From contig JAAYVH010000078.1 of the NCBI GenBank assembly GCA_012517255.1, positions 1 to 39,276 of the forward strand: 39,276 bases of DNA, in the 5' to 3' direction. Both the position numbers and the translations under genes were made by a program. Below are positions 1 through 39,276 of this stretch, in pieces; position 1 is the stretch's first letter, and every line of letters starts with the position of its first letter. Origin of the DNA: Chthonomonadales bacterium (GTDB taxonomy: Bacteria > Armatimonadota > Chthonomonadetes > Chthonomonadales > CAJBBX01). The notes beneath the pieces were generated by a model. It was not told where the DNA came from. It did no database searches and worked only from the letters and a program-made list of their open reading frames with translations.

Positions 1-7
1 CATTGTG

Positions 8-62
8 GAAAGCCTCCTCCTTGTGTTGTGTTTGCACATACACACTTCGGCAGGAGGCTTTC
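8..62. terminator. Long hairpin at left edge, probable terminator of an upstream gene
   Basis: An exact 11-bp inverted repeat (8-18 with 52-62, GAAAGCCTCCT / AGGAGGCTTTC) encloses a loop that can fold again: GTGT at 23-26 with ACAC at 40-43, and TGTG at 27-30 with CACA at 35-38. The right arm runs into a pyrimidine-rich stretch (TTTCTGTCTCCTTC), as expected of a rho-independent terminator reading rightward. The arms contain CCTCC and GGAGG, so the hairpin would also hide a Shine-Dalgarno-like sequence. The gene it would end lies outside the window. Confidence 0.55.
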
Positions 63-105
63 TGTCTCCTTCAAGACCCACAGACAAACTAAAGCCAATA
101 TATGT

Positions 106-138
106 ACACATGTGTGAGTCACAAAATGTGACTCACAC
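106..138. promoter_or_regulatory. Overlapping inverted repeats upstream of threonine aldolase
   Basis: A perfect 12-bp inverted repeat with a 3-nt AAA loop lies at 112-123 / 127-138 (GTGTGAGTCACA / TGTGACTCACAC). A perfect 10-bp palindrome (ACACATGTGT, 106-115) overlaps its left arm, so the two structures share bases 112-115 and cannot both form. No T-run follows, so this is less like a terminator than an operator or leader hairpin. A weak AT-rich -10-like element (TATATG, 99-104) sits just before it. What would bind is unknown. Confidence 0.4.
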
Positions 139-199
139 GGGCCATGGTTTCCCTGCAGGTGCCTGTGAAGGTATCGTGTAGGTCATGGGAGGAATGGGG

Positions 200-1234
200 A
201 TGCAAGCGATCGTTGATCTTCGGAGTGACACCGTCACCCGGCCTTCGCCGGGTATGCGGGAGGCCATGGCGAATGCCGTCGTGGGTGATGACGTCCTGGG
301 AGACGACCCGACGGTTCAGGAGCTGGAATCTCGGAGCGCGAACCTGCTCGGGAAGGAGGCAGCGCTTTTCGTACCATCTGGAACGATGAGCAACACCGTT
401 GCCATCACGGTACATACCCGCCCGGGCGACGAGGTCCTGATGGACGCGGACGCGCATTCGATGCTGTATGAAGCGGGCGCACCCGCGGCCATCGCCGGAG
501 TCCTTGTGCGCCAGTTCCATAGCTCATGTGGCGTGCCGAACGTGGACGAGGTTGCTCGCTCCATCCATCACGAGAGCCTTCACACGCCGCGTACCGCCCT
601 GGTGGTGCTGGAGAACACCCACAACGTCGCGGGAGGCGCAGTCATACCTCTGGAGGTTCACGAGCGCCTCTACGGCATCTGTAGCTCGGAAGGAGTGCGG
701 GTTCATCTGGACGGCGCCCGGCTGTTCAATGCCGAGGCCGCCTCCGGCGTCTCCGCGAGCCGGTATGCCGCGTGCGCCGACACAGTGACCTTCTGCCTGT
801 CCAAGGGGCTGGGCTGTCCGGTCGGGTCGGTTCTCTGCGGAGATCGGCTCACCATAGACCGGGCTCGGCGGGTGCGCAAGATGCTCGGGGGTGGCATGCG
901 CCAGTCCGGGGTGCTCGCTGCGGCGGGCCTGTATGCGCTCGACCATAACCGACGGCGACTTGCCGATGATCATCGCAGGGCGCGACGTCTGGCGGAGACG
1001 CTGAGCGAGCTTCCGAACGCGGAGGTTGATCTGGCAAGCGTTCAGACGAACATGGTCTATTTCAGTACCTCGGCGCCGGCGGACAGGTGGGTGACGGCTC
1101 TAGCTCAGCGAGGCGTGCTCTGCCTGGCTCTTGGCGTTCACCGGATCCGCCTCGTTACGCATCTGGACGTTGACGACGAGGATGTAGAGCGTGCGGTGCG
1201 TGCCCTGAAGGACGTCTCCGCGTCCGTCGTGTAG
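200..1234 (+). CDS. ltaE: Low-specificity L-threonine aldolase
   Basis: A PLP-dependent fold-type I aldolase that splits L-threonine or L-allo-threonine to glycine and acetaldehyde in the cytoplasm. The 344-residue protein begins with the family signature [15 protein letters not shown] and carries PSGTMSN (phosphate-binding loop), [10 protein letters not shown] (Asp contacting the PLP ring) and [13 protein letters not shown], whose lysine (about residue 202) should form the Schiff base. ATG codons at 185, 194 and 200 are in frame. The one at 200 is chosen because GGGAGGA at 187-193 lies 6 nt before it and family members start close to this point. It is monocistronic: a leader with inverted repeats precedes it and a hairpin at 1249-1279 follows. 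Length and motifs are typical of the family. Confidence 0.93.
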
Positions 1235-1248
1235 GCTGGGAGAGGAGA

Positions 1249-1279
1249 GACAGCCGGCACACAGAGGTTGCCGGCTGTC
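1249..1279. terminator. Bidirectional hairpin terminator between convergent genes
   Basis: A perfect 10-bp GC-rich stem (1249-1258 GACAGCCGGC with 1270-1279 GCCGGCTGTC) and an 11-nt loop sit in the 55-nt gap between the stop codons of threonine aldolase (plus) and the LTxxQ protein (minus). Neither side has a long T-run. Position and symmetry suggest it serves both genes. Confidence 0.65.
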
Positions 1280-1289
1280 AGTGGGGTGT

Positions 1290-1916
1290 CTACGGGCGAT
1301 TGCGGCGAGCGCGGTCTCGGTTCTGCTCGCGATACTTCTTGATGACGGCCTTCTGATCTTCCGTTAGGAGATCCTCGAGCTTCTTCCTTGCATCAGCCAT
1401 GCCTTCGCGCATCTTTGCTCGACGCTCTGCGGCCGGAAGGCCGCGCAGCTTCTCTCTGACGTCGGCGACGATCTGCAGCATCTGCTTCTTCTGCTCGTCC
1501 GTGAGCTTCAGATCGGCCACCACGGGCAGCGGGATCGTTGCCGTTCGCAGTGCCTGCAGCAGGGGCATGGTCTGACGTATCGCCTCGCGCTGCTCGGGAG
1601 TCAGGACGTTGTTGATCTCCGTGACGGCCGCCTGGGTCAGATCGCGTCGCTTCTGGGCCGCTCCCGGATCCGGCTGCGCGCCTCTCGCGGGGCGAAGAGC
1701 CTTCAGATCCTCAGTTAGCTTCGTCTGAATGTCCTGAATCTTCTGCTTCTGGGCGGGCGAGAGCTTGCAGGTGCTGTCCAGAAGCGCCACCGGTACCTGG
1801 GCGACCGGCATATTGGCCTGTCTCTGTCTGGCCTGACCTCGGGCCTGAGCGAGGACAGATGATCCGAGCAGCGCAACCGCGCACGCTGCACACGCGATCA
1901 GCAGACGCCTTCTCAT
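1290..1916 (-). CDS. Secreted LTxxQ-repeat (Spy/CpxP-like) protein
   Basis: A 208-residue protein with a Sec signal peptide (basic MRRR, hydrophobic core, cleavage near VLAQA at about residue 25). The mature part is almost all charged helix and holds four spaced copies of an L-[ST]-x-x-Q motif: LSPAQKQK, LTPEQREA, LTDEQKKQ and LTEDQKAV. The motif is diagnostic of the LTxxQ family, which includes the periplasmic chaperone Spy and the stress protein CpxP. The protein is therefore predicted to be a periplasmic helical chaperone or metal/stress sensor; its substrate is unknown. The C-terminus is strongly basic (YREQNRDRARRNRP). A good AGGAGG lies 9 nt before the ATG. A second protein with related motifs starts at 29821. 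Confidence 0.75.
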   Translation of the reverse strand: MRRRLLIACAACAVALLGSSVLAQARGQARQRQANMPVAQVPVALLDSTCKLSPAQKQKIQDIQTKLTEDLKALRPARGAQPDPGAAQKRRDLTQAAVTEINNVLTPEQREAIRQTMPLLQALRTATIPLPVVADLKLTDEQKKQMLQIVADVREKLRGLPAAERRAKMREGMADARKKLEDLLTEDQKAVIKKYREQNRDRARRNRP

Positions 1917-1995
1917 GCTACGTTTCCTCCTTGCTGTGGGTGGTACGATGGTTCATCCTATGAGACGTTGCTGAACGCTGTCGGTTCAAAGCCCT

Positions 1996-3006
1996 GTGCC
2001 TCCATCGATGAGCCTCAAAGAAATCAGCGCGGACCACGGCTATGACGTGAGTATCCAAGCCATGCTCGCTTCAGCGGGCCGAACGGCTGACGACCGTTCG
2101 GTCGCGCTTGTCGCCGGGCTGGCGGGTGTGGTCGGCTGCGCGGCATACTGCGGTCTGGACTGCGCTTGCGCCGAGGCAGTGTTGCTGGACGATCGTCTGC
2201 AGATGGCGCACGCACTCCTCGACCGGCAAGGCCAGAAATCGCCATCCATGGGGCGCCTCGGGGTCTCCCGCGCGATGCGGAGGGTTCCAGAGGTCGCCAA
2301 AGACCCTTTCGCGGTGCGCGCGATGGTGCTGTGGATGTCGGATCTGTTGCGCCCACCATACGAGTTCCGATGCAGGTGGGCAGGCCTGACGACTGCAGCG
2401 ACGGGTCTCGATGCATACGTTCTCTGGCTCCATGATCTGGAGCGCTGCGTTCGTCTGAGCGCCGGGCGCCGGATGGGACTCGAGCGGAGGGCCCGGTCAT
2501 GGACCGACTTGCGGAGGCTAGGAGCAAGGTTCTGTCGGTTGCTGGCTGGCGCTCGTCGCACGCGGTGGGCGGAGTGTCTTCGGGAGGCTGCTCGGTTCAT
2601 GGATCGAGAAATAGCGTCCCTCAATGAGGTGCCGGCGGCGCTCCACAGAAAGCGCGCATTGGCGGAGATAGTGGGTGCCGTTGAGCGTGCTTGCACGGAG
2701 GCGCAGAGCTGGTGTCCGCTGATCTGCGACGCGGCGCTGTCTCTGGCTGGGATCGAAGAGCCGCTTCGCTCAGAGCTCGGAGCGATGGAGCATGCTGAGC
2801 CCGACAGGACATCCCTCAAGGATCTGGTCTATCTCGCTCGGGCCGGCGCGGAGCCCTTCCGGGTCCTTGCGTTGCGCCGCCTGGCATGGTCGGACGATCA
2901 TCAGGCGCAAGCAACGGTTCGGGAGTCCTGCCACGACGCGAACCCGCGCGTGGCCCTCACGGGCCAGTGGGGTGTGCGCGTTGCGACAGGGCAGCTAGAT
3001 CACTGA
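1996..3006 (+). CDS. Unrecognised alpha-helical protein
   Basis: A 336-codon open frame (GTG at 1996; an ATG at 2008 is equally possible, and neither has a clear ribosome binding site). I do not recognise the family. The product is Arg-, Ala- and Leu-rich, mostly helical by eye, and has no convincing signal peptide. Scattered cysteines in the first 70 residues (AYCGLDCACAEAV) could bind a metal or be structural. The C-terminal part (FRVLALRRLAWSDDHQAQATVRESCHDANPRVAL) has the rhythm of a HEAT-like repeat pair, which is a guess. The 3' end overlaps the end of convergent coaX by 12 bp (2995-3006). Codon choice resembles its neighbours and competing frames are shorter, so I take it as real. Confidence 0.6.
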   Translation: MPPSMSLKEISADHGYDVSIQAMLASAGRTADDRSVALVAGLAGVVGCAAYCGLDCACAEAVLLDDRLQMAHALLDRQGQKSPSMGRLGVSRAMRRVPEVAKDPFAVRAMVLWMSDLLRPPYEFRCRWAGLTTAATGLDAYVLWLHDLERCVRLSAGRRMGLERRARSWTDLRRLGARFCRLLAGARRTRWAECLREAARFMDREIASLNEVPAALHRKRALAEIVGAVERACTEAQSWCPLICDAALSLAGIEEPLRSELGAMEHAEPDRTSLKDLVYLARAGAEPFRVLALRRLAWSDDHQAQATVRESCHDANPRVALTGQWGVRVATGQLDH

Positions 3007-3774
3007 CGGCCGGTTCAGCTCGGCGATGATGCGTATGCCGTGCAGAGTCAGGTCCGGATCCAGCAGATCGATCCCGCAGTGTGTGGCCACGATCGGCGCG
3101 GTTCCTCCCGTGGCGACGACAGGAGCGCTCTCGCCGACCTCGGATCTGATGCGCGCAATGAGCTCACGAGCCGCCCCAACCATGCCGTAGAACGTGCCGG
3201 CGCGAATGGCGCCGACCGTATCTGTGCCAATGACCGGCGGCACATCGTTCGGCTCGAAACCGCCTACGTCTGGGAGCTGTCCTGTGAAGGTCGCGAGCGC
3301 GCGTGCGTTGGTGCGCAGTCCTGGCGCGATGGCGCCGCCGACGATGCGCCGATCCATGGTGACCACGGTGAACGTCAAGGCGGTGCCGAAGTCGGCCACA
3401 ATGACCGGGACGCCGTGCCTGTCCGCTGCGGCAACAGCATCGGCGATTCGATCGGAGCCGAGGCGCGCTGGCTCCCGGACCGCCACCGTCAGACCGAGCC
3501 TCAGTACGTGGTTGATGACCAACGGGTCCACGGCTGCGATGGCGGTTACCGCTGTCGTCAGCAGCGGCGTCAGACGCGGACACACAGACGCAATGGCAAC
3601 GCGTATGTCCGACGCGCGGGACCCGACGGCAGCCAGCACGAGTCGGTACTCTTCTGCGACGTCGTCGGGCTCAGCCAGATGGTCCGTCGCCTCGGATGAG
3701 CGCGCTACGATCATGTCGCTCTCGAACAAGGCTAACTTCGTTCGGCTGTTGCCGGCATCTACTGCCAGAAGCAT
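2995..3774 (-). CDS. coaX: Type III pantothenate kinase
   Basis: Catalyses the first step of coenzyme A synthesis, ATP-dependent phosphorylation of pantothenate; type III enzymes need a monovalent cation and are not inhibited by CoA. The 259-residue protein has the expected ASKHA-fold motifs in order: DAGNSRTKLALF at the N-terminus (phosphate-1 loop), GSDRIADAVAA (pantothenate site), ADFGTALTFTVV (phosphate-2 loop) and GGAIAPGL. The start is placed at the ATG at 3772-3774 because the family begins directly with this first motif; upstream in-frame codons would add an unrelated extension. No strong ribosome binding site is seen; a perfect palindrome (3786-3797) lies just upstream. Its stop codon overlaps the convergent gene at 1996-3006. 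Confidence 0.93.
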   Translation of the reverse strand: MLLAVDAGNSRTKLALFESDMIVARSSEATDHLAEPDDVAEEYRLVLAAVGSRASDIRVAIASVCPRLTPLLTTAVTAIAAVDPLVINHVLRLGLTVAVREPARLGSDRIADAVAAADRHGVPVIVADFGTALTFTVVTMDRRIVGGAIAPGLRTNARALATFTGQLPDVGGFEPNDVPPVIGTDTVGAIRAGTFYGMVGAARELIARIRSEVGESAPVVATGGTAPIVATHCGIDLLDPDLTLHGIRIIAELNRPSVI

Positions 3775-3785
3775 AGCAGAGAGTA

Positions 3786-3797
3786 CCACGATCGTGG
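3786..3797. promoter_or_regulatory. 12-bp palindrome between divergent coaX and membrane-protein gene
   Basis: A perfect palindrome CCACGATCGTGG lies 11 nt upstream of the coaX start and 42 nt upstream of the divergent gene at 3840, in a 65-nt intergenic gap. It is positioned where a shared operator could act on both genes, but no promoter elements can be assigned with confidence and a chance palindrome is possible. Confidence 0.3.
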
Positions 3798-3839
3798 GCT
3801 GGCAGGATATCGACTGATGGGGAGCGAAGACACAATAGA

Positions 3840-5822
3840 ATGGTAATCCAGGACTCCACACGTGCCGGCAGACCGCGATCTGCCATGTCTCCCAAGGCGA
3901 TCATTCTTGGCATCACGATGGTCTGCATCACATGCCTGCTGGTCTGCTACGCCGAGCTCGTCGTGGCGAGCATTCAGATTGGCTTCCTGCAGTTGCCGCC
4001 CGTCGTGGTGGGGTTGCTGGTCATTCTGCTCGCAGGACGTCAGATCCTCACGCGCGTGTCGGCAAGATTCCGCATCGAGCCGCATGAGGTGTTCGTTATC
4101 TACGTGATGATGCTGCTGGCTTCCATGATCTCATCGCGCGGCCTGCTGCAGAAGCTGATACCGTTGTTGAACGTGCCCAACTACTATGCCACTCCGGAGA
4201 ACGCCTGGCAGACGCTGTTCTATGGCTACATCAAGAAGTGGGCGGTACCGTGGGATCCGAACGGCGGTCCCAAGCAGCCGGTCTCCACGGGCTTCTACTC
4301 GTCGCTCCTGCCCGGTCAGGAGTTGCCATGGGTAGCGTGGGTGGGGCCTCTTGCCGCGTGGGCGCTCTTCGTTGCGCTGATCTTTTTCGCCTATCTGTGT
4401 CTCGCCGTCCTGTTGAGGAAACAGTGGGTGGACAACGAGAAGCTCAGCTTCCCGCTGGTTCAGCTTCCGCTCGAGATGGTTCGGTCCGGCACGGGAGACA
4501 GGGGGTTCATGACCAATCGCCTGACGTGGATGGGCTTCGCTGTGCCGGGGCTCGTGTTCGGGTTCAACGGGCTCCATCAGTGGTATCCGAGCGTCCCGGA
4601 GATCACGACCGACATCAACCTGAACGCCTACCTCGTCACGCCTCCGTGGAACGCCGCGCTCTTCTTCCACATGTTCGTATCGTTCGCGGCCATCGGGTTC
4701 TTCTACCTCCTGCCGACCGACCTGCTCTTTTCGCTCTGGTTCTTCTTCCTCCTGACCCGGGTCGCGGATGTCACTGCGGCCTCCATGGGCTATCAACCCG
4801 AGATCATGCCCATGTATGGGTGTCTGGCGTTCATCGGCTATCAGATCATCGGCTGCTACCTCGTGATGGTCGGCTACATGGTCTGGGCCGCACGTCCGCA
4901 TATCGGGCTGATATGGCGCTCGGCCTTCAGGTTGCGCGGCCCGGTGGACGAGGACGAGTTGCTCACCTACCGCGTCGCTTTCTGGGGGCTCATTGCATCG
5001 GTGCTTCTGTCAGCGCTATGGCTGTGGGCCCTCGGCATGGCCTATTGGCTTGCGCTGTTCGAGCTTCTCGTTCTGCTCTTTGTGGTGGCGGTGGTGATGG
5101 CCCGTTCCACGTGCGAGTCCGGCATGCTTATGACCGAAACGTCGTTTCGACCCATCGACATCTACCGCATGGTGGGTGATGTCCGGAACCTCGGCGGAGC
5201 CAATATCACCTGCCTGGCGTTCCTTGATGCTCTCTGGATGCGAGATCAGCGCGGACTGGTGCTCACCGGCTTCCTGGATTCCATGAAGTTCGCGGACGGC
5301 GTGAACGTCCGCCGACGTACGCTGCTGTGGGTCATCCCCATCGGGCTCCTGACAGCCGTAGGCGTTGCCGGCTATCTGCACGTGATCCTTCCGTACAAGC
5401 TCGGAGCAGTGCAGATGTACCAGTATGTGTATGCAGGTAACCCGGTGTGGTCCTTCAACGATGCCGCCAACGTGCTCAATCGCAACAGGCCGCCGCTGCC
5501 GTGGCTGATGACGCTCAACTTCATGATCGGTGTGCTGGCAACGGTGGGGATCGTGCTGATGCGCGCGAGAACGCTCTGGTTTCCCATTCATCCATTGGGG
5601 TACGCGCTGTGCGGCACGTGGACCATGATGGTCTTCTGGTTCCCATGCTTCGTTGCATGGCTGGCCAAGGTTGTGCTGCTCCGCTATGGCGGCATGCGGC
5701 TCTACTCCCGGGCGCGGCCCTTCTTCCTCGGGATGGTACTGGGAGAGTTCACCATGGCTGTGCTGTGGACAACTCCGTCACTGTTCTGGCGCACGCCCAC
5801 GCCTGCTTTCCCCTGGCCATAG
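3840..5822 (+). CDS. Large multi-pass membrane protein, DUF6785/DUF6784 type
   Basis: A 660-residue integral membrane protein with roughly a dozen or more hydrophobic spans, beginning with IILGITMVCITCLLVCYAEL at about residues 20-40. It resembles the uncharacterised DUF6785 (N-terminal) / DUF6784 (C-terminal) architecture, known mainly from Planctomycetota, Armatimonadota and related phyla. The C-terminal block has FPIHPLGYAL, WLAKVVLLRYGG and PFFLGMVLGEF, which I recall as conserved in that group. The overall layout recalls oligopeptide-transporter-like carriers, so transport is a reasonable but unproven role. The start at 3840 is uncertain; Met16 (3885) directly before the first span is an alternative. 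It stands alone, divergent from coaX and followed by the ArsR operon promoter. Confidence 0.7.
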   Translation: MVIQDSTRAGRPRSAMSPKAIILGITMVCITCLLVCYAELVVASIQIGFLQLPPVVVGLLVILLAGRQILTRVSARFRIEPHEVFVIYVMMLLASMISSRGLLQKLIPLLNVPNYYATPENAWQTLFYGYIKKWAVPWDPNGGPKQPVSTGFYSSLLPGQELPWVAWVGPLAAWALFVALIFFAYLCLAVLLRKQWVDNEKLSFPLVQLPLEMVRSGTGDRGFMTNRLTWMGFAVPGLVFGFNGLHQWYPSVPEITTDINLNAYLVTPPWNAALFFHMFVSFAAIGFFYLLPTDLLFSLWFFFLLTRVADVTAASMGYQPEIMPMYGCLAFIGYQIIGCYLVMVGYMVWAARPHIGLIWRSAFRLRGPVDEDELLTYRVAFWGLIASVLLSALWLWALGMAYWLALFELLVLLFVVAVVMARSTCESGMLMTETSFRPIDIYRMVGDVRNLGGANITCLAFLDALWMRDQRGLVLTGFLDSMKFADGVNVRRRTLLWVIPIGLLTAVGVAGYLHVILPYKLGAVQMYQYVYAGNPVWSFNDAANVLNRNRPPLPWLMTLNFMIGVLATVGIVLMRARTLWFPIHPLGYALCGTWTMMVFWFPCFVAWLAKVVLLRYGGMRLYSRARPFFLGMVLGEFTMAVLWTTPSLFWRTPTPAFPWP

Positions 5823-5882
5823 GAAGCTTCGGCGATCCGAGAGGGATTCTTAGCGTGTCGGGAACATAGTATTATGGATATA

Positions 5883-5891
5883 TGGTAATAT
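5883..5891 (+). promoter_or_regulatory. Extended -10 promoter and possible ArsR operator
   Basis: TGGTAATAT (5883-5891) matches an extended -10 element (TG at 5883-5884, hexamer TAATAT at 5886-5891); no good -35 is present. It is embedded in an AT-rich imperfect dyad in otherwise GC-rich DNA: GATAT at 5877-5881 with ATATC at 5888-5892, and TATTA at 5870-5874 with TAATA at 5886-5890. ArsR/SmtB repressors typically bind such ATA/TAT-type inverted repeats overlapping their own promoter, so autorepression is likely. The inferred transcript start would be near 5898, leaving a short leader with a strong ribosome binding site. Confidence 0.5.
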
Positions 5892-5922
5892 CTCTATGTA
5901 TCTCACCAAAGGAGACCAATCT

Positions 5923-6249
5923 GTGGGCGAGCCTTCCGGCCAGGTCATGCTCGATATGCCGACACTTGAGCGCGTTGCGCCGATCATACGCCACGCAGCG
6001 CACCCCCTGCGACTGCGAATCCTGGACTTCCTGCGACCCGAAGGGTCCGAGCAGCCGGTATCCAGCATCGTTGATGCATGCGGAGCGAGCCAGGCTGTGG
6101 TGAGCCAGCAACTGCGCATTCTGAAGGATCAGGGGATCGTTTCGTGCCGGCGTGATGGCCCGCGCGTGCTCTACAGGATCGAGAACCGAGCCGTGCTGCT
6201 GTTGCTCGAGTGCATCCGGCGACATGGTAGGGGAGGCTGTGGTGAGTGA
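5923..6249 (+). CDS. ArsR/SmtB-family winged-helix repressor
   Basis: A 108-residue DNA-binding protein: PLRLRILDFLRP opens the winged-helix domain, SQAVVSQQLRILKDQGIV is the recognition helix, and CRRDGPRVLYRI is the beta wing. A GTG start at 5923 is preferred over the ATG at 5896 because AAGGAGA (5909-5914) is well spaced for it. Cysteines are at residues 53, 75, 97 and 106. The pair at 97 and 106 near the C-terminal dimer helix plus Cys53 at the recognition helix could form a thiol or metal sensing site, but the classical ELCVCDL metal motif is absent. It overlaps the adaptor gene by 8 bp, so it probably controls the efflux operon behind it. Confidence 0.85.
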   Translation: MGEPSGQVMLDMPTLERVAPIIRHAAHPLRLRILDFLRPEGSEQPVSSIVDACGASQAVVSQQLRILKDQGIVSCRRDGPRVLYRIENRAVLLLLECIRRHGRGGCGE

Positions 6250-7798
6250 GACGGGAATGAGCGGCAAGCAAGAATCGACGCGCGAAGGCGTCATGACACG
6301 ATGGAGGGTTAGCGTGAAATCAAGGTTGATTGCGGGCGGTCTTGCCGCCGCGCTGCTGGGAGTGATGGGGTTGTGGGCTCTGGCCTCGGCACGGTCGGGG
6401 AAGCCGGATCAGACCGATGGTGCCGCGGAGGAAACTGCCAGCGGCCCGGTGTCGGCGTCTGTCGAGACGGTACAGCTCGATCGCATTCCCTCATACCTGG
6501 AGATCCCGGGGACCGTGGCTCCACGGTTCAGCGCAAGTCTCGCAGCAAAGGTGATGGGACGAGTGGTGAGCCTGCCCGTCGCCGAGGGCGACGCAGTCCG
6601 GGCTGGACAGCCGCTGGTGTGGCTCGATTCGCGTGATCTCAGCGCATCCGTAGATCAGGCGGAGGCGGGTGCAAAGGCGGCGCGTGTCGGCGTCGAGACG
6701 GCGGTGGTTGCCGCCCGCATGGAGCGGAGTGCAGCCGATGCGCGTGTTGAGGCGGCCCGGGCGATGGTGGATCAGGCGCAGGCAGGACTCCAGGCCGCTC
6801 GTGCTCGCCTCGACATGGTTCGCAGCGGACCGCGCAAACAAGAGCGTGCTCAGGCGGCGCTGGCCGCAGCGCAAGCGCGGGCAGCGTGGGAGCTGGCCGT
6901 GGCCGACCATGACCGTATGAAGGTGCTCTTCGCCGACGGAGCGGTCTCCAAGCAGCAGTATGATGCGTCCAGGACGAGAATGGATGTCGCCAAGGCGCAG
7001 CTCGAGAGCGCCCTGGAGGCACAGAGCCTGGCCGATGAAGGCAGTCGCGCCGAGGACATACGAACCGCTGAGGAGGGAGTTCGCCAGGCCGAAGCTGCTC
7101 TCGAAGCCGCTCGTCAGAGTCTCAAGCAATCCAGAGCCGCCGCACTGATGGCGGATGTGCGAGATAAGGAGATTGCCGTCGCCCAGGCCCAGGTGCGTCA
7201 AGGCGCGGCAGCGGTGCGGATGGCGAGGGTTACCCGCGACATGGCGGTCATCCGTGCGCCATTCGACGCAGTGGTAGCGCGCCGCATGGCCGATCCGGGC
7301 ACGATGGCCACGCCGGGTGTTCCGCTGCTTGTCTTGCACGGAGGCGGTCTACGCTTCGAAGCCGCGACGCCGGAGTCGGCGCTGACATCCGCGCGTGTTG
7401 GCAGCGAAGGTGAGGTGGTGCTCGACGCTCTTGGAGGCCGACGCATCGGGGCACGTGTCGTCGAAGTCACGCCGCAGGGCGACCCCGGTAGCCATTCGTT
7501 CATTGTGAAGCTGGCTCTGCCCGACGGACTCGGGGCCATGGCAGGCATGTTCGGTCGAGCTCGCTTCGTCACCGGCCACGAGGAGGCGATCACGCTTCCG
7601 GCTTCGGCCGTCTGGGAGCGCGAGGGACTGCGCTATGTCTACGTTGTCTCGGCCGATCGACGGGCGCGGATACGCTTGGTGACGGTCGGCAAGAGCATGG
7701 GCTCGCGTGTTGTCATTCTGTCCGGCCTCACTCCCGGCGAGCGCGTGGTAACGGGTGGAGTCCAGGGGATCGTGGACGGAACGGTCATCGGCAACTAA
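6242..7798 (+). CDS. RND efflux periplasmic adaptor (membrane fusion protein)
   Basis: The HlyD/AcrA-type subunit that links an inner-membrane RND pump to an outer-membrane channel. The start is taken as GTG at 6242, because GGGGAGG (6230-6236) lies 5 nt before it; ATG at 6257 is the alternative. The 518-residue product has one N-terminal membrane anchor ([20 protein letters not shown]) and no lipobox cysteine. A lipoyl-like half follows ([20 protein letters not shown]), then an unusually long Ala/Gln-rich coiled-coil hairpin of about 200 residues, the second lipoyl half ([20 protein letters not shown]), and beta-barrel and membrane-proximal domains ending [13 protein letters not shown]...[15 protein letters not shown]. 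It overlaps the pump frame upstream region and the repressor, showing a single operon. No outer-membrane factor gene is nearby. Confidence 0.9.
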
Positions 7799-7830
7799 TG
7801 CAGACGCGCAGACAAGAAGGAGACAAGCCG

Positions 7831-11189
<3,359 letters not shown>

Positions 11190-11193
<4 letters not shown>

Positions 11194-11387
11194 GCGTAGA
11201 ACGTTGGTTGCGTCTGATTGCAGGCGTCTTTGTCGTGGGTACGGTGGCCCTGGCGGCCCTGGTTGACCTGCGGTGGCTGTATTTCACTGCATTCGTCGGG
11301 CTGAACCTGCTGCAGTCTGCATTCACCGACTGGTGCCCGATGAAGACTTTGCTGGAACGGCTCCATGCCGGCGATCATGCGTCATGA
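11190..11387 (+). CDS. Small membrane protein, DUF2892 (YgaP transmembrane-like)
   Basis: A 65-residue protein with two membrane helices ([17 protein letters not shown] and [16 protein letters not shown]) followed by the conserved [13 protein letters not shown] tail typical of DUF2892, the membrane part of the rhodanese YgaP. Stand-alone versions often sit with sulfurtransferases, sulfide-responsive ArsR regulators or efflux systems. It overlaps the pump stop by 4 bp (ATGA) and has a GAAGGAGA ribosome binding site, so it is the last gene of the ArsR-RND operon. The Cys-Pro pair may handle persulfide, which is inference. Two hairpins follow the stop codon. Confidence 0.8.
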
Positions 11388-11390
11388 TCG
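11372..11390 (+). terminator. Hairpin terminator of the ArsR-RND operon
   Basis: A perfect 8-bp stem (CGATCATG, 11372-11379, with CATGATCG, 11383-11390) with a 3-nt loop is followed by GGTTTT. The right arm begins inside the stop codon region of the DUF2892 gene. The short T-run supports rightward rho-independent termination. Confidence 0.5.
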
Positions 11391-11399
11391 GGTTTTCGA

Positions 11400-11422
11400 G
11401 CACAATCGGGAACCGATCGTGC
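11400..11422. promoter_or_regulatory. Inverted repeat upstream of the ECF sigma gene
   Basis: A 10-bp inverted repeat with one mismatch and a 3-nt loop (GCACAATCGG, 11400-11409; CCGATCGTGC, 11413-11422) sits 10 nt after the previous hairpin and 39 nt before the sigma-factor start. It could be a second terminator stem, an operator or a leader hairpin; it lacks a T-run. Confidence 0.35.
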
Positions 11423-11461
11423 AGCGCGGCGTCCTGAGACCAGGAGAAAGCGGCACGCAGG

Positions 11462-12085
11462 GTGGCAACGGGCAGCGAAGCGCAGACATCGTTCTTTGGC
11501 GGTGGTGAGGCGGTTCCGGATGCCGACCTCGTCGAAGCGGCGCGTCGGGGAGATGAGCGGGCCTTCGATGTGCTGTTCCAGCGGCATTACCCGCGGGTAG
11601 CCGGCCTTGCGCTTCGTCTGCAGGGCAACGCCGAGGATGCCGAGGACATTGCGCAGACGGCGTTCGTCAAGGCTCATGCCAACCTGAGCCGAGTCCGGGA
11701 CGGTCAGGCGTTGCTCGCATGGCTGTACCGCACGGTGGTGAACGATGTCCGCGATCGCGCGAAGGCGCGCAGACGCAAGCCGTTGGTTCTGCTGAGTACC
11801 GTGATGAACCGGCGCGACGGTTCGGAATCAGCGCCTTCGCAGGAGCCTGGGGATCATGAGCTCGATCCTGCCCGGATTGTGGCGAGTTCGGAGCGGGATC
11901 GGGCTCTGGAGCGCGCTATCGGTCAGTTGCCGCTGGAGTTCCGCGAGCCGGTTGTGATGCATCATCTCGAGCAGATGGACGTCGCGGACATCGCGAAGGT
12001 TCTGGGCGTGCCCGCAGGTACCGTGAAGTCACGGCTGTCCCGTGGACGCGCCCGTTTGCGGGAGGCGATGGCCGAATGGCTATGA
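11462..12085 (+). CDS. ECF-type RNA polymerase sigma factor
   Basis: A sigma70-family group 4 factor of 207 residues. Region 2 is ERAFDVLFQRHYPRVAGLALRL with DAEDIAQTAFVKAHANL (core binding and -10 recognition). Region 4 is LPLEFREPVVMHHLEQMDVADIAKVLGVPAGTVKSRLSRGRARLREAM (-35 helix-turn-helix). A linker of about 40 residues joins them. It starts at GTG 11462 with AGGAG 15 nt upstream, a rather long spacing, so the start is slightly uncertain. It is followed directly by a zinc-finger anti-sigma factor and an RseB-like protein, the standard layout for an envelope-signal-controlled sigma factor. The regulon is unknown. Confidence 0.92.
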   Translation: MATGSEAQTSFFGGGEAVPDADLVEAARRGDERAFDVLFQRHYPRVAGLALRLQGNAEDAEDIAQTAFVKAHANLSRVRDGQALLAWLYRTVVNDVRDRAKARRRKPLVLLSTVMNRRDGSESAPSQEPGDHELDPARIVASSERDRALERAIGQLPLEFREPVVMHHLEQMDVADIAKVLGVPAGTVKSRLSRGRARLREAMAEWL

Positions 12086-12125
12086 AGGCCTGCGTCGGGG
12101 GTGCCGTAAGAGAGGGAGTATGGCG

Positions 12126-12581
12126 ATGAAGTGCGCCGAGGTTCGAGACAATATAGCCGCGCGTCGTTCGGGATGGCTGTCCAGCCGCGACGAGGCCGCC
12201 CTGGATGCGCATCTGGCGGCCTGTGACGCATGCCGTCGGCAGATGGATGCGGACGCTCGGCTGAGCGAACTACTGAGCGCATTGCCGCAGCCTCGGTTCG
12301 CGTCGCCCACATGGGCGCAGGTAAAGGCCGCCCACTCACCTGCGCGCCGTTCACGACGCTGGTTCTGGCTCGCGCCTGCCTTCGGTTCGGCGGCCGTCGC
12401 GGCGACGGTGTTGTGGATCACGCTCTTCGGCATCGGGCGGACGCCCGGACCTCAGCAAGTGGCGATGGACACGATGGACAAGGCCGCGCGTGAGACACAT
12501 CTGATGTTTGCGGCATCAGACCTGAGCGGCGACCCGAATCGCGCGGTCGTTGTCTGGCTTGGCGACGCGGGAGCCAGATGA
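12126..12581 (+). CDS. Zinc-finger (zf-HC2) transmembrane anti-sigma factor
   Basis: The 151-residue protein begins MKCAEVRDN and carries the anti-sigma zinc site Cys3 ... His29-x3-Cys33-x2-Cys36. It then has a basic linker (HSPARRSRR), one membrane helix (WFWLAPAFGSAAVAATVLWI) and a short outer tail with a possible second contact region. The N-terminal domain should hold the ECF sigma factor inactive until a signal triggers release. The ATG at 12126 is chosen because GGGAG at 12114-12118 is 7 nt before it; the ATG at 12120 would be too close. It lies 40 nt after the sigma gene and its stop is 1 nt before the next start. Confidence 0.85.
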   Translation: MKCAEVRDNIAARRSGWLSSRDEAALDAHLAACDACRRQMDADARLSELLSALPQPRFASPTWAQVKAAHSPARRSRRWFWLAPAFGSAAVAATVLWITLFGIGRTPGPQQVAMDTMDKAARETHLMFAASDLSGDPNRAVVVWLGDAGAR

Positions 12582-12582
12582 G

Positions 12583-13668
12583 ATGGTTGTACCGGCGCGG
12601 CACGTCAGGTACGGGCGCATCCCCATACCAACGGCGCTGTTCGGTTGCTGGCTATTCCTGGCAGCGGCGTCGTCGCACGGCGCGCCAGATGCCGCAGCCG
12701 TTCGCTGGCTGACGAAGGCGCTCACCGGCTCGACGGTCGGGTATTCGGGCGTTCAGACCACGATTGTGTACAGCGAGCAGGGCTCCGTCGAGTCACGCGT
12801 TCGCGTTCGAGGGGATGGTCGGGGGAACAGTCTCCGCGAGTTCCTTAGCGGTCCGGCATCCGGAACCGTGTTGCTCCAGACGCCGGAGGGGCGCTACCAG
12901 AAACGCAGCGGCGGGGGCTACGTGCGCCTGCCAACGTCGGCCGACGGCACTCCTTCCGATGCAGCTAAGCTCATCGTGGCGAACTACAACGTCACCATGA
13001 GTCCGGGGCAGAGCATGCTCGGCCGCAAAGTGACGAAGATCCTGATTGTGCCGAAGCATCCGTCGAGCCCTTCCAGAGTGATGGCCGTCGACACCAGCAC
13101 CGGGCTGGTTCTCGCGGATACGCTGGTCGCGCCGGGGGGCCAGAAACGGTCCGTCACCAGCTTCGTTGAGCTGAAGTATGGCGCCCAGCCGTCCAGCGTG
13201 TTTGCGGCGCCGAAACCTGTCCCTGCGACTGGGGCCGACTTTGGACCGGGCTCCTTCGCAGCGCGCGGCTCGGAGCGCGCGGTGCTGTCGGAGACCGGCC
13301 GTGCAGTTCCTCGCCCGTCGTATGTGCCCGCAGGTTTCCGCGTCGGAACCTACGGGGTCATGCGCACCGGCTCCGGACGCCTGACGCCGGCGGTTCGGTA
13401 TACCGACGGCCTCGCAGCCTTCTCCATCTTTGTGCGAGGTGCTGGTCAGGGCATGGGCGTGGGCATGGGACCGCGCGGGCGAGGTCGTGGCCCCGGTCCC
13501 CATCGTTTCGGACGCGGACCCGCCGGCTCGGAAAGCATCGGCAGCGTGTCTATCCAGAGCGACCGTCAGCAGGCGACGGTCCTGTATACGGGCAGGACCG
13601 GCTCGTACATCCTCATCGGTGATATCGCGGCGGATGAGCTGGCCAACGTAGCCCGCAGTCTGCCGTAA
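12583..13668 (+). CDS. RseB/MucB-like periplasmic sigma-regulatory protein
   Basis: A 361-residue exported protein: an N-terminal signal segment (IPTALFGCWLFLAAASSHGA), then a LolA-like N-domain typical of MucB/RseB (YSGVQTTIVYSEQG, MLGRKVTKILIVPK, VDTSTGLVLADTLV, VTSFVELKYG). A C-terminal domain follows with PRPSYVPAGFRV and AVRYTDGLAAFSIFV. In known systems RseB binds the anti-sigma factor and shields it from proteolysis until lipid or lipoprotein signals arrive. A Gly/Met/Arg-rich low-complexity insert (GQGMGVGMGPRGRGRGPGP) interrupts the C-domain and is unusual. ATG at 12583 with GGGAG 9 nt before; 1-nt gap to the anti-sigma gene. Confidence 0.72.
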   Translation: MVVPARHVRYGRIPIPTALFGCWLFLAAASSHGAPDAAAVRWLTKALTGSTVGYSGVQTTIVYSEQGSVESRVRVRGDGRGNSLREFLSGPASGTVLLQTPEGRYQKRSGGGYVRLPTSADGTPSDAAKLIVANYNVTMSPGQSMLGRKVTKILIVPKHPSSPSRVMAVDTSTGLVLADTLVAPGGQKRSVTSFVELKYGAQPSSVFAAPKPVPATGADFGPGSFAARGSERAVLSETGRAVPRPSYVPAGFRVGTYGVMRTGSGRLTPAVRYTDGLAAFSIFVRGAGQGMGVGMGPRGRGRGPGPHRFGRGPAGSESIGSVSIQSDRQQATVLYTGRTGSYILIGDIAADELANVARSLP

Positions 13669-13781
13669 TCGACGCTCGCCGAGCCCGCTCCTGATCGTGT
13701 CTGCGATGAGCCGAAAGCCGTGCAGGGCCTGGCCCAGGGTGTCGGACCGCAGAACTGATCCTTCTGGTGCCTTCTGCCGAT
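13669..13781. other. Intergenic stretch before tRNA-Met promoter
   Basis: This short non-coding gap holds no open frame with coding character. I see only weak imperfect dyads (for example around CTGATCG/CGATGAG near 13691-13709), not a convincing terminator for the sigma operon. Confidence 0.4.
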
Positions 13782-13811
13782 TTGACAGCGGTCTGCGGCG
13801 GTCAGTATAAT
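13782..13811 (+). promoter_or_regulatory. Consensus sigma70 promoter of tRNA-Met
   Basis: A perfect -35 hexamer TTGACA (13782-13787) and perfect -10 hexamer TATAAT (13806-13811) are separated by 18 bp. The predicted start lies a few bases before the tRNA at 13824, so the 5' leader would be very short. It is the clearest housekeeping promoter in the window, as expected for a stable RNA. Confidence 0.88.
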
Positions 13812-13823
13812 ATGCGTGCTCGT

Positions 13824-13897
13824 GGCGGGATAGCTCAGTCGGTCAGAGCGAACGGCTCATAATCGTTAGGTCGAGGGTTCGAGTCCCTCTCCCGCTA
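13824..13897 (+). tRNA. tRNA-Met (anticodon CAT)
   Basis: A 74-nt cloverleaf: acceptor stem GGCGGGA (13824-13830) pairs with TCCCGCT (13890-13896) with one G-U at the end; D arm GCTC/GAGC; anticodon stem AACGG/TCGTT with loop CTCATAA, anticodon CAT at 13858-13860; T stem GAGGG/CCCTC with loop TTCGAGT. The discriminator is A13897 and CCA is not encoded. The CTCATAA loop and overall sequence fit elongator methionine; an isoleucine tRNA with a lysidine-modified CAT anticodon cannot be excluded by eye. Confidence 0.93.
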
Positions 13898-13982
13898 CTC
13901 CGGCCTCTCGCGCACGGCGGTCTGATCGTAGTTGAGACCGGACGCCGTAACCTTGCCCGTGCACGAAGCGTCCGTATAGTTG

Positions 13983-15053
13983 ATGAACTCGATCACCACG
14001 CGCGTTCACGCGCTTATCGTTGCCATCGTCGTTTCTCTGGCTTGCGCCTCGGTCCGGGCGGATGACTTCGTCTGGACGTCTGGTCGCGTCCTCGATAGCG
14101 CCGGGAATCCCGTCAGCAACGCGATGGTCGCCGTCTACGACTCCAAGAACCGGGTGGTGGACTACGTCAAGACGGACGCTAAGGGCGAGTACACGCTCGC
14201 CATTCCCCCGAGCGCTCTCAACCTTTCTCGCCGCAGGAGCGGCTTCGTGCATCAGGTCTCTCGGTCGGTCAACCAGGCGGTAGGCAACCTCGCCAGCGGG
14301 CCCATCAAAGCAGGCATCCGGGCCGCGAGCGGTGCGGTGGCCGCGTCAGACCCCCTGACACGAGCGGGTATAGGGGCCGCCGTGGGCATCGCGACGAACA
14401 TCGTGGATGTCGTCACAGGCTCGGGGGCGAAACGAAGTCCTTTGCGAAGGACTGCGCCGGGAGTCATCGCCATCAAGGCTGTGGCGGAAGGCCACAAAGA
14501 TGCGATATCGCTCGCGCGCGTCTACTGGGTGCAGGAAGAGGTCTACGCTGCAGGCGGGCGCAGCCAACGTGCCGTGGTTGCGTGGCTTGATCCGGTCAAG
14601 CTTTCGCCGGAGAACGCTGCAGGCGCATCCGGAGTTGCTTCAGACTATCTCACGTTCACGGAGGCCCGCATCAGTCCGGGCATCGTTGAGCGTGGTCAGG
14701 AAGTCACCCTTTCGGTGACGTTTCGCAAAGCGCCCGAGCCTCGGACGCCGGTGGTCGTCGTGGCTCGGAACGCTCGGACGGGCCAGAAGTACGGCATGGA
14801 CCCCGTTGGACCTGACCGATATGAGTGCCGATTTGTGGTGGACAAGCGCCACCCGCTCAACGATCAGGTGATCACCGTGCTGGCCTATCCGGAACAGGAT
14901 GTTCGACCGGGACGGAACCCTGACGCGGAACGGGCAATAGAGCGTGCCGGTCATTGGGATCCGAAACGGGCCTTTGTCTACGATCCGCTGCTGCTAGCCA
15001 GTCGCAATAGGGTCGAGCTAACGCTGACTGTCGTGGATCTGGGTCGGCGTTAG
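13983..15053 (+). CDS. Secreted protein with carboxypeptidase-regulatory-like domain
   Basis: A 356-residue exported protein. The signal peptide is LIVAIVVSLACASVRA, cleaved before DDF. Residues of about 28-75 (SGRVLDSAGNPVSNAMVAVYDSKNRVV, then DAKGEYTLAIPP) match the beta-sandwich CarboxypepD_reg fold found in many cell-surface proteins. The middle (about residues 95-145) is an odd Ala/Gly-rich, mildly hydrophobic stretch (ASGAVAASDPLTRAGIGAAV, then GIATNIVDVVTGSG) that looks membrane-active or oligomerising. The C-terminal half has a second beta-rich domain (SPGIVERGQEVTLSVTFRKA) resembling an Ig-like adhesion or carrier domain. The start is ATG 13983, just before the signal peptide, with only a weak ribosome binding site. 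Function is not recognised. Confidence 0.7.
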   Translation: MNSITTRVHALIVAIVVSLACASVRADDFVWTSGRVLDSAGNPVSNAMVAVYDSKNRVVDYVKTDAKGEYTLAIPPSALNLSRRRSGFVHQVSRSVNQAVGNLASGPIKAGIRAASGAVAASDPLTRAGIGAAVGIATNIVDVVTGSGAKRSPLRRTAPGVIAIKAVAEGHKDAISLARVYWVQEEVYAAGGRSQRAVVAWLDPVKLSPENAAGASGVASDYLTFTEARISPGIVERGQEVTLSVTFRKAPEPRTPVVVVARNARTGQKYGMDPVGPDRYECRFVVDKRHPLNDQVITVLAYPEQDVRPGRNPDAERAIERAGHWDPKRAFVYDPLLLASRNRVELTLTVVDLGRR

Positions 15054-15175
15054 CGCTGCGCTTCGGCTGTGCGCACCGCGCTTACCGATAGCGCCACCAA
15101 AGTTTGACGAGCTGACGTCGCAGCACCGCTTCCGCACGGAAACGGCGCGCGCGCAACTCGTCGGGAGAGTATTGA

Positions 15176-18100
15176 ATGATCGATGACATGGCCGTGCCGG
15201 CCGAGGGCGTTGACACCCCGGCCAGCTCGGACGAACGTGCGCCCGTCGAGACCGACGGCGCTCCGGAGTCCGATAGCAGTCCCCGCCGCACCGCTTCATC
15301 CGCGCGCCGGTCCCGCCGATCCGGGCGCCGACCGTCTGCCGCGAAACCCGAGTCCCCGGAGCCAACCGGAGAGTCCGAACCGACTTCGTCTGATCTGAGT
15401 CCGGAGGCATCGGCAACAGACGATGAGTCTCGTCCCGAACCCGAGGCCAAAGGCGCCCGAGCTCCGAGAAGCCGGCGACGGTCGCGGCGGACGCCTGCAC
15501 CGGCGAGCGTCGCTCCTGCCGAGCTAGAGTCCGTGGCAAACGCCGAAGCGCCCCAGCCATCGGAGCCTGTCCCGGCTATGCTCGAGCCGATCGAGCCTGC
15601 CGCGCAGCCCACGGAGCCCCAGGTCCGTGACAAGCGGGGCGGAAGGCGTCGGCCGGAAGCGCCCAGAGTCTCGCTGCTTCCGCCGGAGTCCGAGCAGGAG
15701 CAGACCGAAGAGGACGTTGAGCCGGAGTCCAGGCCAGCGGCGAAGTCGCGCGAGGCCAGAAGACCGACGGCATCGAAGACACTGCCGCCTCTACAGGCAG
15801 CTCCGAAGATCGTGGTCAGGCGAGGGCTGCCCGAGCTGGTGATCGGCGGCGAGAGTGTCGCTCCTTCGTTCTTCTTTGGCAATGTGAGCGATCCGGCCAC
15901 GGTCAAGCGTGTGCACAGCCAGATGCAGCGCGCTGCCAGGGCGGGGGTGCGCGTATTCTCCACGCTGATCGAGCTTGTCTGTCCCATGCCACCCGACGAC
16001 CGGGTGTATGAGGCGCTGGATGAGCGCATCGAGCGAATAGCGGACTTCGACCGGCATGCGTACCTCATGCCGCGGATCGTGTTCTTGCCCATGCGCGAAT
16101 GGCTCGAGCAGTATCCGTTCGAAGTGCAGGCGCTTGAGTCGGGGCCCACGGGCGAACCCTCGATTGCGTCGGACCACTTCTGGGCGGAGGCGTGCCGCTC
16201 CATCAAGCTCTTGATCGAGCACGTTCGGCGCACGAGCTATGGCTCGCGCGTCATCGGATACCACCTCGAGCGGGGCGAATGGTTCCAGCCGTCGGCGGGC
16301 GGGTTCGATCGGTCGATAGCCAACCGTGAGGGCTTCCGCCGATGGCTCCGTGCCAAGTACTCGGACAGCGAAGTGGCGCTGCGAGCGGCATGGTATGACG
16401 GATCGGTGCAGTTCTTTACCGCCGAGATTCCGAAGGCGCGCGAGGTGAACGCCGGCGTTGCGTTCTATGACTCGCGGCGCGAGCGCCGGTGGGTGGACTT
16501 TATGGAGTACACCTCGGACGTCACCGCGGACCGTATCATCGCGCTGGCGGAGACTGTCAAAGAGGCCACTGACGGCGACTCTCTGGTCTCGGTGAGCTAT
16601 GGGTACACATGGGAGTTCCTGCATCCGTGGTCCGGTCATCTGGCCTTCGAGAGGATCCTGAACTGCAAGTCGGTTGACATCGTTTCGGGCCCGGTGTCGT
16701 ACTCGGACAGGGCGCCGGGCGGTTCCGGTGCGCTGCCCGTGCCGGTCGACAGCGTCGCAGCGCACGGCAAGCTCTGGATCACCGAAGACGACACCCGCAC
16801 GCATCTGGCCAGCTCCGGCACGGGGCCCGACAGCTTCAATCCCAGGATGGAGAATGCCGCCGCTACCGAGAGCGTTCATGCGCGGGCGATCGGCACGGCC
16901 CTGGCGCACCAGACCGGCATTTCCTGGATGGACCTCTGGGGACAGGGCTGGCTGGACTCCGATCAGATCTGGGCTCGAATCGGCCAGTTCGCCGACATAT
17001 ACGAGCGTTCGGTAAAGACGCGCCGAGTTCAGACGCCTGATGTGGTCGCGTTGCTGGACGAGCGCAGCATCTGTCACCTCAGCGGATCCAACGGACTCAT
17101 CAAGAGGATCGTACACGGCAACCGGGAGGCCCTGTTGCGCTGTGGAGCGACGGTGGGCTTCTATCTGCAACGTGACGTGTTGCTGAAGTCGTTCCCAACA
17201 GATGCGAAGCTTTATCTGTTTCTGAACCCCTATCGCCTTTCGGAGGAGGAGCGGGCCGCCATCAAGGAGCGCATCCGTCTGCCGGGTCGCATGCTTGTCT
17301 GGATGTTCGCCGTTGGAGCCCTCACGGACCGCACGGCGATGGAAGAGCCGACACCCGACGTGGTTGGACTGAATCTGCGCCCACAGCCCTGGAACAGCGA
17401 GATCGGTACGCGCATCGTCGAGCCAGGGCATCCCGCTGTGCAGTACATTGAGAATCGTCTGCTCGGAGTGCGGGAGCGTCTCAGCCCATCGTTCTACCTC
17501 GACGATGACAGTCCGGGCATCACGGTCCTCGGCGAGTACGCACAGACAGGGCTCCCGTCGCTGGTAACGCGGACGTTTGAAGGCTGGACATCGGTTTTCT
17601 GCGGCGAGCCCGCCTTGAGCCCCGAGCTTCTGCGCGGCCTGTGTCGGTTCGCGGGCGTCCATCTCTACACGCGCGCGCCGGAGGACTACGTCAGCGCAGG
17701 TAACGGTTGGCTTTCCATGCATGTGCTGCGCGATGGACAGCGGACCCTCACATTGCCCGAAGGAACCATGGTCTATGACGTCGCCGACGGCTATGCATCC
17801 AGCCCCGATGCTCGAGACTACCGCACGCCGGTGAAGGCGCGAACGACGCGCCTGTTCGCTCTGGGCTCTGCGGCAAGCATCAGACGTCTGGGATTCGATC
17901 CGAGCCGCACGCGACCAGTGCCGCAGCCCAGTGAGCCCTCTCCTGCACGTCCGCCTGTTCCGGCGTCTGCGCCTGACGCAGATGCTGAGCCCGGCGCGCT
18001 GGTTGTAGCAGCTCGATCCGAGCTGCTCGCTCCTGCCGACACGTCGGAAGCTGCAGAGGCGATCGCGGAGCTCCGAGAGGAGCTGACCGCTGCGCTTGTC

Positions 18101-18253
18101 TCGGGCGACGAGAATGGGGCCGAGACGGCGACGGCCCCCACGTCGGACCAGCGGAAGCGACGTCGCCGTCGCGGCGGGCGCGGACGGGGCAGACGGCGGG
18201 GTGCGGAACAGCAGCCGGCAGACGGACCTCCGTCGCAGCCAGAAGCCTCCTGA
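15176..18253 (+). CDS. GH42-like glycosidase core with Arg-rich disordered tails
   Basis: A 1025-residue protein in three parts. Residues 1 to about 200 are low-complexity Pro/Glu/Ser/Arg sequence with basic patches (SARRSRRSGRRPS, PRSRRRSRRTP). Residues from about 205 to 900 look like a clan-A (GH42/beta-galactosidase-like) glycoside hydrolase: VIGYHLERGEWF (candidate acid/base Glu365 or Glu368), KLWITEDDTRTHL (candidate nucleophile Glu537), WMDLWGQGWLDSDQI, and a flavodoxin-like later part. From about 905 to the end it is again disordered and finishes with an RG-rich block (RKRRRRRGGRGRGRRRG) like those of RNA-binding proteins. There is no signal peptide, so it should be cytoplasmic. GGGAG lies 8 nt before ATG 15176. 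mtaB follows after 16 nt. Confidence 0.7.
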   Translation: MIDDMAVPAEGVDTPASSDERAPVETDGAPESDSSPRRTASSARRSRRSGRRPSAAKPESPEPTGESEPTSSDLSPEASATDDESRPEPEAKGARAPRSRRRSRRTPAPASVAPAELESVANAEAPQPSEPVPAMLEPIEPAAQPTEPQVRDKRGGRRRPEAPRVSLLPPESEQEQTEEDVEPESRPAAKSREARRPTASKTLPPLQAAPKIVVRRGLPELVIGGESVAPSFFFGNVSDPATVKRVHSQMQRAARAGVRVFSTLIELVCPMPPDDRVYEALDERIERIADFDRHAYLMPRIVFLPMREWLEQYPFEVQALESGPTGEPSIASDHFWAEACRSIKLLIEHVRRTSYGSRVIGYHLERGEWFQPSAGGFDRSIANREGFRRWLRAKYSDSEVALRAAWYDGSVQFFTAEIPKAREVNAGVAFYDSRRERRWVDFMEYTSDVTADRIIALAETVKEATDGDSLVSVSYGYTWEFLHPWSGHLAFERILNCKSVDIVSGPVSYSDRAPGGSGALPVPVDSVAAHGKLWITEDDTRTHLASSGTGPDSFNPRMENAAATESVHARAIGTALAHQTGISWMDLWGQGWLDSDQIWARIGQFADIYERSVKTRRVQTPDVVALLDERSICHLSGSNGLIKRIVHGNREALLRCGATVGFYLQRDVLLKSFPTDAKLYLFLNPYRLSEEERAAIKERIRLPGRMLVWMFAVGALTDRTAMEEPTPDVVGLNLRPQPWNSEIGTRIVEPGHPAVQYIENRLLGVRERLSPSFYLDDDSPGITVLGEYAQTGLPSLVTRTFEGWTSVFCGEPALSPELLRGLCRFAGVHLYTRAPEDYVSAGNGWLSMHVLRDGQRTLTLPEGTMVYDVADGYASSPDARDYRTPVKARTTRLFALGSAASIRRLGFDPSRTRPVPQPSEPSPARPPVPASAPDADAEPGALVVAARSELLAPADTSEAAEAIAELREELTAALVSGDENGAETATAPTSDQRKRRRRRGGRGRGRRRGAEQQPADGPPSQPEAS

Positions 18254-18269
18254 GGCGGCGAGTCGAGCC

Positions 18270-19583
18270 ATGCCAACCGTGGCCTGCGCGACGCTTGGGT
18301 GCAAGGTCAACCAGTACGAGTCCGATCGAATACTCGCCGGCTTTGCCGAGCGTGGGTTCTCTATCGTCGCCGCTGAGGCGCCTGCGGATGTCTACGTGAT
18401 CAACACGTGCTCCGTCACAAGTGTTGCCGAGGCGAAGTCACGGAAGCTCATCCGCAAGCTGGCCAAACAGAATCCGGGCGCGACGGTGGTAGTCACGGGA
18501 TGCGACGCAGAGATGGCCAGGCTAGTGGGGCGCACATTCCCGGACGCTACGCTCATCGTCGCGAACGACGCGAAGCTCGACATACCGCGACGGGTGGCGG
18601 ATCGGTTCGCATCACGCATGTCCGCGGAGGCGCCGGTCACATCCGTTCAGCCCTCGCATGGTCCGCGCATCCGGAGGGTCATCAAGGTGCAGGACGGATG
18701 CGATATGTTCTGCACCTACTGCTCGGTGCCCTTAACTCGCGGTGAGGTACGGTCGCGCAGTGCGCGTGATATCCTCGCCGAGGTGGCCTCGGCAGTCGCG
18801 ACAGGTCATCGCGAAATCGTGTTGACGGGCGTCCTCCTGGGATCCTATGGACGGGACTTCTGCCAGAGCCAAGCGACGGGTGAGCATCCGGGCAGCGGCA
18901 ACGCCGTCGAGGATCTGCCGTCGCTGATCAAAGAGATAGCGGCAGTGCCGGGGGTGGAGAGGATACGTCTGTCTTCCATCGAGCCTCCGCAGGTCAGCGA
19001 GCGATTGCTCGATGCTGCCGCGCAGATCGCGGCATTCACCCCGCATCTGCACATCCCGCTGCAGAGCGGCGACGACGGCGTGTTGGCAGCCATGAACCGT
19101 CCGTACACTCGTTCGGAGTACCGGGATCTTTGTCGGCGAGCATGCAGCACCATCGAGGATCTCGCTATCACCACAGACGTCATGGTCGGGTTCCCCGGGG
19201 AGACCGATCAGGCCTTCGAAAACAAGCTGGATCTCGTTCGCGAGATCGGATTCACCCGGATGCACGTGTTTCGCTACTCACCCAGACCGTTGACGGTTGC
19301 CGCCTCGCGGACCGACCAGGTGCCTGAGTCGGTGCGGGCTCAGCGCGCGAACCGGCTGGGGCAGGTGGCCCGCGACCTGCAACTCGCATTCGCGCGACGG
19401 TACCTGGGCCGCACCATGGATGTGCTGGCCGAACCGTTGCGGGACTCGCCGGGCTGGCTGGCGGGCTACACTCCCAACTACATCCGGGTGGTCTTTGAAG
19501 GAAGGCCTTCGGCCGTCGGCCAGATCGTGCCGGTTCGTCTGCTTCGAATCCGTGGCGCAGCGGTGCTCGGCGAGCTCAGCTAG
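18270..19583 (+). CDS. mtaB: tRNA t6A37 methylthiotransferase MtaB
   Basis: A radical-SAM enzyme that adds a methylthio group to N6-threonylcarbamoyladenosine at position 37 of ANN-decoding tRNAs. The 437-residue protein has the N-terminal cluster domain (TLGCKVNQYES with Cys11, NTCSVT with Cys47, TGCDAE with Cys78), the radical-SAM motif Cys144-x3-Cys148-x2-Cys151 in QDGCDMFCTYC, the SSIEPP and LQSGDD strands, and a C-terminal TRAM-like RNA-binding domain. LGCKVNQYE distinguishes MtaB from MiaB and RimO. ATG 18270 is chosen because homologues begin just before the first motif; upstream in-frame sequence overlaps the preceding gene in another frame. Its TAG stop overlaps the stop of the convergent kinase. 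Confidence 0.92.
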   Translation: MPTVACATLGCKVNQYESDRILAGFAERGFSIVAAEAPADVYVINTCSVTSVAEAKSRKLIRKLAKQNPGATVVVTGCDAEMARLVGRTFPDATLIVANDAKLDIPRRVADRFASRMSAEAPVTSVQPSHGPRIRRVIKVQDGCDMFCTYCSVPLTRGEVRSRSARDILAEVASAVATGHREIVLTGVLLGSYGRDFCQSQATGEHPGSGNAVEDLPSLIKEIAAVPGVERIRLSSIEPPQVSERLLDAAAQIAAFTPHLHIPLQSGDDGVLAAMNRPYTRSEYRDLCRRACSTIEDLAITTDVMVGFPGETDQAFENKLDLVREIGFTRMHVFRYSPRPLTVAASRTDQVPESVRAQRANRLGQVARDLQLAFARRYLGRTMDVLAEPLRDSPGWLAGYTPNYIRVVFEGRPSAVGQIVPVRLLRIRGAAVLGELS

Positions 19584-20530
19584 CTACGCGGCGGCCTCGG
19601 ACCGAGATGGGACACGACGCGCGCTGCCAGAGACGTTCCGAGATACGCGGACTCCTCCACGGACTTGCCATGGGTGAGCCCGTACAGCGCTCCTGCGGCA
19701 AACGCGTCGCCGGCGCCGGTGGTGTCCACCAGAGGCACTGCCTCGGCTGGCGTCAGCGTCACCGTCCCGTTCTGCGCAGCGAGAGCTCCACGGCCGCCCA
19801 GCGTGACAAATGCTGTTCGGCCTGCTGAGCCTAGATGAGCGGCGGCCTGCTCGGCGCTCTCGTGCCCGGACAGGAGCTTGGCCTCTTCTTCATTGCCGAA
19901 TACGATGCTCACGTGATCGGCAAGCAGCCGCCGAAAGTCGTCGCGATGGCGCGTCACGCAGAACGTGTCGGCAAGGCTCATGGCAACAGGCATGTCCAGT
20001 CGCTCCGCCTCGGCGATGGCGGCCATGACCGCTTCCTTCTGCGAGTCGGTGTCCCAGAGGTATCCCGTCACGTACAGACAAACGCTGTTGCGCAGCGCAT
20101 CCAGGTCGAGGTCCGAGGGCGACAGGTTGCGCCCCTCGCCGAGGAACGTACACATGGTCCGCTCTTTGTCCGGGGTGATCAGGACGACGCACAACCCCGT
20201 GGCGCCTTCTCCGGCTGGCACACTGGGATGAACGCCCGCCTGGCTGAGCGACTCACGGTAGGCGGGTCCGAAATCGTCTCGCCCGACCCGGCTGGTGAAA
20301 CAGGCGCTCCCTCCCAGGGATGCGATCCCGATGGTGGTATTGGCGCCCGAACCACCCGCGGCCTGGTTAACGATGCGGGACCGGATCCTGGCCACGAGCG
20401 CGGCATGCTGATCGGAGTTGACGAGGTGCATCCCTCCCGGTTTCAGACCAAGCTCTTCGAGGAGGCCGGGGTCTGCCTCCGCCTGCAGATCGAAGAGGGC
20501 GTTGCACATCGCGAACACATCAAAGCGCAT
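19580..20530 (-). CDS. PfkB-family carbohydrate/nucleoside kinase (adenosine-kinase-like)
   Basis: A 316-residue ribokinase-family enzyme that phosphorylates a sugar or nucleoside hydroxyl with ATP. It shows AGGSGANTTIGIASLGG (substrate region), VGRDDFGPAYRESL, NEEEAKLLSG, and the C-terminal signature DTTGAGDAFAAGAL, whose GAGD aspartate is the catalytic base. The N-terminal MRFDVFAMCNALFDL and the later pattern most resemble the adenosine-kinase branch, but substrate cannot be fixed by reading. The start at 20530 is supported by GGAG 6 nt upstream. Four bases (CTAG, 19580-19583) are shared with the convergent mtaB stop. It is divergent from the Spo0M-like gene across 106 nt. Confidence 0.85.
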   Translation of the reverse strand: MRFDVFAMCNALFDLQAEADPGLLEELGLKPGGMHLVNSDQHAALVARIRSRIVNQAAGGSGANTTIGIASLGGSACFTSRVGRDDFGPAYRESLSQAGVHPSVPAGEGATGLCVVLITPDKERTMCTFLGEGRNLSPSDLDLDALRNSVCLYVTGYLWDTDSQKEAVMAAIAEAERLDMPVAMSLADTFCVTRHRDDFRRLLADHVSIVFGNEEEAKLLSGHESAEQAAAHLGSAGRTAFVTLGGRGALAAQNGTVTLTPAEAVPLVDTTGAGDAFAAGALYGLTHGKSVEESAYLGTSLAARVVSHLGPRPPRS

Positions 20531-20636
20531 GATAGGCTCCATAGAAGGTTCGTCACGAATGACGTCAGCGCAATGGCGCAGGAGTCCGCCGAGCGCATGC
20601 ATAATCATGACACATGGCAACGCGGAGGTGCACAGG

Positions 20637-21449
20637 GTGTTCTCTCGTCTAGGTGCGATGCTCGGCATGGGGTCGGCGACGGTCGAAATCGCCTTGCCGT
20701 CAGCGCAGGTCTTCAGGGGTTCGGACATAGCGGGATCGGTGGTGCTCATGGGAGGGCGAGTCTCCCAGCGAGTGCGTTTGGTGACCGCCGACCTCTACGA
20801 GTACTGGATCCGTGGCCACGGCAAGAACCGGCGGTATTATCAGCGCCGGCACGAGCGGCTGGTTCTCGCGGAGTATCTGCCCGTCGATCCGAACTTCGAG
20901 CAGCAGTTTGCGTTTCGATTCAGGGTCCCCGACGATGCTCGCTGTACGCGCCGGCGGGAAGGCTGGGAAGTGCGCGTGGAGGCTCACATACCGTGGTCGG
21001 TGGACTCGCGTGCAAGCGCACCCATCAGGGTCATTCCTCATGCTGAGATCCTCGCCGTGCAGCGAGCGACGCGGGACTGGCTCAAGTTTCAGCCGCTGGA
21101 ATGGTATGGTTCGGGCGCCGAGGTCTACTACAACTTCCGCGCTCCGAATGAGATGCGTGAAGTGCTGGATGGTCTGGCGCTGCGCATCAGCGTGACCGAT
21201 GACATGGTGGAGGTGAAAGCGGAGTTCAATAAGCAGGAGCGCACGATGCGAGAGAGACTGGGTTCTCTGGTGGGCGCAGACCGGGAGCGGGTCGGCATCA
21301 CCATTCCGCGGGCCGAGTTGCTCTCGAAGCGCGGAACGCCGCTGCCCGCTGGAGCCTACCCGCACATGGCGGCGCTGCTGCAGCGGATCGGCATTGTCCC
21401 GCCTCCGCCGCCAGTGGCCGTGCAGAGTACCGGAGGAAGTGAAGGATGA
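20637..21449 (+). CDS. Spo0M-like (arrestin-fold) protein
   Basis: A 270-residue protein whose start, FSRLGAMLGMGSATVEI, followed by a beta-rich arrestin-like N-domain (FRGSDIAGSVVLMGGRVSQRV), matches the Spo0M family named for the Bacillus sporulation-control protein. The family occurs well outside spore formers and its biochemical role is not settled; a scaffold or trafficking role is proposed by the arrestin fold. The GTG at 20637 is selected because GGAGG (20624-20628) lies 8 nt before it and it opens directly with the family N-terminus. The last residues are Pro-rich (GIVPPPPPVAVQ). It overlaps the aldo/keto reductase start by 4 bp (ATGA), so the two are co-translated. Confidence 0.78.
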   Translation: MFSRLGAMLGMGSATVEIALPSAQVFRGSDIAGSVVLMGGRVSQRVRLVTADLYEYWIRGHGKNRRYYQRRHERLVLAEYLPVDPNFEQQFAFRFRVPDDARCTRRREGWEVRVEAHIPWSVDSRASAPIRVIPHAEILAVQRATRDWLKFQPLEWYGSGAEVYYNFRAPNEMREVLDGLALRISVTDDMVEVKAEFNKQERTMRERLGSLVGADRERVGITIPRAELLSKRGTPLPAGAYPHMAALLQRIGIVPPPPPVAVQSTGGSEG

Positions 21450-22402
21450 TCGAAAAGCGCAAGCTTGGCAAGCAGGGACCCGAACTCACAACCGTGGGCT
21501 TCGGCGCTTGGGCGGCGGGCGGCCCATGGCATTTTGGATGGGGACCGCAGGATGACAGCGAGTCGATGGCCGCCATCCACCGCGCGATTGAGCTCGGAGT
21601 GAACTGGATCGACACCGCAGCGGTCTACGGCTGGGGACACTCGGAAGAGGTGGTCGGGAAGGCTCTCGAAGGCATCAGCCGTGATGAAGTCTACGTTGCC
21701 ACCAAGTGCGGGCGGGTGAAGGGCGACGGCGACGTGCCGGAGGGCGATCTGCGGCCGGAGAGCATTCGTCGCCAGCTGGAGGCGAGCCTCCGCAACCTGC
21801 GCATGGACACGGTGGACCTCTATCAGATCCACTGGCCCGACACGACTACCGGAACTCCCATTGAGGAATCATGGGCGGCCATGGCCCGACTGCAGGATGA
21901 GGGCAAGGTGCGGTGGATCGGCGTCAGCAACTTCGATGTGTCTCTGATGGAGCGTTGCGAGGCCATCCGGCACGTGGACTCCTTGCAGCCGCCATACAGT
22001 CTGCTGCGGCGCGAGATCGAGGCCGAGATCCTTCCATGGTGCCTGCACAACGGAACGGGCGTCGTCTGCTACAGCCCCATGCAGGCGGGAATACTGTCGG
22101 GTTCGTTCAGTCTGGACAGGGTTGCGCCGGATGACTGGCGTCGCCGAAATCCGATCTACCAGGAGCCGGCGCTGTCGAGGAATCTGGCGTTCGTGGAAAG
22201 ACTGCGTCCCATCGCTGCACGCTACGGCAAGACCGTCGGCCAGCTCGCGGTTGCGTGGGTCCTGGCCAATCCTGCGGTAACGTCCGCGATCGTCGGTGCG
22301 CGTCGTCCTGCTCAGGTCGAACAGAACGTCGGGGCTATGGGGTGGACGCTGAGCGACGACATTCTGAAGGAAATTGACGAAGCCTACGCTGCGACAGCCT
22401 GA
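21446..22402 (+). CDS. Aldo/keto reductase
   Basis: A 318-residue NADPH-dependent oxidoreductase with the (beta/alpha)8 AKR fold. The catalytic tetrad is visible: Asp56 and Tyr61 in WIDTAAVYGWG, Lys87 in VATKCGR, and His129 in YQIHWPD. The cofactor-binding segment near the end is AIVGARRPAQVEQNVGA. It resembles bacterial AKRs acting on sugars or small aldehydes; the substrate is unknown. GGAGGAAGTGAAGG precedes the ATG, and the start overlaps the Spo0M-like stop. The 3' end overlaps the convergent macro-like gene by 19 bp. Confidence 0.93.
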   Translation: MIEKRKLGKQGPELTTVGFGAWAAGGPWHFGWGPQDDSESMAAIHRAIELGVNWIDTAAVYGWGHSEEVVGKALEGISRDEVYVATKCGRVKGDGDVPEGDLRPESIRRQLEASLRNLRMDTVDLYQIHWPDTTTGTPIEESWAAMARLQDEGKVRWIGVSNFDVSLMERCEAIRHVDSLQPPYSLLRREIEAEILPWCLHNGTGVVCYSPMQAGILSGSFSLDRVAPDDWRRRNPIYQEPALSRNLAFVERLRPIAARYGKTVGQLAVAWVLANPAVTSAIVGARRPAQVEQNVGAMGWTLSDDILKEIDEAYAATA

Positions 22403-23079
22403 TGGGTCTCCCTGGCCCGAAGGAGGTGGGACCGGTAGATCTCGGCGGCCAGGGGATCTCGCACCCACAGTCGCACTACGGGCACCCTGCCGGATAGCGC
22501 CAAAGCCGAGGACGTCAGAGAGTCGGCAATGCGCGTGGTCTCGGCGCGTCGGACGTGTTCCGATACACCCCGGGGCTGCCGCATGAGGTCAGGCGTCCAG
22601 TCAGGGATCGTGACGGAGCTTGCCGGAAGCTCGGCTGCGAGGGCGACCGAGCGCATGAGAGCGTCGCGCATCCATTCGGCGGCGTACTGCTTGGATGGGT
22701 TCATCACGACCGCCAGCGCGGCCCGCTTGAAGCGGTAGCGGGCGCCGGCGACGAGCACGGCGTCACCCACCGGCCTGGGCGCCGCATGGTCAGCCTCTCG
22801 CTGGGCCATGTCAGCGGTAACGCCTCGCACCCACAATGCCGACCCCGCGATAAGCTTCAGGTCGGTTGAGACGGGTACGACCACGACGTCGGTAGGTCGC
22901 GGCAACGTGCGCGAGTGCCACAGCTCAAAGAGCGTGCCATCTTGCCGGAACTGGAGCACAGGACGCCTGGATCTGGCCTCCCAGAGGATGGCAAGGACCA
23001 CCAGCCCGATCGGGATTGCGGCGATGCCTGCGCCTATCCAAATCCAGAGTGGAACAGCGGCAAGATGCACCTGACTCAT
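22384..23079 (-). CDS. Membrane-anchored macro-domain-like protein
   Basis: A 231-residue protein with one N-terminal membrane helix (WIWIGAGIAAIPIGLVVLAILW), then a cytoplasmic domain. The domain reads like a divergent macro (ADP-ribose-binding) fold: TDVVVVPVSTDLKL sits where DAIVNAAN is usual; PVGDAVLVAGARYRFKRAALAVVMN mirrors the GxA(x)TxGY...VIH segment; EWMRDALMRSVALAAELPASSVTIPDW mirrors the CYRNSLELA...AFPAISTG helix and strand; VPVVRLWVRDPLAAEIYRSHL mirrors the final strand and helix. The usual Asn-Asn and glycine-rich ADP-ribose loops are poorly kept, so it may bind another ligand or none. The start at 23079 follows GGAGG by 11 nt. The assignment is from pattern only. Confidence 0.6.
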   Translation of the reverse strand: MSQVHLAAVPLWIWIGAGIAAIPIGLVVLAILWEARSRRPVLQFRQDGTLFELWHSRTLPRPTDVVVVPVSTDLKLIAGSALWVRGVTADMAQREADHAAPRPVGDAVLVAGARYRFKRAALAVVMNPSKQYAAEWMRDALMRSVALAAELPASSVTIPDWTPDLMRQPRGVSEHVRRAETTRIADSLTSSALALSGRVPVVRLWVRDPLAAEIYRSHLLRARETHQAVAA

Positions 23080-23106
23080 AGACGACACGTCCTCCAGAAT
23101 GGGAAT

Positions 23107-23137
23107 GCGGCCCGGATCGGCCAGCAATCCGGGCCGC
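23107..23137 (-). terminator. Hairpin after the MFS nucleoside-type carrier
   Basis: A perfect 11-bp GC-rich stem (GCGGCCCGGAT at 23107-23117 and ATCCGGGCCGC at 23127-23137) with a 9-nt loop lies between the stop of the MFS gene at 23148 and the start of the macro-like gene at 23079. Read on the minus strand it is followed by ATTCCCATTC. It probably ends or attenuates transcription from the MFS gene into the macro-like gene. Confidence 0.6.
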
Positions 23138-23147
23138 CCGTTGCCCC

Positions 23148-24380
23148 CTAAGCCGATTCCAGCGCTTCGCCGGAGCTCGCGGGCTCGCGGAACAGCGCAG
23201 CGAAGATCAGCAGGATCACGCCTGCCGCAATGCATGGAATCAACCATACGTTCTGCCACTGCACAGTTTCGCCCACGGTGTTCGACTTGACGATGTAGCC
23301 TGCCACCTGAGCGCCTATTAGCATGCCGATGCCTTGCGTGACCAGCACCAGAAAGCCCTGTGCTTGCGCCCTGATCTTCACCGACGCGACACGATCGACG
23401 TAGATCTGTCCCGTGACGAAGAAGAAGTCGTAGCAGATGCCGTGCAGCAGGATACCCAGCATCACCAGCGCCATGACGTGGTTGGTGGATGCGGCTGCGA
23501 AGAAGCCATAGCGCGCAACCCAGGCGAACATGCCGATCAACAGCATCCACTTCACGCCGAGCCTGGCGAAGCAGAGCGGCATTACGAGCATGAAGAAGAT
23601 CTCGGACATCTGGCCGAAGGACATGTTGAAGGCAGGATCCGCTACCCCGAGCGACTTCACAAACACGGGCGCGAAGCTGTAGTAGGCGGCCAGCGGAATG
23701 CAGATCAAGAACGAACTGGCCATGAACACGGCGAACGCGGGCTGCTTCAGCAGCGCCAACGAGTCCAGACCCAGAATGTCACGCACATTCGCCTTCTGAC
23801 CGGCCGACGGAGCCGGCGTGTGAGGCAACGTCACGCTGTAGAGGCCCAGCAGGATCGCGGCGGCTCCCGCGACATGAAACTGGGCTGGCAGCGTGTCGGC
23901 GTGCAGGAGCTTGCTGACCACGATGTTGGCCACGATCCATCCGATCGTGCCGAATACGCGCACCATGGGGAACTGCTTCTGCGGGTTGTCCATGTGGTGA
24001 AACGCCAGCGTATTGGTCAGTCCCAGCGTGGGCAAATAGCATAGCGTGTGCAGCAGCAGCATTCCAAGGAAGAGCTGCGGATTGCCCGCCCCGACGGCCG
24101 GCGCGAGCACCAGTGCAATGCCTCCGATGATGTGCAGAACGGCCAGCACCCGCTCTGTCGCGAAGAATCGATCGGCGACGATGCCGAGGAAGAAGGGGGA
24201 TACGATGGCCGCGATCGGACACAGCGAATAGGCCCAAGCGATCTTGTCGGTCATACCGTTTGCGCCCATGTAGTTGCCCACGGTCACGTACCATGCGCCC
24301 CACACGAAGAACTGCAAGAACATCATCACCGATAGGCGCGCACCCGTTCCGGCGTAGGCGGGTTTGTCTGACTGGCTCAT
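23148..24380 (-). CDS. MFS transporter, nucleoside:proton symporter-like (NupG family)
   Basis: A 410-residue carrier with about 12 membrane spans. The N-terminus RLSVMMFLQFFVWGAWYVTVGNYM and the spans SPFFLGIVADRFFATERVLAVLHIIGG, LCYLPTLGLTNTLAFHHM and FPMVRVFGTIGWIVANIVVS are characteristic of the NupG/XapB nucleoside-uptake branch and its relatives in sugar-degrading environmental bacteria. Uptake of nucleosides is the best guess; sugar or glycoside import is possible given the glycosidases nearby. The start at 24380 has AAGGAG 7 nt before it. A hairpin at 24397-24443 lies just upstream and one at 23107-23137 downstream. Confidence 0.8.
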   Translation of the reverse strand: MSQSDKPAYAGTGARLSVMMFLQFFVWGAWYVTVGNYMGANGMTDKIAWAYSLCPIAAIVSPFFLGIVADRFFATERVLAVLHIIGGIALVLAPAVGAGNPQLFLGMLLLHTLCYLPTLGLTNTLAFHHMDNPQKQFPMVRVFGTIGWIVANIVVSKLLHADTLPAQFHVAGAAAILLGLYSVTLPHTPAPSAGQKANVRDILGLDSLALLKQPAFAVFMASSFLICIPLAAYYSFAPVFVKSLGVADPAFNMSFGQMSEIFFMLVMPLCFARLGVKWMLLIGMFAWVARYGFFAAASTNHVMALVMLGILLHGICYDFFFVTGQIYVDRVASVKIRAQAQGFLVLVTQGIGMLIGAQVAGYIVKSNTVGETVQWQNVWLIPCIAAGVILLIFAALFREPASSGEALESA

Positions 24381-24396
24381 GCGCCTGCTCCTTAGC

Positions 24397-24443
24397 GCCA
24401 ACCGGGTGTTCTCATGCCATGCACAGGGCCTTCTCCGGTTGGC
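24397..24443 (-). terminator. Inverted repeat at the end of the pyr operon
   Basis: A perfect 9-bp inverted repeat (GCCAACCGG, 24397-24405; CCGGTTGGC, 24435-24443) with a 29-nt loop starts right after the stop codon of the last pyr-operon gene (24445 side) and ends shortly before the ribosome binding site of the next MFS gene. It has no T-run. It could be a weak terminator or an operator for the downstream transporter. Confidence 0.45.
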
Positions 24444-24444
24444 A

Positions 24445-25776
24445 TCATTGTGTTATGGCACGCGAATCGGGCGTGCAGACATCGTATTCGTCAGGGCCAG
24501 CGGCCGTTCCTGCGTTCGAATCGCTGCCTGCATCGTCGGAGCGGAAATCGCAGGAGTAGGCGAGCAGTTCGGGTGACCGTTTGGCCACGATGCCGACGGC
24601 AATGATGCAGCCGATGCCGCCGGTGATCACCGAGAAGGGAGCGCTGGTCAGCTCAGCCACCAGCCCCGCTTCGAGGTTGCCGAGTTGCGGGCCGCCCATC
24701 ACGAAGACTATATTGGCGGCGGTCATGCGCCCGCGCATGTAGTCCGGCGTGATGAGCTGTCGTATGGTCTGCCGAAGGATCGTGCTGATGGTATCCGAGG
24801 CGCCCACGGCGCATAGCGCAACCCAGGTCAGCCAGAACCAGCGGGAAGCGCCGAACAGAATAGTAGCGCCGCCGTAGCACGCAACGGCCCAGAGGATCGT
24901 GCGGCCCTGTCTGCCCACCGATGGGCGCATCGCCATGAACCAGCCCGCAGCCATCGCTCCGACGCTCTCGGCGGCCCAGAGCGCCCCGTAGCCGCGCGCG
25001 TCAACCTTGAGGATGTCAGCCGCAAAGATAGGCAGCAGGGCGGATGCCGAGCTGAAGAACGTGGCGACAAAGTCAAGGATCATGGTCCACGCAAGGACCG
25101 GCGTGCGGAAAATGAAGCGAAAACCTTCGAACGCTGCGCGGAGGCTGCGATCTGCTTGCTCCTCGGAGTTGGGCTGCGTGGGATAGGACGGTATCGCCAG
25201 CAGGGCGCCGATGACTGCAAGAAAAGAGGCGGCATTGGCCCAGTAGGTGGCCGCGAGGTTGCCATAGCCAATGAGCATGCCTGCCAGCGTCGGTCCAACG
25301 ATGCCTGCGATCTGATGCGATATGGACGTGAGAGACACGGCATTGGTGAAGTGCTCTCGCGGAACAAGGTTCGGAACAAGTGACTGGCGGGCAGGATTGG
25401 CGAAGGCTGCGAGAGCCGCTCCCGATGCGACGAGAACGTAGATAGCGGCTGGCGTGACCCGTCCGTAGTGCGTCAGGAAACCGAGGAGGACCGCCGTCAG
25501 ACCCATGAGCGACTGGGTCACCAGCAGAATCCGACGTCTGTCTCGCGCGTCGGCCAGCGCGCCTCCTGCAAACGAGCACGTCGCAATGGCGATGAGCCTC
25601 CACAGACCAAGGAGCCCCAGGGCGGCAGCCGAGCCGGTCAGGCTGTGAAGGTGCCAGAGGATAGCCGCCTGCTGCATCTGAGTGCCGGCGACGGAAACGC
25701 TCTGTCCGATCCAGAGCAGACGGAAATCACGCGACCGAAGCGCCGGAAACCTGTCGTAGACCGGCGCCGAACTCAT
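24445..25776 (-). CDS. MFS exporter (EntS/MFS_3-like)
   Basis: A 443-residue major facilitator protein with about 12 spans. The opening FPALRSRDFRLLWIGQSVSVAGTQMQQAAILWHLHSLTGSA and the loop GGALADARDRRRILLVTQ (motif A-like) are typical of the MFS_3 branch that contains the enterobactin exporter EntS and many drug/metabolite exporters. Its start overlaps the pyrD stop by 4 bp, making it the last gene of the pyrK-hydrolase-pyrD operon. An exporter in a pyrimidine operon is unusual; the substrate cannot be inferred. The tail is acidic and polar (SDDAGSDSNAGTAAGPDEYD). Confidence 0.85.
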   Translation of the reverse strand: MSSAPVYDRFPALRSRDFRLLWIGQSVSVAGTQMQQAAILWHLHSLTGSAAALGLLGLWRLIAIATCSFAGGALADARDRRRILLVTQSLMGLTAVLLGFLTHYGRVTPAAIYVLVASGAALAAFANPARQSLVPNLVPREHFTNAVSLTSISHQIAGIVGPTLAGMLIGYGNLAATYWANAASFLAVIGALLAIPSYPTQPNSEEQADRSLRAAFEGFRFIFRTPVLAWTMILDFVATFFSSASALLPIFAADILKVDARGYGALWAAESVGAMAAGWFMAMRPSVGRQGRTILWAVACYGGATILFGASRWFWLTWVALCAVGASDTISTILRQTIRQLITPDYMRGRMTAANIVFVMGGPQLGNLEAGLVAELTSAPFSVITGGIGCIIAVGIVAKRSPELLAYSCDFRSDDAGSDSNAGTAAGPDEYDVCTPDSRAITQ

Positions 25777-26693
25777 ACGGCCGGCTGGACCCTGCCGATG
25801 ATGTCGGTGACCGACGCGAGCTCTCTCTCCTCAAGGTACTTCTCGATTCCTGCGATGACATCAACGGCTGCACGTGGATGGACGAAGTTCACTGTGCCCA
25901 ACGCAACGGCGGATGCGCCCGCCAACAGAAACTCGATGGCATCGGTCGCATCGAAGATGCCGCCCATACCGATGATGGGCGCCTTGACGGCCTGGGCGAC
26001 GCGCCATACCGCAAGCAGGGCCAGCGGCTTAATGCAGGGCCCCGACAGACCTCCCGTGCGATTGGCGAGGCGAAACCGCCCAGTGCGAGCGTCGATGGCG
26101 GTGCCCACGTAGGTGTTGACAAGCGACAACGCATCGGCTCCCGCTTCGACGGCGGCTCGAGCGATCAGGGCGATGTCAGTTACGTTGGGAGAGAGCTTTG
26201 CGATGACGGGGAGCCTGGTGCGTGCTCGGACGTCGCCGATGACCTGATGCGTCAGGGTGGGATCCACGCCGAACTCGATGCCGCCGCAAGCCTGGTTGGG
26301 GCACGAGATGTTCACTTCAAGGGCAGAGACTCCCGGAACCTGGTCGAGGCGCTCGGCAAGGGTCCGAAAGTCCTCGATGTTGTCGGCAGCGATGTTGACG
26401 ATCACCGGGCAATCGAACCGCCTGAGGTACGGCATCTTCTCAGCGATGAAGGCCTCCACTCCCGGGTTCTGGAGGCCGATGGCGTTGAGCATTCCGGCCG
26501 CGGTCTCCACGGTTCGGGGCATGGGATTGCCTCGTCGCGGCTGTACCGTGACTGCCTTCACCGTGATGGCGCCCAGAATGCCAAGGTCATAGAATCCTGC
26601 CCACTCGCTGCCGAAACCGAACGTCCCGGAAGCCGTGAGGACGGGGTTCTTCAGGCGGAGCGGACCAAGGCTCACCGACAGGTCGGGCTTCAC
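25773..26693 (-). CDS. pyrD: Dihydroorotate dehydrogenase, class 1B catalytic subunit
   Basis: Oxidises dihydroorotate to orotate, the fourth step of pyrimidine synthesis, with FMN. The 306-residue protein starts LSVSLGPLRLKNPVLTASGTFGFG and shows TVKAVT (Lys46, FMN), NAIGLQNPG, VNISCPN with the active-site Cys131 that replaces the Ser of class 2 enzymes, KLSPNVTDI, SLVNTYVGTAID and the FMN-phosphate loop IGMGGI. A cytosolic class 1B enzyme needs PyrK to pass electrons to NAD, and pyrK lies two genes upstream. There is no ferredoxin-type 4Fe-4S extension, so it is not the PreA dihydropyrimidine dehydrogenase. It overlaps the preceding and following genes by 4 bp each. Confidence 0.95.
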   Translation of the reverse strand: MKPDLSVSLGPLRLKNPVLTASGTFGFGSEWAGFYDLGILGAITVKAVTVQPRRGNPMPRTVETAAGMLNAIGLQNPGVEAFIAEKMPYLRRFDCPVIVNIAADNIEDFRTLAERLDQVPGVSALEVNISCPNQACGGIEFGVDPTLTHQVIGDVRARTRLPVIAKLSPNVTDIALIARAAVEAGADALSLVNTYVGTAIDARTGRFRLANRTGGLSGPCIKPLALLAVWRVAQAVKAPIIGMGGIFDATDAIEFLLAGASAVALGTVNFVHPRAAVDVIAGIEKYLEERELASVTDIIGRVQPAV

Positions 26694-27526
26694 GCTGTCA
26701 GCTCTCCATAGAGCTCAGGCCGGCGGTCGCCGACCGTATCCTGTTCCCAGCAGCCGGGCTCGATGACGATCCGCTTGCGTCGGGCCTTATGAGCGCTGAT
26801 CTCGGCGAAGATGGTTTCCTCGTCGGTCCCGGCCTGCGCGAGAACTTCGCCGGACGGAGCGACGATCTGGCTTTGTCCGATGAACCGCCTGCCGTTCTCG
26901 AAGCCGACTCTGTTCGCAGCGACGATGTAGCAGCCGTTCTCGCGCGCCCTGGCCCGCAGCATGTACGCCGGGGCGCTCTCGGCGCCCTCAGGCCAGTTGG
27001 TGGGCAGGGCGATGACGTCGGCGTGGCGCAGCGCCAGAACGCGCGCAGCCTCCGGGAAGCGAACATCATAGCAGATGAGGGCGCCGAGGTTGAGCCCGCT
27101 CGCATGGAAGACTGGCAGATCGTCTCCTCGTGATACGAAGCGATCCACGCCGAGAACCGGCAGGTGAGTCTTCCGATAGAGGTGCTCCATCTCCTCGGTG
27201 CCCGAGACGACGAGTGCGGAGTTGTAGACGCCGCCATCGGTGGATCGTTCCAGGAACCCCAGAATCCCGACCACGGCGCGTTCGCGGCATGCCGACACGA
27301 ACGGATGCAGCGCGGGATCATCTCGCGGGATCGCCAGCGGCAGCGCATCGTCGAGACTGTCGAAGCAGTAGCCCGAGGTCGTGCACTCAGGAAACACGAT
27401 GAGGCGGGCTCCCTGGTCAGCGGCAGTATGGAGCAATGCCACCGCACGTTGGACGTTCGCCGCGATCTGTCCGATATGGATGTCCATCTGGACAGATGCC
27501 GCCACAAAGGGATCGCTCAGTCCCAC
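26690..27526 (-). CDS. Nitrilase-superfamily carbon-nitrogen hydrolase
   Basis: A 278-residue cytosolic amidase-type enzyme. The catalytic triad is Glu47 (VFPECTTSGY), Lys119 (YRKTHLPV) and Cys152 (GALICYDVRFPE). Later motifs ALPTNWPEGAE, ARARENGCYIVAANRVG and IGQSQIVAPSGEVLAQAG fit the amidase/carbamoylase branches rather than aromatic nitrilases. Candidates include omega-amidase, N-carbamoyl amino-acid hydrolase or a beta-ureidopropionase-like activity; sequence reading cannot decide. It is wedged between pyrK (10-bp overlap) and pyrD (4-bp overlap), so it is co-translated with pyrimidine genes, suggesting a role with carbamoylated or amide intermediates. Confidence 0.88.
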   Translation of the reverse strand: MGLSDPFVAASVQMDIHIGQIAANVQRAVALLHTAADQGARLIVFPECTTSGYCFDSLDDALPLAIPRDDPALHPFVSACRERAVVGILGFLERSTDGGVYNSALVVSGTEEMEHLYRKTHLPVLGVDRFVSRGDDLPVFHASGLNLGALICYDVRFPEAARVLALRHADVIALPTNWPEGAESAPAYMLRARARENGCYIVAANRVGFENGRRFIGQSQIVAPSGEVLAQAGTDEETIFAEISAHKARRKRIVIEPGCWEQDTVGDRRPELYGELTA

Positions 27527-28323
27527 AGCAGCTCCTCCGCGTCAAAGACGGGCCCATCGTGGCACGCCCGAACGTAGGCAAAGCCATCCGCCTCGTTGGG
27601 ATCGCGCACTTTCACGACACAGCCCATGCAGACGCCGGTTCCGCACGGCATCACGGTCTCGAGCGACACGCGGCACGGGATACGCTGGGCCACACAGAAC
27701 TCAGCCACGGCGCGCAGCATTGGCTCCGGCCCGCATGCGTATACGGCGCATCTCTGGGCGTCCCCGACGACCTCGCGGAGCTCGTCCATCACAGTTCCGT
27801 GTCGGCCCGCGCTGCCGTCATCGGTGGTGACACGAACCTCTACGCCGAGAGCCAGAAAGTCGCCGGTGGCCACGAGATGGTGCGAGGTTCGGGCTCCGTT
27901 GATCACCACGAGCCGGCGCGTTTCGGGCTTGCCCAGGGCTGTCTTGGCCAGCAGGTGCAGCGGCGGCGCCCCGACGCCTCCTGCGACGAGGACGTGAGGT
28001 CCGGCGATGTCCTCCATCAGCGTGAACGTGTTCCCCAGCGGCCCCACAACGGAGAGGGTGTCCCCGGCACGAAGGGCAGCCATGCCAGTGGTGAAGGCGC
28101 CGCGAGCGGCATAGACAACGTCGAAGCACCCAGCGGCGGGCTCGACGTCATGGATGCTGAAGGGACGCCGCATCAGCGGTCCGAAGCCGTCGCCGTACAG
28201 CACGTGCACAAACTGCCCCGGCCCGGCATGCGCGGCGATCGCCGGCGCGTGCAGGCGCAAGCGGTAGATGCCGTCGTTCTCAGAGGCGTTCTGAAGGATG
28301 CGAGCTTCAATCTGGCAGGGCAT
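27517..28323 (-). CDS. pyrK: Dihydroorotate dehydrogenase electron-transfer subunit
   Basis: An iron-sulfur flavoprotein of the ferredoxin-reductase family that takes electrons from PyrD to NAD. The 268-residue protein has a beta-barrel FAD domain (RRPFSIHDVEPA), a nucleotide-binding domain (VAGGVGAPPLHLLAK) and a C-terminal [2Fe-2S] loop CGTGVCMGCVVKV with the fourth ligand in ACHDGPVF. The ATG at 28321-28323 has only a weak ribosome binding site. It is the first gene of the four-gene minus-strand operon; a hairpin at 28343-28374 lies right before it and could attenuate expression. Confidence 0.94.
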   Translation of the reverse strand: MPCQIEARILQNASENDGIYRLRLHAPAIAAHAGPGQFVHVLYGDGFGPLMRRPFSIHDVEPAAGCFDVVYAARGAFTTGMAALRAGDTLSVVGPLGNTFTLMEDIAGPHVLVAGGVGAPPLHLLAKTALGKPETRRLVVINGARTSHHLVATGDFLALGVEVRVTTDDGSAGRHGTVMDELREVVGDAQRCAVYACGPEPMLRAVAEFCVAQRIPCRVSLETVMPCGTGVCMGCVVKVRDPNEADGFAYVRACHDGPVFDAEELLWD

Positions 28324-28342
28324 AGATGGGTCCGATGGATCG

Positions 28343-28374
28343 TGTGGGGGCGAACCGATAGGCTGGCCCCCGCA
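28343..28374 (-). terminator. Hairpin between fucosidase gene and pyrK
   Basis: A near-perfect 9-bp stem (TGTGGGGGC, 28343-28351; GCCCCCGCA, 28366-28374, one non-Watson-Crick pair) with a 14-nt loop sits in the 98-nt gap between the end of the fucosidase gene and the start of pyrK. It may terminate the fucosidase transcript, or act as a leader element of the pyr operon; only 19 nt separate it from the pyrK start. Confidence 0.5.
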
Positions 28375-28421
28375 CGAGTCGGTTACATGCTACCCGACTG
28401 AGCCTCGAAGCCCGTGCGGTC

Positions 28422-29669
28422 CTACGCCCAGGGATCTTCGTCAATCAGAACGTATCCCGCACCAAGGGCCTGCCTCGGCTCGCCTGTGAACTCAAGCTCA
28501 ATGGGGGTACTGATCGGGCTCGGCGGCGTTGCGGGCAGTCCGCGGAGGACCAGTCGATCACGAATCTGCTCCACGCGCAGCTCGGGTCCGTTCACGATTC
28601 TGGCCCGGGTGATTCTGCAGACGAGACCGCCGATGGCAAGCTCCGTACCGGGCCACCGGTTGCAGTGGAAGTACAGCCGGTCACCCTTTCTCGTGAAGGC
28701 TCCGGTGATCATCCACTCCTGATGGACCGGATCGGTGGCGTCGTAGATGGTGTCGCCATAGGCCGCCATCCAATCGCCGACCTCGTCGAGCACCCTGTCG
28801 CACGGAGGCGGAACATCGCCTTCGGGCGTCGGACCGATGTTCAAGAGCAGGTTGCCGCCTCCGGCAGCGCACTGCCGCAACATCGCCACGACGTCCCACG
28901 CGGTCTTCCATTTCTGGTCTATGGGAGTGTAGCCCCATGACTCGTTGAAGGTCATGCATGCTTCCCACATGCGCCCTCCCTGTTCGGGAGTGATGTGCTG
29001 TTCGGGGGTGCCGAAGTCCTCGGGGAGCTGTGACCGGTTGTTAATGATGATGTCCGGCTGAAGTTCCCGGACCATTCTGTTCATCCTCGCGGATTCCCAG
29101 CCTTCGGCATCGAGGGGCCATGAGACGTCGTACCACATGATGTCGAGCTTGCCATAGTTGGTGCAGAGCTCCCGCACCTGACCGTGGATGTAGTCGACGA
29201 AGCGTCGCCGCGCGGCTTCGTCCTTCTTGCATGCGGCGCCGTCCGGATGATGCCAGTCCATCATGCTGTAGTAGAAGCCCACCCTGAGACCTTCGGATCG
29301 AGCCGCCTCGACGTATTCGGCCACAAGGTCCCTGCCCGGGCCGTGCTTGGGTGCGCAGTAGTCCGTCAGGGCGGAGTTGAAGAGACAGAAGCCTTCGTGA
29401 TGCTTGGTTGTCATCACCATGTAGCGCATGCCCGCGCGCTTCGCAAGCTTGGCCCATTCGCGGATGCATCCGGGACGGGGCTTCCATGTGTCGGCAAGAG
29501 GTTCGTACTCTGCCAGGGGGATGCGCTCGCGGTTCATGACCCATTCATGACGACCAAGCTGTGAGTACAGACCCCAGTGGATGAACATGCCAAACCGGGC
29601 AGCGCGGAACCAGGCGAGGCGACGCTCGCGATCCTGCTCTTCGGGAGTGAGTGTACGGTCAGTCGTCAT
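28422..29669 (-). CDS. Alpha-L-fucosidase (GH29)
   Basis: A retaining glycosidase releasing alpha-linked L-fucose. The 415-residue protein carries RFGMFIHWGLYSQLG, GMRYMVMTTKHHEGFCLFNS and KLDIMWYDVSWPL, where Asp181 is the predicted nucleophile. NIGPTPEGDVP closes the catalytic barrel, and a C-terminal beta domain (residues of about 335-415) follows. No signal peptide is present, so it would act inside the cell on imported oligosaccharides. The start at 29669 is favoured by AAAGGAG 7 nt before it; in-frame upstream codons would add an unrelated leader. It is divergent from the LTxxQ-like gene at 29821. Confidence 0.92.
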   Translation of the reverse strand: MTTDRTLTPEEQDRERRLAWFRAARFGMFIHWGLYSQLGRHEWVMNRERIPLAEYEPLADTWKPRPGCIREWAKLAKRAGMRYMVMTTKHHEGFCLFNSALTDYCAPKHGPGRDLVAEYVEAARSEGLRVGFYYSMMDWHHPDGAACKKDEAARRRFVDYIHGQVRELCTNYGKLDIMWYDVSWPLDAEGWESARMNRMVRELQPDIIINNRSQLPEDFGTPEQHITPEQGGRMWEACMTFNESWGYTPIDQKWKTAWDVVAMLRQCAAGGGNLLLNIGPTPEGDVPPPCDRVLDEVGDWMAAYGDTIYDATDPVHQEWMITGAFTRKGDRLYFHCNRWPGTELAIGGLVCRITRARIVNGPELRVEQIRDRLVLRGLPATPPSPISTPIELEFTGEPRQALGAGYVLIDEDPWA

Positions 29670-29780
29670 CAGAAGCTCCTTTGTTGGTAGTGGCATCCAT
29701 GCATTCGGCACTGTCATGCGCATTCCTGCCTGCTCTGTGCGCGTGTCCGGGAGGTAAACCGGTCGGCGCTGCGTAACCCT

Positions 29781-29806
29781 TGGTATCATTCAATGCACGG
29801 CGTGCA
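29781..29806 (+). promoter_or_regulatory. Extended -10 promoter and palindrome before the LTxxQ-like gene
   Basis: TGGTATCAT (29781-29789) fits an extended -10 element. Just downstream, at the expected transcript start, is a perfect 6-1-6 dyad TGCACG-G-CGTGCA (29794-29806). GGGAGG follows, 8 nt or so before ATG 29821. The dyad could be an operator. No -35 hexamer is recognisable. Confidence 0.4.
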
Positions 29807-29820
29807 AGGGAGGCATCACG

Positions 29821-30499
29821 ATGGCTGAGAAGGGCTACGGAAACGGCGCTGTTCTCATGGCGGTCTTGCTCGGGATCGTCATCGGTGCGGTCGGGGGGTT
29901 CTACCTGCGGTTCTGGAATGAGCCCGAGCGCCCGGTCACCATGGCGGGCGGAGGCGAAGCCGCGACCCCCATGGGAGGTGCGGGCGGAGGCCGACCAGGA
30001 ACGACAGGTCCGGCGATGGGAGGCATGGCCGGACCCGCATCGAGCGGCATGGAGCTTGCGCGCGTGGTGCGCAATCTCGCAGTGATTCAGAAGGTCCAGA
30101 ACCAGGGCCTGACGCGCGAGCAGGCGCGCGACATTCTGCCGATTCTGAAGGCCCTGAAGGACGCGGAGAAGCTGCCTGACGCTGAAGCGTCAGCGAGGCT
30201 GACCGAGATCGACAAGATGCTCACGCAGGGTCAGAGGGATGCACTTGCAGCGATGGTGCCCTTCCGGGGCGGAGGTGGTCGCCAGGGAGCGGGGCCTGCC
30301 CCTGCTGCCGGCGCATCGGGCCCGCCGTCGCGCCCGATGGCAGGTTCCTTGATGCAGGCAGCAGGGGGCGGCGCTCCCAGTCGAGGCGGGCCGGGCGGTA
30401 TGATGGGCGGGGGGCGATCCCGAGCGGCCGTTCGCGAGCGAGCGAAACGCGGCTGCCCTCGACGACCTCATCGGTGCAGCGGAGGTGCTCGCTCGCTGA
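29821..30499 (+). pseudogene. Membrane-anchored LTxxQ-like protein with apparent frameshift
   Basis: The frame opening at ATG 29821 encodes one membrane helix (VLMAVLLGIVIGAVGGFYL), a Gly/Met-rich linker, a helical section with LTREQARDILP and LTQGQRDALAAM (LTxxQ-type motifs), and another Gly-rich part. At the G-run 30409-30414 the sequence changes to Arg-rich, unlike the rest, and would run on to 30687 antisense to the GH116 gene. Skipping one G restores a sensible C-terminus (DPERPFASERNAAALDDLIG) ending at TGA 30497-30499, 10 nt before a perfect terminator hairpin. I conclude that one G was gained, by mutation, slippage or sequencing error. Function of the intact protein is unknown, possibly envelope stress. 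Confidence 0.65.
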
Positions 30500-30509
30500 T
30501 GCCGGTTGG

Positions 30510-30549
30510 CCGGAGCGCTGGGCGAGATCTCGGGTCCTCAGCGCTCCGG
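30510..30549. terminator. Bidirectional terminator hairpin
   Basis: A perfect 11-bp inverted repeat (CCGGAGCGCTG, 30510-30520; CAGCGCTCCGG, 30539-30549) with an 18-nt loop lies between the restored end of the LTxxQ-like gene (30499) and the stop of the convergent GH116 gene (30560). Its placement right after 30499 supports that stop as the true gene end. Confidence 0.7.
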
Positions 30550-30559
30550 TCCGTAGAGG

Positions 30560-33130
30560 TCAGGGCATCACTTCCAATACATCACCGGCCGCGAGCCGGA
30601 TCGAACGGCCAAAGTGCAGCTCGCCGTCTCGGGCGCTGCACGGGAGAGGCGCCGCGTTGTGGAGCGCTCGCACAGGTTGCTGGGTAACGCCGTCGATGGC
30701 AAGCGCCTCGATTGGGACGCTGCCCCAAAGGATCGAGAGGCGAGCCGTGGCGCCTGTGATCTCCACCGTACCCCAGGCGGATCCCGCCGTGAAGAAGCAT
30801 CGGAACGCCCCGGCCTCGCAGCGCGGCGCGAACCGGAGCAGTCCTCGCGAAGCGTCGAAGTGGTAGCCGCTGAGCGCGAGGATCAGGCTCCATGACGACA
30901 TGGCTCGCGCGTAGTGGTGCCCGCATTCCGGCTCATTCCAGGGATTGCGCTTGAGCCCGTCGTGGCGGCTCCGAACGCCGCGCACAATCTCCAACCCTTC
31001 GTCCACCAGGCCCTCGTAGATCATGTGGGCTGCCACCTGGTACTCGATGCCGGTCCACACCTCATCGGCGTAGGGGAAGGGATAGGCGGGCCTTCCGCCG
31101 TTCGGCCAGGTACACAGCAGGAGGCCTGCCTCGTCATTGACCGCATAGACACGCTGAACCGAGTGATGGTCGCGCAGATCGCGGCGGAAGTTGTTGGAGT
31201 GGATAGCCGCGAGGGTTTTGACCACGGTCTCCGGAGGGAGCAAGTCGCCGAGGCCGACCACCCGGGCGAACCACTGACCGAGCATTTGATCCGAGAGGCA
31301 GCCGCGTCCATGTTGATAGCGCGGGTAGACGGGCGAGGCCGGGTCGAGGCGGCCGCTTGCGAGAGGCTTCGACGGTTCGAGCACGATCTGATCATAGTAC
31401 GAACCGTTCCAGATTAGCTCTACGAGACGTGCGCGCCCGGACTCGTAGACGGCGCGATAGCGCTCGGCCCTAGCCAGATCTCCCAGCGCTCGCGCCATCT
31501 CCTCTGCTGCGCGGAGCGCGCCAAGGTAGAGCGTGCCCATCATGCTGTTGGGGCCATAGAACTCGATGTCGTAGGTGTTGTGCTGCTCGCCTTCCATGAC
31601 GCCATCCTGATCGGCGTCCCATCCCCCAGGCCGCCACGCATGCTCGAGAGCTTTGACAACGGCTGGCCACACGCTGGTCAGGAACTCGCGGTCCCCGCAC
31701 TGAAGCCATTCTCGGTAGGCCTTCATGACGGTGCCCATTTGTCCGTCTGCAGCGGGCTTGAAGTCCCAAAGCTGACCGCACAGGGGGAGCAGGGTGCGGA
31801 ACGCCATGTCTCCGGTCTCGCGGGTGTTGTGGAGGAAGTCGGTCTGGCGCATGGTTCGCTCGAGCGCAGGAAACAGGAACGCCACCGCCTGCTCGTAGTT
31901 CCACACATGCGTGCAGTTCATGGGGCAGCAACCCACGTTGTCGTTGCAGCCTTCGAAGCCGACGAACCGCCCGTCCTCTGTGCGCAGACAGGTGGTGGTG
32001 CGCATGGTGGAGGCATTGGCCGAAGCTGCGTCCAGAACCTCGAGCGGCAGCGTGCTGCTGAACAATGCGCTGGCAAACTGCTGGGTCTCCGATGCCAGGC
32101 GTGCCAGGTTGCGTCCAACGTAGCCGGCGACGTCCCAGGCGTCGGACCACTGCGTGGCATACCAGTTGCCGATCCTCTTCTCGCGCACGGCCTCTTCAGA
32201 GTTCCAGACATTGCGCAGGTTGGGGAAGCGCCACGTGATGAGCAGCGGTATTTCGATGGTTGCGCCGGGCGCGATCCTTGCGTGCACAGCCAGCGATGCG
32301 ACGTCGGACTGACCGTCGGGTGAGAGCTCCGGCTCGGGGCCGTTGGGCAGAAGGCCCTGAGATCGAAACATGTCCCAGAAGCTCTGCACATCGTCCCACC
32401 AGCCTGCGCGTTCCCAGCGGGTCAGGAAGCTGACGTCCGTGGCGGTAGTTGCTACGGCCATCGTGCCAGCCTGGGGGTGGGATGGCTCGTACTTCTCGGA
32501 TGTCATCGCAATGCCCCGGATGACGCCGTCGTCCTGCCACCGGTTCAGATTCCGGCCGAGCTGAGGATGGTGGCGATTGCCGGGCGCCGAGGTGCCGTCG
32601 AGCCCGACGGCGTTCAGCATACTCAAGCAGAGGGCCACGTTCACCGGAGCGTCCTCGGGGTTCCGCAGGCGCCAGTTGAAGACCGCAACGGGTATGCCGC
32701 TGTCGAGGTCGTTCATCGGTATGAAGGGGTTGAACGCCTCGAGTGTAACCTCCAGGGGCAAGACCGCGTCGGAGAAGGTAAGTCGCGCAAGCGGATATGC
32801 CCCTAGAAAGACGACCTCGTCGAGACGCGGAAGGCCGCTGACCAGCCCTGTGGGGAGGCCGCCTCCAGACTCGTATGGCGGCAGCAATCGGCGCTCCAAG
32901 ACGCGGCAGACAGGTTCACATCCGTCCTTGACGGCGCGAATGGCAAAGAACGTGTAGGGAAGATGGCGTCCCTTGGCAGGCCTGTTGAAGACCTCCCAGT
33001 CGCGCAGATTGCCGCGCCCTCCCAGGGAGACGGTGCCCGTGCCTATGCCGCCGAGAGGGAAGGCGATCTGGCGCAGACTCTCGGCGGTGAAGATGCGGGC
33101 CTTGGGTTCGATGTGAGTCCAGTCGAACAT
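30560..33130 (-). CDS. GH116 family glycosidase (GBA2-like)
   Basis: An 856-residue enzyme of the family containing bacterial beta-glucosidases/xylosidases and the human bile-acid beta-glucosidase GBA2. The N-terminal beta-sandwich opens IAFPLGGIGTGTVSLGGRGNLRDWEVFNRP. The (alpha/alpha)6 catalytic domain follows, with WNYEQAVAFLFPALERTMR, EGEQHNTYDIEFYGPNSMMG (region of the nucleophile Glu, about residue 515), LSDQMLGQWFARVVGL (candidate acid/base Asp, about residue 610) and YADEVWTGIEYQVAAHMI. No signal peptide is visible, so it is likely cytoplasmic and works on imported glycosides. AGGAG is 7 nt before the ATG. It is divergent from the moxR operon and converges on the frameshifted gene. 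Confidence 0.92.
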   Translation of the reverse strand: MFDWTHIEPKARIFTAESLRQIAFPLGGIGTGTVSLGGRGNLRDWEVFNRPAKGRHLPYTFFAIRAVKDGCEPVCRVLERRLLPPYESGGGLPTGLVSGLPRLDEVVFLGAYPLARLTFSDAVLPLEVTLEAFNPFIPMNDLDSGIPVAVFNWRLRNPEDAPVNVALCLSMLNAVGLDGTSAPGNRHHPQLGRNLNRWQDDGVIRGIAMTSEKYEPSHPQAGTMAVATTATDVSFLTRWERAGWWDDVQSFWDMFRSQGLLPNGPEPELSPDGQSDVASLAVHARIAPGATIEIPLLITWRFPNLRNVWNSEEAVREKRIGNWYATQWSDAWDVAGYVGRNLARLASETQQFASALFSSTLPLEVLDAASANASTMRTTTCLRTEDGRFVGFEGCNDNVGCCPMNCTHVWNYEQAVAFLFPALERTMRQTDFLHNTRETGDMAFRTLLPLCGQLWDFKPAADGQMGTVMKAYREWLQCGDREFLTSVWPAVVKALEHAWRPGGWDADQDGVMEGEQHNTYDIEFYGPNSMMGTLYLGALRAAEEMARALGDLARAERYRAVYESGRARLVELIWNGSYYDQIVLEPSKPLASGRLDPASPVYPRYQHGRGCLSDQMLGQWFARVVGLGDLLPPETVVKTLAAIHSNNFRRDLRDHHSVQRVYAVNDEAGLLLCTWPNGGRPAYPFPYADEVWTGIEYQVAAHMIYEGLVDEGLEIVRGVRSRHDGLKRNPWNEPECGHHYARAMSSWSLILALSGYHFDASRGLLRFAPRCEAGAFRCFFTAGSAWGTVEITGATARLSILWGSVPIEALAIDGVTQQPVRALHNAAPLPCSARDGELHFGRSIRLAAGDVLEVMP

Positions 33131-33343
33131 GGCGAACTCCTAGTTCCGTGACGGCCATGGGAGCCGCCAGCGGAGAGCGGGGCAGACCACAGCGTCACCA
33201 AGATGCATGACGAGAAGCAACGATGGTACCGGCGAACTGATCTTTCGTCGAGCGTATGACGGAATCCTGTCACCGGTCTGCGTATGATGTAGTGTTGTCG
33301 CCGGAGGGTTATGAGATATCGCAGTGATGGAGGAGGCTGATCA

Positions 33344-34291
33344 TTGAGTACGGACGCGCTGGCAGACAAGGCGCGACAGGTCGTGGCTTCGGTCGAGAAG
33401 GCAATCGTAGGTAAGCGCGCCACTGTTGAAGAGGCCCTGGCGGCGCTGCTTGCCGACGGGCATCTGCTAATCGAAGACATTCCCGGCGTGGGCAAGACGA
33501 CTCTGGCGAAGGCGCTGGCGCGGTCCCTCGGATGCGAGTTCCGCCGGATCCAGTTCACGCCTGACCTGCTCCCTTCGGATGTGTCCGGCACCTCGGTCTT
33601 CAACCAGAAGAAGGTGGAGTTCGAGTTTCGCCCCGGTCCGGTATTCGCCAATGTCGTCCTTGCGGACGAGATCAACAGGGCCACGCCCAAGACGCAGTCG
33701 GCGCTGCTGGAGTGCATGGAAGAGCGTCAGGTGACGGTGGACGGGGAAACCTACCATCTCCCAACGCCCTTCTTCGTCATCGCTACGCAGAACAATATCG
33801 AGCTGTCGGGCACCTATCCCCTGCCTGAGGCTCAGTTGGACCGCTTCATTGCCCGGATTTCGGTGGGATATCCGGGGCGTGAAGACGAGTTGCGGATCAT
33901 GACCAGTCAGACCCATGCCCGACCGGTGGATTCCATCGTGCCCGTCATGTCGGCGTCGGAGGTGGTCGCCCTGCAGAGCGCGGTGCGCGATGTGAAGGTG
34001 GCCGAATGCCTGCAGCAGTACATCGTTGACATTGTGTCGGCTACACGCTCCCTTCCGACGGTGGCTCTTGGCGCCAGTCCTCGAGGTTCCCTTGCCTTGC
34101 TGTACCTCAGTCAGGCAAGAGCACTGTTAGCAGGGCGGCCATATGTGACGCCCGACGACATTAAGGCCTGCGCCGTCAGCGCGCTGGCGCATCGCATCAT
34201 TGTTCGACCTGAGTACAGAGTGAAGGGCACGCAGGGGCGGCATTGCGTCGAGGACGTCCTGACGCGTGTGCCGGTGCCCGTGGGACCGTAG
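33344..34291 (+). CDS. MoxR-family AAA+ ATPase
   Basis: A 315-residue ATPase of the MoxR group, chaperone-like proteins thought to help assemble or activate partner complexes. Walker A is IEDIPGVGKTTLAKAL (Lys51), Walker B VVLADEINRA (Asp108, Glu109), sensor 1 FFVIATQNN, and the arginine-finger region LPEAQLDRFIARISVGYPG; the C-terminal lid has SPRGSLALLYLSQARALLAGRPYVTPDDI. It begins with TTG at 33344, supported by GGAGGAGG (33329-33336) 7 nt upstream. It leads the cluster MoxR - DUF58 - transglutaminase, a widespread arrangement in bacteria. Confidence 0.94.
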   Translation: MSTDALADKARQVVASVEKAIVGKRATVEEALAALLADGHLLIEDIPGVGKTTLAKALARSLGCEFRRIQFTPDLLPSDVSGTSVFNQKKVEFEFRPGPVFANVVLADEINRATPKTQSALLECMEERQVTVDGETYHLPTPFFVIATQNNIELSGTYPLPEAQLDRFIARISVGYPGREDELRIMTSQTHARPVDSIVPVMSASEVVALQSAVRDVKVAECLQQYIVDIVSATRSLPTVALGASPRGSLALLYLSQARALLAGRPYVTPDDIKACAVSALAHRIIVRPEYRVKGTQGRHCVEDVLTRVPVPVGP

Positions 34292-34312
34292 CGCGAGGGC
34301 CCGGAACCCAAG

Positions 34313-35548
34313 ATGGCTCAGGTTAAGTTCACGGCGCTCCTTACTACCGCTCTGTTTCTGATCGCGGCGGGCACGGTCTCCAACGGGTGGCAGATGTACT
34401 TCATGGCGGCGGTCATACTGTCGCTGCCCGCGGCGTCCTATCTGGTGGGGCGCCTCACGTTGCGCGGTCTCAGGGCTCGACGCGAGCTGCCGTCGCCCGC
34501 GTGGGCGGGCGACGTCGTGCCATTTCGGCTCACGGTGACAGCCGAGGGACGCTGGCCACGAATGTTCATGCAGGTGACCGATGATCTGCCGAAATGGCTC
34601 CGGAGGGCGGAGGACATCGAGCCTACGCTCGACTTCGCGGTGAGCGGCGAAGCTCGCGCCGAGTACGGCGTGGAGACGCTGAAGCGCGGAGTCTACACGC
34701 TGTCCACGGTATCGGTGAGCGCTGCCGATCCTCTCGGTCTGTTCCGCTTCAAGAAGACTCTCGCTGCACCTGGGGAACTGACCGTCTATCCGGTACCCGA
34801 GGAGATCCCGGGCCTGGCCATCTCCGGTGCAGAGCGCTACGGGTTTCGGGATCTGCCGTTCACGGCGGCCCGCGGAAGCGGCGTGGACATGGACGGGGTA
34901 CGGGAGTACGTTCCCGGCGATCCGCTCCGGCGAATGCACTGGAAGACGGTTGCACGCACGGGCAATCTCCACGTCATTGAGTTCGAGGAGTCGCGGTCGC
35001 AGACGGTAGTCGTTGTCCTCGACACATTCTTGGGAGGCGACATAGGAACTCCGCCGGACAGCAGCTTCGAGTACCTCGTCCGGACCGCCGCATCTCTGGC
35101 ACAGCGAGCGGTTCGCGACGGCGCCTGCGTTCGCATGGTATGTGGTGAACCGACCGGTATGGATGGCAATCCCGGGCGCGGGACTGAGCATCTGCTCAGC
35201 ATCTATGGCGCGCTCGCACGGAGCGAGGCCCGGTCAGACCGGCGTCTGAGCTCGGTGCTCGCATCACGGCTCGGGGTTCTTCATGCCGGGACGACGGTGA
35301 TCATTCTCACGGCAGATCCGGATCCGTTGCTTGGTGAAGCCATCGCCTCGTACACGGCAGCCGGACTGGCGGTCATCGTGCTCTATGCCGACGGAGGCAG
35401 CTGGCGGTCGGGGCGCGGAACTGCGCCGCGCCGCCCGGAGGATTTCATGATTGGTCTGTTCCGCGCGGGCGCCGAGGTTCTGGTGATGCAGAGGACCGCG
35501 AACATGCGGTTGATGCCGGAGCCAGTGTGGAGTCTCGCCGATGCCTGA
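34313..35548 (+). CDS. DUF58 protein with two N-terminal membrane helices
   Basis: A 411-residue partner of MoxR. Two adjacent hydrophobic spans (LLTTALFLIAAGTVSNG and MYFMAAVILSLPAASYLVG) are followed by a beta-rich domain (RRELPSPAWAGDVVPFRLTVTAEG, SVSAADPLGLFRFKK). The diagnostic DUF58 block comes next, GVREYVPGDPLRRMHWKTVARTGNLHVIEFEESRSQTVVVVLDTF, leading into a von Willebrand A-like fold. Proteins of this kind are membrane-linked and act with MoxR; the exact function is unsettled. It lies 21 nt after moxR and its stop overlaps the next start by 8 bp. Confidence 0.9.
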   Translation: MAQVKFTALLTTALFLIAAGTVSNGWQMYFMAAVILSLPAASYLVGRLTLRGLRARRELPSPAWAGDVVPFRLTVTAEGRWPRMFMQVTDDLPKWLRRAEDIEPTLDFAVSGEARAEYGVETLKRGVYTLSTVSVSAADPLGLFRFKKTLAAPGELTVYPVPEEIPGLAISGAERYGFRDLPFTAARGSGVDMDGVREYVPGDPLRRMHWKTVARTGNLHVIEFEESRSQTVVVVLDTFLGGDIGTPPDSSFEYLVRTAASLAQRAVRDGACVRMVCGEPTGMDGNPGRGTEHLLSIYGALARSEARSDRRLSSVLASRLGVLHAGTTVIILTADPDPLLGEAIASYTAAGLAVIVLYADGGSWRSGRGTAPRRPEDFMIGLFRAGAEVLVMQRTANMRLMPEPVWSLADA

Positions 35549-37760
35549 GCGCGGAACTACGCCGGATGTGAGGCAAGGCGGGGCTGACGGACCGGCTACG
35601 CCGGCCATGTACGTTGCCGGCTTCGGCATCGTCGTCTGCGCGGTCACGACAGCCGTTCTGGGCCTTGAGCTGACAGACCCTCTGTTCGGGGTCACGATCA
35701 TCGGCATGGCCGGTCTGGGATTCAGCGTGAGCCTTGCTGCGCGGCACAGGCCATCAGCGGGATGGGCCCTCGCAGCTCTCGTGGGCAGCATTCTCGGGCT
35801 GTTCGCGCTCGGCACCAGCTCAGGCGGCTTCGCAGGACAACTGTTCCCGGCGAGCAGCTCCGGCGACGTCCATCGCGATCTGGGCGTGTTCCTGTGCTGG
35901 CTCATGGTGCTGCTGAGCTTCGCGCAGCTCTCGCGCGGCTGGCTGCTGTTCATGTGCGTTCCTGCCGCTGCGATCATGGGCCTTGTGGGTACCGTATATG
36001 CTGAGCCTGCATTCCTGTGGCTCTTTCTCATCTTCGTGTTTCTGGGCACGTTCATGGTGGTCAACGACCAGTACGCGCGGACGAGGGGCGAACCCACCGC
36101 TGCCAGGGCTGCTAAGGACGGCGTCTCTATCATTGGACAACTCTATGTCGTCGCAGTGTGCAGCGCGAGCGCGGTCATCGTTGGCCGAATAATCGCCCAG
36201 CCCATGCAGAGCGTCGGGTCGGCTCTGGTGCCCATGGCCGCCGTAGCGGGGGCCGAAGCGGCGCGCGACCAGCGTCGCCAATCCGCTCGGGTCTCAGTAT
36301 CCGAGAGCTCGGAGCTGCTGATAGGGAACGGTCCTACCACGGAGTCAGACACCGTGCTCATGCGCATCCGAGCCGAGCATGGCGGCTACTGGCGCGGCGC
36401 CACTTTCGACTGGTACATGGGGTCGGGTTGGCGCTCTACGCTGCGTCCGAATATCAGCGCCGGTCCGCGACCTTCCCGAGGTTTCCCGTCCGCGATGTTC
36501 GATCCGCGCATGCGCGACAGCGTGGATGTCGTGGTGCCGCGCACCGAGCTTAACGACACCCCGGGCAGGACGCACACGCTCCGGCAGTACGTGAGGCTCG
36601 AGGGTACAGGCCGCTTCACGGATCTGTACGGCGCGGCAGAGGCTCGTCAGTACCGCCTCATGGACAGCGCCGTGTTCGGTGTTCCGCTGTCGGCGTATGC
36701 GGATGAAGCCGGGCGCATCGCGCTCAATCGTCCGATCGCCTCGACATACTACGAGGTCGAGTCGGATATCGTTGAATGGTCGCCAGATGAGCTCAGAGCG
36801 GCATCGGAGGAGATGCCCGAGGCGATCCGGGACCTCTATGTGCCGATTGTCATATCCGGCGGGCTGGACCGGTTGCGTGCTCTGGCGCAGGAGGTCACGC
36901 GCAACGCGTCCAATCGCTACGACCGCGTGGAAGCCCTGCGTCAGTACCTGTCGAGCACCTGCCTCTACAACCTTCAGGCGGAGGCCATTTCGGCCGACGC
37001 CGGCGACGTGGTATCTCGGTTCGTCTTCGAAACGAAAGAGGGAGAGTGCAAGCTGTTCGCCTCTGCTCTCGCGGTCCTCTGTCGCACGATCTGCATACCG
37101 GCGCGGGTGGCTTCAGGTTTCCTGAGCGGCGAGTTCGATCCCGACTATCAGTACTATGTGGTCCGGGAGCGCGACAAGCATCTGTGGACGGAGGTGTATT
37201 TCGCTGGCCATGGTTGGGTACCCTTCGACGCCACCACCGATGCCCGAGACGTCACTCCCCGAGAGGAGGACGGCGGACTGCTGGATCAGGGAGGCTGGCT
37301 CAGGAGCCTGCTGAGCCGAGGCTGGCTGCCGCCGTTGGCCATAGCGCTCGGGCTTCTATTGTTTGCTTATGTGGTCATCGTGGAACTGGTAATGAAGCGG
37401 CTGCGGTGGAGAGGTCGCAGTGGCCCGTCCACGCTGGACGCCTCGACGCTGCGCGTGCTTCAGTCCTATGCGTGGCTTTCCCGGAAACTGCGGAAGCGGG
37501 GCCTGGCGAGGAAGCCGCACGAGACGCCTGCCGAATACGAGCGGAGGCTGATCAACGCCACAGGGATCGCTGGCGAGGCCGCGACAGAGCTCAGGACGCT
37601 GACGGAGATGGTGATGGATATTCGGTACGGCATGAGGACCGCCACGATCACCGATGCCGCCGAGGCGCGGCGTCTGGCCACCGCCGTTCTGAGCGCACTG
37701 AGAGTTGCAGATCGAGCGGCGCACGTCCGACCTGCCGCTGCCATGGGAGCAGGCGCGTGA
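35541..37760 (+). CDS. TgpA-like membrane transglutaminase-domain protein
   Basis: A 739-residue protein. About five membrane spans occupy residues 15-175 (AMYVAGFGIVVCAVTTAVLGL, WALAALVGSILGLFALGTSSG and others), with one more near residue 220. A large external region of about residues 230-600 includes a transglutaminase core with triad Cys503 (EGECKLFASAL), His547 (DKHLWTEVYF) and Asp563 (WVPFDATTD). A further span (LPPLAIALGLLLFAYVVIVEL) precedes a cytoplasmic DUF4129-like tail (SYAWLSRKLRKRGLARKPHETPAEYERRL). This is the TgpA (DUF3488-transglutaminase-DUF4129) layout. It overlaps DUF58 by 8 bp and ends with GTGA, in which holA starts. The substrate is likely a cell-envelope protein. Confidence 0.9.
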   Translation: MPERGTTPDVRQGGADGPATPAMYVAGFGIVVCAVTTAVLGLELTDPLFGVTIIGMAGLGFSVSLAARHRPSAGWALAALVGSILGLFALGTSSGGFAGQLFPASSSGDVHRDLGVFLCWLMVLLSFAQLSRGWLLFMCVPAAAIMGLVGTVYAEPAFLWLFLIFVFLGTFMVVNDQYARTRGEPTAARAAKDGVSIIGQLYVVAVCSASAVIVGRIIAQPMQSVGSALVPMAAVAGAEAARDQRRQSARVSVSESSELLIGNGPTTESDTVLMRIRAEHGGYWRGATFDWYMGSGWRSTLRPNISAGPRPSRGFPSAMFDPRMRDSVDVVVPRTELNDTPGRTHTLRQYVRLEGTGRFTDLYGAAEARQYRLMDSAVFGVPLSAYADEAGRIALNRPIASTYYEVESDIVEWSPDELRAASEEMPEAIRDLYVPIVISGGLDRLRALAQEVTRNASNRYDRVEALRQYLSSTCLYNLQAEAISADAGDVVSRFVFETKEGECKLFASALAVLCRTICIPARVASGFLSGEFDPDYQYYVVRERDKHLWTEVYFAGHGWVPFDATTDARDVTPREEDGGLLDQGGWLRSLLSRGWLPPLAIALGLLLFAYVVIVELVMKRLRWRGRSGPSTLDASTLRVLQSYAWLSRKLRKRGLARKPHETPAEYERRLINATGIAGEAATELRTLTEMVMDIRYGMRTATITDAAEARRLATAVLSALRVADRAAHVRPAAAMGAGA

Positions 37761-38878
37761 GCGACATCATGCTGACAGCCGCCTCGCACGAGGACTGGCT
37801 TGCGGAACTTCACCGTGCCTACATCATCTACGGCGAAGACGCGGACCTGATTCGCGAGGCGGTTGGGATGCTGAAGTTACACGTCCTTGGCTCGGCTGGC
37901 GGCGACTTCGACTGGGAAGAGCTTGACGCCGGCTCATGTTCTCCAGAGGACGTACTGGCCAGCGCGCAGCGTGTGCCGGTTATGGCCGATCGTCGTGTCG
38001 TTCTCGTTCAGGGTGCTGAGGTGTACGCCAAAGCCGAAAGACGGGCTGAGGCATCGAGGCTGGCAGGAGCTGTTCCGAATCTGCCGGCGGCATCATGCCT
38101 CGTCTTCGTGGTCCGGCAGTCGGATGCATCGCGGCGCAGGAGCGCGGTCCTAACGCCGGACCTCGATGGCGCGGTTCGCGCCGCCGGACGCATCGTACGG
38201 TGCGCTCAACTGGAGGGACCCGCGCTCGCCGAGTGGGCGCAAGCATATGTGGGACGGTTCGGCAAGAGCATTGCGCGGGCTGCCGTACAGCGCGTGGTCG
38301 CCGACGTGGCGGAGCGGCATGCCGTCAAAGAGGAGCTCGACAAGCTCGTCGCCTATGTTGGCGATCGCGACACGATTGACATCAGCGATGTCCGCGAGCT
38401 GATCGGCGAGGCTCCCGAGGATGTCATGTTCAGGCTTGTGGACGCCGTGTCGGCGCGGAATGGTTCTGACGCTCTGGTCTTGCTGCGGCAAGCGGCGCGC
38501 TACGAAGGGCGGGCCCAGACGCTCGCTGCCAAGTTGATCGCGTTGCTGACCCGTCAGTTCCGCCTACTGCTGCAGGCCAGAGAGCTCGTTGAGATGGGAG
38601 TGCCAATACAGCGGATGCGACGTCTCCCCGCCGATGTGGAGGCCGAGTTGCCGGGCGAAACCAGTCTGGCGTCCATGGCCTGGAAGGCAGGCGCCATCGC
38701 CCGTGATGCAGACGGTTGGACCGTCGAGGAGATTGCGGACGCCCTTGGGCAACTCGTGGAATGTGACGCGGCGAACAAGGGTGAGGAGGCCGGCAGCAGC
38801 GATCCTATGGCAAATCTGGAGATGCTGGTGGTGACGCTGTGCCGCAAACGCCCTTCGCTTGCGGCCAGATCTGCGTGA
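37757..38878 (+). CDS. holA: DNA polymerase III delta subunit (clamp loader)
   Basis: Delta opens the beta sliding clamp within the clamp-loader complex. The 373-residue protein has the HolA pattern: RAYIIYGEDADLIREAVGML (degenerate P-loop opening), EELDAGSCSPEDVLASAQRVPVMADRRVVLVQGAE, VFVVRQSDASRR, and the lid/collar part with EELDKLVAYVGDRDTIDISDVRELIGEAPEDVMFRLVDAVSARN and LLTRQFRLLLQARELV. The GTG at 37757 is chosen because GGGAG lies 7 nt before it and the product then fits the family; an ATG at 37769 is the alternative. The start codon overlaps the transglutaminase stop (GTGA), so it is translationally coupled. It converges on rpsT, a very common neighbour. Confidence 0.9.
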   Translation: MSDIMLTAASHEDWLAELHRAYIIYGEDADLIREAVGMLKLHVLGSAGGDFDWEELDAGSCSPEDVLASAQRVPVMADRRVVLVQGAEVYAKAERRAEASRLAGAVPNLPAASCLVFVVRQSDASRRRSAVLTPDLDGAVRAAGRIVRCAQLEGPALAEWAQAYVGRFGKSIARAAVQRVVADVAERHAVKEELDKLVAYVGDRDTIDISDVRELIGEAPEDVMFRLVDAVSARNGSDALVLLRQAARYEGRAQTLAAKLIALLTRQFRLLLQARELVEMGVPIQRMRRLPADVEAELPGETSLASMAWKAGAIARDADGWTVEEIADALGQLVECDAANKGEEAGSSDPMANLEMLVVTLCRKRPSLAARSA

Positions 38879-38893
38879 GGCATTGAAAGCGCC

Positions 38894-38918
38894 GAGCCCC
38901 TCGACATGGGAGGGGCTC
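38894..38918. terminator. Bidirectional terminator between holA and rpsT
   Basis: A perfect 9-bp GC-rich stem (GAGCCCCTC, 38894-38902; GAGGGGCTC, 38910-38918) with a 7-nt loop lies in the 65-nt gap between the convergent stops of holA and rpsT. No T-run is obvious on either side; position and symmetry suggest it serves both genes. Confidence 0.65.
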
Positions 38919-38943
38919 AGTGACATGCGGGAATACGCGTGGA

Positions 38944-39219
38944 TCAGGACAGGGTCTGCGATGCCTTGTTGGCGCGCCGCATCAGTCGCGATTTGCGGCG
39001 GGCGCCTGCATTCCGGTGGATAATGCCTCGCTCGACCGCTTTGTCGATGATGCTGACGGCTGCACGCACCGCGCCCTCTGTCTGAGCCGCGTCGCCGGCA
39101 TCCATCACTGCTTTCGCTTTCTTCACGAACGTCTTGATCGCCGACTTGGTCGAGATGTTCCGCAACCTGTTGGCACGCGACTTCTTGACATCTTTGACTA
39201 CCGACTTGATATTGGGCAC
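38944..39219 (-). CDS. rpsT: 30S ribosomal protein S20
   Basis: A 91-residue basic, all-helical protein that binds 16S rRNA early in small-subunit assembly. It starts MPNIKSVVKDVKKSRANRLRN, includes KSAIKTFVKKAKAVMDAG, and ends with the conserved IIHRNAGARRKSRLMRRANKA. The start codon is GTG at 39217-39219, preceded by GGAGGTGA (39228-39235), a full match to the anti-Shine-Dalgarno. The length is typical. It is transcribed leftward from a promoter near the right edge of the window. Confidence 0.97.
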   Translation of the reverse strand: MPNIKSVVKDVKKSRANRLRNISTKSAIKTFVKKAKAVMDAGDAAQTEGAVRAAVSIIDKAVERGIIHRNAGARRKSRLMRRANKASQTLS

Positions 39220-39248
39220 GAGTGAGTCACCTCCAAGAAAACCGGACC

Positions 39249-39254
39249 AGTATA
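39249..39254 (-). promoter_or_regulatory. Candidate -10 element of rpsT
   Basis: On the minus strand, TATACT at 39254-39249 resembles a sigma70 -10 hexamer and would give a leader of a little over 20 nt before the GTG start. The matching -35 would fall at or beyond the end of the window, so it cannot be judged. Confidence 0.35.
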
Positions 39255-39276
39255 CCTTCCCGCACGGGTGAGACGC

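Follow-up and report, generated by a model that had tools for sequence, protein, structure and literature searches.

The window analysed here, the whole stretch of 39,276 nucleotides from a genome of the Armatimonadota near Chthonomonas, encodes a conserved cytosolic GH42-like protein that is flanked by tails with Arg clusters under selection. The reading that best accounts for this protein, with a probability of about 0.45, is that of an ancient cytosolic GH42-like glycosidase whose tails tether it to some polyanion of the cell, RNA or ribosomes being the likeliest. The gene lies at 15176..18253 of the forward strand, starts with ATG and, stop included, codes for 1025 amino acids. The protein matches no Pfam family at E≤0.1 and no NCBIfam model, and phmmer finds no PDB sequence for it. 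Its closest named relative comes from Chthonomonas calidirosea, with 64% identity in the best segment, and no paper on the protein was found in the open-licence literature.

The N-terminal tail (residues 1 to about 205; 15176..15790, forward strand) consists of Arg-rich clusters set among acidic, proline and alanine stretches, and the C-terminal tail (residues 906-1025; 17891..18250, forward strand) is mostly disordered in the model. In the full-length AlphaFold model, built with 27 orthologues, pLDDT falls below 50 almost everywhere in residues 1-203, as well as in 929-956 and 976-1025, and one helix is predicted inside the C-tail at 956-975. Runs of Arg/Lys occur at 37-52, 100-105, 153-159, 195-196, 993-999 (RKRRRRR) and 1006-1008. 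The low pLDDT and these runs bear out the Arg-rich disordered tails that a sequence-only reading had proposed for both ends. The RG/RRR block placed by that reading in the last tail was found at residues 993-1008 (18152..18199, forward strand), with its RG repeats inside a disordered segment, and it is conserved at the protein level in f1 and f2; the labels f1-f45 denote families from the genome search, f1 being that of the window. The net charge is -7 for the N-tail and -2 for the C-tail. Because acidic stretches alternate with the Arg clusters, the tails are slightly acidic and not simple polycations.

No hydrophobic N-terminal stretch was seen in the sequence of the window protein, in agreement with the earlier claim that an export signal is absent. 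The protein lies outside the eight highest N-terminal hydrophobicity values listed for 95 orthologues, most of which have low values. As judged from its sequence, the window protein is cytosolic. Arg clusters can bind anionic lipids and the paralogues of the protein look secreted, so that a non-classically exported or membrane-bound glycosidase, held by its tails on anionic lipids or the cell wall, may be considered. It is very improbable given the N-termini just described and the tight coupling to era in three families.

The tails were compared in 95 chosen orthologue loci from 11 families, an Arg/Lys cluster being defined as a stretch of six residues with at least four Arg/Lys. Orthologue starts were taken as the first start codon after a stop, so that tail lengths are upper bounds; L056, L060, L072, L080, L086, L092 and L095 are among those that look over-long, and L099 has only 17 N-tail residues. 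At least one cluster was present in 93 of the 95 N-tails (the exceptions being L099 and L150) and in 93 of the 95 C-tails (L070 and L087), which answers positively the proposed check of tail conservation in related genomes. The mean number of clusters was 4.8 per N-tail against 1.5 in shuffled sequences, and 1.9 per C-tail against 0.33, indicating clustering beyond what composition gives. Tail-less, simply exported homologues, named beforehand as the finding that would speak against the idea, exist only as distant paralogues (~30-36% identity) and not among the orthologues.

The peptide RRRRRGGRGRG occurs unchanged in 15 of 20 f1 and f2 proteins, and each of its positions is written with three to six different codons. 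A peptide that stays constant despite codon turnover indicates that selection acts on the protein, and it rules out that the tail is produced by a spurious reading frame in GC-rich DNA. In a motif search, the shorter RRRRGGRGR was encoded once in the window's own genome, in the gene of the tailed protein. In one related genome, the most clusters among 308 sampled called genes were four, against seven in its orthologue; in a second, the most among 337 were five, again against seven, the genes in both being greedy longest ORFs in sampled stretches, some of them spurious. The single motif site and these counts rule out that such tails are a genome-wide habit. AT-hook-like [RK]GRP repeats occur in 2 of the 95 N-tails. 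These repeats, and the general ability of Arg clusters to bind any polyanion, could point to DNA or the nucleoid as the target of the tails in place of RNA, or to tails that do not discriminate among polyanions. Such binding is quite unlikely, since AT-hook cores are rare, the style in f1 and f2 is RG/RGG, and both neighbours, era and mtaB, belong to RNA biology.

The folded core comprises residues 206-920 (15791..17935, forward strand) and is predicted to consist of a barrel, a Rossmann-like middle domain and a C-terminal beta domain, with domain names taken from the match to GH42. It was modelled by profile-based AlphaFold with 55 orthologues at a mean pLDDT of 91.6 and a pTM of 0.93. The structure prediction proposed for residues 205-900, run on 206-920, thus gave a barrel plus two further domains, and the model shows the three-domain GH42 fold. 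GH42 beta-galactosidases took the top rank in Foldseek; the match to 3tts (E 7.9e-24) extends over nearly the whole length at 15% identity, and its structural alignment gave a Z of 22.6 with 606 residues at 3.7 A. The GH42-like barrel of the sequence-only reading is confirmed by this match and the core model. By VIA-align, GH35 galactosidases scored Z 25 over about 380 residues, against Z 22-23 over about 600 for GH42. The sequence profile of the orthologues found GH42 chains weakly (best E 0.00018). The Pfam GH42 model (PF02449) matched 28 of 55 orthologues at E≤0.01, the best at 9.3e-10, and the window protein falls short of its sequence cut-off. On the predicted model, the core in its entirety is best described as GH42-like, with no claim that it belongs to the family.

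Two glutamates stand out as candidate catalytic residues, Glu368 as acid/base (16277..16279, forward strand) and Glu537 as nucleophile (16784..16786, forward strand). Of 95 orthologues, 88 have Glu at the first of these positions and 88 at the second, 86 retain both, and all 95 carry W369 and D539; in a first set of 55 orthologues, E368 was kept in 54 and E537 in 53. In core-model numbering, Glu368 comes just after strand 156-160 and Glu537 lies within strand 328-333. GH42 enzymes carry the catalytic pair on strands 4 and 7; the register of E368 to GH42 was set by motif, at a point where the HMM alignment is shifted by one residue. Glutamates at 365, 368 and 537 had been put forward from the sequence. 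All three exist and E368/E537 form the conserved pair; the part that did not hold is E365, which alternates with D (E in 58 orthologues, D in 34, other residues in 3). Two paralogues in the window's own genome, L002 and L003, do not have E365 and keep Glu-Trp at 368-369 and Glu at 537. This alternation and these paralogues make E368 the better acid/base candidate, as inferred from sequence comparison. Clan GH-A enzymes carry an Asn-Glu pair at the acid/base position; in the window protein and most orthologues Gly precedes E368, and Asn does so in few.

One or both glutamates are lost in 9 of the 95 orthologues, all from f15, and this label requires at least four changes on the tree. All nine proteins keep the tails, the end motif and era as neighbour. 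The losses, set beside the invariant W369 and D539, are what a structural pseudoenzyme or sugar sensor could leave behind, in which the pocket serves to bind a ligand and catalysis is a by-product. With both glutamates kept in 86 of the proteins and no loss outside f15, this is very improbable for the protein as a whole.

In the phylum, 220 of 291 genomes have a match at E≤1e-20. By manual count at E≤1e-100, 160 of the 173 genomes in 11 families (f1, f2, f3, f8, f9 and f14-f19) carry an orthologue. Among the other 118 genomes, only G212 passes this threshold, and its protein bears a hydrophobic N-terminus and lacks a C-tail. In a tree built with FastTree only, the 95 orthologues from the 11 families form one clade against six paralogue rows, which represent five different genes (L002 and L031 being one gene); of ten paralogue loci, L026, L028, L029 and L032 were left out. 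The tree needs 11 changes for 12 groups, the fewest possible, matching the family boundaries, so that inheritance looks vertical in the sampled sequences. The protein looks to be present as one orthologue per genome and vertically inherited across much of the phylum. Its retention as a single inherited gene over this range suggests a housekeeping role.

Downstream in the window lies mtaB, for a tRNA t6A37 methylthiotransferase (18270..19583, forward strand), whose product passes the MtaB equivalog TIGR01579 with 380 bits against a cut-off of 357.05. The stop of the tailed-protein gene is 16 nt upstream of the likely mtaB ATG (18270), exactly as the sequence-only reading had it. The linkage to mtaB that it stressed holds in the window's own family, with mtaB downstream of the tailed gene in 7 of 11 f1 loci (G001 not being among those examined); in the loci examined it does not extend beyond f1 and is therefore local. 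An MtaB over the cut-off sits on another contig in G005, G006 and G007, and none over the TIGR01579 cut-off was found in G001 and G011. The upstream neighbour, with a CarboxypepD_reg domain (13980..15053, forward strand), occurs in the same seven f1 loci. Farther upstream, a tRNA-Met (CAT) gene is found at 13824-13898, just over 1 kb from the tailed gene, and a row at 11462-13668 comprises an ECF sigma factor, a short ORF for what may be the cognate anti-sigma factor, and a protein weakly similar to MucB/RseB. A Spo0M-like protein adjoins an aldo/keto reductase at 20418-21449.

Neighbours in other families were counted in the 95 loci chosen from among the 160 orthologue-bearing genomes. The gene for Era, a ribosome assembly GTPase, is next in all 55 examined loci of f14, f15 and f17 (18/18 and 37/37). 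The gap from the tailed gene ranges from -26 to +15 in these families, except for a single gap of 164, and the one Era protein scanned from these loci passes its equivalog cut-off. The era gene is not next in f16 (6/6 loci), f18 (1/1) and f19 (4/4). The linkage to era in f14, f15 and f17 is a stronger link to an RNA gene than that to mtaB. Overall, the sequence-only interpretation is supported in part: the GH42-like fold, the cytosolic location, the conserved tails and the mostly kept glutamates stand, and the mtaB linkage does not stand in the form proposed.

A FRKR-like C-terminal motif, FRKR[DE], is present in all 55 f14, f15 and f17 proteins (e.g., L101, L088 and L086), where it overlaps the likely ribosome-binding site for era. 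Its first Arg is written AGG in 12 of 55, compared with 6.4% of Arg codons, a bias that fits such a site; CGC, CGA and CGT are also used. These varied codons, and the FRK kept by f18, which has no era downstream, led to rejecting in part the idea that the motif is only a ribosome-binding site. From these sequences, peptide selection seems to be added to the ribosome-binding-site constraint.

In 50 genomes (12 of f1, 17 of f2, 2 of f3, 12 of f8 and 7 of f9), nothing better than 2.4e-25 was found with the Era model, and one of them had no hit at all. The hits in the window's own genome sit in frames of 449 to 716 amino acids and so look like other GTPases. Era appears to be absent from all 50 genomes, the window's own included, at genome sizes of 1.2 to 7.6 Mb. 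A strong Era hit is also missing in many of f20-f45 and is mostly present in f14-f19. Most of the 50 genomes keep the tailed protein, which does not, then, depend on Era, and Era as an obligate partner is ruled out. A role needing Era is unlikely, the 50 genomes coming from the order of the window and two families that are sisters to it. The Era-less groups that a review names are mainly genome-reduced ones, and the absence of Era in bacteria with large genomes is a second puzzle that can be tested. The genes beside era often belong to metabolism and have no known connection with it (PMC10582724).

Immediately upstream of the tailed gene, a HAD phosphatase-like gene is present in f16 (6/6), f18 (1/1), f19 (4/4), f17 (1/1) and f15 (21/51), which fits plain sugar metabolism. 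Together with the conserved glutamates and the beta-galactosidase match across nearly the whole core, this neighbour makes a plain sugar enzyme the leading alternative. The protein would then be an ordinary cytosolic glycosidase on imported or endogenous beta-glycosides, with tails that only solubilise it, form condensates or bind partner enzymes. This is possible, if rather doubtful: near-universal inheritance along family lines is judged unusual for a catabolic glycosidase, and Arg clusters well above composition speak against it, as do the f15 proteins that lost catalytic residues while the gene persisted.

In the preferred reading, that of a glycosidase held on RNA or ribosomes, the ancestor would be a secreted GH42-like glycosidase that, before the carrier families diverged, shed its signal peptide and acquired tails. 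These tails would attach to a polyanion of the cell, with RNA or ribosomes as the likeliest partner, and keep the barrel there, where it would bind and usually cleave a glycoside in the cytosol. The choice of RNA or ribosomes is suggested by the type of tail, the era and mtaB neighbours and an RG-tailed ribosomal protein S3. The nine f15 proteins that lost glutamates and kept tails, end motif and era argue for a separate non-catalytic role, which in some lineages might alone still be under selection. Against the reading stand the overall charge of the tails, near neutral to acidic, and the lineage-specific gene adjacency. A bolder version, rather unlikely, would have the glycosidase recruited to RNA housekeeping. 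Its tails would dock on RNA, while its barrel would either cleave or sense a sugar carried by RNA, or by a glycoconjugate linked to ribosomes or tRNA, or else would signal cytosolic sugar to ribosome assembly; some f15 relatives would have kept docking after catalysis was lost. The tailed protein seems to be encoded by a core gene in a phylum that has been little studied, and it unites two parts that rarely occur in one protein. Should the tails dock on RNA, this glycosidase would have a place in RNA biology, and the glutamate-loss lineages would make the separation of catalysis from docking directly testable.

Several known systems can be compared with the tailed protein. RNase E/G of other bacteria has Arg-rich tails, but the five readable RNase E/G frames of the window's family (L127, L129, L132, L134 and L136) end without one, and homology to such a tail was rejected. 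The nearest RG/RGG-tailed example is S3 of the window's own genome (L241 516-1310, contig 111), the only strong KH_2 match there, whose RG/RGG-rich C-terminal extension runs past the family profile. Both proteins have an RG-rich C-terminal tail; that of S3 is of the RGG type on a ribosomal protein, whereas in the tailed protein a glycosidase fold lies between the tails, which also contain acidic stretches. The paralogues L002, L003, L025, L027, L178 and L181 share ~30-36% identity with it over the core. Unlike the tailed protein they have hydrophobic export-type N-termini, and most of them extend no more than a few residues beyond the core and are without Arg clusters. With the GH42 beta-galactosidases (3tts, 1kwg and 4uni), the window protein has in common the fold of the whole core, and its two candidate catalytic glutamates may lie at matching strands. 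It differs from them in an identity of just 12-15% without a Pfam match, in Gly instead of Asn before the candidate acid/base Glu, in its disordered Arg tails, and in its inheritance along family lines across much of the phylum.
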